Assembly (NCBI RefSeq): GCF_013276795.1
Contig: NZ_VMLR01000003.1
Location: 248,001 to 312,000, forward strand
DNA from: Streptococcus sp. 2342
GTDB taxonomy: Bacteria; Bacillota; Bacilli; Lactobacillales; Streptococcaceae
Direction of reading: 5' to 3'
Length of the DNA stretch: 64,000 bases
The notes beneath the pieces were generated by a model. It saw only the letters and a list, made by a program, of their open reading frames with translations, was not told the origin of the DNA and did not search any database. Made by a program: the position numbers and the translations under genes. This document shows, piece after piece, positions 1-64,000 of this stretch (position 1 is its first letter; each line of letters opens with the position of its first letter).

Positions 1-1
1 T

Positions 2-97
2 CGTTATGCTGAACGTAACGGTGGATACACTCGTATCCTTAAAACTGAACCACGTCGTGGTGATGCAGCGCCAATGGCGATCATCGAATTAGTATAA
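2..97 (+). CDS. rplQ: Ribosomal protein L17, C-terminal end (partial)
   Basis: The last 31 codons of the 50S subunit protein L17 are read from base 2 to the stop at 95-97, ending in [10 protein letters not shown]. The tyrosine/glycine-rich segment [11 protein letters not shown] and the [12 protein letters not shown] tail are characteristic of bacterial L17. The gene starts outside the window, so only the C-terminus is seen. In streptococci it is the last gene of the rpoA-containing ribosomal operon, which fits the strong terminator that follows at 215-270. Confidence 0.93.
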
Positions 98-214
98 AAT
101 CATCAATTTTGTTGAGTGTTATGATGATGGAGTCTTGTGCTCTTAGTCTAGCTCTGGTCTACCGCTAGGATTTCGGTCCTAGCGGGAACACTCATCATAA
201 GTTGGGATAGTAGA
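98..214 (+). other. Structured spacer downstream of rplQ
   Basis: This spacer contains a perfect 9-bp hairpin (162-170 with 177-185) enclosed by two mutually exclusive pairings: 113-120 with 187-194, and 119-127 with 192-200. There is no ORF. It precedes the operon terminator and may be a transcript-end structure, an RNA-processing site or a small RNA. I do not recognise a named family. Confidence 0.45.
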
Positions 215-270
215 CGCTTGTTTACGAAATTGTTTTTTGCTTAAGAACAACTTCGTAAGCAGGCGTTTTT
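215..270 (+). terminator. Intrinsic terminator of the ribosomal protein operon
   Basis: Bases 215-228 pair with 252-265 over 14 bp, including two G-U pairs, and are followed by five T residues. It lies 118 bases after the rplQ stop. Confidence 0.85.
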
Positions 271-361
271 GAGTATTTTAGTTGGAATTATGCTATACTA
301 TTTGAAAAGAATCCTGTTTAATGTTCAGGTTTCTTATTTTAAGAAGAATTGGAGTTTGCTT

Positions 362-628
362 ATGAAAGCGATTATAACTGTTGTTGGCAAAGATAAATCT
401 GGAATTGTTGCGGGTGTTTCTGCTAAAATTGCAGAATTGGGTTTGAATATTGATGATATCTCTCAAACTGTCTTGGATGAATATTTCACGATGATGGCTG
501 TCGTTTCTAGTGATGAAAAGCAGGATTTTACTTATCTGCGAAATGAGTTTGAAACTTTTGGGCAAACTTTGAATGTGAAAATCAATATTCAGAGTGCAGC
601 GATTTTCGAAGCTATGTATAATATCTAG
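362..628 (+). CDS. ACT-domain protein, UPF0237 family
   Basis: A protein of 88 residues made of one ACT domain, with the ligand-loop motif GKDKSG at residues 9-14 after the first beta strand. ACT domains bind amino acids or other small metabolites and regulate partners; the ligand of this family is not established. The ATG at 362 is chosen because a GGAG lies just upstream and it gives the usual family length; an in-frame extension to 269 would add non-conserved residues. It sits 9 bases before the UPF0210 gene with a strong AGGAGG between them, so the two form an operon and probably work together. Confidence 0.88.
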   Translation: MKAIITVVGKDKSGIVAGVSAKIAELGLNIDDISQTVLDEYFTMMAVVSSDEKQDFTYLRNEFETFGQTLNVKINIQSAAIFEAMYNI

Positions 629-637
629 GAGGTTATC

Positions 638-1975
638 ATGGATATTAGACAAGTTACTGAAACCATCGCTATGATTGAGGAGCAAAACTTCGATATCAGA
701 ACTATTACCATGGGGATTTCCCTATTAGACTGTATTGATCCAGATATCAATCGTGCTGCGGAGAAAATTTATCAAAAGATTAGGACCAAGGCAGCTAATT
801 TAGTGGCTGTTGGCGATGAAATTGCTGCTGAGTTGGGAATTCCAATCGTTAATAAGCGTGTATCGGTGACACCTATTTCTCTAATTGGAGCAGCGACAGA
901 TGCGACGGACTACGTGGTTCTGGCAAAAGCGCTTGATAAGGCTGCGAAAGAAATCGGTGTGGATTTTATTGGTGGTTTCTCTGCCTTGGTACAAAAGGGG
1001 TACCAAAAGGGAGATGAGATTCTCATCAATTCTATTCCTCGTGCTTTGGCTGAAACGGACAAGGTCTGCTCGTCAGTCAATATCGGCTCAACCAAGTCTG
1101 GTATCAATATGACGGCTGTCGCTGATATGGGACGTATTATCAAGGAAACGGCTAATCAATCAGATATGGGAGCGGCCAAGTTGGTTGTATTCGCTAATGC
1201 TGTTGAGGACAATCCATTTATGGCGGGTGCCTTCCATGGTGTTGGGGAGGCAGATGTTATCATAAATGTCGGAGTTTCCGGTCCTGGTGTGGTAAAACGT
1301 GCCTTGGAAAAAGTTCGTGGACAGAGCTTTGATGTAGTCGCCGAAACAGTTAAGAAAACTGCCTTTAAAATCACTCGTATCGGTCAATTGGTTGGTCAAA
1401 TGGCCAGTGAGAGACTGGGTGTGGAGTTTGGTATTGTGGACTTGAGTTTGGCGCCAACTCCTGCGGTTGGAGATTCTGTTGCACGTGTCCTTGAAGAAAT
1501 GGGGCTAGAAACAGTTGGTACGCATGGGACGACGGCTGCCTTGGCACTTCTGAATGACCAAGTTAAGAAGGGCGGAGTGATGGCCTGCAACCAAGTCGGT
1601 GGTTTGTCTGGTGCCTTTATCCCCGTTTCTGAGGATGAGGGAATGATTGCTGCAGTGCAAAATGGCTCTCTTAATTTGGAAAAACTAGAGGCCATGACGG
1701 CTATCTGTTCAGTTGGATTGGATATGATTGCCATACCAGAAGATACGCCAGCTGAAACCATTGCAGCCATGATTGCGGATGAAGCAGCAATTGGTGTTAT
1801 TAACATGAAAACAACAGCTGTTCGTATCATTCCAAAAGGAAAAGAAGGCGATATGATTGAGTTTGGTGGTCTTCTTGGTACAGCTCCAGTTATGAAGGTC
1901 AATGGGGCTTCGTCTGTTGATTTCATTTCTCGTGGGGGACAAATCCCAGCACCAATTCATAGTTTTAAAAATTAA
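638..1975 (+). CDS. UPF0210 (DUF711) family protein
   Basis: A protein of 445 residues, full length for the UPF0210/DUF711 family, a cytosolic family structurally related to glycyl-radical-like alpha/beta barrels but without a defined reaction. The glycine-rich segments around residues 110-120 and 205-220 are conserved in family members. An AGGAGG ribosome-binding site precedes the ATG. It is nearly always paired with the upstream ACT-domain gene, as here, which suggests the ACT protein is its regulatory subunit. The next gene, a choline-binding protein, starts 14 bases later without a terminator, so it may be co-transcribed. Confidence 0.88.
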
Positions 1976-1989
1976 GAAAATAGGAGAAA

Positions 1990-3516
1990 ATGATGAAAAA
2001 AGAAATGAAACATGCTTTAGTAGCTTTAGGACTGTCAACTTTACTAGTCCCAACTTTTGCCAGTCAAGTAGTTTCTGCGCAGGAAGAAAGCCATGAAACT
2101 ACCACTAGTGTGAGTCCAGAAGAGGTTAATAAAAAAATTGAGGAAACGAAGCAATTTTTAATTGATTTGATTAAACAAAATATCTTTGAACAGGTTGATC
2201 AAGGAGACTGGGATACAGTTTCTTTTTCCAAGAGTGATGTAAGCTCTATTAGAGATAAATTAAGAGAAGAACTTAATTATAGGTTACAAGATTTCATGGG
2301 AGAGTTAGAATATATAAGGAAGTATAGTTTAGAAGGAAAAATTCCTTTGGAAGAGTTACCAAATATTTTATCAGAGTTTAAGAACAAATCTAAAAAAAAC
2401 TACATTGATCGTTATAGAGAAAAAGATAATTTTTTTGGTCATAGAATGAAGTATATTGTTGCTGAACTTGCTATACTAAAGAAAATGAATCTGGTAATTT
2501 CTCAAATAAATAATGATTCTCACTATACAGAATTAGAGAAAAAAGAAATGTTAGCTAGAGTTTCAAGCTACTACGCACCTGGTTTTCATCAATCTGGTTT
2601 ATATGTTGATAGTGATAAGTATTTAACTTTATTTAATAATCAAGATAATTTAAATACTTATCTTAAGAAAGTTTCTCTATTTTTATCTAACAATCATTAT
2701 CCGATTTCTACAGTACCTAAGGAAAAAAATATACGGGAAATTAATGCTGTTGCCTTTATGGAGAAGACAGCCATTAGTAATGACGATACACTTTCGAAAG
2801 CAGAAAAGATTTCTATGTTTAGTAAGATTGATGATATAGTTGAAGAAGGGATACATAAAGTCAAGAAGGAAGCTGGTCTTTTACATGAGGAGAAACCTGA
2901 ATTAGTACACATGCTATCCCCTGAAGAGTTATCTGTATTTACTAAGCGTATCGAAGATGTTTACCAAGGAAAAGCTAAGCCTAAGGTAACAAAAGAAGAG
3001 GCTATTCAAGCAGTTTCTACTGGAACTTCATCCTCAGTTTTATCTCAATCTAAATCTAATGTTACCACTAATGGAGAGACTAAGAAAAATCATCAAGCAA
3101 GTAAGTGGTTTAAAGAGTCTGGAAAATGGTACTATAATGACCTTTCTGGTAACCTTGTAAGAAACCGTTGGGTAGGCCGTTATTATCTAAAAGCAGATGC
3201 TTCAATGGCTGCAAGTGAATGGATTTATGATGAAGACTATAAGAGCTGGTTTTATGTAGATTCAACTGGTAGTTATGTGGAGAAAGCTTGGCAGGGCGAA
3301 TACTACCTAAAACGTGGCGGTTACATGGCTAAGAGTGAGTGGGTATTTGATTCTCAGTATGATAGTTGGTATTATCTGAACCAAGATGGTAAGTATGCTC
3401 GTAACCAATGGATTAAAGATGGGGATAAGTGGTATTACTTGTTAGCTGATGGAAAATTGGCAAAAAATATGACCATTAACGGCTATAAAGTAAATGAAAA
3501 AGGTGAATGGGTATAA
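1990..3516 (+). CDS. Secreted choline-binding surface protein
   Basis: A 508-residue protein (507 if the second ATG at 1993, better spaced from the GGAG, is used). A Lys-rich start and hydrophobic core (residues about 7-30, ending FASQVVSA) form a Sec signal peptide. Residues about 35-320 are a charged, largely helical domain I do not recognise. From about residue 375 there are cell-wall-binding repeats with the W-x-Y-Y/F aromatic pattern, ending in the GYKVNEKGEWV cap seen in pneumococcal choline-binding proteins. Such repeats hold the protein non-covalently on phosphocholine of teichoic acids. Several repeats are degenerate. Its place after UPF0210 with a short spacer looks like a lineage-specific insertion; no specific Cbp name is assigned. 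Confidence 0.85.
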   Translation: MMKKEMKHALVALGLSTLLVPTFASQVVSAQEESHETTTSVSPEEVNKKIEETKQFLIDLIKQNIFEQVDQGDWDTVSFSKSDVSSIRDKLREELNYRLQDFMGELEYIRKYSLEGKIPLEELPNILSEFKNKSKKNYIDRYREKDNFFGHRMKYIVAELAILKKMNLVISQINNDSHYTELEKKEMLARVSSYYAPGFHQSGLYVDSDKYLTLFNNQDNLNTYLKKVSLFLSNNHYPISTVPKEKNIREINAVAFMEKTAISNDDTLSKAEKISMFSKIDDIVEEGIHKVKKEAGLLHEEKPELVHMLSPEELSVFTKRIEDVYQGKAKPKVTKEEAIQAVSTGTSSSVLSQSKSNVTTNGETKKNHQASKWFKESGKWYYNDLSGNLVRNRWVGRYYLKADASMAASEWIYDEDYKSWFYVDSTGSYVEKAWQGEYYLKRGGYMAKSEWVFDSQYDSWYYLNQDGKYARNQWIKDGDKWYYLLADGKLAKNMTINGYKVNEKGEWV

Positions 3517-3519
3517 TTT

Positions 3520-3557
3520 TTTAAGTTCTATTTAAGGTTAGCTGTGTATACTATAAT
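3520..3557 (+). promoter_or_regulatory. CiaR-type direct repeat and -10 element
   Basis: TTTAAG at 3520-3525 and 3531-3536 are separated by exactly 5 bases, the spacing known for the CiaR response regulator. A -10 (TATACT, 3547-3552, or TATAAT, 3552-3557) follows about 10 bases later. The first repeat begins 4 bases after the stop codon of the choline-binding gene. Confidence 0.85.
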
Positions 3558-3559
3558 CA

Positions 3560-3708
3560 TTAAATAAAGACCTCCTAATATTATTTGAAACAGATAACAC
3601 TGATTTAGTTTGAATTTGATTTTCATCTAATATCTTTATTTAATAGAACTCCTAAACTTTTTCATAATAATCTCCTGCAAAAGTCGCCTGTCTGGGTGGC
3701 TTTTGTTT
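3560..3708 (+). ncRNA. csRNA (cia-dependent small RNA), long-loop variant
   Basis: A small RNA of roughly 145-150 nt is inferred from the CiaR promoter and the terminator at 3679-3708 (stem closed by AAAAG/CTTTT with a TGTCTG loop). It keeps the csRNA hallmarks: stem halves ATTAAATAAAG (3559-3569) and CTTTATTTAAT (3634-3644), the anti-Shine-Dalgarno stretch ACCTCCTAA, and a second pyrimidine-rich CTCCTAAAC. Unlike the other three copies in this window, the two stem halves are about 64 bases apart instead of about 9. csRNAs base-pair with translation starts of target mRNAs, comC being a known pneumococcal target. The exact 5' end is estimated. Confidence 0.8.
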
Positions 3709-3748
3709 TATCATCCATGATATAATAGAAGCAAACGGAGGACGGAAA

Positions 3749-4441
3749 ATGGTAAAAGTACGATTGTATTTGGTACGTCATGGCAAGACCATGTTTAACA
3801 CGATTGGTCGCGCGCAAGGCTGGAGCGATACTCCCTTAACAGCTGAAGGTGAACGAGGGATTCAAGAATTAGGAATCGGTTTGCGAGAATCTGGTCTACA
3901 GTTTGAACGTGCTTATTCCAGTGATTCAGGGCGCACCATTCAGACAATGGGAATTATCCTTGATGAACTTGGCTTGCAGGGGAAAATCCCTTATCGCATG
4001 GACAAGCGTATCAGAGAATGGTGTTTTGGTAGCTTTGATGGAGCTTATGATGGTGATCTTTTCATGGGCATTATTCCTCGTATCTTTAATGTGGACCACG
4101 TTCACCAATTATCTTATGCTGAACTGGCTGAGGGTTTGGTAGAGGTCGATACAGCTGGTTGGGCTGAAGGATGGGAAAAACTCAGTAGCCGAATCAAGGA
4201 AGGTTTTGAAGCAATTGCCAAAGAAATGGAAGAACAAGGCGGGGGCAATGCCCTCGTTGTCAGCCACGGAATGACTATTGGAACCATTGTTTATCTGATC
4301 AATGGTATGCATCCGCATGGTCTAGATAATGGTAGCGTGACGATACTTGAATATGAGGACGGTCAGTTTAGCGTTGAGGTTGTCGGCGATCGTAGTTACC
4401 GAGAACTAGGACGGGAGAAGATGGAGGAAGCCTCTATTTAA
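3749..4441 (+). CDS. Histidine phosphatase superfamily protein (phosphoglycerate mutase family)
   Basis: A 230-residue protein of the histidine phosphatase superfamily. The catalytic RHG is at residues 10-12, an acidic general-acid region is in REWCFGSFDG near residue 90, and the second histidine lies in VVSHG near residue 169. Family members include cofactor-dependent mutases and small-metabolite phosphatases; with this sequence a phosphatase of unknown substrate is as likely as a true mutase. It has its own promoter (TATAAT about 28 bases before the ATG) and a GGAGG site, and ends before a strong bidirectional terminator. Confidence 0.85.
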   Translation: MVKVRLYLVRHGKTMFNTIGRAQGWSDTPLTAEGERGIQELGIGLRESGLQFERAYSSDSGRTIQTMGIILDELGLQGKIPYRMDKRIREWCFGSFDGAYDGDLFMGIIPRIFNVDHVHQLSYAELAEGLVEVDTAGWAEGWEKLSSRIKEGFEAIAKEMEEQGGGNALVVSHGMTIGTIVYLINGMHPHGLDNGSVTILEYEDGQFSVEVVGDRSYRELGREKMEEASI

Positions 4442-4496
4442 TCAGTCTAGACTTGCTTGCTCTGAACTAGGGATTTGATAAGAATATCAAGACAAG

Positions 4497-4533
4497 AAAA
4501 AACAGCCGAGGGTAATCCTTTCGGCTGTTTTTG
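4497..4533. terminator. Bidirectional terminator between convergent genes
   Basis: AAAACAGCCGA pairs with TTCGGCTGTTTTT around a short loop, with A-run and T-run on opposite sides. It serves both the mutase-family gene and the convergent ABC transporter operon. Confidence 0.85.
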
Positions 4534-4542
4534 ATGGGGAAA

Positions 4543-6201
4543 CTAAAGTGTAATGCTATTGCTTTTAGAGATTTTCATAAACAAGAGCAAGGAAGCTACT
4601 GTTAGAATAGTCAAGATAGTTGACAAGGCTGCGGCTACACCGTAATTTCCTCTGAGAACCTCTGTATAAATGGCTACAGTCATTGTTCTTGTTTTGACAT
4701 TGTAGAGGAGGATAGAAGTGGAGAGCTCTGAAATCATTGTGACCCAAGATAGGATGGCTCCAGAAATGATACCAGATAGCATCATTGGAGTTGTAATCTT
4801 AGCAAAGGTATTGAGACGACTACTTCCTAAGCTTTCAGCGGCTTCTTCAATACTTGGGGCTATTTGTTGCAAGCTAGCAACAGATGAGCGAATAGTATAA
4901 GGTAATCTTCTGACAGATAGGGACATAATCAAGATGAAAGCAGTTCCTGTAATCATAAGAAATCCACTTCCAAATAGGCCAGTATTGAAGGAAGAAATGA
5001 AGGCAATCCCTAGAACGGTTCCTGGTACAATATAAGGGACCATACTGAGGCTGTCAATTAAGTTTGTAAACAAATTCCGTTTTCTAACAGCTAGGTAGGA
5101 GATAAATGTTGCGAAAAGGACAACTAGGACTAAGGCAATCAAAGGGATACGAATAGTATTGAAAATAGCAGATCCCATACGATTGAAAGCTACCTTGTAA
5201 CTGTTTAGAGAATAGCCTTTGACAAATACCATACCTGATGTTTTTAGGAAAGAGGTATAAATCAAGTAGATTTGAGGTAAAACAGAGATAAAGATAATTC
5301 CGTAGACTGTTGCATAAATGGCAGCCATTTTTCCTTTTGTAGTTTTTTTAGGCTCAATTGGATGGAGCGAATTCATGCTGAAACTGTAGCGGTTTGCAAT
5401 GTATTTTTGGATAAGGAAAATCGCCAAGGCAATGATAATCGCCATAATGGCTAAAGCAGATGCAAAAGCAGAATTTCCTCCAACCTCGCTAATGAATTGG
5501 GTATAAATCAGGACAGGGAAAGTCCGATATCCTTCGCCAATCAACATAGGCGTTCCAAAGTCTGAGAATGCTCTCATAAATACAAGCAGGGCAGCAGCTA
5601 GTAAGGTTGGAACAAGGAGAGGTAAAACAACCGTTACGATACGCTTAAATCCGAAGGACCCCATGCTTTCAGCGGCTTCAAGTAGGGAATTGTCAATGCT
5701 TTTCATTGTTCCAGCAACGTATAGAAATACCAGTGGGAATAGTTGCAGTGTAAAGACAAGTACAATTCCTTTGAATCCATAAATATCGATAGCTGGAAGA
5801 TGAAGGGTATTTGTCAGGAATTTAGTAATGACCCCATTTCGTCCCAGCAAGAGAATCCAGGAGTAGGCTCCCACGAAAGGAGCTGACATGGAAGCAATGA
5901 TAATCAATATTTGTAGAAATTTCTTCCCCTTGAAGTCATACATAGAGAAGAGATAAGCTAATAGGGTTCCTACAACTAAGGAAGTGACAGTAGCGGTAAT
6001 GGAAACCTTGAAACTGTTGACAAGTGTCTCAGAGTAGTAGGCTTTACCAAAGAAAGTGACAAAATTAGCTAGTGAGAATTGCCCTTCATGTATAAGTGCT
6101 TGCTTGAGCACGGTAACGATAGGATAAACGAGAAAGACAAGATAGGTAAGAAAGATGAAGAAAGAGGAGGCTGTCCAAATATTTAGTTTTTTACGTTCCA
6201 T
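4543..6201 (-). CDS. ABC transporter permease, two fused permease domains (iron(III)-type)
   Basis: A 552-residue membrane protein with about 12 predicted helices in two repeated halves. Each half carries the EAAESLG/EAAESMG-type loop that docks the ATPase (near residues 175 and 450). This fused architecture is that of Fe(III) permeases (FbpB/SfuB type) and of the related hexose-phosphate importers. It overlaps the ATPase gene by 11 bases, so the two are translationally coupled. It is the last gene of the minus-strand operon. The substrate cannot be set from the permease alone; iron is the usual annotation of the pneumococcal orthologue. Confidence 0.88.
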   Translation of the reverse strand: MERKKLNIWTASSFFIFLTYLVFLVYPIVTVLKQALIHEGQFSLANFVTFFGKAYYSETLVNSFKVSITATVTSLVVGTLLAYLFSMYDFKGKKFLQILIIIASMSAPFVGAYSWILLLGRNGVITKFLTNTLHLPAIDIYGFKGIVLVFTLQLFPLVFLYVAGTMKSIDNSLLEAAESMGSFGFKRIVTVVLPLLVPTLLAAALLVFMRAFSDFGTPMLIGEGYRTFPVLIYTQFISEVGGNSAFASALAIMAIIIALAIFLIQKYIANRYSFSMNSLHPIEPKKTTKGKMAAIYATVYGIIFISVLPQIYLIYTSFLKTSGMVFVKGYSLNSYKVAFNRMGSAIFNTIRIPLIALVLVVLFATFISYLAVRKRNLFTNLIDSLSMVPYIVPGTVLGIAFISSFNTGLFGSGFLMITGTAFILIMSLSVRRLPYTIRSSVASLQQIAPSIEEAAESLGSSRLNTFAKITTPMMLSGIISGAILSWVTMISELSTSILLYNVKTRTMTVAIYTEVLRGNYGVAAALSTILTILTVASLLLFMKISKSNSITL

Positions 6202-7282
6202 GGTTGACTCCTTTTATCAGGTTTTGGGAACCATCTGCAGAAAAGACGTTTAATTTTTGGGTATTGATTCGTAGACGAATACGATCGCCTTTTTGTAGAT
6301 CTTCTTCAAAAGTTGATTCTTCACTAACTTGAATTTTTGAGGCAAAGCCTGTCTCGATGAAATACTCCGTATTTAGTCCAAGATAGACGCTATCGCTAAT
6401 AGTTCCTTCAATATCTCCAGATTCATCTTTGATAAATTCTTCTGGACGAATGCTTACATGAATAGCTTGTGCCTCAGCATGATCAAGAGCTGGCATTCGA
6501 AGGGCATAGCCATCTGAAAAGACGATATAAGCGCCATCGCTCCGTTTTTCGAGATTGGCAGGGATAATATTTGTGCGTCCGATAAAGGTTGCTACAAACT
6601 CATTAGCTGGTTTATGATAGAGTTCTTTTGGTCGGCCGATTTGTTGGATCACCCCATCTTTCATAACAGCAATTTGGTCTGAAATAGCCATAGCTTCTTC
6701 TTGGTCGTGGGTCACATAAACAGTTGTAATTCCCACTTCGTGTTGGATTTCTCGAATAGCTTGACGCATATCCAAGCGAAGTTTGGCATCTAGGTTACTA
6801 AGTGGTTCGTCCATGAGGAGAACACTTGGATTAACTGTTAAGGCACGTGCCAAGGCGACACGTTGTTGTTGTCCACCACTGAGTTTATCGGGCTTCCGAT
6901 CCGCATATTGAGCAATTTGCATGAGTTCAAGATATTTATTGGTCTGTTGGATCAATTCTTCTTTAGGGACTTTCTTTTGCTTGAGACCAAAAGCAACATT
7001 ATCTCGAACAGTCAAATGTGGGAAAATAGCGTAGTTTTGGAAAACCATCCCGATATTGCGTTTGCTGGGTTCCATATTATTGATTTTTGTATCATCGAAG
7101 TAAAATTCTCCGCCTTCGATACTGTTGAAACCTGCAATCATACGAAGAAGGGTCGTTTTCCCACACCCTGAAGGCCCAAGAAGGGTAAAGAGACTTCCTT
7201 TTGGAATTGTAATGTTCAAATTCTCAATAACAGGGACATCGTGGTAGATTTTTTTGGCGTTAATAATTTTGATCTCACTCAT
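6191..7282 (-). CDS. ABC transporter ATP-binding protein (iron(III)/spermidine type)
   Basis: A 363-residue ATPase of the importer class that energises the permease encoded downstream. Walker [10 protein letters not shown] is near residue 36, the Q-loop [10 protein letters not shown] near 80, the signature LSGGQQQR near 135, Walker [12 protein letters not shown] near 155, and the switch histidine in VTHDQEEA near 190. A C-terminal TOBE-like domain (about 235-350) is typical of FbpC/PotA-type subunits. It lies 12 bases downstream of a binding-protein gene in the same operon. Confidence 0.9.
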
Positions 7283-7294
7283 AGTGAACCTCTT

Positions 7295-8341
7295 TTACTG
7301 TTTAGATTGGATATCTGTAAAGACTTCGTTGTATTTCTTAACGATATCTGATTTATTCTTGATGACATAATCATAATCTTCAGTGAGTGTTTTGATTTTG
7401 TCAATTGGTTTCATGTTTTCGCTTGTTTTAGCATTTTTACGAACAGGACGATTAGTAGTGGTTGTACCAAGTGTATCTTGTACTTCTTGAGAGATAATAA
7501 AATCGATAAATTTCTTGGCATTTTCCATATTTTTCGCTTTTTTAACGATAGCAGCACTAGCAGGTAGGAAGACGGTTCCTTCTTTTGGATAGACTACCTT
7601 GATATTAGCCCCGTCATTTAAGAGTTTAACTGCTGGATCTTCATAAGAGAGACCAACAGCCATTTCTCCATCAGCGACTGCTTTATAGACACCAGATGAG
7701 CTTGAACCGATTTTCCCATCAATAAGTGTGAAGAGATCTTTTACATAAGACCAAGACTTATCATCTTTGTAACCACCTTGAGCTTGTAGCATATTTGTTA
7801 ATTGAGCAAAGGCGCTAGAAGAGTTTGCTGGGTCAGCAGTTGCAATTTTTCCTTTTAGTTCAGGTTTGAGAAGGTCGCTATATCCTTCGATATTCATGCC
7901 TTTCGTTAAATCAGGATTGACGATTAAAACACTACCATCTAGTGTATAAGGAGTAGAGTAGCCAGTTGTGTTTTGATATTCTTTGATAACATTATCATTT
8001 TCTTTTGAAGTATAGTTTTCAAAGAGTTCTCCGTGGGTAGCATATTGTGTATAAGAACCACCAAAGATGACATCAGCTACAGGAGCTTCTTTTTCTGACT
8101 CTAGTTTTTTGAAAAGTTCTCCAGTACCAGCTTGAATCAGTTCTACTTTGATACCATATTTTTCTTCAAAGGCAGGAATAGTTGCTCCGATTAAGCCCTC
8201 TGAGTTTGGTGAATAAACGACTAGCGAACCGCCGTCTCCTTTATCAGATGAATCGCCATCGGCAGATTCATTAGAAGAACAAGCAGCAAGACCAAAAAGA
8301 GCTAGTCCGCAAGCAGCATAATACATCCATTTCTTTTTCAT
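7295..8341 (-). CDS. Extracellular solute-binding lipoprotein, copy 1
   Basis: A 348-residue family 1 binding protein. The lipobox LFGLAAC puts the acylated cysteine at about residue 21, so the mature protein is membrane-anchored outside the cell. The fold and the VYSPN start resemble Fe(III)-binding FutA/FbpA and the hexose-phosphate binder AfuA. It lies directly before the ATPase gene and has its own GGAGG. A second, clearly homologous copy lies upstream at 8503-9543. A cre-like site at 8384-8399 sits in its leader, which would suit a carbon-source-responsive transporter at least as well as iron. Confidence 0.88.
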   Translation of the reverse strand: MKKKWMYYAACGLALFGLAACSSNESADGDSSDKGDGGSLVVYSPNSEGLIGATIPAFEEKYGIKVELIQAGTGELFKKLESEKEAPVADVIFGGSYTQYATHGELFENYTSKENDNVIKEYQNTTGYSTPYTLDGSVLIVNPDLTKGMNIEGYSDLLKPELKGKIATADPANSSSAFAQLTNMLQAQGGYKDDKSWSYVKDLFTLIDGKIGSSSSGVYKAVADGEMAVGLSYEDPAVKLLNDGANIKVVYPKEGTVFLPASAAIVKKAKNMENAKKFIDFIISQEVQDTLGTTTTNRPVRKNAKTSENMKPIDKIKTLTEDYDYVIKNKSDIVKKYNEVFTDIQSKQ

Positions 8342-8383
8342 GATGGATACCTCCGTTGTGTTATTTAAGTTTATTTTAAAATA

Positions 8384-8399
8384 ATGTAAGCGTTTTTAA
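8384..8399 (-). promoter_or_regulatory. cre-like site upstream of binding protein copy 1
   Basis: TGTAAGCGTTTTTA (8385-8398) matches the catabolite-responsive element TGNAANCGNWNNCW at all but one position. It lies about 45 bases upstream of the start codon on the minus strand, placed for CcpA control. No binding data can be seen here. Confidence 0.5.
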
Positions 8400-8502
8400 A
8401 ACCGATAATTCTATTCTATTAGAGTAAAATTCTCTACAAAAACGGAAGTAATCTTTTGATTTTATAGCAGGGTTTGACAGTTAATCACTAGTAAGTCAAA
8501 TT

Positions 8503-9543
8503 TTATTTTTTAGATTGGATATCTGTAAAAATATCATTGTACTTTTTAAGAATGGCGGATTTGTTTTTAATGACATAATCGGAATCTTCAGTGGCAATAT
8601 TGATTTCTGTCATAGCCTTCATATTTTTATTGGTTTTAGCATTTTTACGAATAGGTCTAATTGTAGTTTCAGTTCCTAGCTTATCTTGGATTTCTTGAGA
8701 AAGGAGGAAATCGATAAATTTCTTAGCGTTTTCCATATGTTTGGCATTTTTGACGATAGCAGCGTTACCAGGTAAAAAGACGGTACCTTCTTTTGGATAA
8801 ATAACTTTTACATCAACTCCGTCGTTTAAGAGTTTTAAGGCAGGATCTTCATAGGTGAGCCCTACAGCCATTTCCCCATCGGCGACAGCTTTGTAAACAT
8901 TTGAAGAACTAGATGCAATCTTTCCATCTACCAGGGTAAATAGATTTTTTACATAGGTCCAAGCTTGTTCATTTTCGTATCCACCTTGATCGACAAGCAT
9001 GTTTGTTAATTGAGCAAAGGCGCTAGAAGCATTACTTGGATCAGCAGTAGCAATTTTTCCTTTTAATTTAGGATTGAGTAGATCATTGTAGCCTTCAATT
9101 TTTATATCTTTTGTAAGAGCTGAATTGGCAATGATGACACTGACATCAAGTGTATAGGGAGTGTAGAATCCTGTTTTATTTTGATATTCAGGGATTATCT
9201 GGTCGTTCTCTTGGGAAATATAAGGTTCAAAAAGTTTTTCGTTAGAAGAGAAGAGGGCGTAGGAGCCTCCGAAAATGACATCAGCTACTGGGGATTCTTT
9301 TTCGGCCTCAGCTTTTTTGAACAATTCACCCGTGCTGGCTTGTACTAAATCAACCTTAATACCATATTTTTCTTCGAAGGCTGGGACTGTTTCTTCGATA
9401 AGGTCTTCAGGGTTAGGCGAGTAGACAACCAAAGTGCTATCTGAATCTTTTTCAGCGCTAGTTTCCGCTTCTATAGGTGAAGAACATCCTGATAAAGAAA
9501 GGAATATCCAGCCACAAGAGAGAAAGAATAGTATTTTTTTCAT
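8503..9543 (-). CDS. Extracellular solute-binding lipoprotein, copy 2
   Basis: A 346-residue paralogue of the next gene, aligning end to end with large identical blocks (VADVIFGGSYA, TPYTLD, GKIATADPSN, ADGEMAVGL, KEGTVFLP). The lipobox LSLSGC gives an acylated cysteine near residue 20. The copies differ mostly in the linker after the cysteine and the last quarter, so the duplication is not recent. It lies between the two-component system and copy 1 and has an AAGGAG site. Two binding proteins feeding one permease usually widen the substrate range; which ligand each takes is unknown. Confidence 0.87.
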   Translation of the reverse strand: MKKILFFLSCGWIFLSLSGCSSPIEAETSAEKDSDSTLVVYSPNPEDLIEETVPAFEEKYGIKVDLVQASTGELFKKAEAEKESPVADVIFGGSYALFSSNEKLFEPYISQENDQIIPEYQNKTGFYTPYTLDVSVIIANSALTKDIKIEGYNDLLNPKLKGKIATADPSNASSAFAQLTNMLVDQGGYENEQAWTYVKNLFTLVDGKIASSSSNVYKAVADGEMAVGLTYEDPALKLLNDGVDVKVIYPKEGTVFLPGNAAIVKNAKHMENAKKFIDFLLSQEIQDKLGTETTIRPIRKNAKTNKNMKAMTEINIATEDSDYVIKNKSAILKKYNDIFTDIQSKK

Positions 9544-9836
9544 AAGTATCTCCTTTTTTTACGAACATTTTCTCTACCTAGATTGTTAATGTCTTTAAAT
9601 TGTAGAGTTCTACAGGATATAATAAAAACCTTAAAGAAATCTAAAACGGGAAATAGAAAATGGGTATCTCGAGCAAGGATGGGTACACTGTAACTGGGAT
9701 TTCGATGGTAATCCTCTTCAAAACACGTCGCTTTATCTGCAATCTCAAAGCTATGATTTGAGTAGTTAGCACTTTGATTTTCATTGAGTAAAAGTACAAA
9801 ATAAAAAGATTGCTAGAGTTGAGCAATCTTTTTACA
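9544..9836. other. Intergenic region with palindrome and degenerate BOX
   Basis: This gap of about 290 bases holds a near-perfect palindrome TGTAGAGTTCTACA at 9601-9614 and a BOX remnant at 9711-9790. GTAGAGAA upstream of copy 2 (near 9571) recurs upstream of copy 1 (near 8432), a possible binding site for the adjacent response regulator. No further gene is seen. Confidence 0.4.
9711..9790 (-). repeat. Degenerate BOX element
   Basis: Read on the minus strand it starts TACTCAATGAAAATCAAAG, the boxA head, and ends in a decayed boxC (AAGAGGATTA). The central box parts have many substitutions, so this is an old copy. Confidence 0.65.
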
Positions 9837-10607
9837 TCAATGATTTTTATCCATGAGTTTTAATTCTTTTGGAGAAATATGGAGATACTTTTTAAAAACT
9901 TTGGCAAAATATTTATAGTCTGAAAATCCAACTTGTTCAGAGATATCGCTTAAGGGAGAATTAGGGGACTCAGCTATTTTATCTATAGCTTGCTTGAGGC
10001 GGTAGCGTAAGATATATTCATTTAGCGTCATTGGGAAGTCTTCTTTGATAACCTTATATAGATAACTTTCGCTATACCCTAGATTCTCTGCAATGCTAGA
10101 AATGGTAAAGTGCATACAGTAGTGTTGATGAACAAATTCAAGAATTTGCTGAATGATTTGGTTTTGTGTATCAATTTGTTGGATAGAGGTAAGTAAAGTT
10201 TGATATTCTTCTAAAAAAGGAGTTTCTTGACGAGTGCTAACTCGTAATCGCAAAACAATTTTTTGAAGACATTCTGTCACCTCCTTGGTATCAATTGGTT
10301 TGGATAAGAAATCAACTGCTCCATATTGCATGGCTTTTTTGGCATTTTGAAAATCATTATAACCTGATAAGATAACTTTTTCATAGGGGAGGGTACGAGT
10401 GGCTTCGAACATCATAAAAGCATCCATAATTGGCATTGTGATGTCTGTTAAGACAATATGAGGTTCTTTTTCTTGGATGAGTTTCATTCCCTCTTGACCG
10501 TGACTGGCAGTTCCTACGACTTGGATACCTAAGGCAGAGTAGTCTACGGCAATCTCTAGCCATTTTCGGATGAGGTGTTCGTCTTCTACGATAATGAGCT
10601 TAAACAT
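9837..10607 (-). CDS. AraC-type response regulator (YesN family)
   Basis: A 256-residue regulator. The receiver domain (1-120) has acidic residues D9/E10, phospho-acceptor D55 in LTDITMP, a serine in ILSGYND near 80 and the lysine in SKPID near 105. Two AraC helix-turn-helix units follow (about 150-252, with ISSIAENLGYSESYLYKVI and the GFSDYKYFAKVFKKYLHISPKE motif). Its start overlaps the end of the histidine kinase gene by 8 bases. The transporter operon follows immediately, so it probably controls the duplicated binding proteins. Length and layout are normal for the family. Confidence 0.9.
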   Translation of the reverse strand: MFKLIIVEDEHLIRKWLEIAVDYSALGIQVVGTASHGQEGMKLIQEKEPHIVLTDITMPIMDAFMMFEATRTLPYEKVILSGYNDFQNAKKAMQYGAVDFLSKPIDTKEVTECLQKIVLRLRVSTRQETPFLEEYQTLLTSIQQIDTQNQIIQQILEFVHQHYCMHFTISSIAENLGYSESYLYKVIKEDFPMTLNEYILRYRLKQAIDKIAESPNSPLSDISEQVGFSDYKYFAKVFKKYLHISPKELKLMDKNH

Positions 10608-12249
10608 GAGTTAGTCCTTTCGTTACAAATTTGACCCAAGTTTCTCCTTGGCGATTGACTCCTAAATCTAGCTGGACATCAGAAAAGAAATTGCTCAATC
10701 GTTTGTAGCTGTTCACGATGCCATGCTGGGTATGAGGGCTTTCTAAAGAGTCTAAAATAGCGAGTCGCTCTTGTTTGGTTAGTCCTCCAGCATTATCCTT
10801 GACTAAAAAAGTTAGAGAATCTGCTTCCAAGGTAATTTGGATATCTATATGAAGATCAATACGGTATTGCATCCCATATTTTATAGCATTTTCTACTAGA
10901 GGAAGCAAGAAAAGCTTAGGAATAGGCTGATTATCGACAGTTTCTGGGCAGACAATATCATAGGAAAAGTGCTCGAAACGAATCTTATGAATAATCAGGT
11001 AATCCTCTATAATCTTTAAATCCTGACAAATGGTTGTTTCTTTTTCTAAATCGGTGATACTGTAGCGAAGAATGCGCGTGAGATTTTGAATTAGATCTTG
11101 TGTGAGAGCGGCATCCATTAAAGAAGTGATTTTAATCGTCTCAAGTGTATTGTAGAGAAAATGAGGATTGAACTGAGCTTCCAGCATTTTTCTTTCAAAA
11201 ATCCACTTTTCTTTTTCTATGGTCAACATTTTTTGATGAAGTTGATCTAATTCGTACAACATATTGTTGATTTTTTCTGCCATAAACTCAAACTCATCAC
11301 CTGTTTGTAGAGAAAGCCTTTTTTCTGCTTGTTTGGGAATTTCTTGAAGTTGGTAAACCAAGCTTTCAATAGGAACAGCGTTGTGTGTAGCAATCTTATG
11401 AGCAATTCGTCTTGCTTGCCAGAAGTAGAGGAAGAATATACATAAGGTGAGAATGGAGGCTAGGCCGAGTAAGCTAGGAATGGGAAAAAAGGATTGAAAA
11501 GTATAGATTGAAAAAATAGAACCGACTTTTTCTTTTTGAACAATAAGCGGTTCATTCGCATACCAGTGGGTGCGAGAGTGTAGGAGTTTTTCATCAAATT
11601 TTTCAAGAGTGGAGCGAGTAAACTGATTTGTATTGTTGGAGAACATATTTCCAAAGCTATCGGTAATGATGTATTTGGAATTGATCATTGGGAAACTTGA
11701 GATGAAATCATTCTCATTTACGAAAGCAATAGTATAGGCCTTAACTCGTTGGTTTTGAAGTAGTGGTTTGATAAAGAGTGTGTAGTGTTGCTTGTCTGAA
11801 GAAAGTGCAATTTTTTCTGTAACTTTATCTTGAGAAGGATTTTGAATGAGCAGTTTTAGATAGTAGGGTGATAAAATACTTTCTTGATGATTTCGATTGG
11901 TACTAAATAGTAATTCACCTGTATCACTTAGGATAATGAGATCAGAACTAAGTTTTAATTTAGCTTTTGTCTCGTAAAATAAGCTAAAGACTTCTCTCTC
12001 TGTGTGTTTGCCATCCAAAAATCCTGGAATCATTTTATGGTTCATAGTAGTCAGGAGCTCATTATTGGCTTCTTTCATTTCTTGAACCTGTTTTACAATC
12101 TGTCTCGTATCTTTGGAGAGTTGCTGCTTTTGTAAAACATAGGAAAAACCAAAAAGTAAAATGAGTAGTAAGAGTGAGGTCACAAAGGCTGCGATAGAGC
12201 TTCTATGGAGAATTTCTTTTTGGAGAGATTTTTTAAAGGAATGAGACAT
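10600..12249 (-). CDS. Sensor histidine kinase, LytS/YesM type
   Basis: A 549-residue membrane kinase. One helix near residues 18-38 and another near 255-275 enclose an extracellular sensor of about 215 residues. A HAMP-like linker and coiled coil (about 295-355) precede the histidine motif QFNPHFLYNTLE (about residue 363), followed by an ATPase domain with LVENAIKYG (N-box, about 455) and DNAGG. This class often senses sugars or sugar phosphates with help from binding proteins; the S. aureus HptA-HptSR system is a comparable arrangement. That parallel, rather than iron, is inference. It is transcribed first in the minus-strand cluster. Confidence 0.9.
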   Translation of the reverse strand: MSHSFKKSLQKEILHRSSIAAFVTSLLLLILLFGFSYVLQKQQLSKDTRQIVKQVQEMKEANNELLTTMNHKMIPGFLDGKHTEREVFSLFYETKAKLKLSSDLIILSDTGELLFSTNRNHQESILSPYYLKLLIQNPSQDKVTEKIALSSDKQHYTLFIKPLLQNQRVKAYTIAFVNENDFISSFPMINSKYIITDSFGNMFSNNTNQFTRSTLEKFDEKLLHSRTHWYANEPLIVQKEKVGSIFSIYTFQSFFPIPSLLGLASILTLCIFFLYFWQARRIAHKIATHNAVPIESLVYQLQEIPKQAEKRLSLQTGDEFEFMAEKINNMLYELDQLHQKMLTIEKEKWIFERKMLEAQFNPHFLYNTLETIKITSLMDAALTQDLIQNLTRILRYSITDLEKETTICQDLKIIEDYLIIHKIRFEHFSYDIVCPETVDNQPIPKLFLLPLVENAIKYGMQYRIDLHIDIQITLEADSLTFLVKDNAGGLTKQERLAILDSLESPHTQHGIVNSYKRLSNFFSDVQLDLGVNRQGETWVKFVTKGLTHV

Positions 12250-12396
12250 CCGCTACCTCCTTGGAAGGGTTTTCTGTTATAAGTATAGCAGTTTAAAAAT
12301 TCTAGAGCAAGGTAAAATAGAAAAGTATAGAATAGAACGAGACCAAATTCCCTCAAAAATGGTATAATAGTAACATCACAAAATTGGAGAGAGACC

Positions 12397-14898
12397 ATGA
12401 GTTTTTACAATCATAAAGAAATTGAGCCTAAGTGGCAGGGCTACTGGGCAGAACATCATACATTTAAGACAGGAACAGATGCATCAAAACCTAAGTTTTA
12501 TGCGCTTGACATGTTCCCTTATCCGTCTGGAGCGGGTCTGCACGTAGGACACCCAGAAGGTTATACAGCAACGGATATCCTCAGCCGTTACAAACGTGCG
12601 CAAGGCTACAATGTCCTTCACCCAATGGGTTGGGATGCCTTTGGTTTGCCTGCAGAGCAGTATGCTATGGATACGGGGAATGACCCAGCGGAATTTACGG
12701 CTGAAAACATTGCTAACTTCAAACGCCAAATCAATGTGCTTGGATTCTCTTACGACTGGGATCGTGAAGTCAATACAACAGATCCAAACTACTACAAGTG
12801 GACCCAATGGATTTTCACTAAGCTTTATGAAAAAGGCTTGGCCTATGAAGCGGAAGTGCCAGTAAACTGGGTTGAGGAATTGGGAACAGCCATCGCCAAT
12901 GAAGAGGTTCTTCCTGATGGAACTTCTGAGCGTGGAGGCTATCCAGTTGTCCGCAAGCCAATGCGCCAATGGATGCTTAAAATCACGGCCTATGCGGAGC
13001 GTTTGCTCAATGACTTAGATGAACTTGATTGGCCAGAGTCTATCAAGGACATGCAACGCAACTGGATTGGGAAATCAACTGGTGCTAATGTAACTTTTAA
13101 AGTTAAGGGAACCGACAAGGAATTCACCGTCTTTACCACTCGTCCTGATACCCTTTTCGGTGCGACTTTCACTGTTTTGGCTCCTGAGCATGAACTAGTA
13201 GATGCCATCACAAGCACAGAGCAAGCAGAAGCAGTTGCAGACTATAAACACCAAGCTAGCCTCAAATCTGACTTGGCTCGTACCGACCTTGCCAAAGAAA
13301 AAACTGGTGTTTGGACTGGTGCTTATGCCATCAATCCTGTCAATGGTAAGGAAATCCCAATCTGGATTGCGGACTATGTTCTTGCTAGTTATGGAACAGG
13401 TGCGGTTATGGCTGTGCCAGCCCATGACCAACGTGATTGGGAATTTGCCAAACAATTTGACCTTCCAATCGTAGAGGTGCTGGAAGGTGGAAATGTAGCA
13501 GAAGCTGCCTACACAGAAGATGGACTTCACGTCAATTCAGACTTCCTAGATGGACTCAACAAAGAAGACGCTATTGCCAAGATCGTGGCTTGGTTGGAAG
13601 AAAAAGGTTGTGGACAAGAGAAGGTTACCTACCGTCTCCGCGACTGGCTCTTTAGCCGTCAACGTTACTGGGGTGAACCAATTCCAATCATTCATTGGGA
13701 AGATGGAACTTCAACAGCTGTCCCTGAAAGTGAATTGCCACTTGTCTTGCCTGTAACCAAGGATATCCGTCCTTCAGGTACTGGTGAAAGTCCACTAGCT
13801 AACTTGACAGATTGGCTTGAAGTGACTCGTGAAGATGGTGTTAAAGGTCGTCGTGAAACCAACACCATGCCACAATGGGCAGGTTCAAGCTGGTACTACC
13901 TCCGCTATATTGACCCACACAATACTGAGAAATTGGCCGATGAGGATCTTCTCAAACAATGGTTGCCAGTGGATATCTACGTGGGTGGGGCAGAGCATGC
14001 CGTTCTTCACTTGCTTTATGCTCGTTTCTGGCATAAATTCCTCTATGACCTCGGTGTTGTTCCAACTAAGGAACCATTCCAAAAACTCTTTAACCAAGGA
14101 ATGATTTTGGGAACAAGCTACCGTGACCACCGTGGGGCTCTTGTGGCGACTGACAAGGTTGAAAAACGTGATGGTTCTTTCTTCCATGTGGAAACAGGAG
14201 AAGAGTTGGAGCAAGCACCAGCTAAGATGTCTAAATCGCTTAAGAACGTTGTTAATCCAGACGATGTGGTGGAACAATACGGTGCTGACACCCTTCGTGT
14301 TTATGAAATGTTTATGGGACCACTCGATGCTTCGATTGCTTGGTCAGAAGAAGGTCTGGAAGGAAGCCGTAAATTCCTTGACCGTGTTTACCGTTTGATT
14401 ACAAGCAAGGAAATTGTTGCAGAAAACAATGGCGCTCTTGATAAGGTCTACAATGAAACAGTCAAATCTGTCACTGAGCAAATCGAGTCTATGAAATTCA
14501 ACACAGCTATTGCCCAACTGATGGTCTTTGTCAACGCGGCTAACAAGGAAGAAAAACTTTATGTAGACTACGCCAAAGGCTTTATCCAATTGATTGCCCC
14601 ATTTGCACCTCACTTGACAGAAGAACTCTGGCAAACAGTTGCGGCAACAGGTGAGTCAATCTCTTACGTGGTTTGGCCAACATGGGATGAAAGCAAATTG
14701 GTTGAAGACGAAATCGAAATCGTCGTTCAAGTCAAAGGAAAAGTTCGTGCCAAACTCATGGTCGCTAAAGACTTGTCACGCGAAGAATTGCAAGAAATTG
14801 CTCTCGCTGATGAAAAAGTCAAAGCAGAAATTGACGGTAAGGACATCATGAAAGTGATTGCGGTACCGAATAAATTGGTTAACATTGTTGTGAAATAA
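12397..14898 (+). CDS. leuS: Leucyl-tRNA synthetase
   Basis: An 833-residue class I synthetase that charges tRNA-Leu. The HIGH motif is HVGH near residue 48, the KMSKS motif is exact near residue 612, and the CP1 editing domain (about 220-420) is present with the T-rich segment TTRPDT. The transcript starts from an extended -10 TGGTATAAT (TATAAT at 12363-12368), only about 28 bases before the ATG, so there is no room for a T-box leader. An intrinsic terminator follows. No oddities are seen. Confidence 0.97.
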
Positions 14899-14904
14899 GA
14901 TAGG

Positions 14905-14937
14905 AATCCTTCAGAGTAGAATCTGGAGGATTTTTTG
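14905..14937 (+). terminator. Terminator after leuS
   Basis: AATCCTTCAGA (14905-14915) pairs with TCTGGAGGATT (14922-14932), followed by a T-run. Confidence 0.85.
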
Positions 14938-15008
14938 AATTTTCTTATGAAAGTATGATATACTATGGGCAACTATAAAGTTTGAAAAGCGAAACAAGGA
15001 GAAGAAAG

Positions 15009-15704
15009 ATGCCAGTAAACGAATATGGTCAGATGATTGGTGACTCAATGGAAGGTTATACACCAGGTGAATTGCCTGCTATTGATTTCTTAGAAGGACG
15101 TTATGCTAGGATAGAGGCTCTTTCAGTGGAAAAGCATGCAGAGGACTTGCTAGCTGTTTATGGCCCTGATACTCCTCGGGAGATGTGGACCTACCTCTTT
15201 CAGGAGTCAGTGGCAAATCTGGAGGAGTTGGTTAGCCTTTTAAATCAGATGTTGGCTCGTAAGGATCGTTTTTACTATGCGATTGTAGACAAGGCAACTG
15301 GTAAGGCTTTGGGAACATTTTCTCTCATGCGCATTGACCAGAATAACCGAGTAATAGAAGTGGGAGCTGTCACTTTTTCTCCAAAACTCAGGGGGACACG
15401 GATAGGGACAGAAGTCCAGTATCTACTGGCTCGCTATGTTTTTGAGGAGCTGAACTATCGTCGCTACGAGTGGAAATGCGATTCCTTAAATCTGCCATCC
15501 AGACGAGCAGCGGAGCGTTTGGGCTTTGTCTATGAAGGAACCTTTCGTCAGGCAGTGGTTTATAAGGGGCGTACAAGAGATACGGATTGGTTGTCTATGA
15601 TTGATAAGGACTGGCCTCAAGTCAAATCTCGTTTGGAAACATGGTTGCGTCCTGAAAATTTTGACCAAAATGGACGACAGTACAAGAGCTTGAGAGAGCT
15701 TTAA
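15009..15704 (+). CDS. GNAT-family N-acetyltransferase (RimJ/RimL-like)
   Basis: A 231-residue protein with a C-terminal GNAT fold of the Acetyltransf_3 type: an acetyl-CoA region around SPKLRGTRIGTEVQ (about 125-140) and the SRRAAERLGF helix near 170. The substrate is unknown; this subfamily resembles RimL-like enzymes acetylating small molecules or N-termini. The ATG at 15009, preceded by AAGGAG, is chosen over an in-frame upstream start at 14982. It is 11 bases before a second acetyltransferase gene and likely co-transcribed with it. Confidence 0.85.
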   Translation: MPVNEYGQMIGDSMEGYTPGELPAIDFLEGRYARIEALSVEKHAEDLLAVYGPDTPREMWTYLFQESVANLEELVSLLNQMLARKDRFYYAIVDKATGKALGTFSLMRIDQNNRVIEVGAVTFSPKLRGTRIGTEVQYLLARYVFEELNYRRYEWKCDSLNLPSRRAAERLGFVYEGTFRQAVVYKGRTRDTDWLSMIDKDWPQVKSRLETWLRPENFDQNGRQYKSLREL

Positions 15705-15715
15705 GAGGTGTTGAG

Positions 15716-16132
15716 ATGATTACTATTAAAAAGCAAGAAATTGTCAAGCTAGAGGATGTTTTGCATCTCTATCAGGCTGTCGGTTGGACAAATTATACCC
15801 ATCAACCAGAGATGCTGGAGCAGGCCTTATCTCATTCGCTTGCTATGTATTTAGCGTTTGATGGCGATGCTGTGGTGGGCTTGATTCGTTTGGTTGGAGA
15901 TGGTTTTTCATCAGTTTTTGTACAGGATTTAATCGTTTTACCTATCTATCAGCGTCAAGGGATTGGTAGTCTCTTGATGAAAGAGGCTTTAAAGGATTAC
16001 AAAGATGCCTATCAAGTCCAGCTGGTAACAGAAGAGACAGAAAGCACCTTGGGATTCTATCGTTCTATGGGTTTTGAAACTTTATCCACCTATGATTGTA
16101 CAGGAATGATTTGGGTAAACAAAGAAAAATAA
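15716..16132 (+). CDS. GNAT-family N-acetyltransferase
   Basis: A compact 138-residue GNAT protein. The acetyl-CoA pyrophosphate loop is YQRQGIGSLL (about residues 81-90) after the beta strand VQDLIVLP, with the usual C-terminal GFYRSMGFE. The substrate cannot be predicted. An AGGTG site precedes the ATG. The gene ends 14 bases before a CiaR-type direct repeat. Confidence 0.87.
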   Translation: MITIKKQEIVKLEDVLHLYQAVGWTNYTHQPEMLEQALSHSLAMYLAFDGDAVVGLIRLVGDGFSSVFVQDLIVLPIYQRQGIGSLLMKEALKDYKDAYQVQLVTEETESTLGFYRSMGFETLSTYDCTGMIWVNKEK

Positions 16133-16146
16133 AAAACTTGTTTTTT

Positions 16147-16163
16147 CTTAAGCAAAGTTTAAG
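16147..16163 (+). promoter_or_regulatory. CiaR-type direct repeat
   Basis: CTTAAG (16147-16152), 5 bases, TTTAAG (16158-16163); a -10 TATTAT at 16174-16179 follows 10 bases later. This is the arrangement of CiaR-activated promoters. Confidence 0.85.
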
Positions 16164-16185
16164 GATGGTCTAGTATTATATAGTC

Positions 16186-16281
16186 ATTAAATAAAGACCT
16201 CCTAACTTTATTTAATGAAATCCTAAAACTTTTTTTCATCATAATCTCCTAATGAAGTCACCCAATCAGGTGACTTTTTTG
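16186..16281 (+). ncRNA. csRNA (cia-dependent small RNA)
   Basis: A small RNA of about 95 nt. The first hairpin is ATTAAATAAAG / CTTTATTTAAT with the anti-Shine-Dalgarno ACCTCCTAA in its loop; an unpaired pyrimidine-rich linker follows with ATCCTAAAAC and ATCTCCTAA. The terminator at 16254-16281 has stem GTCACC/GGTGAC and loop CAATCA. It is the standard csRNA plan. The 5' end is estimated from the -10. Confidence 0.88.
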
Positions 16282-16336
16282 TGGGGTGAGGTGATGGTAA
16301 TAGAATTTTTTTGTAAAATAGTAAAATATGAGAAAA

Positions 16337-16353
16337 GTTAAGCTAGTTTTAAG
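16337..16353 (+). promoter_or_regulatory. CiaR-type direct repeat
   Basis: GTTAAG (16337-16342), 5 bases, TTTAAG (16348-16353), with a -10 TATCAT at 16364-16369. Same layout as the neighbouring csRNA promoter. Confidence 0.83.
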
Positions 16354-16375
16354 CTTTGTCTAGTATCATATAGTT

Positions 16376-16473
16376 ATTAAATAAAGACCTCCTAACTTTA
16401 TTTAATAAAATCCTAAACTTTTCTTTTTCATAATAATCTCCCTTAACTCCACCCAATCAGGTGGAGTTTTTTG
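16376..16473 (+). ncRNA. csRNA (cia-dependent small RNA), tandem second copy
   Basis: Near-identical in plan to the copy about 190 bases upstream: the same ATTAAATAAAG stem with ACCTCCTAA loop, then AATCCTAAACTT and ATAATCTCC. The terminator stem is CTCCACC (16447-16453) with GGTGGAG (16460-16466), loop CAATCA, then a T-run. Divergence is concentrated in the linker and in terminator stem pairs, which change in compensating fashion between copies. Confidence 0.87.
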
Positions 16474-16853
16474 GCTCTATTTCAGGCTTTTGGAGAGTTT
16501 TCTAAACATCATTTTCCGATATTTTTCGATATTTTTCGGATTTTGGTCGGGGAATTGGCGGGGACTTTTTGAGATTTTGGCGGGGATTTTTTAGCGAATA
16601 TGGCTAAGAAATAGGTCTGTTGTCGCTTCAGCTATTTCAAACTCAATTTGATTGTAAGCGACTGTTAATTGAAGGACTGAAACTGCTGTAATAATGATTT
16701 TGCTTGTCCAGTAGTGGCGTATTAAATGAGGAGTGACATGTAAGGTTGTCTATTCGTTTACTAAATCAAAATTTCTATGAAATTGATAGAATCCCTAATT
16801 TTCTCTTAAACTTGAAAGTCTTGTTGTACGGCGGTTAAAGATGATGTAAAACA
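16474..16853. other. Gene-free spacer between csRNA and toxin-antitoxin module
   Basis: There is no credible ORF. The first 40 bases (GGCTCTATTTCAGGCTTTTG onward) recur in decayed form at 17160-17215, so they belong to a duplicated unit. A run of T-rich, GGCGGGGA-containing direct repeats lies at 16518-16592. The rest shows nothing recognisable. Confidence 0.5.
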
Positions 16854-16963
16854 TTGACAAAATGTGTGAACTATGGGATAATAAAAGGGAATTAAGTATT
16901 GTGTCTATATCATAGGCTAGAAAAGACCCCAAGCTCACGTCCAAATAAGCTTGGGGTCTTTTT
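16854..16963 (+). ncRNA. Antitoxin-type RNA of Fst-like module, copy 1
   Basis: Plus-strand promoter TTGACA (16854-16859), 17-base spacer, GATAAT (16877-16882) with TG extension. The transcript would start near 16889 and end at the terminator formed by 923-934/949-960 (AAGACCCCAAGC with GCTTGGGGTCTT, offset 16000), which works in both directions. The convergent toxin mRNA ends in the same terminator. This matches RNA II of pAD1 par-type loci, which blocks toxin translation by pairing. The function is inferred from layout. Confidence 0.7.
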
Positions 16964-16967
16964 GACA

Positions 16968-17060
16968 CTATTTGTCCTTGTTTAGCCATTTATCGACTAT
17001 ATGAAGAACGACACCGACCACAATTGGTCCGATGATAGTTTTAAGTATTGTATCCATCAT
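16968..17060 (-). CDS. Fst-family type I toxin peptide, copy 1
   Basis: A 30-residue peptide: a short N-terminus (MMDTILKT), a hydrophobic membrane helix with IIGPIVVGVVL, and a charged tail KWLNKDK. The I-x-P-I-x-V-G-x-V-L pattern is that of Fst toxins (compare enterococcal Fst, APIFVGLVL), which damage membranes when overproduced. A strong AAAGGAGGTGA precedes the start; the extended -10 is at 17108-17113 on the minus strand. The mRNA shares its terminator with the opposing RNA. The longer minus-strand reading frame through this region is in another frame and is not the gene. Confidence 0.85.
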   Translation of the reverse strand: MMDTILKTIIGPIVVGVVLHIVDKWLNKDK

Positions 17061-17285
17061 GGGCTATCTCACCTCCTTTCACAGGCGGTGTAGAAGTGCC
17101 GAATAATATTATACCACATAAGTGCTAAACTTAGGAGTCCCCAATCAGGTGGAGTTTTTTGGCTGTCTTTCAGGCTTTTCGGAAGTTTTCTAAATATCAT
17201 TTTTCAATAGCTTTCTCTAAATCTTATAAACTTTATTGGACAGATTCTAAAGTTGGAGAAGCTGAATGGATGAGGATATAAACCT

Positions 17286-17395
17286 TTGACAAATTTTGTG
17301 AACTATGGGATAATAAAAGGGAATTAAGTATTGTGTCTATATCATAGGCTAGAAAAGACCCCAAGCTCACGTCCAAATAAGCTTGGGGTCTTTTT
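17286..17395 (+). ncRNA. Antitoxin-type RNA of Fst-like module, copy 2
   Basis: Same design as copy 1: TTGACA (17286-17291), 17 bases, GATAAT (17309-17314), start near 17321, shared bidirectional terminator 17355-17366/17381-17392. The two copies are almost identical from the -10 region through the terminator, so the RNAs could cross-neutralise. Confidence 0.7.
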
Positions 17396-17399
17396 GACA

Positions 17400-17492
17400 C
17401 TATTTGTCCTTGTTTAGCCATTTATCGACTAAGCGAAGAACGACACCGACCACAATTGGTCCGATGATAGTTTTAAGTATTGTATCCATCAT
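17400..17492 (-). CDS. Fst-family type I toxin peptide, copy 2
   Basis: A 30-residue peptide identical to copy 1 except for two adjacent residues after the helix (VVLRLVDKW instead of VVLHIVDKW). It has the same AAAGGAGGTGA site and minus-strand extended -10 (17540-17545). It is a tandem duplicate. Both copies are intact, which argues that both remain selected or that the duplication is recent. Confidence 0.85.
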   Translation of the reverse strand: MMDTILKTIIGPIVVGVVLRLVDKWLNKDK

Positions 17493-17559
17493 GGGCTAAT
17501 TCACCTCCTTTCGTAGGCGGTGTAGCAGTGCCGAACAATATTATACCACATAAGTGCCA

Positions 17560-17594
17560 AACTCAGGAGTCACCTAATCGGGTGGCTTTTTTGT
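17560..17594 (+). terminator. csRNA-type terminator remnant before ruvB
   Basis: AGTCACC-TAATCG-GGTGGCTTTTTT has the same stem and loop style as the csRNA terminators, but no csRNA body precedes it. A more decayed one lies at 17130-17163. They show that the duplicated unit includes toxin-antitoxin module plus csRNA tail. Confidence 0.6.
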
Positions 17595-17625
17595 TTGTGG
17601 CTTGGTTTTTTGATATAATGTAAAC

Positions 17626-18624
17626 ATGAGTAGAATTTTGGATAATGAGATAATGGGGGATGAGGAGTTAGTAGAACGCACGCTCCGTCCTCAGTACTTA
17701 CGTGAATATATTGGGCAGGACAAGGTCAAGGATCAGCTCCAAATCTTTATTGAAGCTGCCAAAATGCGGGATGAAGCGCTGGACCATGTCCTCTTATTTG
17801 GGCCTCCAGGTTTGGGGAAAACGACCATGGCTTTTGTTATTGCCAACGAACTAGGTGTCAATCTCAAGCAGACTTCGGGTCCAGTCATTGAAAAAGCCGG
17901 AGATCTGGTAGCGATTTTGAATGACTTAGAGCCTGGGGATGTCCTTTTTATTGATGAGATTCATCGCTTGCCCATGTCGGTGGAGGAGGTGCTTTATAGT
18001 GCCATGGAGGACTTCTATATTGATATCATGATTGGGGCTGGTGAAGGTAGTCGCAGTGTTCATTTGGAGTTACCACCTTTTACCTTGATTGGTGCGACGA
18101 CTCGGGCTGGTATGCTCTCAAATCCACTACGGGCACGTTTTGGGATTACGGGGCATATGGAGTATTATGCTCATGCTGACTTGACAGAAATTGTTGAGCG
18201 GACGGCAGATATTTTTGAGATGGAAATCACTCATGAGGCAGCATCCGAGCTGGCCTTGCGTAGTCGTGGAACCCCTCGTATTGCCAATCGTCTCCTCAAG
18301 CGCGTGCGCGATTTTGCCCAGATAATGGGGAATGGGGTTATCGATGATTTTATTACCGATAAGGCTTTGACCATGCTGGATGTTGACCATGAAGGTTTGG
18401 ACTATGTGGATCAAAAAATCCTTCGCACCATGATTGAGATGTATGGTGGTGGTCCTGTCGGATTAGGAACTCTTTCTGTTAACATAGCAGAAGAGCGTGA
18501 GACAGTTGAAGACATGTATGAGCCCTACTTGATTCAAAAAGGCTTTATCATGCGGACGCGGTCTGGACGGGTGGCGACTGCTAAGGCATATGAGCATTTG
18601 GGATATGAGTACAATGAAAAATAA
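17626..18624 (+). CDS. ruvB: Holliday junction branch migration helicase RuvB
   Basis: A 332-residue AAA+ ATPase that drives branch migration with RuvA. Walker [10 protein letters not shown] is near residue 62, Walker B FIDEIHR near 112, sensor 1 GATTRAG near 162, the arginine finger in LRARFGI near 177, and the C-terminal winged helix from about 260. TATAAT lies 12 bases before the ATG. The next gene starts inside its last codons, indicating coupling. Confidence 0.96.
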
Positions 18625-19177
18625 GCAAGAAATTCTAGAGGCTTTTAGAAAAAATCCAGATATGATGGCTATTCTGACTATCATCCGAAACTTGGAGTTG
18701 ACAGATTCCTGGTTGGCGGCAGGTTCTGTCAGAAATTTCATCTGGAATCTCTTGTCAGACAGACCAGCATTTGATCTTGAAACAGATGTAGATGTGATTT
18801 TCTTTGATCCGGATATTTCTTATGAGGAAACCTTGTCCCTAGAGAAAAAGCTGAGAGAGGATTTTCCTCAGTACCAGTGGGAATTGAAAAATCAAGTCTA
18901 TATGCACCAGCACAGCCCTCATACTGCTCCCTATACCAGTTCCCGTGATGCTATGAGTAAGTATCCAGAACGATGTACGGCTGTTGGATTACGCTTGAAT
19001 GAAGAATCCGTTTTGGAACTCTTTACTCCATACGGTTTGGAGGATATTTTGAATTTTCAAGTTCGTCCAACTCCTCATTTCTTAGAAAATGAAGACCGAA
19101 TGGAACTTTATCGAACACGTCTATCCAAGAAAAATTGGCAGGAGAAATGGAAAAATTTGATTTTTAAAAATACTTAA
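18614..19177 (+). CDS. Nucleotidyltransferase family protein (DUF925)
   Basis: A 187-residue protein matching the DUF925 nucleotidyltransferase-like family, with the helix [10 protein letters not shown] near residue 40 and acidic [10 protein letters not shown] near 60 as in polymerase-beta-type transferases. Substrate and role are unknown. The ATG at 18614 is chosen; it overlaps the ruvB stop by 11 bases. An earlier in-frame ATG at 18605 is possible. A CiaR repeat for the next csRNA overlaps its stop codon. Confidence 0.8.
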
Positions 19178-19205
19178 GGAAACTTTAAGCTAGGAAGTGT
19201 ATACT
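19173..19205 (+). promoter_or_regulatory. CiaR-type direct repeat and -10
   Basis: CTTAAG (19173-19178), 5 bases, TTTAAG (19184-19189), then TATACT at 19200-19205. The first repeat overlaps the stop codon of the upstream gene. Confidence 0.85.
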
Positions 19206-19211
19206 AAGTTC

Positions 19212-19307
19212 ATAAGTTAAGAAGACCTTAACTTAAACTCCTAAAACTTTTTCATAATAATCTCCCTATAAAAATTGAGTCGCCCAATCAGGCGGCTTAT
19301 TTTTTTG
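19212..19307 (+). ncRNA. csRNA (cia-dependent small RNA) upstream of uppS
   Basis: A small RNA of about 95 nt whose first hairpin has a different sequence from the other copies (AAGTTAAG / CTTAACTT with a short loop). It keeps the shared linker AACTCCTAAAACTTTTTCATAATAATCTCC in two blocks and a terminator at 19278-19307 with stem AGTCGCC/GGCGGCT and loop CAATCA. The anti-Shine-Dalgarno ACCTCC of the first loop is missing here, leaving CTCCTAAAAC and ATCTCCC as the likely target-pairing parts. Confidence 0.83.
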
Positions 19308-19407
19308 AAAAATGGGCTTTGTGCCTGAGAATAAATAGCTTAGTGATAGAAGAAAATAGGGAAATATGGTATAATGAAACGATAGATTTTTGAATAGGAA
19401 TAAGATC

Positions 19408-20166
19408 ATGTTTGGATTTTTTAAGAAAGATAAGGCTGTGGAAGTAGAGGTTCCGACACAGGTTCCTGCTCATATCGGCATCATCATGGATGGCAATGGC
19501 CGTTGGGCTAAAAAACGTATGCAACCGCGAGTTTTTGGACATAAGGCGGGCATGGAAGCATTGCAAACTGTGACCAAGGCAGCCAACAAACTAGGCGTCA
19601 AGGTTATTACAGTTTATGCTTTTTCTACGGAAAACTGGACCCGTCCAGATCAGGAAGTCAAGTTTATCATGAACTTGCCAGTAGAGTTTTATGATAATTA
19701 TGTCCCGGAATTGCATGCGAATAATGTTAAGATTCAAATGATTGGGGAAACAGACCGCCTGCCTAAGCAAACCTTTGAAGCTCTTACTAAAGCTGAGAAA
19801 TTGACTAAGAACAACACAGGTTTGATTCTTAATTTTGCCCTCAACTATGGTGGACGTGCTGAGATTACACAGGCTCTTAAGTTGATTTCCCAGGATGTGT
19901 TAGATGCCAAAATCAACCCAGGTGACATCACAGAGGAATTAATTGGCAACTATCTCTTTACTCAGCATTTGCCTAAGGATGTACGAGATCCAGACTTGAT
20001 TATCCGTACTAGTGGAGAATTGCGTTTGAGCAATTTTCTTCCATGGCAGGGAGCCTATAGTGAGCTCTATTTTACGGACACCTTGTGGCCTGATTTTGAC
20101 GAGGTAGCCTTGCAGGAAGCCATTCTTGCATACAATCGTCGTCATCGCCGATTTGGAGGAGTTTAG
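19408..20166 (+). CDS. uppS: Undecaprenyl pyrophosphate synthase
   Basis: A 252-residue cis-prenyltransferase making the C55 lipid carrier for peptidoglycan, teichoic acid and capsule. The catalytic aspartate is in IIMDGNGRWAKKR (about residues 27-39), and RTSGELRLSNFLPW near 200 binds pyrophosphate. The ATG at 19408 gives the usual length; an upstream in-frame start at 19390 adds residues with no homology. It is followed 8 bases later by cdsA, sharing AGGAGG. Confidence 0.95.
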   Translation: MFGFFKKDKAVEVEVPTQVPAHIGIIMDGNGRWAKKRMQPRVFGHKAGMEALQTVTKAANKLGVKVITVYAFSTENWTRPDQEVKFIMNLPVEFYDNYVPELHANNVKIQMIGETDRLPKQTFEALTKAEKLTKNNTGLILNFALNYGGRAEITQALKLISQDVLDAKINPGDITEELIGNYLFTQHLPKDVRDPDLIIRTSGELRLSNFLPWQGAYSELYFTDTLWPDFDEVALQEAILAYNRRHRRFGGV

Positions 20167-20174
20167 GAGGAAAT

Positions 20175-20978
20175 ATGACACAGGATTTACAGAAAAGAAC
20201 CTTGTTTGCAGGGATTGCCCTGGCTATTTTCCTACCAATTTTAATGATTGGGGGACTCTTGCTTCAGATAGCAATTGGAATCATAGCCATGCTAGCCATG
20301 CATGAACTTTTGAAGATGAGAGGTCTAGAGACCATGACGATGGAGGGCCTCTTGACCCTCTTTGCAACCTTTGCCTTGACCATTCCCTTGGAGAATTATC
20401 TGACTTTTTTGCCAGTTGATGGGAATGTGGTTGCTTATAGTGTTCTGATTTCAATCATGTTAGGAACGACTGTTTTTAGCAAGTCGTATACGATTGAGGA
20501 TGCGGTTTTCCCTCTTGCTATGAGTTTCTATGTGGGCTTTGGTTTTAATGCTCTATTAGATGCTAGAATTGCAGGTTTAGATAAGGCACTATTAGCCTTA
20601 TGTATTGTTTGGGCAACAGACAGTGGTGCCTATCTTGTTGGGATGAACTATGGTAAACGAAAATTAGCTCCGACAGTTTCTCCAAATAAAACCTTTGAGG
20701 GTGCCTTGGGTGGTATTTTAGGTGCTATTTTAGTAACCATCATCTTTATGATGTTTGATAGGACAGTTGCTCTTCCGTATGGAATTTACAAGATGTCGGT
20801 CTTTGCTATTTTCTTTAGCATTGCTGGACAATTTGGTGACTTACTAGAAAGTTCGATTAAGCGTCACTTTGGTGTTAAGGATTCTGGGAAATTTATCCCT
20901 GGACATGGTGGTGTTTTGGATCGTTTCGATAGTATGTTGCTTGTATTTCCAATCATGCACTTGTTTGGACTCTTTTAG
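20175..20978 (+). CDS. cdsA: Phosphatidate cytidylyltransferase
   Basis: A 267-residue membrane enzyme making CDP-diacylglycerol from phosphatidate and CTP for phospholipid synthesis. About 8 membrane helices; the family signature at the C-terminus is visible (SIKRHFGVKDSGKFIPGHGG, then DRFDS). It sits in the uppS-cdsA-rseP-proS order conserved in streptococci, 15 bases before the protease gene. Confidence 0.95.
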   Translation: MTQDLQKRTLFAGIALAIFLPILMIGGLLLQIAIGIIAMLAMHELLKMRGLETMTMEGLLTLFATFALTIPLENYLTFLPVDGNVVAYSVLISIMLGTTVFSKSYTIEDAVFPLAMSFYVGFGFNALLDARIAGLDKALLALCIVWATDSGAYLVGMNYGKRKLAPTVSPNKTFEGALGGILGAILVTIIFMMFDRTVALPYGIYKMSVFAIFFSIAGQFGDLLESSIKRHFGVKDSGKFIPGHGGVLDRFDSMLLVFPIMHLFGLF

Positions 20979-20993
20979 AGAAAGGAAGATAGA

Positions 20994-22253
20994 ATGCTCG
21001 GAATTTTAACCTTTATTCTGGTTTTTGGGATTATTGTAGTGGTGCACGAGTTCGGACACTTCTACTTTGCCAAGAAATCAGGGATTCTAGTGCGTGAATT
21101 TGCCATTGGCATGGGACCCAAGATCTTTGCTCATATTGGCAAGGATGGAACTGCCTATACCATTCGCATCTTGCCTCTGGGAGGCTACGTTCGTATGGCC
21201 GGTTGGGGTGATGATACCACTGAAATCAAGACAGGAACTCCTGTCAGTTTGACGCTTACTGATGATGGTAAGGTTAAACGCATCAATCTCTCAGGTAAAA
21301 AATTGGATCAAACAGCTCTTCCTATGCAGGTGACCCAATTTGACTTTGAAGACAAGCTCTTTATCAAAGGACTGGTTCTGGAAGAAGAAAAAACATTTGC
21401 AGTGGATCACGATGCAACGGTTGTGGAAGCAGATGGTACTGAGGTTCGGATTGCACCTTTAGATGTTCAATATCAAAATGCGACTATCTGGGGGAAACTC
21501 ATTACTAATTTTGCAGGCCCTATGAATAACTTTATCTTAGGTGTCGTTGTTTTCTGGATTTTAATCTTCATGCAGGGTGGTGTCAGAGATGTTGATACCA
21601 ATCAGTTCCATGTCATGCCTCAAGGGGCTTTGGCTAAGGTAGGAGTACCAGAAACGGCACAAATTACCAAGATTGGCTCACATGAGATTAGCAACTGGGA
21701 AAGTTTGATTCAGGCTGTGGAATCAGAAACCAAAGATAAGACGGCCCCGACCTTGGATGTGACTATTTCTGAAAAGGGTAGTGATAAGCAAGTCACTGTT
21801 ACTCCTGAAGAAAGTCAAGGCCGTTACCTTCTAGGTGTTCAACCGGGAATTAAGTCAGATTTTCTATCCATGTTTGTAGGTGGTTTTACAACTGCTGCTG
21901 ACTCGGCCCTCCGAATTCTATCAGCTCTGAAAAATCTGATTTTCCAACCGGATTTGAACAAGCTAGGTGGACCTGTTGCCATCTTTAAGGCAAGTAGTGA
22001 TGCTGCTAAAAATGGAATTGAGAATGTCTTGTACTTCTTGGCAATGATTTCCATCAATATCGGGATTTTTAATCTGATTCCGATTCCAGCCTTGGATGGT
22101 GGTAAGATTGTGCTCAATATCCTAGAAGCCATCCGCCGCAAACCATTAAAACAAGAAATTGAAACCTATGTCACCTTGGCCGGAGTGGTCATCATGGTTG
22201 TCTTGATGATTGCTGTGACCTGGAATGACATCATGCGACTCTTTTTTAGATAA
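20994..22253 (+). CDS. rseP: Site-2 metalloprotease RseP/Eep
   Basis: A 419-residue intramembrane zinc protease. HEFGH near residue 18 holds the zinc ligands, a PDZ domain spans about 195-275, NFAGPMNNF is the membrane loop motif near 175, and PIPALDGG near 363 supplies the third ligand. In streptococci and enterococci this enzyme (Eep) trims signal peptides, including peptide pheromone precursors such as Phr/SHP types, which is relevant to the PhrA-like gene at 48321-48489. It is co-transcribed with cdsA and proS. Confidence 0.95.
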
Positions 22254-24119
<1,866 letters not shown>

Positions 24120-24217
24120 AAACTATAATCAGAAGAAAAACAAGGAAAAAATGTAACTAGTTTTTACCTTGTTTTTTCTGTATAATGGGAAAAATGACTA
24201 GATAAAGAGGTAAATGT

Positions 24218-25597
24218 ATGCTAAGATTTCCAAAGGATTTTGTCTGGGGATCCTCTACTTCTGGACCACAAACAGAAGGATGTGTAGCTGGTGACGGTAA
24301 GGGAGATAATCTCTGGGATTATTGGTACCAAGTGGAGCCAAATCGTTACTATAATGGGATTGGTCCAGATAAGACATCGACTTTTTATGAAAACTGGGAA
24401 AAGGATATCGACCTCTTGTTAGAAACTGGTCACACGGCCTTTCGGACTTCTATTCAGTGGTCACGGATTTTTCCACAAGGCTGTGGAAAAGTCAATCCTC
24501 AGGGTGTAGACTTTTACCGTAAAGTTTTTGAGGCTATTAAGGCCAAAGGGATTCGTCTTTTAGTCAATCTTTATCATTTTGATTTGCCTTTTGCCCTTCA
24601 AGAGGATGGTGATGGTTGGGAAAATAAGGCGATTGTCTCAGCCTATGAAGACTATGCTCGTTTTTGTTTTGAGACTTATGGAGATTTAGTGGATCAATGG
24701 ATTACATTTAACGAGCCCATCGTTCCAGTAGAATTTGGCTATTTTTACGATGCCCATTATCCACATAAGGTGGATGCAGAGGCAGCCGTTAAAGTAGCTT
24801 ATCATACACAATTGGCCAGCAGTCGGGCGGTCAAGGTCTGTCATGAAATCTTGCCTGATGCTAAGATTGGGATTGTCTTAAACTTGACACCGGCTTATCC
24901 ACGTAGTCAGCATCCTGCTGATGTCAAGGCTGCTAATATTGCGGACCTTTTTCAGGCCCAATCTTTCTTAGATCCGTCTGTTTTGGGGACTTATCCACAG
25001 GAGTTAGTAGAAATCTTACATGAATACGGTCTCTTGCCTGATGCTACAGAGGAGGAGTTGGATCTCATTCGTGACAATACTGTGGACTTCCTTGGTGTCA
25101 ACTACTATCAACCTTTGCGTGTTATGGCTCCTCGATTTGCGAAGCATCCAGAGAGTCCACTCTTACCAGAACATTTTTACGAGCCTTATGTGATGCCTGG
25201 ACGTAAAATCAATCCTCACCGTGGCTGGGAGATTTATGAGCAAGGGATTTATGACATCGCCCAAAATATCAAGGAAAATTATGGCAATATCGAGTGGATG
25301 TTGACAGAGAATGGTATGGGTGTTGAAGGGGAAGAAAAATTCCGTCAAGATGGAATGATTCAAGATGATTACCGTATTGACTTTGTAAAAGGTCATCTTC
25401 GTGAACTTCACCGTGCTATTGAAGACGGAGCCAATTGTAAGGGCTACTTGATTTGGACCTTTATCGATTGCTGGTCATGGCTCAATAGCTATAAAAATCG
25501 CTATGGTTTGGTTGAATTAGACTTGGAAACGCAAGAACGTCGTCTGAAAAAATCAGGGCACTGGTTCAAGGAGCTAAGCGGTAATAATGGATTTTAA
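24218..25597 (+). CDS. Glycoside hydrolase family 1 (6-phospho-beta-glucosidase type)
   Basis: A 459-residue GH1 enzyme. The acid/base is in ITFNEP near residue 167 and the nucleophile in LTENG near 366. Streptococcal members mostly hydrolyse phosphorylated beta-glucosides or beta-galactosides taken up by a PTS, but no PTS gene lies beside it, so the substrate is not fixed. It has its own TATAAT about 33 bases before the ATG and ends at a strong terminator. Confidence 0.9.
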   Translation: MLRFPKDFVWGSSTSGPQTEGCVAGDGKGDNLWDYWYQVEPNRYYNGIGPDKTSTFYENWEKDIDLLLETGHTAFRTSIQWSRIFPQGCGKVNPQGVDFYRKVFEAIKAKGIRLLVNLYHFDLPFALQEDGDGWENKAIVSAYEDYARFCFETYGDLVDQWITFNEPIVPVEFGYFYDAHYPHKVDAEAAVKVAYHTQLASSRAVKVCHEILPDAKIGIVLNLTPAYPRSQHPADVKAANIADLFQAQSFLDPSVLGTYPQELVEILHEYGLLPDATEEELDLIRDNTVDFLGVNYYQPLRVMAPRFAKHPESPLLPEHFYEPYVMPGRKINPHRGWEIYEQGIYDIAQNIKENYGNIEWMLTENGMGVEGEEKFRQDGMIQDDYRIDFVKGHLRELHRAIEDGANCKGYLIWTFIDCWSWLNSYKNRYGLVELDLETQERRLKKSGHWFKELSGNNGF

Positions 25598-25602
25598 AAA
25601 AG

Positions 25603-25641
25603 ACTCTGACTGATTGTCCTAATTGGTCAGAGTTTTTTGGT
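25603..25641 (+). terminator. Terminator after the GH1 gene
   Basis: AGACTCTGAC pairs with GGTCAGAGTTTTTT around a loop of about 14 bases. Confidence 0.85.
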
Positions 25642-25654
25642 TGCAAAAAAGTTA

Positions 25655-25753
25655 ATTTGAACTATACCAATTTTTACTCTTGACAAGTGAAAGAAACAAG
25701 TATATACTGTTTTTGCTGATTCTATAAAAGAGGAATTAGACTATACCAATTTT
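25655..25753 (+). promoter_or_regulatory. glmS promoter with two NagR-type operators
   Basis: -35 TTGACA (25680-25685), 17-base spacer, -10 TATACT (25703-25708). AAAATTGGTATAGT on the minus strand occurs just upstream of the -35 (25661-25674) and again downstream of the start (25740-25753), each extended to an imperfect palindrome. The ATTGGTATAG half-site resembles the operators of GntR-family NagR, which in streptococci represses glmS and nagAB depending on amino sugar. The assignment to NagR is inference. Confidence 0.6.
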
Positions 25754-25789
25754 AAGGAGAAAGCACAGCTGGTCTGTGTCGTATATACT

Positions 25790-27598
25790 ATGTGTGGAAT
25801 TGTTGGTGTTGTTGGAAACACAAATGCAACTGATATTTTGATTCAAGGGCTTGAAAAGCTCGAATACCGTGGCTATGATTCTGCGGGGATTTTTGTCCTA
25901 GGTGGTGCTGAGAACCATTTGGTGAAGGCTGTTGGTCGTATTGCAGAATTGTCTGCCAAGACAGCTGGTGTTGAGGGAACAACTGGGATCGGTCATACTC
26001 GTTGGGCAACTCATGGGAAACCAACGGAAGACAATGCTCACCCACACCGCTCTGAGACAGAACGTTTTGTCTTGGTGCACAATGGGGTGATTGAGAACTA
26101 TCTTGAAATCAAGGAAGAATACCTTGCAGGTCACCACTTTAAAGGGCAAACAGATACGGAAATCGCCGTTCATTTGATTGGAAAATTTGCGGAAGAAGAT
26201 GGCTTGTCAGTTCTTGAAGCCTTCAAAAAAGCCCTTCATATCATCCGTGGTTCTTATGCCTTTGCCTTGGTTGACTCACAAAATCCTGAAGTCATCTACG
26301 TGGCTAAAAATAAATCACCACTTTTGATTGGCCTTGGAGAAGGCTATAACATGGTCTGCTCAGATGCTATGGCTATGATTCGTGAAACCAACCAATACAT
26401 GGAAATTCATGACCAAGAGTTGGTAATCGTCAAGGCTGATAGTGTGGAAGTTCAAGACTATGATGGAAATCGTCGTGAGCGTGCTAGCTACACTGCTGAA
26501 CTTGACTTGTCAGATATCGGTAAGGGAACTTACCCTTACTATATGCTTAAGGAAATTGATGAGCAACCAACTGTTATGCGTAAACTCATCCAAGCCTACA
26601 CAGATGAGGCTGGTCAAGTTGTCGTAGACCCAGCTATCATCCAGGCTGTTCAAGACGCAGACCGTATCTACATCCTTGCAGCTGGGACATCTTACCACGC
26701 AGGATTTGCTTCTAAGAAAATGTTGGAAGAATTGACAGATACGCCAGTTGAGCTTGGAATCTCATCTGAGTGGGGCTATGGTATGCCACTTCTTAGCAAG
26801 AAACCACTCTTCATCTTTATCAGCCAGTCTGGTGAAACAGCGGATAGCCGTCAGGTTTTGGTCAAGGCTAATGAAATGGGTATCCCAAGCTTGACAGTGA
26901 CAAATGTCCCAGGTTCAACCCTTTCACGTGAAGCCAATCATACTATGCTCCTTCACGCAGGTCCTGAAATTGCCGTGGCATCAACTAAAGCCTATACAGC
27001 GCAAATCGCAGCCCTTGCCTTCCTTGCAAAAGCAGTCGGAGAAGCAAATGGCAATACTAAAGCGCAAGCCTTTGACCTGGTGCATGAGTTGTCAATCGTA
27101 GCTCAGTCTATCGAATCAACTCTTTCAGAGAAAGAAACCATTGAAGCCAAGGTTCGTGAGCTACTTGAAACAACTCGTAACGCCTTTTACATCGGACGTG
27201 GTCAAGATTACTACGTAGCCATGGAAGCAAGTCTCAAACTTAAAGAGATTTCTTACATCCAGTGTGAAGGGTTTGCGGCAGGAGAACTTAAGCACGGAAC
27301 TATTGCCTTGATTGAGGATGGAACACCTGTTTTGGCTCTCTTGTCAGACCCAGTTCTTGCCAACCACACTCGTGGAAATATCCAAGAAGTGGCAGCCCGT
27401 GGTGCCAAAGTCCTCACTATCGCAGAAGAAAATGTTGCCAAAGATACCGACGACATCGTGCTTACGACTGTCCACCCTTACCTCTCACCAATCTCAATGG
27501 TCGTACCAACACAATTGGTCGCTTACTTTGCAACGCTTCATCGTGGTCTCGATGTGGACAAACCACGTAATCTTGCTAAGTCAGTGACGGTAGAATAA
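25790..27598 (+). CDS. glmS: Glutamine-fructose-6-phosphate aminotransferase
   Basis: A 602-residue enzyme making glucosamine-6-phosphate for the cell wall. Residue 2 is the catalytic cysteine of the glutaminase domain (CGIVG), GYDSAGI is near 28, two SIS sugar-isomerase domains span about 285-600, and the C-terminus [13 protein letters not shown] is the family end. The start is fixed by the cysteine. The AAGGAG closest to it lies about 30 bases upstream, an unusual distance, with no in-frame ATG, GTG or TTG between. Confidence 0.96.
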
Positions 27599-27601
27599 GC
27601 T

Positions 27602-27632
27602 AAAAAAGTCTAGTTATCTAGGCTTTTTCTTG
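27602..27632 (+). terminator. Terminator after glmS
   Basis: AAAAAGTCTAG, loop TTAT, CTAGGCTTTTT. Confidence 0.85.
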
Positions 27633-27716
27633 TGAGCAAATCGGTTGCTTGTACTTAAGATTCGTGTTAGAATAATTTTTCAAATTGAAGGACAGAGGTA
27701 GACAAGGAGAATCACT

Positions 27717-28766
27717 GTGGTAGAATTGGGAATTTCAACATTTGGGGAAACAACGGAGCTTGAAGGGACTGGGGAAACTTACAGTCATGCCGAACGCATT
27801 CGTCAGTTGGTGGCAGAGATTGAACTGGCTGATAAGGTTGGTTTGGATGTGTATGGGATTGGTGAGCACCATCGAGAGGATTTTGCAGTATCAGCCCCAG
27901 AGATTGTTCTGGCCGCTGGGGCAGTTAATACCAATAAAATCCGTTTGACCAGTGCAGTCAGCATTCTTTCGAGCATGGATCCGATTCGCTTGTTCCAACA
28001 GTATGCCACTATCGATGCTTTGTCAAATGGACGTGCGGAGATTATGGCTGGAAGGGGTTCTTTCACGGAATCTTTTCCCTTGTTTGGATATGATTTGAAA
28101 GACTACGAAGCCCTTTTTGATGAGAAATTAGACTTGCTCCAGTTAGTCAATGAGAAGACCAGGATAGACTGGCAAGGGCGATTGACCCAAACAATCTCTG
28201 GCAAGGAAGTTTATCCTCGTCCAGTTCAGGACAAATTACCCTTGTGGATAGCGACAGGTGGCCATGTCGAATCAACAGTGAAGATTGCTCAGGCAGGTCT
28301 ACCGATTGTCTATGCCATTATTGGTGGGAATCCGCGTTATTTTAAAAAGTTGATTCAGGCTTATCGTGAGATTGGTAGCGAAGCGGGTCATACCAGTAAT
28401 GAGTTAAAGGTTGGGGCTCATTCTTGGGGGTGGATTGCTGAAGATGGCGAGCAGGCTGTGAAAGATTATTTCCATCCGACCAAGCAAGTAGTGGATGCTA
28501 TTTCCAAAGATCGCCCGCACTGGCAGGAATTGCGTTATGAACAATATTTAGAGCAAGTTGGACCAAATGGCGCCATGTTTGTGGGAAATCCAGATCAGGT
28601 GGCAGAAAAATTGATTCGTATGATTGAGGATTTAGGATTGGACCGCTTCATGCTCCATCTACCGCTTGGTTCCATGCCTCATGAACAAGTTCTGAGAGCT
28701 ATTGAACTCTTCGGCACACAAGTTGCACCCAAAGTACGGACTTATTTTGCCATGAAAGAGGCTTAA
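27717..28766 (+). CDS. Luciferase-like (LLM class) flavin-dependent oxidoreductase
   Basis: A 349-residue TIM-barrel protein of the bacterial luciferase-like family, which uses reduced flavin for oxygenation or hydride transfer. GIGEHHREDF near residue 48 and SNGRAEIMAGRGS near 103 are typical flavin-site segments. The substrate is unknown. It begins with GTG at 27717 behind AAGGAG and has its own terminator at 28817-28855. Confidence 0.85.
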   Translation: MVELGISTFGETTELEGTGETYSHAERIRQLVAEIELADKVGLDVYGIGEHHREDFAVSAPEIVLAAGAVNTNKIRLTSAVSILSSMDPIRLFQQYATIDALSNGRAEIMAGRGSFTESFPLFGYDLKDYEALFDEKLDLLQLVNEKTRIDWQGRLTQTISGKEVYPRPVQDKLPLWIATGGHVESTVKIAQAGLPIVYAIIGGNPRYFKKLIQAYREIGSEAGHTSNELKVGAHSWGWIAEDGEQAVKDYFHPTKQVVDAISKDRPHWQELRYEQYLEQVGPNGAMFVGNPDQVAEKLIRMIEDLGLDRFMLHLPLGSMPHEQVLRAIELFGTQVAPKVRTYFAMKEA

Positions 28767-28816
28767 TAAAAAATCTTAATCAGGCTTATTAGGACGACAA
28801 ATATTGTACAAAAACT

Positions 28817-28855
28817 AATCCCCCGAGCTGTAAGGCTTGGGGGATTTTTCTATAG
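28817..28855 (+). terminator. Terminator after the luciferase-like gene
   Basis: AATCCCCCGAGC pairs with GCTTGGGGGATT around TGTAAG, then TTTTT. Confidence 0.88.
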
Positions 28856-28865
28856 GAGGGCTAGT

Positions 28866-28972
28866 TTAGTTCTCTTTTTTGTTTTTTAGCAAGAACCCGA
28901 GACCTAGAAGGGCAAGGAGGTTGATTCCTGCCAACAGGAGTTTGTTATCGTTGAGCTTCCTGTATTTGGATT
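28866..28972 (-). pseudogene. Fossil LPXTG sorting signal downstream of spuA
   Basis: Read on the minus strand just past the spuA stop, 28949-28866 gives DNKLLLAGINLLALLGLGF followed by LLKNKKEN and a stop: a hydrophobic helix and positively charged tail exactly like the end of a sortase substrate. At 28972-28958, one frame away, lies NPNTG, one residue from LPNTG. A single inserted base would join them. The current spuA frame stops about 40 bases earlier, so this stretch is no longer translated as its C-terminus. Confidence 0.8.
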
Positions 28973-29011
28973 AGTTATATCTAGCTATGCAAAGGTTATA
29001 CAGTAGCAGTT

Positions 29012-32000
29012 TTAGCTAACCCATTCACCGTTTTCATTGACCAAATAGCCTTCAACTCTTGTATTAACTGCAAGTTTACCTGATGAATCAACATAGTACC
29101 ATTTGTCAGAAACTTCAAACCATTGATTTTCTTTCATAGCTCCTGATGGATCTAGATAGTACCAAGTATCTCCATCTTTAACCCAACCGGTTGACATAGA
29201 ACCGTTACTATTTAGGAAGTACCAAACATTGCCATCTTTTACCCAACCAGTTGACATAGAGCCATCATCTTTTAGATAATACCAAGTATCTCCATCTTTG
29301 ATCCAACCAGTAGCTAGAGAACCGTCTGCTTTATGGAAATACCAGATGCCATTTTCTTGTTTCCAACTAGCTTTAGTTGCCTGATTTGGAGTTTCCGGTT
29401 TCTTATTTGTATAAGCTGGAGTATAGGAAGTGACAATAGTTTGAGTAGGCGTAGATGGAAGTGATTGAGTATTATTGTCTTTATGTGGTTGTGAAGCTTG
29501 TGAACCAGTTGTAGCTTGGCTAGGTTTATTTTCTGCATCAGCTACTGTTGCAGATGGTTTAGTAGAATCAGGTTTAGCTTCTGGAGCTGGATCTTGATGT
29601 GCAGGGTGAGAAGCTTCATTTTGATGTTCAGGCTTGGAAGGGGTTGAGTCTGGTTTCTCTTCTGCAGTTGACTCATGGTTAGTTCCATTTTGAGAGACTC
29701 GAAGAACAGTAGCTGTAAGGGCATTCAATTTCAAACCTTTTTCAGTCCATTTAAGCCCTTGAGGGTTGGCAATTCCTACTGGTCCTGCTTGGTTTTCATC
29801 TGCCAAAACTTCAGCATTTCTGAGGTGGGCAAAGGCAGTTCCCAAATTAAATTCGCGAGCTTTTTCGTCCGCATTGACAAAGACTGCGTAGATATCACCG
29901 TTTGGAGCAGTAATTTGGTAGCCAATTACTACATCCTCTTTTTCTACACCATTTTGACCTGGAACAGTGATGAGGTGGACACGGTCTTTGATATCTTGGA
30001 GACTCTTAAGTCGGAAGGCATCTGTAGATTGACGAAGGGCAATCAACCCTTTCATATAGTCACGGCTCTTAACATTTTCAGGATAAGCTTTTCCATCTGT
30101 AGCCTTAGTCCAGTCAAACTTGTTGACTGCATCGCTAGAATCGTAAGAGTCATGGATGAAGTAAGGATAGTCAAATGGATTGCCGTCCTTATCACGCAAC
30201 AAGTGAGATTTGTTTGGTTGTTTGTCCTCTGCTACTGGAGTCTTGTAGGCTGGGTCACGGAATTGTTTAGTACGTCCGTATTCCTGACCAGAGTGGATAA
30301 ACGGAGTTCCTTGAGCAGTCAAGACCATGAGATTTCCAAGTCGCAAACGACGATGGATTTCAGCATAGTTCTCAGCCTTGCTTGGGTCTTTTTTAATAGA
30401 CTGAGCGATGATGTCAAAGAGGGTCAAGTTATCATGTGCTGCGATGTATTGGATGACATCTCCAGGACTGTCTGCTTCAAAGTTGGTTGGTTGAGCAATG
30501 AGATTTTTAAAGACAGTGTTGATATCACGCTTGCCACCTGTGATAAAGGCAGGTTGACCTTCGTTTGGATAACCAGATTTGAGGTTGTTACGGATGTCAT
30601 CTGAGAAGACAGCGACAGTATCGGTATGTTTCATCCAATCTTGGTCAGCAGCTTTAGTAGGCATGTTTTCATCGCCAGCATAGGTTCTCCAACCTTCACC
30701 AAGCATGATGAGGTTTGGATTGAGGGCGCGTGCAGCCTTGTAAGCTTCTTCGATAGAAGCCGCATCATGGTCTCCCATCATATCGAAGCGGAAGCCATCC
30801 ACTTTGTAGGTATCAACTAGATATTTGATAGAGTCAACTAGGAGCCGTTTGGTCATATAATGGGTTGTTCCCAAACGTCCACCACCAAAGCTAGTTCGAG
30901 GTGTCCCATCAGCATCCATAAAGTGGTAGTAGTTTGGCTCTAAATCTTCAAAGAGATTGACTTTAGCTGTATGGTTATAAACGACATCTAGGATAGCTCC
31001 CATGCCACGTTTGTGGATTTCGTTGATGAGGTTTTTAAATTCTGCGATTCGTTTTTCTGGATTCTTAGGATCGCTTGAGTACATACCAGTCAAGGAGAAG
31101 TAGTTTTGAGGGTCATATCCCCAGTTGTAGTTGCTGTTGCTTGAAGCATAGTCAGATAAGCGTTCGTGGTTCTTCAACTCATTGACAAAGTAGTAAGACA
31201 AGACTGGAAGGAGCTGGATGTGGGTTACACCCAAGTTTTTGAGGTAGTCTAGTTTTTCGATAAAGGCTTCAAAAGTACCAAATGGCTTAGTCAAATCTTT
31301 TGCGATGGCAGGATCTGAAGTGAAGTCACGCACATGAGCTTCATAGATGACAGCATCTTCGCGCGATTTGAAGTTGCGAATCTTACCATAAGTCAAGTCT
31401 TGAGGTCCTAGTTTAGCTGGGTCTACAAAGGCGGCTTTAGCCACTTTATGGGCATCGTCAATCTTAGCATCGTCACTATTCCAAGCAGCGAGGGATTTAG
31501 CGTAAGGATCGAGTGCAAGAACAGTTTTACCTTGACGCTCGATTTGGTATTGATAATAGTAGCCAGTGAAATCTGTGATTCCTAATTTGTTTGTGCTATC
31601 TAGAGTTTGTTTCCAAGTTCCTCTTTCCCCTTTTTCAAGAGCGACAGTTCCAACTACTTTTTCAGGGTCATTCTTGTCGTAGACAACAACAGAAACCTTA
31701 TCAGCACTTGGTGACCAGAGAGTTAAATCAACCTGTTTTCCTTCTTCTTTGAGTTCAGCTCCAAGTTTACCATCATAGCTGTAAGTCTCATCTTTCAGGC
31801 GCCAGCTTGTTTTGGTAGTGAATTTGTCAGAGTTGTAGCTAACGGTATAAGGATGTTTTGTGTCAGAGAAATCTCCGCTGTAGGTCACTTTCTTACCAGC
31901 TTCATCGATTGCAACATCGGTGATAGTTACTTTGTTTCCTAGGTGATTAGTGATGTTGGAGTGCTTGAGGATATCCTCTTTTTTAGCACCAACAAGTGTT

Positions 32001-33136
32001 GAAAAACTACTTTCAATGCTAGAAGTGCCTACGTGTTGGGCTCCTGTCATACGGATATCATGGACATAGTATGGATTTGTGTAAATCGATTCGTCATCGT
32101 CTTTTAGGAAAATTTGGCTATGATTTTTCAAATCTGTAAACTTATAATCTTCTTTACGGATTTTCACGTCGTCTCCTTGTTTGCTCTCATCTAATAGCAA
32201 AAATCCAAATTCTCTCGCAGCTTCATTAAGAGGAATGTCGATATAGCGACCGTATTTACCTGTAGCCGTAAAGTCTGTTCCGTCAGGCCATTGAGCGCTA
32301 CTTGGATTTTTCACATCTCCCCAGTACCAGAGAGATTTCTTGTCATAGTTGCCATCTGTGCGGTAGTAGTTGACGCGAACAGTTCCTGCAGGTTGTGGTT
32401 CGTAAGAGAAAACCTTGTAATCTTGGTCCAACCAAGCCTCATTCATCTTTGGTGCCAGTTTTTCTACAGATTTATCGCCGGTTAGATTTTTTCCAGCTGT
32501 ATTGTTGATGAGGAAGCTAATTTTCTTAGCTTGTTCTCCCTTTAATTTGACATCTAGGTAGTAGCCGTAGTCGTCTTTTTTAGCATCCTTGAAGGACAAG
32601 GCTCCGTTAGGCCAGTTTTCAGAAGGTTTTTCAACATCATCCCAAGTCCAGAGTCCTTGAGCATCCTTGTTTTCTTCAGGAAGTTTTTTGACATGGATAC
32701 GGAAGTAGTTGTCTTCGATTGGCTCTTCTGCCTTAGTTTCAGTTGCTACTGGACTAGTAGAAGTAGTTGGCTCATTTGAACGATCTTGTCCAGTTTGTGG
32801 TGCTGAATCGGCTGGGCTTGCAACAGGAGTTGTTGGATCTGTTGCAGGTTTTTCTTCTGCTTTCTCTAGGGAAGCGTTTGCATTTTCGAGTGAAGAAATA
32901 TCACTTTCCTTCTTACCAGAGCCAGCTGCTGTATCAGTAAGAGGTTGGGCAAGGATGGTTGTATTTCCGTTGCTGGGTTCGTTAGTGGTTGTTGTACTTT
33001 CGTCGGCTGAGATAGTTGGCGTAGCCATAGCAAGTAGGACAAGGCTTGCGCCGATAAGGACAGAACCAGTTCCATTCTTGAGGGAACGGATGCTGTAGAC
33101 CATTTTTTTCTCAGTTTGAGCTGGTGTTTTTCTCAT
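29012..33136 (-). CDS. spuA: Surface pullulanase with choline-binding C-terminus
   Basis: A 1374-residue secreted glycogen/alpha-glucan-debranching enzyme of family GH13. The signal peptide carries a YSIRSLKNGTGS variant of the YSIRK motif (about residues 14-45). A Ser/Thr/Pro linker, two CBM41 domains (about 140-350, each with a W-x-W-D-D/G-x-V motif), a CBM48-like domain (about 450-550) and the catalytic barrel follow; the nucleophile is in GFRFDMMG (about 783), the acid in MLGEGW (about 812), and the third acid in AAHDN (about 899). After a Pro/Gln linker come about five cell-wall-binding repeats (about 1255-1374) ending GYLVNENGEWVS. Known SpuA proteins end in an LPXTG anchor instead; a frame-broken one remains downstream. 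A perfect cre lies upstream. Confidence 0.93.
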   Translation of the reverse strand: MRKTPAQTEKKMVYSIRSLKNGTGSVLIGASLVLLAMATPTISADESTTTTNEPSNGNTTILAQPLTDTAAGSGKKESDISSLENANASLEKAEEKPATDPTTPVASPADSAPQTGQDRSNEPTTSTSPVATETKAEEPIEDNYFRIHVKKLPEENKDAQGLWTWDDVEKPSENWPNGALSFKDAKKDDYGYYLDVKLKGEQAKKISFLINNTAGKNLTGDKSVEKLAPKMNEAWLDQDYKVFSYEPQPAGTVRVNYYRTDGNYDKKSLWYWGDVKNPSSAQWPDGTDFTATGKYGRYIDIPLNEAAREFGFLLLDESKQGDDVKIRKEDYKFTDLKNHSQIFLKDDDESIYTNPYYVHDIRMTGAQHVGTSSIESSFSTLVGAKKEDILKHSNITNHLGNKVTITDVAIDEAGKKVTYSGDFSDTKHPYTVSYNSDKFTTKTSWRLKDETYSYDGKLGAELKEEGKQVDLTLWSPSADKVSVVVYDKNDPEKVVGTVALEKGERGTWKQTLDSTNKLGITDFTGYYYQYQIERQGKTVLALDPYAKSLAAWNSDDAKIDDAHKVAKAAFVDPAKLGPQDLTYGKIRNFKSREDAVIYEAHVRDFTSDPAIAKDLTKPFGTFEAFIEKLDYLKNLGVTHIQLLPVLSYYFVNELKNHERLSDYASSNSNYNWGYDPQNYFSLTGMYSSDPKNPEKRIAEFKNLINEIHKRGMGAILDVVYNHTAKVNLFEDLEPNYYHFMDADGTPRTSFGGGRLGTTHYMTKRLLVDSIKYLVDTYKVDGFRFDMMGDHDAASIEEAYKAARALNPNLIMLGEGWRTYAGDENMPTKAADQDWMKHTDTVAVFSDDIRNNLKSGYPNEGQPAFITGGKRDINTVFKNLIAQPTNFEADSPGDVIQYIAAHDNLTLFDIIAQSIKKDPSKAENYAEIHRRLRLGNLMVLTAQGTPFIHSGQEYGRTKQFRDPAYKTPVAEDKQPNKSHLLRDKDGNPFDYPYFIHDSYDSSDAVNKFDWTKATDGKAYPENVKSRDYMKGLIALRQSTDAFRLKSLQDIKDRVHLITVPGQNGVEKEDVVIGYQITAPNGDIYAVFVNADEKAREFNLGTAFAHLRNAEVLADENQAGPVGIANPQGLKWTEKGLKLNALTATVLRVSQNGTNHESTAEEKPDSTPSKPEHQNEASHPAHQDPAPEAKPDSTKPSATVADAENKPSQATTGSQASQPHKDNNTQSLPSTPTQTIVTSYTPAYTNKKPETPNQATKASWKQENGIWYFHKADGSLATGWIKDGDTWYYLKDDGSMSTGWVKDGNVWYFLNSNGSMSTGWVKDGDTWYYLDPSGAMKENQWFEVSDKWYYVDSSGKLAVNTRVEGYLVNENGEWVS

Positions 33137-33190
33137 AATGATTCTCCAATCAATAAATTTCTATATCAGTATAGCATGTAGTAAAACAAT

Positions 33191-33204
33191 ATGCAAGCGT
33201 TTTC
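33191..33204 (-). promoter_or_regulatory. cre site upstream of spuA
   Basis: TGCAAGCGTTTTCT (33192-33205) matches TGNAANCGNWNNCW at every defined position. It lies about 55 bases before the spuA start codon, just upstream of a TATACT -10, as expected for CcpA repression of a glycan-degrading enzyme. Confidence 0.75.
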
Positions 33205-33281
33205 TTTGGTTTGTAAAAGAAATTCTTACTTTTGAGAAGTTTTCCGTATTATTTTATATATCAGTATAAATAATGGAAATA

Positions 33282-33385
33282 ATACTCAATGAAAATCAAA
33301 GAGCAAACTAGGAAACTAGCCGCAGGCTGTACTTGAGTACGGCAAGGCGACGTTGACGTGGTTTGAAGAGATTTTCGAATAGTAT
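33282..33385 (+). repeat. BOX element (boxA-boxC)
   Basis: It begins TACTCAATGAAAATCAAAG and ends GAGATTTTCGAATAGTATA, the boxA and boxC termini. The central boxB unit is replaced by a short GTACTTGAGTAC joint. BOX is a non-autonomous repeat of pneumococcus and relatives. Confidence 0.9.
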
Positions 33386-33593
33386 AAAAATGTCACATAA
33401 GACAAGCCGTATTATTAGGAAGATGATGTGTTCCCAGCTATTTTTATTCAGAAATTGCTCTCTAATATTTCTTTAAAAAGTTCATCTAGCGAAACTATAA
33501 ATAGGAAGAGAAAAAGCTGGCGCTTCTCAAGTTTTATCTAGTTTCCAAACTATAGTATTTACTGGAAATCTAAAGAAAATATCAGAAAAATTC

Positions 33594-33668
33594 AGCAAAC
33601 GTTTTCTTCTTATTTTCTTGACTTTTTTGCTGATTTGTGCTTGACTTTTACTTGAAATTTGATAAACT
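33594..33668 (+). promoter_or_regulatory. lly promoter with cre-like site
   Basis: AGCAAACGTTTTCT at 33594-33607 departs from the cre consensus only at its first base. A -35 TTGACT (33641-33646) and -10 TAAACT (33663-33668) are spaced 16 bases apart. A weaker cre-like GAAAACGTATTTC follows at 33681-33693. Confidence 0.55.
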
Positions 33669-33716
33669 ATAGACAAATAGGAAAACGTATTTCATTTAAA
33701 AACGGAGGAATAAGGA

Positions 33717-35714
33717 ATGAATCAAGAAAAACGTTTGCATCGCTTTGTCAAAAAGTGTGGACTCGGTGTGTGTAGTGCTGTTGTTGCGGCCTTTTTATTG
33801 AGCGCTCAGGGAGTAGCTTTGGCTACAGAGCAAGGGAATCGTCCAGTTGAGACAGAAAACATCGCTCGTGGAAAACAAGCTAGTCAAAGTTCTACTGCTT
33901 ATGGAGGAGCTGCTACACGAGCAGTGGACGGTAATGTTGACAGTGATTACGGGCACCATTCTGTAACACACACAAACTTTGAAGACAATGCTTGGTGGCA
34001 AGTTGATCTTGGAAAAACAGAGAATGTTGGAAAAGTTAAACTTTACAATCGTGGAGATGGGAATGTAGCTAATCGTCTTTCCAATTTTGATGTTGTTTTG
34101 TTAAATGAAGCAAAACAAGAAGTTGCTCGTCAACACTTTGATAGTTTGAATGGGAAGGCAGAACTTGAAGTTTTCTTCACCGCCAAAGGCGCTCGTTATG
34201 TAAAAGTGGAGTTGAAAACTAAAAATACCCCATTGAGCTTGGCAGAAGTGGAAGTATTCCGTTCAGCAACAACTCAAGTTGGACAGGATAGAACTGCACC
34301 AGTAGTAAATCAAAAATCAGCATTGAAAGACTACCTTTTTGGCTTAACTTATAATCCTTTGGATATTTTAACTCGCAAAGGAGAAACATTAGAAAATCGC
34401 TACAACACAAGTGCTAAGGAACAAAATGGAGAGTTTGTCGTTGTAGAAAAAATCAAGAAAACCCTCTCTACAGGCACAGCAGATGTTTCCATCAATGGAA
34501 ATCAAAATGTCTTCCTAGGTGGCTTGTATAAGGCAAACCAAAATCTGCTAGAAAATCAGCCAGAATTGATTAGTCTTGCCCGTGCAAAGGGGACAGTCAG
34601 CGTCGATTTACCTGGTATGATTCAGTCTGACAGCCGAATTGAAGCAGATCCTACAACTAGTGGTATGCAGTCTGCGATGAATACCTTGGTTGAAAGATGG
34701 ACAAAGAATTACTCATCTAGCCATTCCGTTCCTGCCCGTGTTCAGTATGAATCAACTACAGCCTATAGCATGAATCAATTGAAAGCAAAATTTGGTGCAG
34801 ACTTTGAAAAAGCAGGTGCACCGCTCAAGATTGACTTTGAGGCTGTGCAAAAGGGTGAAAAGCAAATTGAAGTTGTAAACTTTAAACAAATCTACTATAC
34901 AGCGACATTTGATGCACCGACCAATCCAGCGGCTGTATTTGACAAGAGTGTGACACCTGAAGATTTAAAACAGAGAGGCGTTGATTCACAAACTCCACCT
35001 GTATATGTATCAAACGTTTCTTACGGACGTCAAATCTATGTTAAGTTTGAGTCAACAAGTAAGTCTACTGAATTAAAAGCAGCTATCAATGCGGTTATCA
35101 AAGGCGCAACAATTGCTCCAAATTCTGAATGGAGCCGTCTATTGAAGAATACTTCTGTAACAGCGGTAATTGTAGGAGGTAATGCTAGCGGTGCCGCCAA
35201 AGTTGTCACAGGAACAGTCGAAAACTTGAAGGAACTCATCAGAGAAGGAGCTAACTTTAGCGCTCAAAGTCCAGCTGTGCCAATCTCATATAAGACTGCC
35301 TTCCTAAAAGATAATGCCCAAGCAACTTTACAAAATAGTACAGACTATATCGAAACGAAGGTTACTTCTTACAAAAATGGTTTCTTGAAACTTCATCATA
35401 AGGGTGCTTATGTTGCGCGTTACTACATCTATTGGGATGAAATTACATATGATGAACAAGGAAATCCAGAAATTCGTTCACGTCAATGGGAAGATAACGG
35501 AAAAAACAGAACTTCAGGCTTCCAAACAGAGATTCAATTTAAAGGAAATGTCCGTAATCTTCGTATCAAGGTTCAAGAAAAGACGGGTCTTGTATGGGAA
35601 CCATGGCGTACAGTTTACAACCGCACAGACTTACCACTAGTACAACAGCGTACAATTACACATTGGGGAACAACTCTAAACCCTAAAGTTGATGAAAAAA
35701 TTGTGAATGAGTAA
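33717..35714 (+). CDS. lly: Lectinolysin-type cholesterol-dependent cytolysin with F-type lectin domain
   Basis: A 665-residue secreted pore-forming toxin. Residues 1-37 are a signal peptide (cleavage near ALA). Residues about 45-185 are an F-type fucose-binding lectin domain (ENIARGKQASQSST start, DGN and WWQVDLG motifs). The cholesterol-dependent cytolysin core follows: TYNPLDIL near 215, the two membrane-hairpin regions, and the undecapeptide EKTGLVWEPWR at 621-631, which differs from the classical ECTGLAWEWWR and lacks its cysteine. The cholesterol-recognising Thr-Leu pair is in WGTTLNP near 654. This matches lectinolysin / S. mitis platelet aggregation factor (Sm-hPAF). It has no wall anchor. 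Its AACGGAGGAA site is 8 bases from the ATG. Confidence 0.96.
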   Translation: MNQEKRLHRFVKKCGLGVCSAVVAAFLLSAQGVALATEQGNRPVETENIARGKQASQSSTAYGGAATRAVDGNVDSDYGHHSVTHTNFEDNAWWQVDLGKTENVGKVKLYNRGDGNVANRLSNFDVVLLNEAKQEVARQHFDSLNGKAELEVFFTAKGARYVKVELKTKNTPLSLAEVEVFRSATTQVGQDRTAPVVNQKSALKDYLFGLTYNPLDILTRKGETLENRYNTSAKEQNGEFVVVEKIKKTLSTGTADVSINGNQNVFLGGLYKANQNLLENQPELISLARAKGTVSVDLPGMIQSDSRIEADPTTSGMQSAMNTLVERWTKNYSSSHSVPARVQYESTTAYSMNQLKAKFGADFEKAGAPLKIDFEAVQKGEKQIEVVNFKQIYYTATFDAPTNPAAVFDKSVTPEDLKQRGVDSQTPPVYVSNVSYGRQIYVKFESTSKSTELKAAINAVIKGATIAPNSEWSRLLKNTSVTAVIVGGNASGAAKVVTGTVENLKELIREGANFSAQSPAVPISYKTAFLKDNAQATLQNSTDYIETKVTSYKNGFLKLHHKGAYVARYYIYWDEITYDEQGNPEIRSRQWEDNGKNRTSGFQTEIQFKGNVRNLRIKVQEKTGLVWEPWRTVYNRTDLPLVQQRTITHWGTTLNPKVDEKIVNE

Positions 35715-36013
35715 CGATTTGATTTACTTGATTCGATAGTAAACAGTGAAGAGGAGGAACTTCGATTTTTCCTCTTTTATGATTGACTTTTGAGAGAATG
35801 AAAAGGGTAACTTCTATAGCAGATTGAAACTAGAATAGTACGTTGTTGCTATTAAAACATTTTCAAACGTCTCAGACTTAATTCCACCATAAAAATCCGT
35901 TTTAGACTAATTTCCACTTCGGTTAGGTAAGTAGAAGTTACTTTGAGAAGTTACCTACGAAAAAAAATTACCAAAAATCTACAGAATCCCTTGAAAAATC
36001 TAGCTAAATAGGG
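35715..36013. other. Gap between lly and the rpoB promoter
   Basis: No gene is seen. The gap holds a dispersed repeat at 35813-35840 and inverted copies of GTAACTTCT (near 35806 forward; near 35935 and 35952 reversed), which look like the debris of a small mobile element. This is the junction of the spuA/lly and rpoBC neighbourhoods. Confidence 0.4.
35813..35840 (+). repeat. Dispersed repeat, mobile-element end-like
   Basis: TATAGCAGATTGAAACTAGA at 35815-35834 is closely related to the inverted segment at 44605-44627 (minus-strand TATAGTCAATTGAAACAAGA). I take both as ends of the same insertion-sequence or MITE family, unnamed here. Confidence 0.5.
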
Positions 36014-36272
36014 TATAATATGAATAATCATTTGTCGTAGGTTTTGTCTGAAATATTGTCCAGACAAGGCTCACAGCAGTTAAATCTTCTGAAAAAGTCA
36101 GATTTAGCTGCTCTTTTTGTGCTTTTTTTCAGGATTTCGAGCGGTTGTAACAAAGACTTAAAGATTCTGAAAATTCATCAAAGGGACACGGTGATAAGGG
36201 TTTTACAACCATATGACGATTAGAAAAGCCTAATTGACAAGGCTTGGAACTTATTTACAAAGGAGAATCATC
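35991..36272 (+). promoter_or_regulatory. rpoB promoter and long leader with internal terminator
   Basis: -35 TTGAAA (35991-35996), 17 bases, -10 TATAAT (36014-36019) give a leader of about 245 nt before the rpoB start. Inside, 36075-36087 pairs with 36100-36112 over 13 bp (one G-U) and is followed by T-runs, an intrinsic terminator; a GTCTG/CAGAC hairpin precedes it. A conserved 'Lacto-rpoB' leader RNA is known in lactic acid bacteria and this is probably a member. Attenuation of rpoBC is the implied mechanism. Confidence 0.7.
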
Positions 36273-39878
<3,606 letters not shown>

Positions 39879-39916
39879 GAATAAGCAGTTCACTTAGAAT
39901 AGAAAGGGAAGAAATA

Positions 39917-42900
39917 GTGGTTGATGTAAATCGTTTTAAAAGTATGCAAATCACCCTAGCTTCTCCAAGTAAAGTCCGTTCATGGTCTTATGGAGAAGTC
40001 AAAAAACCTGAAACAATCAATTACCGTACCTTGAAACCAGAACGTGAAGGACTCTTTGATGAAGTTATCTTTGGTCCTACAAAAGACTGGGAATGTGCTT
40101 GTGGTAAGTACAAACGCATTCGTTACAGAGGAATTGTTTGTGACCGCTGTGGGGTTGAAGTAACGCGTACGAAAGTTCGTCGTGAGCGTATGGGGCACAT
40201 TGAGTTGAAAGCTCCTGTATCTCACATCTGGTACTTCAAGGGGATTCCAAGCCGTATGGGCTTGACCCTTGATATGAGCCCTCGTGCCCTCGAGGAAGTT
40301 ATCTACTTTGCGGCTTATGTGGTGATTGATCCTAAGGATACACCACTTGAGCACAAGTCTATCATGACAGAGCGCGAATACCGTGAGCGCTTGCGTGAGT
40401 ATGGTTATGGATCATTCGTTGCCAAGATGGGTGCCGAAGCCATTCAAGACCTTTTGAAACAAGTAGATCTTGAAAAAGAAATTGCTGAACTCAAAGAAGA
40501 GTTAAAAACAGCTACTGGACAAAAACGTGTCAAAGCCATCCGTCGTTTGGATGTTTTGGATGCCTTTTATAAGTCTGGAAACAAACCTGAATGGATGATT
40601 CTCAACATCCTTCCGGTTATTCCACCAGATCTTCGTCCAATGTTGCAGTTGGATGGTGGCCGTTTTGCCTCATCTGACTTGAACGACCTTTACCGCCGTG
40701 TTATCAACCGTAACAACCGTTTGGCTCGTTTGCTTGAGTTGAATGCACCAGGTATCATCGTTCAAAATGAGAAGCGTATGCTTCAAGAGGCGGTTGACGC
40801 TTTGATTGACAATGGTCGTCGTGGTCGTCCAATCACAGGACCAGGTAGCCGTCCATTGAAATCATTGAGCCACATGCTTAAAGGTAAACAAGGACGCTTC
40901 CGTCAAAACTTGCTCGGTAAACGTGTTGACTTCTCAGGACGTTCAGTTATCGCCGTTGGTCCAACTCTTAAGATGTACCAATGTGGTGTGCCACGTGAAA
41001 TGGCGATTGAACTCTTTAAACCATTTGTCATGCGTGAAATCGTTGCCCGTGATATCGTGCAAAACGTCAAAGCAGCTAAACGCTTGGTGGAACGCGGAGA
41101 TGAGCGTATCTGGGATATCCTTGAAGAAGTGATTAAAGAACACCCAGTGCTTTTGAACCGCGCACCGACCCTTCACCGTTTGGGTATCCAAGCCTTCGAG
41201 CCAGTCTTGATTGATGGTAAGGCCCTTCGCTTGCACCCACTTGTCTGTGAAGCCTACAATGCCGACTTTGACGGGGACCAAATGGCCATCCACGTACCGC
41301 TTTCAGAAGAAGCCCAAGCAGAAGCTCGTATCCTCATGCTCGCTGCTGAGCATATCTTGAACCCGAAAGATGGTAAACCAGTTGTTACACCATCTCAGGA
41401 CATGGTTTTGGGTAACTACTACTTGACCATGGAAGAAGCTGGCCGTGAAGGTGAAGGAATGGTCTTCAAAGACCGTGACGAAGCGGTTATGGCTTACCGT
41501 AATGGTTATGTTCACCTTCACTCACGTGTTGGTATCGCAACAGACAGCCTCAACAAGCCTTGGACAGAAGAGCAAAAACATAAAGTCTTGCTTACAACAG
41601 TTGGTAAAATCCTCTTCAACGACATCATGCCAGAGGGTCTACCATACTTGCAAGAACCAAACAATGCCAACTTGACAGAAGGCGTTCCAGCTAAATATTT
41701 CTTGCCACTTGGTGGAGATATCAAGGAAGCAATCAGCAATCTTGAACTTAACCCCCCATTCAAGAAGAAAAACCTTGGAAATATCATCGCTGAAATCTTC
41801 AAACGTTTCCGTACGACAGAAACTTCTGCCCTACTTGACCGCATGAAGAACCTCGGTTACCACCATTCAACTCTTGCAGGATTGACAGTGGGTATTGCCG
41901 ATATCCCAGTCGTTGATGACAAGGCTGAAATCATTGAAGAATCACACAAACGTGTCGAACAAATCACAAAACAATTCCGTCGTGGTATGATCACAGACGA
42001 CGAGCGTTACAATGCCGTTACAGCTGAATGGCGTGCTGCTCGTGAAAAACTTGAGAAACGCTTGATTGCCAACCAAGATCCTAAGAACCCAATCGTTATG
42101 ATGATGGACTCAGGAGCCCGTGGTAACATCTCAAACTTCTCACAGCTTGCCGGTATGCGTGGTCTGATGGCTGCTCCGAACGGACGTATCATGGAATTGC
42201 CAATCCTTTCAAACTTCCGCGAAGGTTTGTCGGTACTCGAAATGTTCTTCTCAACTCACGGTGCCCGTAAAGGTATGACTGATACGGCCCTTAAGACAGC
42301 CGACTCAGGTTACTTGACTCGTCGTTTGGTTGACGTTGCCCAAGACGTTATCATCCGTGAGGATGACTGTGGAACAGACCGTGGTCTCTTGATCCGTTCT
42401 ATCGCAGAAGGAAAAGAAATGATCGAGTCACTCGAAGAGCGTCTCAATGGTCGTTACACTAAGAAAACTGTTAAACATCCAGAAACTGGTGCAGTAATCA
42501 TTGGTCCAAATGAGTTGATTACAGAAGACAAGGCGCGTGAAATTGTCAATGCTGGTGTAGAAGAAGTTACTATCCGCTCTGTATTTACATGTAACACTCG
42601 TCATGGTGTCTGCCGTCACTGTTACGGTATCAACTTGGCGACTGGTGATGCGGTTGAAGTTGGTGAAGCAGTTGGTACAATCGCTGCCCAATCTATCGGG
42701 GAACCTGGTACACAGCTGACAATGCGTACCTTCCACACGGGTGGGGTTGCCTCAAATACCGATATCACTCAGGGTCTTCCTCGTGTCCAAGAAATCTTTG
42801 AAGCCCGCAATCCTAAAGGGGAAGCGGTTATCACAGAGGTTAAAGGACAAGTTACCGCTATCGAAGAAGATGCATCAACTCGTACTAAGAAAGTCTTTGT

Positions 42901-43594
42901 TAAGGGTGAAACTGGCGAAGGTGAATATGTCGTTCCATTTACAGCTCGTATGCGTGTAGAAGTTGGAGACCAAGTAGCGCGTGGTGCTGCTCTTACAGAA
43001 GGTTCTATCCAACCAAAACGTCTCCTTGCAGTTCGTGATGTCTTGTCAGTTGAAACTTACCTTCTCGGTGAAGTACAAAAAGTTTACCGTAGCCAAGGGG
43101 TAGAAATCGGTGACAAACACATCGAGGTAATGGTTCGTCAAATGATTCGTAAAGTCCGTGTCATGGATCCAGGAGATACAGACCTTCTCATGGGTACCCT
43201 TATGGATATCAATGACTTTACAGATGCCAACAAAGATGTCCTTATCGCAGGTGGAGTTCCAGCGACTGGTCGTCCAGTCCTTATGGGAATTACCAAAGCC
43301 TCACTTGAAACCAACAGTTTCTTGTCAGCGGCTTCCTTCCAGGAAACAACTCGTGTCCTTACTGACGCGGCTATCCGTGGTAAGAAAGACCATCTCCTTG
43401 GACTCAAGGAAAATGTTATCATCGGTAAGATTATCCCAGCAGGTACTGGTATGGCCCGTTACCGTAACCTTGAACCACATGCTGTCAACGAAGAAGAATA
43501 CCTTAATCCTTCAGTAGAGGAAGAAGGGAATGAAGAAACAACAGAAGTAGTTGTGGATACTGCCGTTGAAACTGTGGAAGAAACAGTAGAATAA
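39917..43594 (+). CDS. rpoC: RNA polymerase beta' subunit
   Basis: A 1225-residue subunit starting with GTG behind GGGAAG. The zinc ribbon CACGKYK...CDRCG (about residues 60-80), the catalytic magnesium site NADFDGD (about 450), the bridge-helix and trigger-loop region [17 protein letters not shown] (about 940) and the acidic C-terminus of streptococci are all present. Co-transcribed with rpoB; ends before a terminator. Confidence 0.97.
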
Positions 43595-43600
43595 AAGAGA

Positions 43601-43633
43601 ATGAGAGAGCCTTCGGGTTCTCTTTCTCTTTTC
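43601..43633 (+). terminator. Terminator after rpoC
   Basis: GAGAGAGCC, loop TTC, GGGTTCTCTTTCTCTTTT. Confidence 0.8.
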
Positions 43634-43674
43634 TGAAAATTTTCTCCATTTTTCCATGAAATGTGGTAAAATAA

Positions 43675-43872
43675 TACTCAATGAAAATCAAAGAGCAAAC
43701 TAGGAAACTAGCCGCAGGTTGCTCAAAGCACTGCTTTGAGGTTGTAGATAGAACTGACGAAGTCAGCTCAAAGCATTGCTTTGAGGTTGTGGATAGAACT
43801 GACGAAGTCAGTAACCATACCTACGGCAAGGCGACGTTGACGTGGTTTGAAGAGATTTTCGAAGAGTATAAA
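43675..43872 (+). repeat. BOX element (boxA-boxB-boxB-boxC)
   Basis: A full BOX with two boxB units: each has GCTCAAAGCA(C/T)TGCTTTGAG and GATAGAACTGACGAAGTCA. The boxA head and boxC tail are intact. It lies between rpoC and ndk and remains open in the ndk reading frame, creating a 73-residue N-terminal extension on paper. Confidence 0.93.
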
Positions 43873-43899
43873 AGAAAGAAGCTGACAAAGGAGACGGGT

Positions 43900-44313
43900 A
43901 TGGAACAAACATTTTTTATCATTAAACCAGATGGTGTAAAAAGAGGACTAGTGGGTGAGGTGTTGAAACGCATCGAACAACGTGGATTTACAATCGAAAA
44001 ATTGGAGTTGCGTTCACAGGTTTCAGAAGAGTTGATTGACCAGCACTATCAGGACTTGGTTGGTCAAAGTTTTTACCCGCCGATTCGTGAATTTATGACT
44101 TCAGGACCGGTTCTTGTAGGTATCATTTCTGGTCCCAAAGTAATCGAAACTTGGCGGACTATGATGGGTGCGACTCGTCCAGAAGAAGCTTTACCAGGAA
44201 CTATTCGAGGTGATTTTGCAAAAGCTGCTGGAGAAAATGAGGTTATCCAAAATGTTGTACATGGTTCAGATTCAGAAGAGTCAGCTAAGCGAGAAATTGC
44301 TCTTTGGTTTTAA
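43900..44313 (+). CDS. ndk: Nucleoside diphosphate kinase
   Basis: A 137-residue kinase equilibrating nucleoside di- and triphosphates. It opens [13 protein letters not shown] (substrate lysine at residue 10), has [15 protein letters not shown] near 90-105 and the phospho-histidine in NVVHGSDS near 118. The ATG at 43900 behind AAAGGAGA gives the exact family length; the upstream in-frame ATG at 43681 lies in a BOX repeat and is not the start. Confidence 0.95.
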
Positions 44314-44383
44314 GAGTGGATTGGCTCAATCAATTGGTTAAAAGCTCATTTGAATAGAAAGTATAGTCAATTAGTTTAAGACA

Positions 44384-44432
44384 TGACGCATGATATCAAA
44401 CTTTTTAGTTTTTGATATGGTGCGTTTTTTGA
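44384..44432 (+). terminator. Terminator-like hairpin after ndk
   Basis: CGCATGATATCAAAC pairs with GTTTTTGATATGGTGCG, followed by TTTTTTG. It may belong to the mobile debris that begins at 44353. Confidence 0.7.
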
Positions 44433-44445
44433 TTAAGTGACTATT

Positions 44446-44620
44446 AGTTCGTCTCGCTCCGTTAGGTGCGAGACAAAAAAATACCCGCTATGCGGGTGCG
44501 CGTCGAAGGTTATACAAAAAACTCCGAGCACGATACAATAAAAGGTGTTCAAGCCAATTGTAAAGCGAAAGGAGAAAAATATGGCACAAAGGGCTCTTTT
44601 GTTCTGTTCTTGTTTCAATT
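44446..44620 (+). mobile_element. IS200-like left end with truncated tnpA start
   Basis: Two hairpins, GTCTCGC/GCGAGAC (near 44452-44474) and ACCCGC-TAT-GCGGGT (44483-44497), precede a good AAAGGAG and an ATG at 44581 whose first codons read MAQ, as in streptococcal IS200-group TnpA. The frame then diverges and stops after 13 codons; the rest of the transposase is missing. IS200/IS605 elements carry such subterminal hairpins. The family call rests on recall of the element's left end. Confidence 0.5.
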
Positions 44621-44832
44621 GACTATATTTCTATACTTTTTCTTCCTTTCTCTGTGAAAATCGCAAGTTTTTCCCACTTTTTCTCGATGATTTCAATACT
44701 GAAACAACATCTTTCCAGAACTTCAATAATTTCTTTTTGTGTTAAATCATTATTTAACTAAATCTTTGGAGGCAATACGTTTTCAAAGCTACTTTTTATC
44801 ATAGATTTTGAGCCTTCAACACATATTACTAA

Positions 44833-44978
44833 GCCAAAAATGCTCTAAATTTTTGAAATTCTAACAAATCCCACTCAACTTCATCATCATTTTTGACTTT
44901 CACAATATCTTCCTCAAAATAACATGGAATAAAGATAGTTTTCTTTTGAAATGGGTTCAGAAGTAACCGTATCAAGTG
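44833..44978 (-). pseudogene. Possible remnant gene after the bacteriocin transporter
   Basis: On the minus strand from about 44978 an open frame reads LIRLLLNPFQKKTIFIP and continues with an acidic stretch to EFQKFRAFLA and a stop. There is no ATG; a TTG is possible. It directly follows the ABC ATPase gene and might be the end of an immunity gene. I do not recognise it. The bases from 44640 to 44832 show nothing else. Confidence 0.25.
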
Positions 44979-44993
44979 CTAATAATGGTTGAG

Positions 44994-45650
44994 TTAATTT
45001 ACAAGAACTGACTCCAGTGAAATAATCCTATCACATTGCCGTGCTTGCTCCATGTTATGCGTAACAACCAAAATTGTTTTACCAAATTGATCTCTCAAAG
45101 TTCGAATCAAATCGAATGCTTTTTGAGACATTTCAGGATCTAAAGATCCGGTTGGTTCATCTGCTAGGACAATATCTCCGGGCTTTAAAATAGCTCTCAC
45201 AATCGCAATTCTCTGCTGTTCACCTCCCGATAATTCATTGATTTTACTATTTAACCGATTTTGTAGACCAACAAATTCTAGCGTTTCCTTGATTCTCTGC
45301 TCTTTCTCCTGTCTAGAGAAATTCGAAAAAGTCATGGCAAGCATCAGGTTATCTTTCACACTAGATGTAGAAATGAGTGCATTGGATTGAAAAAGATAGT
45401 TGATGACATTCCTTCGATAATGAACTGCTGATTGCGAATTTACCTTAGGCAAAACTTTTCCGTTGATTAGGATTTTACCACTGTCAACAGTATCCAATAG
45501 TCCAATCATATTGAGGATAGTCGATTTTCCAGAACCAGAAGGTCCTACTAAAGCTACAAATTCATTTTCCTCAATATCAAAGCTTAAGTCTTTGAAAATT
45601 TCTCTTGAACCAAATTGTTTTGATACATTTTGTACTGAAATTCTAGACAT
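44994..45650 (-). CDS. ABC transporter ATPase, lactococcin-972 group
   Basis: A 218-residue ATPase of the MacB/LolD-like class. Walker A GPSGSGKST is near residue 37, the signature LSGGEQQR near 142, Walker B IVLADEPTGSLD near 160, and the switch histidine in VTHNMEQA near 198. It is paired with the large membrane protein encoded 4 bases upstream. In lactococcin-972-type loci this pair is thought to export the bacteriocin or give self-immunity; which of the two is not settled. Confidence 0.88.
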   Translation of the reverse strand: MSRISVQNVSKQFGSREIFKDLSFDIEENEFVALVGPSGSGKSTILNMIGLLDTVDSGKILINGKVLPKVNSQSAVHYRRNVINYLFQSNALISTSSVKDNLMLAMTFSNFSRQEKEQRIKETLEFVGLQNRLNSKINELSGGEQQRIAIVRAILKPGDIVLADEPTGSLDPEMSQKAFDLIRTLRDQFGKTILVVTHNMEQARQCDRIISLESVLVN

Positions 45651-45654
45651 GAGA

Positions 45655-47856
45655 TTACTCCTTAAATGATTGTATGATACTCTCTCCTTCTTTACGGAAC
45701 AAACTGAAGTAAAGAAGCATTATCTGAAAAGCAAATGTAGCTAGTGTCATGACTATTCCCAACTTAGAACCCACCAAGATAGAAACGATTAGTTCCATCA
45801 CAGAAAAACTAATAATGAGAGAAAGCACACCAATATATCTTTTCCATGGTGAGAATCCCATAAAGTATTGGACATACAATTTTTCTTCAAATAACAAGCG
45901 GTACATTAAGACAAAACTCCAGAAAATAGCCATCATCGTAATGATGATAATCGCTATAATCGTGCCGAAAAGATAAAATGTATAACTCAGATCTTTTTGA
46001 AGACCATTGATAAAGTTCTTGACAGTTGTAAAACTCAACCGATTATCCGTTAAATCTGGAAATTCTGTTTCTAAAACGGACACTACCTGTTCCATCGTTT
46101 CCCTATCACGAATCTTCAAAAGACCATTATAGCCACTGACAACTAAGTTTGCCGACTCCATGAAATATAAATTCTCTGGTGTTGAGACAAAAATAACTGG
46201 ATTCTCACTAGTTGTACCATAAGAAATGGAATCTGACCAAGTAAATATTGGTCGATACGGTTGGTAAACCTTGAACATAAATTTCTGATTTTCTGTGAAA
46301 TTAGTTTGTAAATCTCCCGGTTTTACAGTGACACTTTCCTGTAAATACGCCTTCATCACCTCAAGTTCTTCTGTATTGAGCGTGTTAGGTAGAAGATAAA
46401 GTCGAGTACCATTCCTCATCTCTAGCAACTCTTCATCACTTAGGGGAATACCTAGCTCTTGCAGGTAATTATAGGAGAATTTCAAATACCAAAATGGTTT
46501 TTTAGGGACATGCTGGTATGTCCCATAGACTGCATCAAGGTACTCCTGATTAAGAAATTTTCCTTGGGCAATATAGACACCTGGAAGCTCAGATATACGC
46601 TGGTAAAAGTTATACATACTACGCTCAAGGGAATTTGTAGTTCCTGCATATGTACCTACATCATTTCCCTCAACAAAGCTGGATATAACGTACATATCTT
46701 CAACATTCTTCCACTCCCTAGATACTTTCATATTCTCAATAAACTGATTCATTGGAGCATCTAAAGAGTAACTGACTGCGATTAACAAACCAGCTACCAA
46801 GGTATAGAATAACAAGCAGGTTACCATTAAAGGCTTCATTGGTAATCGTTTATGAATTGCGGCTAATGGAGAAACCGAATAAACAATAATCGTTGGAATA
46901 ATGAATATCAATAGTAGCAACAAGACTGAGAGGCTGACTCCAGCAAAAACTAGAATAAACGATGATAAACCAAAACTAGACCAGCCTGACAACAACCAAC
47001 TACATAAAGAGATAATTGGAATAATGTAGATTGAAAATAGTAGAGAATTTTTGAAAAAAGCAGACCATAATTCTTTTCTATCCCATCCTAAAAGAATCAA
47101 TGTTCCGAAATGTTTAAAGGATTGAAGAACACAGATTAAGAATAGAATCAGTAAAATGAAGGCATTTACTAAGATGCTGATAGCAAGTATTATTCCCCAA
47201 ATTCCCTGATCAGTACTACTTCCAAAACTTTCTTTTGTCAAATCCTCAACAGAAATACCTGACATCTTTGAAAGATGTAACAGAAAGTTATCTCTTGAGA
47301 CAGCATCGTGGAGACCATTGATATGGTATATCCCATTAATCGTATTAGTGTTTTGGAAAGTATAATCTAATCGTTCAATGACTACAGGTGTGCTAAATAA
47401 TAAATCTGGAAGCTCGTAAAGCATATTATTTGACCCTTTGTCAAGTCCAATAGTCATACTATTATCACTATGAGATAATAAATCTGCAAATTGTTGTTGT
47501 GAGACTACTATTTTACCCGTACTTTCAAAATCTGAAAAACCAGCAGAGCTACCAAGGATGTCTATATAAATCCTATTTAGACCTTCTCCTGTATCACTAC
47601 TTTCAGAACGTTTTGTCCATATGGACAAGTCACTCTGTTCTAAAAAATAATTAAATACATCTTGTGATTGCTCTTCTGTTAACTTCTGAAGATAAACTGT
47701 TACGGTCCCGGAATGATGATTATAACTCTGCCATGACTGTTGATACTGTAAACCTGCTAAAAAAATTGCCACCAGAGCAAGTAAGGCACTCTGGATAGTA
47801 ATCAAAAACAGGATTAAGTATCTCATTTTACCTAATAATATGTTTTTGTATGTCAT
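45655..47856 (-). CDS. Bacteriocin-associated integral membrane protein (DUF1430 type)
   Basis: A 733-residue membrane protein with one N-terminal helix, a large extracellular part, helices around 220-370, a second extracellular part, and C-terminal helices around 635-720, the plan of MacB/FtsX-like permeases. It fits the bacteriocin-associated integral membrane family found next to lactococcin-972 genes. Its ATG overlaps the bacteriocin stop codon (ATGA), so its translation is coupled to the precursor. With the precursor frameshifted, that coupling may be impaired. Confidence 0.85.
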   Translation of the reverse strand: MTYKNILLGKMRYLILFLITIQSALLALVAIFLAGLQYQQSWQSYNHHSGTVTVYLQKLTEEQSQDVFNYFLEQSDLSIWTKRSESSDTGEGLNRIYIDILGSSAGFSDFESTGKIVVSQQQFADLLSHSDNSMTIGLDKGSNNMLYELPDLLFSTPVVIERLDYTFQNTNTINGIYHINGLHDAVSRDNFLLHLSKMSGISVEDLTKESFGSSTDQGIWGIILAISILVNAFILLILFLICVLQSFKHFGTLILLGWDRKELWSAFFKNSLLFSIYIIPIISLCSWLLSGWSSFGLSSFILVFAGVSLSVLLLLLIFIIPTIIVYSVSPLAAIHKRLPMKPLMVTCLLFYTLVAGLLIAVSYSLDAPMNQFIENMKVSREWKNVEDMYVISSFVEGNDVGTYAGTTNSLERSMYNFYQRISELPGVYIAQGKFLNQEYLDAVYGTYQHVPKKPFWYLKFSYNYLQELGIPLSDEELLEMRNGTRLYLLPNTLNTEELEVMKAYLQESVTVKPGDLQTNFTENQKFMFKVYQPYRPIFTWSDSISYGTTSENPVIFVSTPENLYFMESANLVVSGYNGLLKIRDRETMEQVVSVLETEFPDLTDNRLSFTTVKNFINGLQKDLSYTFYLFGTIIAIIIITMMAIFWSFVLMYRLLFEEKLYVQYFMGFSPWKRYIGVLSLIISFSVMELIVSILVGSKLGIVMTLATFAFQIMLLYFSLFRKEGESIIQSFKE

Positions 47857-48156
47857 AAGTACTTACCTACAATTCCAGTAACATTCAGCTGTACAGTTCC
47901 AATGAATTTAGAAACATGTTCTTCTATTCCAGGTGATTGCCAGCCTGAGAATGACCCGTTAGCAGTTGCTGAGTGTTCGTAAACACTAGACTGAACATTT
48001 GAATAGCTCCAAAGACCAGCAGTACGACCATAATTCCAATAAACTGCAGTACCTTTATACCAAACTGTTGCAGCTGAAACAATCGAACCACCTGCACCAG
48101 CTAAAGTCAGTGTAAGTAAAGATGTTGTAATTATTTTTTTTTATGCTTTTCTTCAT
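47853..48156 (-). pseudogene. Lactococcin-972-family bacteriocin precursor, frameshifted
   Basis: From the ATG at 48156 (AAGTGAGGG upstream) the frame enters a run of nine A residues (T-run 48134-48142 on the plus strand) and then shifts. Removing one A restores a 100-residue precursor: signal peptide ending GGSIVSA, then ATVWYKGTAVYWNYGRTAG and a Trp/Ser-rich mature part of about 72 residues ending IVGKYL, overlapping the permease start. The size and sequence are typical of lactococcin 972, which blocks septum formation through lipid II. As written the gene is off; slippage in the run could switch it on. Confidence 0.88.
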
Positions 48157-48320
48157 TGTAAAGCCCTCACTTCTTTCACTTAAAATCTAACAATAACAAT
48201 GACTGCCTTTAGAAGTATCAACAAATCAAACCCTAGTACATCGGAATCCCTTCTTTCTAATTAAAAGTTAGATAAAACAGAAATACTATATAGTTAATAG
48301 TATTTTCATCATTTAATCAA
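48157..48320 (-). other. Upstream region of the bacteriocin operon
   Basis: This region of about 160 bases between the frameshifted pheromone gene and the bacteriocin carries TATATAG near 48286 and a GAAAGAAGGG-type site near 48250. No confident promoter or ORF is seen. Confidence 0.35.
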
Positions 48321-48489
48321 CTAATCAGCCTTCCCAACATCAAGACCATTGGACTTCTTTTGTGATTGGACTCGAATCTCCAATAGTTTATTCTTCTTAA
48401 TAAACTATTGGTAAGGAATTGTATTACTAAACATAAAACACCTAGTAATGCTAATATAGCTAATTTTTGAATTCCACGATTTTTTTCAT
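48321..48489 (-). pseudogene. phrA: PhrA-like pheromone precursor, frameshifted
   Basis: The last codons encode NGLDVGKAD and a stop; LDVGKAD is the mature PhrA heptapeptide that binds pneumococcal TprA. The gene starts with an ATG at 48489 behind AGAAAAGGG, but the frame breaks twice: once in the A-run right after the start (7 A present, 8 needed) and once near 48395 in AAGAAG. Restoring one A at each point gives a 56-residue precursor with hydrophobic signal segment LAILALLGVLCLVIQFL and the intact pheromone end. It lies divergently from tprA. Confidence 0.85.
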
Positions 48490-48679
48490 TCGTGAAACCC
48501 TTTTCTTTTTCGTTATCCTTATTTTAACAGATATATTTTATTTAGCCAAGTATTTTTATGTAATTTTTGACTTTTTTTTCAGTTTATTACCGTAAAGAAT
48601 TATTTATTCCTTTAACTTGCTATTTTGAACTAAAAATTTTATAATGAAATTAAGCAAATAGGAAGGTTTATTATCTTTA
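48490..48679. promoter_or_regulatory. Divergent phrA/tprA control region
   Basis: About 190 bases, very A+T rich, between the divergent start codons. It should hold both promoters and the TprA operator. TATAAT at 48641-48646 could be the tprA -10. No clear palindrome was found by eye. Confidence 0.45.
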
Positions 48680-49543
48680 ATGAATACACTCGCAGAGAAA
48701 TTCAGATTGAAAAGAAAAGAGTTGAGACTCTCCCAACAAACTCTTGCAGAAGGAATTTGTGAACAAAGCCAGATTAGTAAAATTGAGAGAGGGCATTTCA
48801 TTCCCTCCGCAGACCTTTTGTTCAAACTCTCCCAACGACTCGAAGTGCCATTAGATTATTTTTTTAATGAACAAATTGAAATTAAATCTAACCTCTCTAA
48901 TTTCAAGCAATTATCTGCTCGACTATTAGATGATAGAAATTATGACGATTTGGAATATATTTATAGAATAGAGATTGAACGAAGTACTTTTCTAACACTA
49001 GAAGACCGAACTTACCTTGAATGGATTAAAGCTATTATTGACTTCTATCAATATGACAGTAAGTGTGAGGCTATTTCTTCATTGGAAAATATATTATTAA
49101 AAGTCTCCTCAAATACTCTGATTTATTTAAAGGCATTGAATACTCTATCTAATTTCTATTCCTTAGTGGGTCGTGAACAAGAATATGAGGCAAACTACTC
49201 TCATTTAATGGAGTTATATCAGACAAAAAATTTTGAGCATCAAGAGTTTTTATTTGGCTACATCAGAGTTCGTTACAACTACGCTCACTACCTAGTATCA
49301 AAGGGAAAATATAATGAAGCCATCCAAGAAGCTCTTGAGACGATTGAACTCTGTAAACAAAGACAGACAAGCTACCAACTGGCTCCTCTACTTATTCTTG
49401 TAGGAAATGCTGGAGCCAAATTTCTAGACAAAGAACAAGTCAAAAATTATTATATAGAAGCAAGAGAGCTGTGCAAGATTTATAACAATCCTTTAATGCT
49501 GATGAAGATAGAAAATTATTTGAAGGAATTAGATACTGTTTAG
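48680..49543 (+). CDS. tprA: TprA-type (PlcR/RRNPP) quorum-sensing regulator
   Basis: A 287-residue regulator. The N-terminal helix-turn-helix (about residues 6-60, RLSQQTLAEGICEQSQISKIE) is followed by a helical TPR-type domain (about 75-285) that binds a re-imported peptide. In pneumococcus TprA represses phrA and bacteriocin genes until PhrA releases it. Gene order (tprA beside divergent phrA, then a bacteriocin locus) is the same here, and the pheromone segment is identical to what I recall for PhrA. The regulator is intact while phrA is not. A perfect 12-bp terminator follows. Confidence 0.88.
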   Translation: MNTLAEKFRLKRKELRLSQQTLAEGICEQSQISKIERGHFIPSADLLFKLSQRLEVPLDYFFNEQIEIKSNLSNFKQLSARLLDDRNYDDLEYIYRIEIERSTFLTLEDRTYLEWIKAIIDFYQYDSKCEAISSLENILLKVSSNTLIYLKALNTLSNFYSLVGREQEYEANYSHLMELYQTKNFEHQEFLFGYIRVRYNYAHYLVSKGKYNEAIQEALETIELCKQRQTSYQLAPLLILVGNAGAKFLDKEQVKNYYIEARELCKIYNNPLMLMKIENYLKELDTV

Positions 49544-49587
49544 TTAATCTTGACATTATAGTTTTTCTGAAACGTTAAATAACCTGT

Positions 49588-49624
49588 AAGGCTGATAGTG
49601 AAATGAATACTATCAGCCTTATTT
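49588..49624 (+). terminator. Terminator after tprA
   Basis: AAGGCTGATAGT (49588-49599) pairs perfectly with ACTATCAGCCTT (49609-49620). Confidence 0.88.
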
Positions 49625-49630
49625 CAATTT

Positions 49631-49745
49631 ATATTCTTCGAAAATCTCTTTTAAACCACGTCAGCTCTATCTGCAACCTCAAAACAGTGTTTTGAGCAAC
49701 CTGCGGCTAGCTTCCTAGTTTGCTCTTTGATTTTCATTGAGTATT
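49631..49745 (-). repeat. BOX element (reverse orientation)
   Basis: On the minus strand it reads from TACTCAATGAAAATCAAAG (boxA) to GATTTTCGAAGAATATA (boxC), with a shortened boxB around CTCAAAACACTGTTTTGAG. Confidence 0.92.
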
Positions 49746-49848
49746 AGCCTCTCATGTTTGTTTAGCGTCTTAAAAAGACATTTGAGAAGATTAGAAACAG
49801 TTCTCTCTTTTCTCCTAGTATAATGATTGGTAGGAAGGGAGAGAAAAG

Positions 49849-50469
49849 ATGAAATCAATGAGAATCTTATTTTTGTTAGCTTTAATTCAAATCAGTTTGA
49901 GTAGCTGTTTCCTATGGAAAGAATGCATCTTGTCCTTTAAACAAAGTACAGCTTTTTTTATTGGAAGTATGGTCTTCGTTTCAGGAATCTGTGCTGGAGT
50001 AAATTATCTTTATACTCGTAAGCAAGAAGTTCATAGTGTCCTAGCCAGTAAGAAGTCGGTGAAGCTTTTTTACAGTATGTTACTCTTAATTAATTTGTTA
50101 GGAGCTGTTCTTGTCTTGTCAGACAACTTGTTCATCAAAAATACGCTACAGCAAGAATTAGTTGACTTTTTATTGCCATCCTTTTTCTTTCTATTTGGGC
50201 TAGATTTGTTGATTTTTTTACCCTTAAAAAAATACATGCGCGATTTGCTTGCTATGCTAGACAGAAAAAAGACGGTGTTGGTGACTATTTTAGCAACACT
50301 TCTCTTCTTAAGAAATCCAATGACCATTGTCTCACTTCTGATTTATATTGGACTGGGTTTGTTTTTTGCAGCCTATCTTGTCCCAAATTCTGTTAAAAAG
50401 GAAGTTTCCTTTTATGGTCATATTTTCCGAGATCTTGTATTGGTCATTGCTACGCTCATTTTCTTTTAG
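49849..50469 (+). CDS. Integral membrane protein of unknown function
   Basis: A 206-residue very hydrophobic protein with about six predicted membrane helices (near 8-24, 33-50, 72-92, 105-125, 138-165, 185-205) and short polar loops. I recognise no motif. It has its own promoter (TATAAT near 49819) and GGGAG site, lies between two BOX elements, and stands alone between tprA and tsaE. No functional claim is made. Confidence 0.7.
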   Translation: MKSMRILFLLALIQISLSSCFLWKECILSFKQSTAFFIGSMVFVSGICAGVNYLYTRKQEVHSVLASKKSVKLFYSMLLLINLLGAVLVLSDNLFIKNTLQQELVDFLLPSFFFLFGLDLLIFLPLKKYMRDLLAMLDRKKTVLVTILATLLFLRNPMTIVSLLIYIGLGLFFAAYLVPNSVKKEVSFYGHIFRDLVLVIATLIFF

Positions 50470-50501
50470 AGAAAGCTTGTTTTTATGGATGTTATGATGG
50501 T

Positions 50502-50616
50502 AATACTCTTCGAAAATCTCTTCAAACTACGTCAGCTCTATCTGCAACCTCAAAACAGTGTTTTGAGCAGCCTGCGGCGAGCTTCCTAGTTTGCTCTTTG
50601 ATTTTCATTGAGTATA
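50502..50616 (-). repeat. BOX element (reverse orientation)
   Basis: Same form as the copy at 49631-49745 and about 95% alike by eye, so the two flank the membrane protein gene as direct repeats. Confidence 0.92.
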
Positions 50617-50667
50617 AGTTTAGTAGGAAAATAGACACAACAGAAAAGTTTTTGGTATAATAAGAGT

Positions 50668-51111
50668 ATGTACACAAAAAATGAAGAAGAGCTACAAGCC
50701 TTAGGGGAGCGTTTGGGTCATCTATTAGAAAAGAATGATGTTTTAATCTTAACTGGAGAACTGGGTGCAGGTAAAACAACCTTTACTAAAGGACTTGCTA
50801 AAGGTTTACAGATTTCTCAAATGATTAAAAGTCCAACCTATACTATCGTAAGAGAGTATGAAGGCAGACTGCCACTTTATCACCTAGATGTTTATCGAAT
50901 TGAAGGAGATGCGGATTCTATCGACTTGGATGAATTTCTCTTTGGTGGAGGCGTGACTGTTATTGAGTGGGGGAATCTCTTAGGAGATGCCTTGCCAGAT
51001 ACTTATTTAGAATTGGAAATTCTAAAAGAAGCAGATGGACGTCGTTTAAATTTTCAGGCAAAGGGTTTGCGTGCAGAAAAACTCTTAGAGGAGCTTCAAC
51101 ATGGAGTATGA
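50668..51111 (+). CDS. tsaE: tRNA threonylcarbamoyladenosine ATPase TsaE
   Basis: A 147-residue P-loop protein acting with TsaB and TsaD in t6A37 modification of ANN-decoding tRNAs. Walker A is GELGAGKTTF (about 30-39), SPTYTIVREY follows near 53, HLDVYRIE near 71 and VIEWG near 102, all family hallmarks. It overlaps the next gene by 11 bases. It is the first gene of a four-gene stretch ending before cinA. Confidence 0.95.
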   Translation: MYTKNEEELQALGERLGHLLEKNDVLILTGELGAGKTTFTKGLAKGLQISQMIKSPTYTIVREYEGRLPLYHLDVYRIEGDADSIDLDEFLFGGGVTVIEWGNLLGDALPDTYLELEILKEADGRRLNFQAKGLRAEKLLEELQHGV

Positions 51112-51619
51112 ATTGCTCATTAGAGAAGCAGAGCCTAAAGATGCAGCTGAATTAGTGGCCTTTTTAAATCGTGTAAGTTTGGAGACAGATTTTACCAGCC
51201 TAGACGGAGATGGTATTCTCTTGACCAGTGAGGAGATGGAAATATTCCTCAATAAGCAAGCTAGTTCGGACAATCAGATAACCTTACTTGCATTTTTAAA
51301 TGATAAAATTGCTGGTATTGTAAATATTACAGCTGACCAGCGTAAGAGAGTCCATCATATTGGAGATCTCTTCATTGTGATTGGAAAAAGATATTGGAAT
51401 AATGGCTTGGGAAGTTTGTTGCTAGAAGAAGCGATAGAGTGGGCACAAGCAAGTGGCATTCTACGTCGTCTCCAACTGACTGTTCAAACTCGTAATCAAG
51501 CAGCAGTTCATCTTTATCAAAAGCATGGCTTTGTCATTGAAGGTCGCCAAGAGCGTGGGGCATATATAGAAGAAGGGAAATTTATCGATGTTTACTTGAT
51601 GGGTAAACTGATCGATTAG
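51101..51619 (+). CDS. GNAT-family N-acetyltransferase
   Basis: A 172-residue acetyltransferase with the acetyl-CoA region RYWNNGLGSLLLEEAI (about 96-111) and the C-terminal AAVHLYQKHGF motif. The substrate is unknown; similarity to RimI-like enzymes is superficial. It overlaps tsaE and is 7 bases before the LCP gene, so all three are probably one transcript. Confidence 0.87.
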   Translation: MEYELLIREAEPKDAAELVAFLNRVSLETDFTSLDGDGILLTSEEMEIFLNKQASSDNQITLLAFLNDKIAGIVNITADQRKRVHHIGDLFIVIGKRYWNNGLGSLLLEEAIEWAQASGILRRLQLTVQTRNQAAVHLYQKHGFVIEGRQERGAYIEEGKFIDVYLMGKLID

Positions 51620-51626
51620 TAGAAAT

Positions 51627-52643
51627 ATGGTTAAAAAAATTATTGGAATGGTGCTAGCTTTACTTTCTGTAACTGTAGTAGGAGCAGGTATTTTTGCTTA
51701 TACTATTTATCAACAAGGGACAGAAACCTTAGCTAAAACCTATAAAAAAATCGGCGAAGAAACCAAGGTTATTGAAGCGACTGAACCTTTGACCATTCTG
51801 TTAATGGGGGTTGATACTGGAAATGCTGAACGAACTGAAACTTGGGTCGGTAGAAGTGATAGCATGATCTTGATGACAGTGAATCCTAAAACGAAAAAAA
51901 CAACGATGATGAGTTTAGAGCGGGATATTCTGACCCGCATTGAATCAGGGAATGGTCAGGCTCATGAAGCGAAACTGAATTCAGCATATGCAGATGGTGG
52001 AGCAGAGCTTGCTATAGAAACCATTCAAAAAATGATGAATATCCACATTGATCGCTATGTGATGGTCAATATGAAAGGGTTGCAAAAACTAGTGGATGCA
52101 GTAGGTGGTATTACAGTCAATAATACCCTAGGTTTCCCCATTTCTATCAGTGACCAAGAAGAATTTAATACCATTTCTATCGGTGTTGGGGAGCAACATA
52201 TTGGGGGAGAAGAAGCTCTAGTCTATGCACGAATGCGTTACCAAGATCCTGAGGGAGATTATGGTCGTCAAAAACGTCAACGTGAAGTTATTCAAAAAGT
52301 CATGGAAAAAGCCCTCAGTTTAAATAGCGTTGGTCATTATCAAGAGATTCTAAAAGCTTTGAGTGACAATATGCAGACCAATATTGATTTGTCTGCAAAA
52401 AGTATCCCTAACTTGCTAGGCTATAAAGATTCATTTAAAACCATTGAAACTCAGCAGTTGCAGGGTGAAGGAGAGATGCTTCAAGGTGTTTCTTACCAGA
52501 TTGTTTCGAGAGCACATATGTTGGAAATGCAAAATCTACTCCGACGTTCTTTGGGACAAGAAGAAGTCACTCAGCTTGAAACCAATGCGGTCTTATTTGA
52601 AGATTTATTTGGCAGAGCACCTGTTGGTGATGAAGAGAATTAA
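51627..52643 (+). CDS. LytR-CpsA-Psr (LCP) family phosphotransferase
   Basis: A 338-residue membrane-anchored protein with one N-terminal helix (about 5-25) and an extracellular LCP domain: LLMGVDTG near 57, WVGRSDSMILMTVNP near 72-86, the arginine-rich MMSLERD near 96 and YGRQKRQR near 207. LCP enzymes attach teichoic acids or capsule to peptidoglycan from undecaprenyl carriers. Among the pneumococcal LCPs its position next to cinA corresponds to the one called LytR. A terminator (52664-52697) separates it from cinA. Confidence 0.9.
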   Translation: MVKKIIGMVLALLSVTVVGAGIFAYTIYQQGTETLAKTYKKIGEETKVIEATEPLTILLMGVDTGNAERTETWVGRSDSMILMTVNPKTKKTTMMSLERDILTRIESGNGQAHEAKLNSAYADGGAELAIETIQKMMNIHIDRYVMVNMKGLQKLVDAVGGITVNNTLGFPISISDQEEFNTISIGVGEQHIGGEEALVYARMRYQDPEGDYGRQKRQREVIQKVMEKALSLNSVGHYQEILKALSDNMQTNIDLSAKSIPNLLGYKDSFKTIETQQLQGEGEMLQGVSYQIVSRAHMLEMQNLLRRSLGQEEVTQLETNAVLFEDLFGRAPVGDEEN

Positions 52644-52663
52644 CTTTTGATACAAATAAAAAA

Positions 52664-52697
52664 TCAATCGTGGGAAATTTCCTGCGATTTTTTCAAA
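52664..52697 (+). terminator. Terminator before the competence operon
   Basis: AATCGTGGGAAA pairs with TTTCCTGCGATT and is followed by TTTTC. Confidence 0.85.
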
Positions 52698-52701
52698 AAA
52701 A

Positions 52702-52709
52702 TACGAATA
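52702..52709 (+). promoter_or_regulatory. ComX (cin) box upstream of cinA
   Basis: TACGAATA exactly matches the -10-like combox recognised by the competence sigma factor ComX. It lies 18 bases before the cinA start and marks this as a late competence operon. Confidence 0.92.
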
Positions 52710-52726
52710 GATAGGTAGGAGGAAAC

Positions 52727-53983
52727 ATGAAAGCAGAAATCATTGCTGTTGGAACAGAGATTTTGACAGGACAGATTGTCAACACCAATGCCCAGTTTTT
52801 ATCGGAAAAACTAGCAGAGATTGGGGTAGACGTATATTTTCAGACGGCTGTAGGAGACAATGAAGCTCGTCTCTTGGCTTTGCTTGAGATTGCCAGTCAA
52901 CGTAGCAGTCTGGTGATTTTGACAGGCGGTTTGGGACCAACTGAGGACGATTTGACCAAACAAACTCTAGCTAAATTTTTAGGGAAAGAATTAGTCTTCG
53001 ATCCTCAGGCTCAGGAGAAGTTAGATGTCTTTTTCGCCCAGCGACCAGATTATGCCCGAACACCGAATAACGAAAGACAAGCCCAAATTGTAGAAGGAGC
53101 GACTCCACTGCCAAACGAAACGGGGCTGGCTGTGGGAGGAATACTAGAAGTAGATGGAGTGACCTACGTTGTCCTTCCAGGTCCACCAAGTGAATTGAAG
53201 CCTATGGTTTTAAACCAACTTCTACCTAAGTTGATGACAGGGAGCAAGCTGTATTCCCGAGTTCTTCGTTTCTTTGGAATTGGAGAAAGTCAGCTGGTTA
53301 CGATTTTGGCTGATTTGATTGATAATCAGACAGATCCGACCTTGGCCCCCTATGCTAAGACAGGAGAAGTCACTCTGCGTCTGTCAACAAAGGCTAGCAG
53401 TCAAGAAGAGGCGAATCAAGCGCTGGATATCTTAGAAAACCAAATCTTGAATCGCCAAACTTTTGAAGGCCTTTCTTTACGAGAACTTTGCTATGGTTAT
53501 GGGGAAGAGTCCAGCTTGGCCAGTATCGTAGTAGGAGAACTGAAAAAGCAAGGAAAAACCATCACGGCTGCAGAGAGCTTGACGGCAGGGCTTTTCCAAG
53601 CCAATGTAGCGGATTTTTCAGGAGCTTCAAGCATATTTAAGGGTGGTTTTGTGACCTATAGCTTGGAGGAAAAATCAAAGATGTTGGATATTCCTGCCAA
53701 GGATTTGGAAGAGCACGGTGTGGTGTCTGAATTTACAGCTCAGAAGATGGCTGAACAGGCGCGAATCAAAACCCAATCTGATTTTGGAATTAGTTTGACT
53801 GGAGTGGCAGGACCAGATAGCCTAGAAGGGCACCCAGCTGGGACAGTCTTCATAGGCTTGGCTCAAGAGCAAGGAACTGAGGTTATCAAGGTGAATATTG
53901 GAGGCAGAAGTCGAGCAGATGTACGACATATTGCGGTTATGCATGCCTTTAACCTAGTTCGCAAGGCTTTATTAAGTGACTAA
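52727..53983 (+). CDS. cinA: Competence/damage-inducible protein CinA
   Basis: A 418-residue two-domain protein: an N-terminal MoCF-like domain ([14 protein letters not shown] near 9, [13 protein letters not shown] near 65) and a C-terminal PncC-like amidase domain ([11 protein letters not shown] near 284, LTGVAGP near 363). CinA helps bring RecA to the membrane in competent pneumococci and has pyridine-nucleotide-recycling activity. First gene of the ComX-driven cinA-recA-dinF operon; AGGAGG precedes the ATG. Confidence 0.95.
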
Positions 53984-54037
53984 CTTTTGATATAATAGTA
54001 GATGGGTCTGAGAACCATTAGAATGTAGGAGAATAGA

Positions 54038-55204
54038 ATGGCGAAAAAACCAAAAAAATTAGATGAAATTTCAAAAAAATTCGGGGCAGAACGTGAAAAA
54101 GCCTTGAATGACGCTCTTAAATTGATTGAGAAAGACTTTGGTAAGGGTTCAATCATGCGTTTGGGTGAACGTGCGGAGCAAAAGGTGCAAGTGATGAGCT
54201 CAGGTTCTTTGGCTCTTGACATTGCCCTTGGTTCAGGTGGTTATCCTAAGGGACGTATCATCGAAATCTATGGGCCAGAGTCATCTGGTAAGACAACGGT
54301 TGCCCTTCATGCAGTTGCGCAAGCGCAAAAAGAAGGTGGGATTGCAGCCTTTATTGATGCGGAGCATGCCCTTGACCCAGCTTATGCTGCGGCCCTTGGT
54401 GTCAACATTGACGAATTGCTCTTGTCACAACCAGACTCAGGAGAGCAAGGTCTTGAGATTGCAGGAAAATTGATTGATTCAGGTGCAGTTGATCTTGTCG
54501 TGGTCGACTCAGTTGCAGCCCTTGTTCCTCGTGCGGAAATTGATGGAGATATCGGAGATAGTCACGTTGGTTTGCAGGCTCGTATGATGAGCCAGGCTAT
54601 GCGTAAGCTCGGTGCTTCTATCAATAAAACCAAAACAATTGCCATCTTTATCAACCAATTGCGTGAAAAAGTTGGAGTGATGTTTGGAAATCCAGAAACA
54701 ACACCTGGTGGACGTGCTCTGAAATTCTATGCTTCAGTGCGTTTGGATGTTCGTGGTAATACACAAATTAAGGGAACTGGTGACCAAAAAGAAACCAATG
54801 TTGGTAAAGAAACTAAGATTAAGGTTGTAAAAAATAAGGTAGCTCCACCGTTTAAGGAAGCCGTAGTTGAAATTATGTACGGAGAAGGAATTTCTAAGAC
54901 TGGTGAACTCTTGAAGATTGCAAGTGATTTGGATATCATCAAAAAAGCAGGAGCTTGGTACTCTTACAAGGATGAGAAAATCGGGCAAGGTTCTGAAAAT
55001 GCTAAGAAATACTTGGCAGATCACCCAGAAGTCTTTGATGAAATTGATAAGCAAGTCCGTTCTAAATTTGGCTTGATTGATGGAGAAGAAGCTTCAGAAC
55101 AAGATACTGAAAACAAAAAAGATGAAGCAGTTCAAGCAGATTCTGTGAATGAAGAAGTCACCCTTGATCTAGGCGATGAACTTGAAATCGAAATTGAAGA
55201 ATAA
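54038..55204 (+). CDS. recA: Recombinase RecA
   Basis: A 388-residue recombinase. Walker [10 protein letters not shown] is near residue 74, the MAW motif and L1/L2 loops follow (loop 2 around 195-210, [15 protein letters not shown]), and the acidic C-terminal tail ([12 protein letters not shown]) is that of streptococci. It is 54 bases after cinA. A weak terminator (55210-55238) lies before dinF, so dinF may be read through partly. Confidence 0.97.
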
Positions 55205-55319
55205 GCTGTTAAAGTAGTGGAGAAAATCCGCTACTTTTTCGATTCCTTATTCTGGTTTTCTGCTCACGCATAGTTTGCTGTTTCTTGTCGCTCCACTAGA
55301 AAGCTGATATAATAGCCTT

Positions 55320-56690
55320 ATGAATAAAAAACGAACAGTGGACCTGATTCATGGTTCGATTCTTCCCTCGCTCTTAAGCTTCGCCTTCCCAATCTTGCTA
55401 TCAAATATTTTTCAACAGCTCTATAACACTGCTGATGTCTTGATTGTTGGACGTTTTCTTGGACAAGACTCCTTGGCTGCAGTAGGGGCGACAACAGCGA
55501 TTTTTGACCTGATTGTAGGTTTTACTCTTGGTGTTGGAAATGGCATGGGAATTGTCATTGCCCGTTATTATGGAGCTCGGAATTTCACTAAAATCAAGGA
55601 AGCAGTAGCAGCCACCTGGATTTTAGGGGCTCTTTTGAGTATTGTAGTGATGTTGCTGGGCTTTCTTGGTTTGTATCCTCTTTTACAGTACCTAGATACT
55701 CCTGCAGAAATTCTTCATCAATCTTATCAATATATTTCTATGATTGTGACCTGTGTTGGTGTCAGCTTTGCTTATAATCTTTTTGCAGGCTTGTTGCGGT
55801 CTATTGGGGACAGTCTAGCTGCCCTTGGATTTTTGATTTTTTCTGCCTTGGTCAATGTGGTTTTGGATCTCTATTTTATTACGCAACTGCAACTGGGGGT
55901 TCAATCTGCGGGCCTTGCCACCATCATTTCGCAGGGCTTATCAGCGGTTCTCTGCTTTTATTATATCCGTAAGAGTGTGCCAGAACTTTTGCCTCAGCGC
56001 AAGCATTTCAAATGGGACAAGGCCTTATACGCCGATCTCTTGGAGCAAGGTTTGGCTATGGGCTTGATGAGTTCAATTGTATCTATCGGCAGTGTGATTT
56101 TACAGTCTTCTGTTAATACCTTTGGTGCAGTGATTATTAGTGCCCAGACGGCAGCTCGACGTATTATGGCCTTCGCCCTTCTTCCTATGACCGCTATTTC
56201 TGCATCAATGACGACCTTTGCTTCTCAGAATCTAGGAGCTAAGCGACCAGACCGCATTGTTCAAGGTCTTCGAATCGGCAGTCGTTTGAGTATGTTCTGG
56301 GCAGTTTTTGTTTGTGTCTTCCTCTTTTTTGCCAGTCCAGCCTTGGTTTCCTTCTTGGCTAGTTCGACAGATGGTTACTTGATAGAAAATGGCAGTCTCT
56401 ACTTGCAAATCAGTTCATCCTTTTATCCCATTTTGAGCCTCTTGTTGATTTATCGCAATTGCTTGCAGGGCTTGGGGCAAAAGATCCTTCCTCTAGTTTC
56501 TAGCTTTATTGAACTAATCGGGAAAATCGCTTTTGTGGTTTTGATTATTCCTTGGGCAGGATATAAGGGTGTTATCCTTTGTGAACCTCTTATCTGGGTT
56601 GCCATGACCACACAACTGTACTTTTCGCTTTTCCGTCACCCCTTGATAAAAGAAGGCAAGACCATCTTGGCAACAAAAGTGTCATCCTAG
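55320..56690 (+). CDS. dinF: MATE-family efflux protein DinF
   Basis: A 456-residue MATE transporter with 12 predicted helices and the family segments PILLSNIFQQLYNTADVLIVGRF (split across residues 20-43) and the repeat in the second half near 245-265. DinF is damage-inducible and part of the pneumococcal competence operon, where it has been linked to resistance to bile salts and oxidative agents. The order recA-dinF-lytA is kept here. Confidence 0.93.
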   Translation: MNKKRTVDLIHGSILPSLLSFAFPILLSNIFQQLYNTADVLIVGRFLGQDSLAAVGATTAIFDLIVGFTLGVGNGMGIVIARYYGARNFTKIKEAVAATWILGALLSIVVMLLGFLGLYPLLQYLDTPAEILHQSYQYISMIVTCVGVSFAYNLFAGLLRSIGDSLAALGFLIFSALVNVVLDLYFITQLQLGVQSAGLATIISQGLSAVLCFYYIRKSVPELLPQRKHFKWDKALYADLLEQGLAMGLMSSIVSIGSVILQSSVNTFGAVIISAQTAARRIMAFALLPMTAISASMTTFASQNLGAKRPDRIVQGLRIGSRLSMFWAVFVCVFLFFASPALVSFLASSTDGYLIENGSLYLQISSSFYPILSLLLIYRNCLQGLGQKILPLVSSFIELIGKIAFVVLIIPWAGYKGVILCEPLIWVAMTTQLYFSLFRHPLIKEGKTILATKVSS

Positions 56691-57065
56691 CTTGATTTAC
56701 TGAATAAAATCTATTTCCTTTAGTGAAAATCGAAAAAACTTGAGTTCTCCTCTTTAGTTTGGTCTTGAAAATAGTTTAATAGACTTTTGACTTCTTTTAT
56801 ATGATATAATAAAGTATAGTATTTATGAAAAGGACATATAGAGACTGTAAAAATATACTTTTGAAAAGCTTTTTAGTCTGGGGTGTTATTGTAGATAGAA
56901 TGCAGATCTTGCCAGTCCTATTTACAGTGTCAAAATAGTGCGTTTTAAAGTTCTACCTACAAGCCTAATCGTGACTAAGATTGTCTTCTTTGCAAGGTAT
57001 AAATAAAGGAGTTTCTGATTCTGTATTGTAAAAAATGAGTTGTCTTAATCGATAAGGAGTAGAAT
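56691..57065 (+). other. dinF-lytA spacer with lytA promoter
   Basis: This 375-base spacer holds TATAAT at about 56805-56810 and a 37-codon ORF (56825-56938) with no ribosome-binding site that I do not call a gene. AAGGAG lies 8 bases before lytA. lytA may be read from its own promoter as well as from the competence operon. Confidence 0.5.
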
Positions 57066-58016
57066 ATGGAAATTGATGTGAGTAAATTAAGAACAGATTT
57101 GCCTCAAGTCGGCGTGCAACCATATAGGCAAGTCCATGCCCATTCCACAGGCAACCGTAACTCAACGGTGCAAAATGAGGCTGACTACCATTACAGAAAA
57201 GATCCTGAATTGGGCTTCTTTTCACACGTAGTCGGTAATGGTCGTGTTATGCAGGTAGGACCTGTTGATAATGGTGCCTGGGACGTTGGGGGCGGTTGGA
57301 ATGCAGAAGGTTATGCACAAGTTGAACTGATTGAAAGTCATGAATCAAAAGAAGAGTTTCTGATTGACTATCGCCTCTATATCGAACTCTTGCGCAATCT
57401 AGCAGACGAGGCTGGGATACCTAAAACGCTTGATACTGCTGATTTAGCAGGTATCAAGACACACGAATACTGCACCAATAACCAACCCGATAATAACTCA
57501 GATCACATTGACCCCTATCCTTATCTTGCCAAATGGGGTATTAGCCGTGAGAAGTTTAAGCAGGATGTTGAAAACGGCTTGACGATTGAAGCAGGATGGC
57601 AACAGAACGATACTGGCACCTGGTATGTACACTCAGATGGTTCTTATCCAAAAGATAAGTTTGAGAAAGTAAATGGTACTTGGTATTACTTTGACGGTTC
57701 AGGATATATGCTTGCAGACCGTTGGAAGAAGCACATAGACGGCAACTGGTACTGGTTTGATCAGTCAGGCGAAATGGCTACAGGCTGGAAGAAAATCGCT
57801 GAGAAGTGGTACTATTTCGATGGAGAAGGTGCTATGAAAACAGGCTGGATCAAATACAAGGAGACTTGGTACTATCTTGATAGTCAAAATGGGGACATGG
57901 TTTCCAATGCCTTTGTCAAATCAAATGATGGCTGGTATTACCTTAAAGAAGATGGTACGATAGCAGAAAAACCAGAATTTACAGTCGAGCCTGAAGGCTT
58001 GATAACAGTAAAATAA
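57066..58016 (+). CDS. lytA: N-acetylmuramoyl-L-alanine amidase LytA, atypical allele
   Basis: A 316-residue autolysin without signal peptide. The amidase domain (1-175) has the zinc and catalytic residues H26, E87 and H133 at pneumococcal positions. Six choline-binding repeats follow (about 177-310) and the tail [12 protein letters not shown]. Two residues, the Thr-Gly at 290-291 of the 318-residue typical enzyme, are missing after Gly289 (junction 57932/57933), which defines the atypical LytA group of S. mitis and S. pseudopneumoniae, known to be inhibited rather than activated by deoxycholate. It lies at the conserved chromosomal site after dinF, not in a prophage. Confidence 0.97.
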
Positions 58017-58037
58017 TAATGGAATGTCTTTCAAATC

Positions 58038-58092
58038 AGAACAGCGCATATTATTAGGTCTTGAAAAGCCTTAATAGTATGCGTTTTCTGGT
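58038..58092 (+). terminator. Terminator after lytA
   Basis: CGCATATTATTAGG pairs with CCTTAATAGTATGCG and is followed by TTTTC. Confidence 0.8.
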
Positions 58093-58316
58093 GGAGATAT
58101 TTACTTCAATTTTTGCTACTATATTAAATAAAAATCAAAAAGCAAACTAGAAAGTTATGCTCAAATAAAATCTAAATTTGACAATGTAAACCGAATCGGA
58201 TAGCTTTAAGTACTGTTTTGAGGTTGAAGATACGATTTTTGATAGGAACTCATCAAATAGGTTTAATATTATCAATTTTGGATTTTTAAGCAGTATCAAT
58301 AAATTGCTTCCTTGTT
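58093..58316. other. Spacer with decayed BOX fragment
   Basis: AAATAAAAATCAAAAAGCAA at 58125-58144 followed by ACTAGAAAGTT resembles a boxA head, and TACTGTTTTGAGGTTGAAGA near 58215 a boxB piece. Otherwise nothing is seen. Confidence 0.4.
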
Positions 58317-58371
58317 TTGTCATAATTTTTTTATTTAAAAAATTGACTTTATGACAAGAGTGTGCTATTCT
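58317..58371 (+). promoter_or_regulatory. Promoter and palindromic operator of the XRE/ImmA/PIN operon
   Basis: -35 TTGACT (58343-58348), 17 bases, -10 TATTCT (58366-58371). The 9-bp repeat TTGTCATAA (58317-58325) recurs inverted as TTATGACAA (58349-58357), flanking the -35. This is a fitting operator for autorepression by the XRE protein. Confidence 0.65.
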
Positions 58372-58392
58372 TTTTATGAGAGGTGTATGAAT

Positions 58393-58731
58393 ATGATAAA
58401 TGTATGTGATGTTGGAAAAAGAATAAAAGAACTTAGAATATCTTCAAATCTTACTCAAGATAAGATTGCTGAATATTTGTCTTTGAATCAAAGCATGATT
58501 GCCAAAATGGAAAAAGGTGAAAGGAATATCACGTCGGATGTTATTGAGAAACTATCTGCTCTATTTTGCTGTACGGTTGAATATCTTTTGTTTGGCGAAC
58601 AAGCTGAACAACAGTGTGTCATATCGTTTAGAAAAAATAAAATAGTAGACCAAGATCTTAAAGTTTTAGCGAAAATCAATAAAATTGTATTGAATCAATT
58701 TGAGATAGATCAGCTATTGGAGACAAAATAA
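58393..58731 (+). CDS. XRE-family helix-turn-helix regulator
   Basis: A 112-residue protein whose first 65 residues form a helix-turn-helix (GKRIKELRISSNLTQDKIAEYL, then LNQSMIAKMEKGERN). The rest is a short tail probably used for dimerisation or contact with the ImmA partner. The ATG at 58393 is chosen for its AGAGG spacing; 58387 is also possible. Its stop is immediately followed by the ImmA start. Confidence 0.87.
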   Translation: MINVCDVGKRIKELRISSNLTQDKIAEYLSLNQSMIAKMEKGERNITSDVIEKLSALFCCTVEYLLFGEQAEQQCVISFRKNKIVDQDLKVLAKINKIVLNQFEIDQLLETK

Positions 58732-59490
58732 ATGATTGATAAAATGGATTTAAGTAATAAAGCTTCAAATCTTAGAAAAAAGTTGGGAGCTGATGGTGAA
58801 GCGCCGATAGATATTTTTAAATTGGTACAAAAGATAGAAAATTTGACGCTGGTATTTTATGGACTCGGAAAGAATATTAGCGGAGTCTGTTATAAAGGAA
58901 CTCAGTCCAGTCTCATTGTAATCAATTCAGACATGTCATTAGGAAGACAAAGATTTTCTTTAGCACATGAACTGTATCATCTTTATTATGATGAGGTGAA
59001 GAAGAGTTCAGTCAGTCTTATCTTGATTGGTGAAGGAGATGAAACTGAAAGAAAAGCGGATCAGTTTGCTTCTTATTTTTTAATTTCCCCATCTTCACTG
59101 TATAGGATGGTTGAGGAAATCAGAGAAAATGCCAATAGAACTCATCTTGAAGTAGAAGATATTATAAAATTAGGTCAGTTTTATGGTATCAGTCATAAAG
59201 CTATGTTATATAGATTGCGGAATGATGGATACCTTGACGCAGAAGAAATTAAAAATATGGATATTAGTGTTATAGAGACAGCTTCAAGATTAGGCTATGA
59301 TACAAGTTTATATCGTCCTTTGTCAGAAAGTAAAAAGGAAATGGTATTAGGACACTATATTAAATCGACTGAACAACTTTTAGAAAATAACAGAATTTCG
59401 CAAGGGAAGTATGAGGAACTGCTACTAGATGCTTTCAGATATGATATTGTATATGGGCTAGATGAAGAGGGGGAGTTGTCGTTTGACTAG
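58732..59490 (+). CDS. ImmA/IrrE family metallopeptidase
   Basis: A 252-residue zinc peptidase of the ImmA/IrrE (COG2856) family. The zinc motif is AHELYH near residue 81, with a downstream acidic ERKADQFASYFL near 103 that supplies the third ligand. Such enzymes cleave or inactivate a partner XRE repressor in response to stress or to a signal peptide. No spacer separates it from the XRE gene, and it overlaps the next gene by 8 bases. Confidence 0.88.
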   Translation: MIDKMDLSNKASNLRKKLGADGEAPIDIFKLVQKIENLTLVFYGLGKNISGVCYKGTQSSLIVINSDMSLGRQRFSLAHELYHLYYDEVKKSSVSLILIGEGDETERKADQFASYFLISPSSLYRMVEEIRENANRTHLEVEDIIKLGQFYGISHKAMLYRLRNDGYLDAEEIKNMDISVIETASRLGYDTSLYRPLSESKKEMVLGHYIKSTEQLLENNRISQGKYEELLLDAFRYDIVYGLDEEGELSFD

Positions 59491-60031
59491 TCGTGTATTT
59501 ATTGATACAGATTGTATTTCAGCATTTTTATGGGTTGGCACTGAACATCTTTTAGAAAAGCTCTATTCGGGTAAAATTGTTATTCCACAAGAGGTGTATG
59601 ATGAAATCAATATACCTACAATTCCCCATTTAAAATCTAGGATAGACCAGTTGGTAGCTAAGGGTTCAGCTGAGATTGTGAGCATAGACATTGGAACTGA
59701 GGAATACGCATTATATAGAGATTTAACAAGAAATCATGATAGTAACAAGGTTATTGGTAAGGGAGAAGCGGCTTCTATTTCCTTAGCGAAAAAGCATAAT
59801 GGGATATTAGGAAGTAATAACCTAAGAGATGTTCAACCATATGTAGAAGAATTTTCTTTAGAACATATGACAACAGGAGATATACTGGTTGAAGCCTTTA
59901 AGGCAAAATTAATTACTGAACAAGAGGGGAATAATATTTGGAATAATATGATTAAAAAAAGAAGGAAACTTGGGGCGGATTCTTTTTCAGACTATCTTCG
60001 TGGAAGTGTTCATCAAAATAGACAAAAATAA
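59483..60031 (+). CDS. PIN-like domain protein (putative ribonuclease)
   Basis: About 182 residues from the TTG at 59483 (GGGGGAG at the right distance); an ATG at 59462 gives 189 but has no site. The start VFIDTDCISAFL holds the first PIN aspartate, QEVYDEI near 39 a second acid and GKGEAASISLA near 95 the third; SNNLRDV near 114 stands where VapC-type toxins have an acidic pair. It is the third gene of an XRE-ImmA-PIN operon, an arrangement proposed by comparative genomics as toxin-antitoxin-like. The role as toxin is inference. Confidence 0.7.
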   Translation: MTSRVFIDTDCISAFLWVGTEHLLEKLYSGKIVIPQEVYDEINIPTIPHLKSRIDQLVAKGSAEIVSIDIGTEEYALYRDLTRNHDSNKVIGKGEAASISLAKKHNGILGSNNLRDVQPYVEEFSLEHMTTGDILVEAFKAKLITEQEGNNIWNNMIKKRRKLGADSFSDYLRGSVHQNRQK

Positions 60032-60376
60032 ATTTGGATAAATCGAACTCACTATTCAGTAGGTATATGAGCAATTCGAAGAAGAAAAGTGTCAAATTGA
60101 GCCTATAAGAGTAGAGATGACCTACATAGGGGATGAGAGAAAAGTTGTCCTTGAAGTTTTCCTGAACTATCAGTCGCATATCAAACGATATGTGGGGTGA
60201 TGTGAGAGGGGATAGCGAGTAGTTTTTAGTTGTTTTATCAAAAAACTTGTATTTTATCATACTGAATGATAAAATACAAGAAAAATAGTAGAATAAAGGA
60301 AAGCTTTTCTAAAATGTGTATCTCCCCACAGGATTCGTTCTTGTGGGATTTTTTTCGTTAAGGAAAGCGATAAATA
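60032..60376. other. Spacer with ORF fragment, perfect palindrome and terminator
   Basis: 60063-60200 is an open frame without start (QIEPIRVEMTYIGDE and LEVFLNYQSHIKRY), which I take as a gene remnant of unknown family. 60246-60280 is a perfect 15-bp inverted repeat with a 5-base loop. 60325-60356 is a terminator (CCCCACA/TGTGGGATTTTTTT). No intact gene is seen. Confidence 0.45.
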
Positions 60377-60405
60377 TTGACTTTTTTAAAGAAAGATGTC
60401 ATAAT
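60377..60405 (+). promoter_or_regulatory. Promoter of the structured RNA
   Basis: -35 TTGACT (60377-60382), 17-base spacer, -10 CATAAT (60400-60405). A start near 60412 follows. There is no ORF behind it until the PBECR4-like gene, so it drives an RNA. Confidence 0.65.
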
Positions 60406-60411
60406 TAAGTT

Positions 60412-60645
60412 GGAAAAAACGTAAAAGTATCACTTTTCTCGTTATCCCGACTCCCAAAACGTCGTTAAACCGCTCGGCAATCCATGGAGACATGGACACA
60501 TAGTAGTAAGCACGCTATGTGGCTTGGCAGAGCTAAAAACTGTTCCCTTGCGATAAGCCTAATAAGCACAACATAGGGAGTTAGAGAAGCCGACTCTAAT
60601 CATCCACTTTGGGCAGTAGTGAGAACTGCCCCGTGCTTTTTTTTA
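60412..60645 (+). ncRNA. Structured RNA of unknown family with intrinsic terminator
   Basis: An RNA of about 230 nt without coding frame. Perfect hairpins: 60482-60486/60491-60495 with a GAGA (GNRA) tetraloop; 60497-60503/60515-60521 with an 11-base loop; 60581-60586/60594-60599; and the terminator 60611-60617/60625-60631 with eight T at 60637-60644. Long-range pairing 60450-60455 with 60576-60581 is possible, competing with 60544-60548/60575-60579. The loop GCACG at 60510-60514 is complementary to CGTGC at 60632-60636, a possible pseudoknot. It is not tmRNA, 6S, RNase P or T-box by layout. The PBECR4-like gene starts 26 bases after it. Confidence 0.65.
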
Positions 60646-60670
60646 TTTTGAGAAAATATGGAGTTTGTCG

Positions 60671-61174
60671 TTGAAATTACTTGATTGTATTTTAGATTAT
60701 CAAGAGAAATTCGATGGAAAAACATGTCAAGTATCAACGAATTATAAGTATTTAGAGACTTTCGAAGTAGATTTTTGCTTGACTGATTTACATCATTTAT
60801 TTGGCTTGCACAAAATCACACGAGATTATGCTAGTCAAACAATACCTGCTATTCAAGCTGGTGTTTTTATTTTGGAAGAATATAAAAATAATCCCATGTA
60901 CAACGATGTTATAGAAAGGATATCTTTGTATAGTTTTATCGGTGATATCTTCTATTCTAAGATAACAAGTTGTTGTATCCTAGCCAAAGATTTATCTAAA
61001 AACACTATGAAGTTGGACGTCATATTTTTTGAAGATAGAAACAAAAGATCCGCAATTTTAGGTTTACGAAGAGATAAAAGTGGAGTGTTTAAACCGGTTA
61101 CTCTACATTTTACAAGCGCTAAGAAATATGCTAAAGTTCGTAAAACAGATGTGAAAGAAATTAAATGGTTATAA
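60671..61174 (+). CDS. PBECR4-like small nuclease-fold protein
   Basis: About 167 residues from the TTG at 60671 (GGAG 7 bases upstream); a TTG at 60665 gives 169. VDFCLTDLHHLFGLHKI (about 35-51) followed by a conserved helix and the C-terminal strands IFFEDRNKRSAILGLRRDK and FKPVTLHF fit the phage PBECR4 family, predicted to have the Barnase/EndoU/ColicinE5-D/RelE ribonuclease fold. A lone copy of this size next to a structured RNA is unusual. Activity is not shown. It ends at its own terminator (61186-61212). Confidence 0.6.
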   Translation: MKLLDCILDYQEKFDGKTCQVSTNYKYLETFEVDFCLTDLHHLFGLHKITRDYASQTIPAIQAGVFILEEYKNNPMYNDVIERISLYSFIGDIFYSKITSCCILAKDLSKNTMKLDVIFFEDRNKRSAILGLRRDKSGVFKPVTLHFTSAKKYAKVRKTDVKEIKWL

Positions 61175-61185
61175 AAAAAACTTTT

Positions 61186-61212
61186 TGCAGGCTTCGGCTT
61201 GCGTTTTTTTGT
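61186..61212 (+). terminator. Terminator after the PBECR4-like gene
   Basis: GCAGGC, TTCG loop, GCTTGC, then TTTTTTT. Confidence 0.8.
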
Positions 61213-61254
61213 TTGATAAAATTAAAAAAATGTACAAAAATAAGTAGAATTGAA

Positions 61255-61390
61255 AACAGGAAAAAACACCTCCTTTCGATTCGCCAAGCCTCTTCGCAAG
61301 GCAATGAGGGGGCGGAGAGACGCGCTCGTCAACAGAAGTATCTCATTGGAAATGTTGCTCACTTTTTTAGTGAGCTTTTTATTTAAGGAA
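61255..61390 (+). ncRNA. Possible second small structured RNA
   Basis: A G+C-rich island ends in a clear terminator (GCTCACT/AGTGAGC, 61361-61379, then T-rich). Upstream are a GCCT/AGGC hairpin near 61288-61302 and an ACACCTCCTTTCG stretch complementary to ribosome-binding sites (61267-61279). A 73-codon frame runs through it but has no site or recognisable content. No clear promoter is seen, so this is tentative. Confidence 0.35.
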
Positions 61391-61420
61391 TAGGAATGAA
61401 AAGTAAGAAGTTAAAATTAT

Positions 61421-61970
61421 ACTCAATGAAAATCTCATCAAACCCGTCAGCGTCGCCTTGCAGTCTGTATTTTACCGACCAAGCTATGATGATGGACTTA
61501 AATAGGTGGTTTGGAGCGTCCTAGTGGCTAGGAAATGCTGCTCATAGTCCTTTGCTGAGGCTAGGGTGTTTCAACATTCAACACTCAACTGGTTGATCTA
61601 ATTGATAGGAAGGGAATTACTATAAAATACTCAGGTTTCCATCATATATTTCGAAATGAGTTTGTAATTAAAATGTAATAATATCGTAAAAATGGTGCAG
61701 ATGATGTTGTGCATATATAAATGTAGTATAACTCTTGTATCTTTGTTAAAAAATAGGCTGTATCAAAAGGTTTTATACGTCTGTGCATATATATATATAT
61801 ATATATATATAATGTCGCTTTTCTCTTGCATTTTCTGACTCTATACTATCAGCGAGGGGGTTGATTTGTATGTCAGAAGTGTTAGTATAGAGTTGATATA
61901 TTATCGTCTGTCGGCTTTTTGCGCGCTTTCTAAGCTCAGGGAAGCTCTCAGGCAAGGAAAGGATTCACTT
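61421..61970. other. Upstream region of the YSIRK surface protein
   Basis: It starts with a chimeric BOX remnant (61423-61460: boxA head joined to an inverted boxC tail). (AT)12 lies at 61787-61810, followed by the inverted repeat ACTCTATACTA (61838-61848) / TAGTATAGAGT (61883-61893). No gene is visible between 61460 and 61780. The promoter could not be placed with confidence. Confidence 0.5.
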
Positions 61971-64000
61971 ATGTTCAAGAAAAAGAATGATGGTAATGGA
62001 GAGAAAATTTTCCGTTATTCAATAAGGAAGTACCACTTTGGTGCTGCCAGCGTTGCCGTTGCGGCGCTGATGTTTTTTGCCAATGGGACAGTACAGGCGC
62101 AAACGCCTGATATTTCTCCAGCTACAGAGAGCGAAGTGGCTAGAACCAGTGATGTTATAAGTTCTTCCTCGGATGGGGCTGAGGCTTTAAGCGAAAAAAC
62201 TTCTGGTAAAAATCCCAACCAGCTAGAGCCTTCTACCCAAGGCAATCAAGAAAGTTCAGATAAAAACAAGTCTCTAGTAAAAGATAGCGAAGAAGGTAAG
62301 AAAGAGAATCAAGCAGAGGCAATCAGTATAGTTGTAGATAAGTCGCTTGCCCAATCTGCTCAAACTAGTCTACAAGCTTTACTTGCCAATCTGACTCTGG
62401 ATTCTATGAAAGAACTCCATGCTCGTGTAGAGGAGAGTCTAGCAAGAGCTAAAGCTATTCTTGATAATCCAAACTCCAGTCAAGAGGAGGTTAATGCCCA
62501 GGTTCAAGTCATGAAAGCCTTGACTGAGGAGGTCAACAAGGCTTTGGCTGGTGGACTCACATCCCCAGCTCAGCTTGGGGAAGGAGGGAGCGCGACTACA
62601 AGTGAAGTAAGCCCAACTCCCAGACGGGGGCGAGGTCGCAGAGGACAACTAACCCCTCCTGCAATGCTAGCACCAGCAGAAAATCAAGAAACCAAGGAAA
62701 CGGCGGAGGAAGCTACAGACTACACAAATGGTTCAGGTAGCTATCCTCTATCGGAAAAAATCCATCATCTCCTCCAAGAACTGAAGACCAGCACTGAAAA
62801 TCCAGAACAAGTCCAAAAACTCAAGGAAGCTTACGATAAACTCAACGAAGCATTGGGACAATCAGAAAATGGGCTTGTCAATCAGGATGTCTTTAATGCT
62901 GCACTTGAGGAGTATAAAAAGGCAACTCAATTAAAGAATGGTGGGAGCTTCTCCTCGCATTCTCGAGGTAAGAGAGATACCATATCTTCAAATCTTAGAG
63001 TTGGTTTTGGTGTCAGAAGTGGGTCAGGCAGAAATCGTACAGATGTACTTGATGGGAGAGATGCGAAGTATTTTCAAAATAATACCTCTATTTCTGGCTT
63101 TAACTTATATTGGCTGGCAGAATCAGATAATTCGCCTATTCGCGAAATCACTGTGAGTGGTTTGGAAGACCTGAATTTGAAAGTTAATTTAGAGAACAAA
63201 GGGACTAGGAAAGCGATACTGAGAGCGACTGGGACACCACCAAAAAATATTTTTGGTACTAGACGAATAGTTGTCACCGCAATTGCTGAAAATGGTCACA
63301 GGGTACAAAAAGAATTAACACTTAATTTTCATCTTCCTAAAGTTACCTTTGATACGAGTAGTGAAGATTTAAAAGAAAAAGCAAATGAGAAGCCAATAGT
63401 TACAGTGAGAATGCCAGGAAATTTACCAAGCTCTCATATTCAATCTGGAACACAGGTAAAAGCTTTTTTAGTTAAAGGTGGTCACGATAGAGATGACTGG
63501 TTAAATCCTCGTGCAGAAGGATATGAAGTTGTTGCTGTAACATTAGTTCGAGGTGATGGGACTGCTATCTTTACTCCAGCTGATTATAAAAAAAATAGAA
63601 TAGGGACAGAATCTTTGAGAGCAATTTTAGCAGTTGTTTATCAAGGAACAGAAAGACCAAAAGATGATTACGTTTCTTCTTTGTCGGACAGAAGTATTCA
63701 AGCTACAGATCCGATTGATAGGGATGGGGCGATTCAGGAGTTAGAGCAAGCAGCAACAACTAAGAGGGAATCGTTCGACCGTATTGACCACTTAACAGAG
63801 GAAGAGAAAGCTGAGGCAGTTAAGAAAGTCAACGAAGCCCTAAAAGCAGCGAAATCGAATGTTGACGCAGCAAATACGAAAGCTAAAGTAGATGAAGCGA
63901 AGGCTGCTGGTATTGGTGAAATCAATAAGGTCACAGCCACAGCAAGCGCCAACAATGGTGGCAACATTAATAACGGTGGCAACACTAACACCGGTGGCAA
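61971..64000 (+). CDS. Large YSIRK-type surface protein, N-terminal part (runs off the window)
   Basis: At least 676 codons, open to the window end. The YSIRKYHFGAASVAVA signal motif at residues 16-31 directs septal secretion of wall-anchored proteins, with cleavage near VQA. A Ser/Glu-rich region (about 45-110), a helical segment, the basic PRRGRGRRGQ (about 211-220), a second helical segment, SRGKRD (about 328) and two beta-rich domains (about 335-560) follow. From about 585 there is a DUF1542-like helical domain and then the start of a low-complexity Asn/Gly repeat (NNGGNINNGG). An LPXTG anchor would be expected beyond the window. AAGGAAAGG precedes the ATG. The specific adhesin cannot be named. 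Confidence 0.88.
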   Translation, partial: MFKKKNDGNGEKIFRYSIRKYHFGAASVAVAALMFFANGTVQAQTPDISPATESEVARTSDVISSSSDGAEALSEKTSGKNPNQLEPSTQGNQESSDKNKSLVKDSEEGKKENQAEAISIVVDKSLAQSAQTSLQALLANLTLDSMKELHARVEESLARAKAILDNPNSSQEEVNAQVQVMKALTEEVNKALAGGLTSPAQLGEGGSATTSEVSPTPRRGRGRRGQLTPPAMLAPAENQETKETAEEATDYTNGSGSYPLSEKIHHLLQELKTSTENPEQVQKLKEAYDKLNEALGQSENGLVNQDVFNAALEEYKKATQLKNGGSFSSHSRGKRDTISSNLRVGFGVRSGSGRNRTDVLDGRDAKYFQNNTSISGFNLYWLAESDNSPIREITVSGLEDLNLKVNLENKGTRKAILRATGTPPKNIFGTRRIVVTAIAENGHRVQKELTLNFHLPKVTFDTSSEDLKEKANEKPIVTVRMPGNLPSSHIQSGTQVKAFLVKGGHDRDDWLNPRAEGYEVVAVTLVRGDGTAIFTPADYKKNRIGTESLRAILAVVYQGTERPKDDYVSSLSDRSIQATDPIDRDGAIQELEQAATTKRESFDRIDHLTEEEKAEAVKKVNEALKAAKSNVDAANTKAKVDEAKAAGIGEINKVTATASANNGGNINNGGNTNTGG

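What the first reader, a model, noticed from the sequence alone, without database searches (positions are those of the whole stretch)
28866..29400. Pullulanase SpuA has swapped its sortase anchor for a choline-binding module, with the old anchor still visible as a fossil
The spuA frame ends in about five cell-wall-binding repeats (GYLVNENGEWVS cap), whereas known SpuA proteins end in LPXTG. About 40 bases past the stop, the same strand encodes DNKLLLAGINLLALLGLGF plus a KNKKEN tail, and an NPNTG one frame away. That is a decayed sorting signal, so the choline-binding repeats were inserted upstream of it, probably by recombination with a cbp gene. The enzyme would move from covalent peptidoglycan linkage to non-covalent teichoic acid binding.
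Basis: partly seen in the sequence, partly recalled or inferred. Interest (0 to 1): 0.82.

Follow-up and report, generated by a model that had tools for sequence, protein, structure and literature searches.

The report
Pullulanase with a swapped wall anchor
In this mitis-group Streptococcus the surface enzyme SpuA, a predicted glycogen-cutting pullulanase, ends in a choline-binding-type tail instead of the LPXTG wall anchor of its relatives, with the broken old anchor still readable just behind the gene, so the enzyme would likely be held to teichoic acids rather than bonded to peptidoglycan.

Summary
Observation confirmed. spuA (29012-33136, minus) encodes a complete 1374-aa pullulanase ending in five choline-binding repeats plus cap. 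From 41 bases past its stop, 106 columns match the 3' end of an LPXTG-type spuA at 94% identity, split over two frames. Of 80 SpuA loci from other genomes, 72 end in LPxTG, 7 in the same choline-binding tail, 1 in LPKTA. LPXTG is therefore ancestral and the remnant a real fossil. All nine choline-type alleles share the 5' junction, and the remnant sits in the same place in the eight that can be read, pointing to one origin. Yet the tail sits on two stalk types, in strains that gyrA and proS place in no single clade, and is less diverged than the backbone, so it probably spread by homologous recombination. The repeats are under purifying selection. No donor was found (best 79% DNA identity). 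A sialidase in the same genome shows a similar anchor difference. PspC/Hic is a pneumococcal precedent, hence new variant of a known kind. Choline binding and location are predicted, not shown.

The parts
29012..33136 (-). spuA, pullulanase with choline-binding C-terminus, 1374 aa, complete
   Evidence: orthologues of the same architecture up to 96% identical
29366..29485 (-). Linker of 40 aa seen only in choline-type spuA (starts HKDNNTQ); its start is the 5' junction with the ancestral stalk
   Evidence: in 284 Streptococcus genomes the linker search hit choline-type spuA in 8 genomes and elsewhere only short matches of at most 57 bases
29012..29365 (-). Choline-binding module: five repeats plus cap, then stop (29012-29014)
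   Evidence: relatives with solved structures include CbpJ and CbpF
28971..29011 (-). Spacer between the new stop and the remnant, origin unknown
   Evidence: A 27-base piece with up to 3 mismatches occurs in 7 of 279 genomes, once each, all at choline-type spuA loci
28866..28970 (-). Remnant of the LPXTG sorting signal up to and including the old stop
   Evidence: 100 of 106 columns identical to a functional orthologue, L025; alignment
28958..28972 (-). NPNTG, remnant of the sortase motif, in spuA's frame but past its stop
   Evidence: mitis-group orthologues have LPNTG here
28869..28949 (-). Remnant of hydrophobic segment and charged tail, in another frame
   Evidence: orthologues end in nearly the same peptide in frame
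28817..28846 (.). Terminator-like hairpin beyond the remnant, likely the original spuA terminator shared with the convergent gene
   Evidence: reported on the plus strand; the stem reads as a hairpin on both strands; a similar hairpin follows LPXTG alleles

Best explanation
The LPXTG sorting signal of SpuA was likely replaced once, by recombination, with a linker and five choline-binding repeats that are predicted to hold the enzyme to phosphocholine on teichoic acids, and the displaced signal persists as an out-of-frame remnant 41 bases past the new stop. Shown: architecture, remnant, LPXTG ancestry, shared 5' junction. Inferred: the new tail then spread among mitis-group strains by homologous recombination, with the stalk on one side and the remnant plus downstream DNA on the other as homology arms. 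Inferred: sortase A no longer sees SpuA in these strains, while its signal peptide, glycogen-binding modules and catalytic domain are kept.
For: Domain content. Of 80 SpuA loci fetched from other genomes, 72 end in LPxTG and 7 in the choline-binding tail. The remnant matches at 100 of 106 columns, score 186 against a shuffled maximum of 39. All nine choline-type alleles (window, L009-L013, L027, L049, L176) have the same linker start after the ancestral stalk. Spread: both stalk types occur with both anchors (type a: 7 choline, 3 LPXTG; type b: 2 choline, 12 LPXTG; 8 more LPXTG alleles not classed by the motif, 3 of them b-like). Strains with the tail are rejected as one clade by gyrA (p-AU 4e-64) and proS (p-AU 8e-6). 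Tail pS is 0.11 against 0.18 for the backbone of the same 7 alleles. Selection: repeats pN/pS 0.10 in 8 alleles. The genome also has 20 LPXTG-type anchor matches, three LicD homologues and 77 choline-binding repeat matches, so both anchoring routes are probably live.
Against: No donor gene was found. On the spuA backbone itself the choline-type alleles do cluster (3 changes against a shuffled mean of 7.9, 0 of 500 shuffles as low), and one clade is only marginally disfavoured (p-AU 0.05). On gyrA the carriers are also partly clustered (24 of 500 shuffles as low; proS 296 of 500). The absence of fixed differences around the cassette has little power: a well-supported clade of six also shows none. 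Differences among 7 remnants still fall mostly in third codon positions (2.67 of 4.0 mean differences; 3.48 of 4.41 among 15 working anchors), so the remnants have not decayed freely for long or were refreshed by exchange. The 3' junction is not identical in all: L009, L012 and L176 are altered there. Choline binding and location are untested.
Confidence: 0.9

Rival explanations
1. Assembly or sequencing artefact: a cbp 3' end was misjoined to spuA, or the real frame still runs into LPXTG.
For: The window's genome is a draft of 23 contigs.
Against: The same 5' junction is found in eight other genomes, one of them a single contig of 2.3 Mb, with different states of the remnant in different strains.
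Confidence: 0.01
2. Repeated independent swaps: different strains gained the choline-binding tail separately at a hot spot.
For: Strains with the tail are not one clade by gyrA or proS; two stalk types carry it.
Against: Identical 5' junction and linker start in nine alleles, the same spacer in the seven genomes, and only about 11% synonymous divergence among the tails fit one origin plus exchange far better.
Confidence: 0.05
3. Vertical descent of one swap with later reversions to LPXTG by recombination in some lineages, rather than spread of the choline tail.
For: Choline-type alleles cluster on the backbone tree; three changes may be one gain and two losses.
Against: The tail is less diverged than its backbones, and gyrA puts two carriers (G271, G232) in a different, moderately supported group. 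Both directions of exchange may have occurred.
Confidence: 0.25

Closest known systems
SpuA of Streptococcus pneumoniae (SP_0268) and streptococcal PulA/SAP pullulanases
   Same: Same domain order up to the C-terminal stalk; SpuA and PulA are described as anchored by LPXTG (PMC2582482, passages seen), and a table of wall-anchor proteins lists pulA for S. mitis B6 and NCTC12261, S. pneumoniae R6 and S. pseudopneumoniae IS7493 (PMC3686770, passages seen)
   Different: Here the LPXTG signal is replaced by a choline-binding module and survives only as a remnant
PspC/CbpA (choline-binding) versus LPXTG-type PspC2/Hic in pneumococcus (the name Hic from memory)
   Same: One surface protein family exists with either anchor; in strain BHN418 the choline form sat at division sites and the LPXTG form mainly at poles (PMC6107515, passages seen)
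   Different: There the two forms are separate, closely linked pspC genes of a factor H-binding protein. Here it is one enzyme locus with alternative alleles and a fossil of the old anchor. The same paper found that exchanging the PspC1 anchor did not by itself move PspC1 from division sites
Choline-binding proteins of S. mitis B6, said to evolve by duplication and recombination (PMC2828477, passages seen)
   Same: C-terminal 20-residue repeats
   Different: The text does not hold 'pullul' or 'spuA' and holds 'pulA' once (listing), a passage I did not see
Sialidase with choline-binding repeats in the same genome and in S. pseudopneumoniae (P0009)
   Same: Secreted glycosidase with a choline-binding tail, while relatives 67-72% identical mostly end in LPXTG
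   Different: No anchor remnant seen by eye within 400 bases downstream; different linker

Membership tests
SpuA-type pullulanase | YSIRK signal, PUD/CBM41 pair, CBM48, GH13 domain, SpuA_C | tested here: met
SpuA-type pullulanase | C-terminal LPXTG sorting signal | tested here: not met
   only an out-of-frame remnant past the stop
SpuA-type pullulanase | Pullulanase activity | not testable with these tools
   needs an enzyme assay
Choline-binding proteins | Tandem about 20-residue choline-binding repeats over Pfam cut-off | tested here: met
   (Choline_bind_1 95.3 bits against 20.5); matches to solved choline-binding proteins such as CbpJ, CbpF and the major autolysin
Choline-binding proteins | Host makes phosphocholine-decorated teichoic acid | tested here: inconclusive
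   Three LicD homologues in the genome fit it; chemistry not tested
Choline-binding proteins | Binds choline and is eluted by it | not testable with these tools
   needs bench work
Sortase substrates | LPXTG, hydrophobic stretch and charged tail in one frame at the C-terminus | tested here: not met
Decayed sorting signal (fossil) | Significant alignment to functional anchors, collinear, with disabling changes | tested here: met
   differing decay among strains

The most novel reading that the evidence does not exclude
The 3' end of spuA is an exchangeable anchor cassette in mitis-group streptococci. The choline tail moves between strains by transformation, the dead LPXTG remnant behind it serves as the homology arm that keeps exchange going, and these bacteria thereby switch extracellular glycosidases (SpuA, a sialidase) between sortase and teichoic-acid anchoring.
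Probability: 0.45. Interest if true: 0.65.

Novelty: new variant of a known kind. Interest (0 to 1): 0.5.

Why it matters
SpuA is treated as an LPXTG protein of streptococci. Here an intact, selected enzyme has a different predicted attachment route in some lineages of the same species complex, and a molecular fossil fixes the direction of change. Natural strains with either form are an experiment already made on what anchoring mode does to a surface enzyme: where it sits, whether it is released, and who can use the maltodextrins it makes. For annotators and for surface-antigen work, anchoring class cannot be assumed from orthology.

Tried and rejected
Donor search: own genome (best non-self 76% DNA identity), 284 genus genomes (best outside spuA 79%), linker alone (elsewhere only matches of 57 bases or less), spacer pattern (only spuA loci), protein collection (only the best 120 rows were listed) and a local blastp against ORFs of all fetched loci and proteins, spuA left out (best 67%). 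None qualifies as donor. One search found nothing, not even the orthologues known, presumably because the 90% clusters are represented by LPXTG forms; so that collection gives no census of the choline type.

Fixed versus shared sites around the cassette looked strong at first (0 fixed in 3302 backbone, 80 remnant-core and 699 downstream-gene sites). Six of the 32 alleles (L023, L026, L028, L030, L038, L050) were left out of that count. The control showed that the test has little power: a supported clade of six also had 0 fixed, and shared sites were 369 against 420 +/- 13 for random sets of nine. I do not rely on it. The first backbone tree without L176 gave 4 changes; with L176 it gave 3. L010 (shorter backbone) was left out of the pN/pS of the backbone, and L013 (one repeat fewer) out of that of the tail.

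A lost or broken sortase was considered, because the Pfam sortase search gave only a partial match under the cut-off. The gene next to gyrA is readable at both ends, and its middle reads X, so no loss is claimed. Readthrough or frameshift into the old signal was considered and judged implausible because stops and two frames intervene. No structure was predicted.

Literature: searches in the PMC open library. In their listings and the passages seen I found no report of a choline-binding SpuA. No paper was read whole, and subscription papers are mostly not covered.

Full report
What is there. The window holds a complete spuA on the minus strand (29012-33136, 1374 aa). Pfam places a YSIRK signal peptide, two PUD stretches, CBM48, the alpha-amylase (GH13) domain and SpuA_C, followed by choline-binding repeats far over cut-off. 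The last 157 residues are a 40-residue linker and a module of five repeats plus cap. [quoted passage not shown]

The remnant. From 41 bases past the stop, 28866-28970 aligns to the 3' end of an LPXTG-type spuA (L025) at 100 of 106 columns, score 186 against a maximum of 39 in 100 shuffles. NPNTG is in spuA's frame and the hydrophobic plus charged part in another. A similar terminator-like hairpin follows the remnant and LPXTG alleles, so the remnant probably lies in the transcribed 3' untranslated region; that step is inferred.

Ancestral state. A scan of a collection with one genome per species found 265 stretches encoding a relative; the best 80 were kept. In those 80, 72 proteins end in LPxTG, 7 in the choline-binding module and 1 in LPKTA (recounted with the frame under the match). 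S. oralis, S. infantis, S. sanguinis and more distant species are LPXTG. LPXTG is therefore ancestral. Published descriptions also call SpuA and PulA LPXTG proteins (PMC2582482, passages), and pulA is tabled among wall-anchor proteins of S. mitis B6, NCTC12261, S. pneumoniae R6 and S. pseudopneumoniae IS7493 (PMC3686770, passages).

Who has the tail. The DNA block occurs in 8 of 284 Streptococcus genomes searched. Named carriers are S. thalassemiae (L009), strains filed as S. mitis (L011, L013) and as S. pneumoniae SMRU824 (L010), and Streptococcus sp. (L012, L027, L049). The species names are the records' labels; I did not test them.

One origin. In all nine alleles the linker begins at the same place after an ancestral stalk motif, and 7 of 279 genomes share the spacer, at spuA only. 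The remnant can be read in eight alleles (L013's contig ends before it). Five of them keep an NPNTG-like part (window, L010, L011, L027, L049). L009 and L176 lack it, and L012 has a short tandem expansion in its place. L011 has an insertion between stop and remnant (L013 starts the same one), and L027 an insertion behind it.

Spread. (1) Two stalk types occur with both anchors: type a 7 choline and 3 LPXTG, type b 2 choline and 12 LPXTG; 8 more LPXTG alleles escaped the motif, 3 of them b-like; 32 alleles in all. (2) With 29 genomes (8 carriers), gyrA rejects the carriers as one clade (p-AU 4e-64) and so does proS (8e-6); on gyrA the carriers are still partly clustered (24 of 500 shuffles as low), on proS not (296 of 500). 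The tails of all 21 other genomes were read and are LPXTG. (3) The tail has pS 0.11 while the backbone of the same 7 alleles has 0.18. (4) Over an 80-base core of the remnant, 4 of 8 are nearest to an LPXTG allele, 3 are tied and 1 is nearest to another remnant; L010 and L049 are identical to L020 and L043 there. Against: the carriers cluster on the spuA backbone tree, and one clade there is only marginally rejected (p-AU 0.05). So exchange is well supported, but its direction and number of events are open.

Kept by selection. In 8 equal-length alleles the repeats show pN/pS 0.10 and the linker 0.33; the backbone of 8 choline-type alleles shows pN 0.015 and pS 0.185. The new tail is therefore probably functional. 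The genome has the setting for both routes: 20 LPXTG-type anchor matches, 77 choline-binding repeat matches and three LicD homologues. A sortase gene lies beside gyrA; its middle could not be read.

Mechanism. The most likely course is one illegitimate recombination that joined a linker-plus-repeats 3' end to the spuA stalk, removing part of the stalk (about 35 residues against L018) and leaving the sorting signal beyond the new stop. The freed signal then lost frame and motif, and the cassette spread by transformation-type exchange. The predicted outcome is that SpuA is held by phosphocholine on teichoic acids, reversible by choline, and no longer a sortase substrate. Whether this changes its place on the cell is uncertain. 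In pneumococcus, choline-type PspC1 and LPXTG-type PspC2 sat at different places, but an LPXTG version of PspC1 stayed at division sites (PMC6107515, passages).

A parallel. The same genome has a sialidase (G000:C20:90421-93345 for the matched part) that ends in a choline-binding module. Matches of 97-99% to P0009 occur in 6 of 279 genomes, 5 of which also carry the choline-type spuA (in one of the 6 the module is partly unreadable). Of the 24 next-best loci read (67-72% identity), 22 end in LPXTG, one is cut by unreadable bases and one has LPETR. No anchor remnant was seen by eye in the 400 bases behind it in the five readable loci.

Verdict. PspC makes the kind known; an anchor replacement at one enzyme locus, shared by several lineages and with the fossil in place, appears new in the searches made.

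Noticed in passing
G000:C20:90421-93345 (L188), outside the window: A sialidase of the same genome ends in choline-binding repeats, while relatives 67-72% identical mostly end in LPXTG; 5 of 6 genomes with it also have the choline-type spuA.
   Followed up: partly
L011 (after position 7155), L013, and L027 behind the remnant: Insertions of roughly 100-150 bases next to the spuA 3' end that look like RUP elements (identification from memory, no call).
   Followed up: no
L012, just past the spuA stop: Short tandem expansion of a roughly 10-12-base unit stands in place of the NPNTG part of the remnant.
   Followed up: no
L013, spuA 3' end: This allele has one choline-binding repeat fewer than the others, so repeat number varies.
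   Followed up: no
window 3403-3456 and 57657-57959 (+): Further choline-binding repeats lie at two other places in the window, in open frames of 510 and 317 aa (converted from contig coordinates).
   Followed up: no
L050 (Streptococcus sp. M334): SpuA with an oralis-like stalk and a mitis-like charged tail, another sign of mosaic 3' ends.
   Followed up: no
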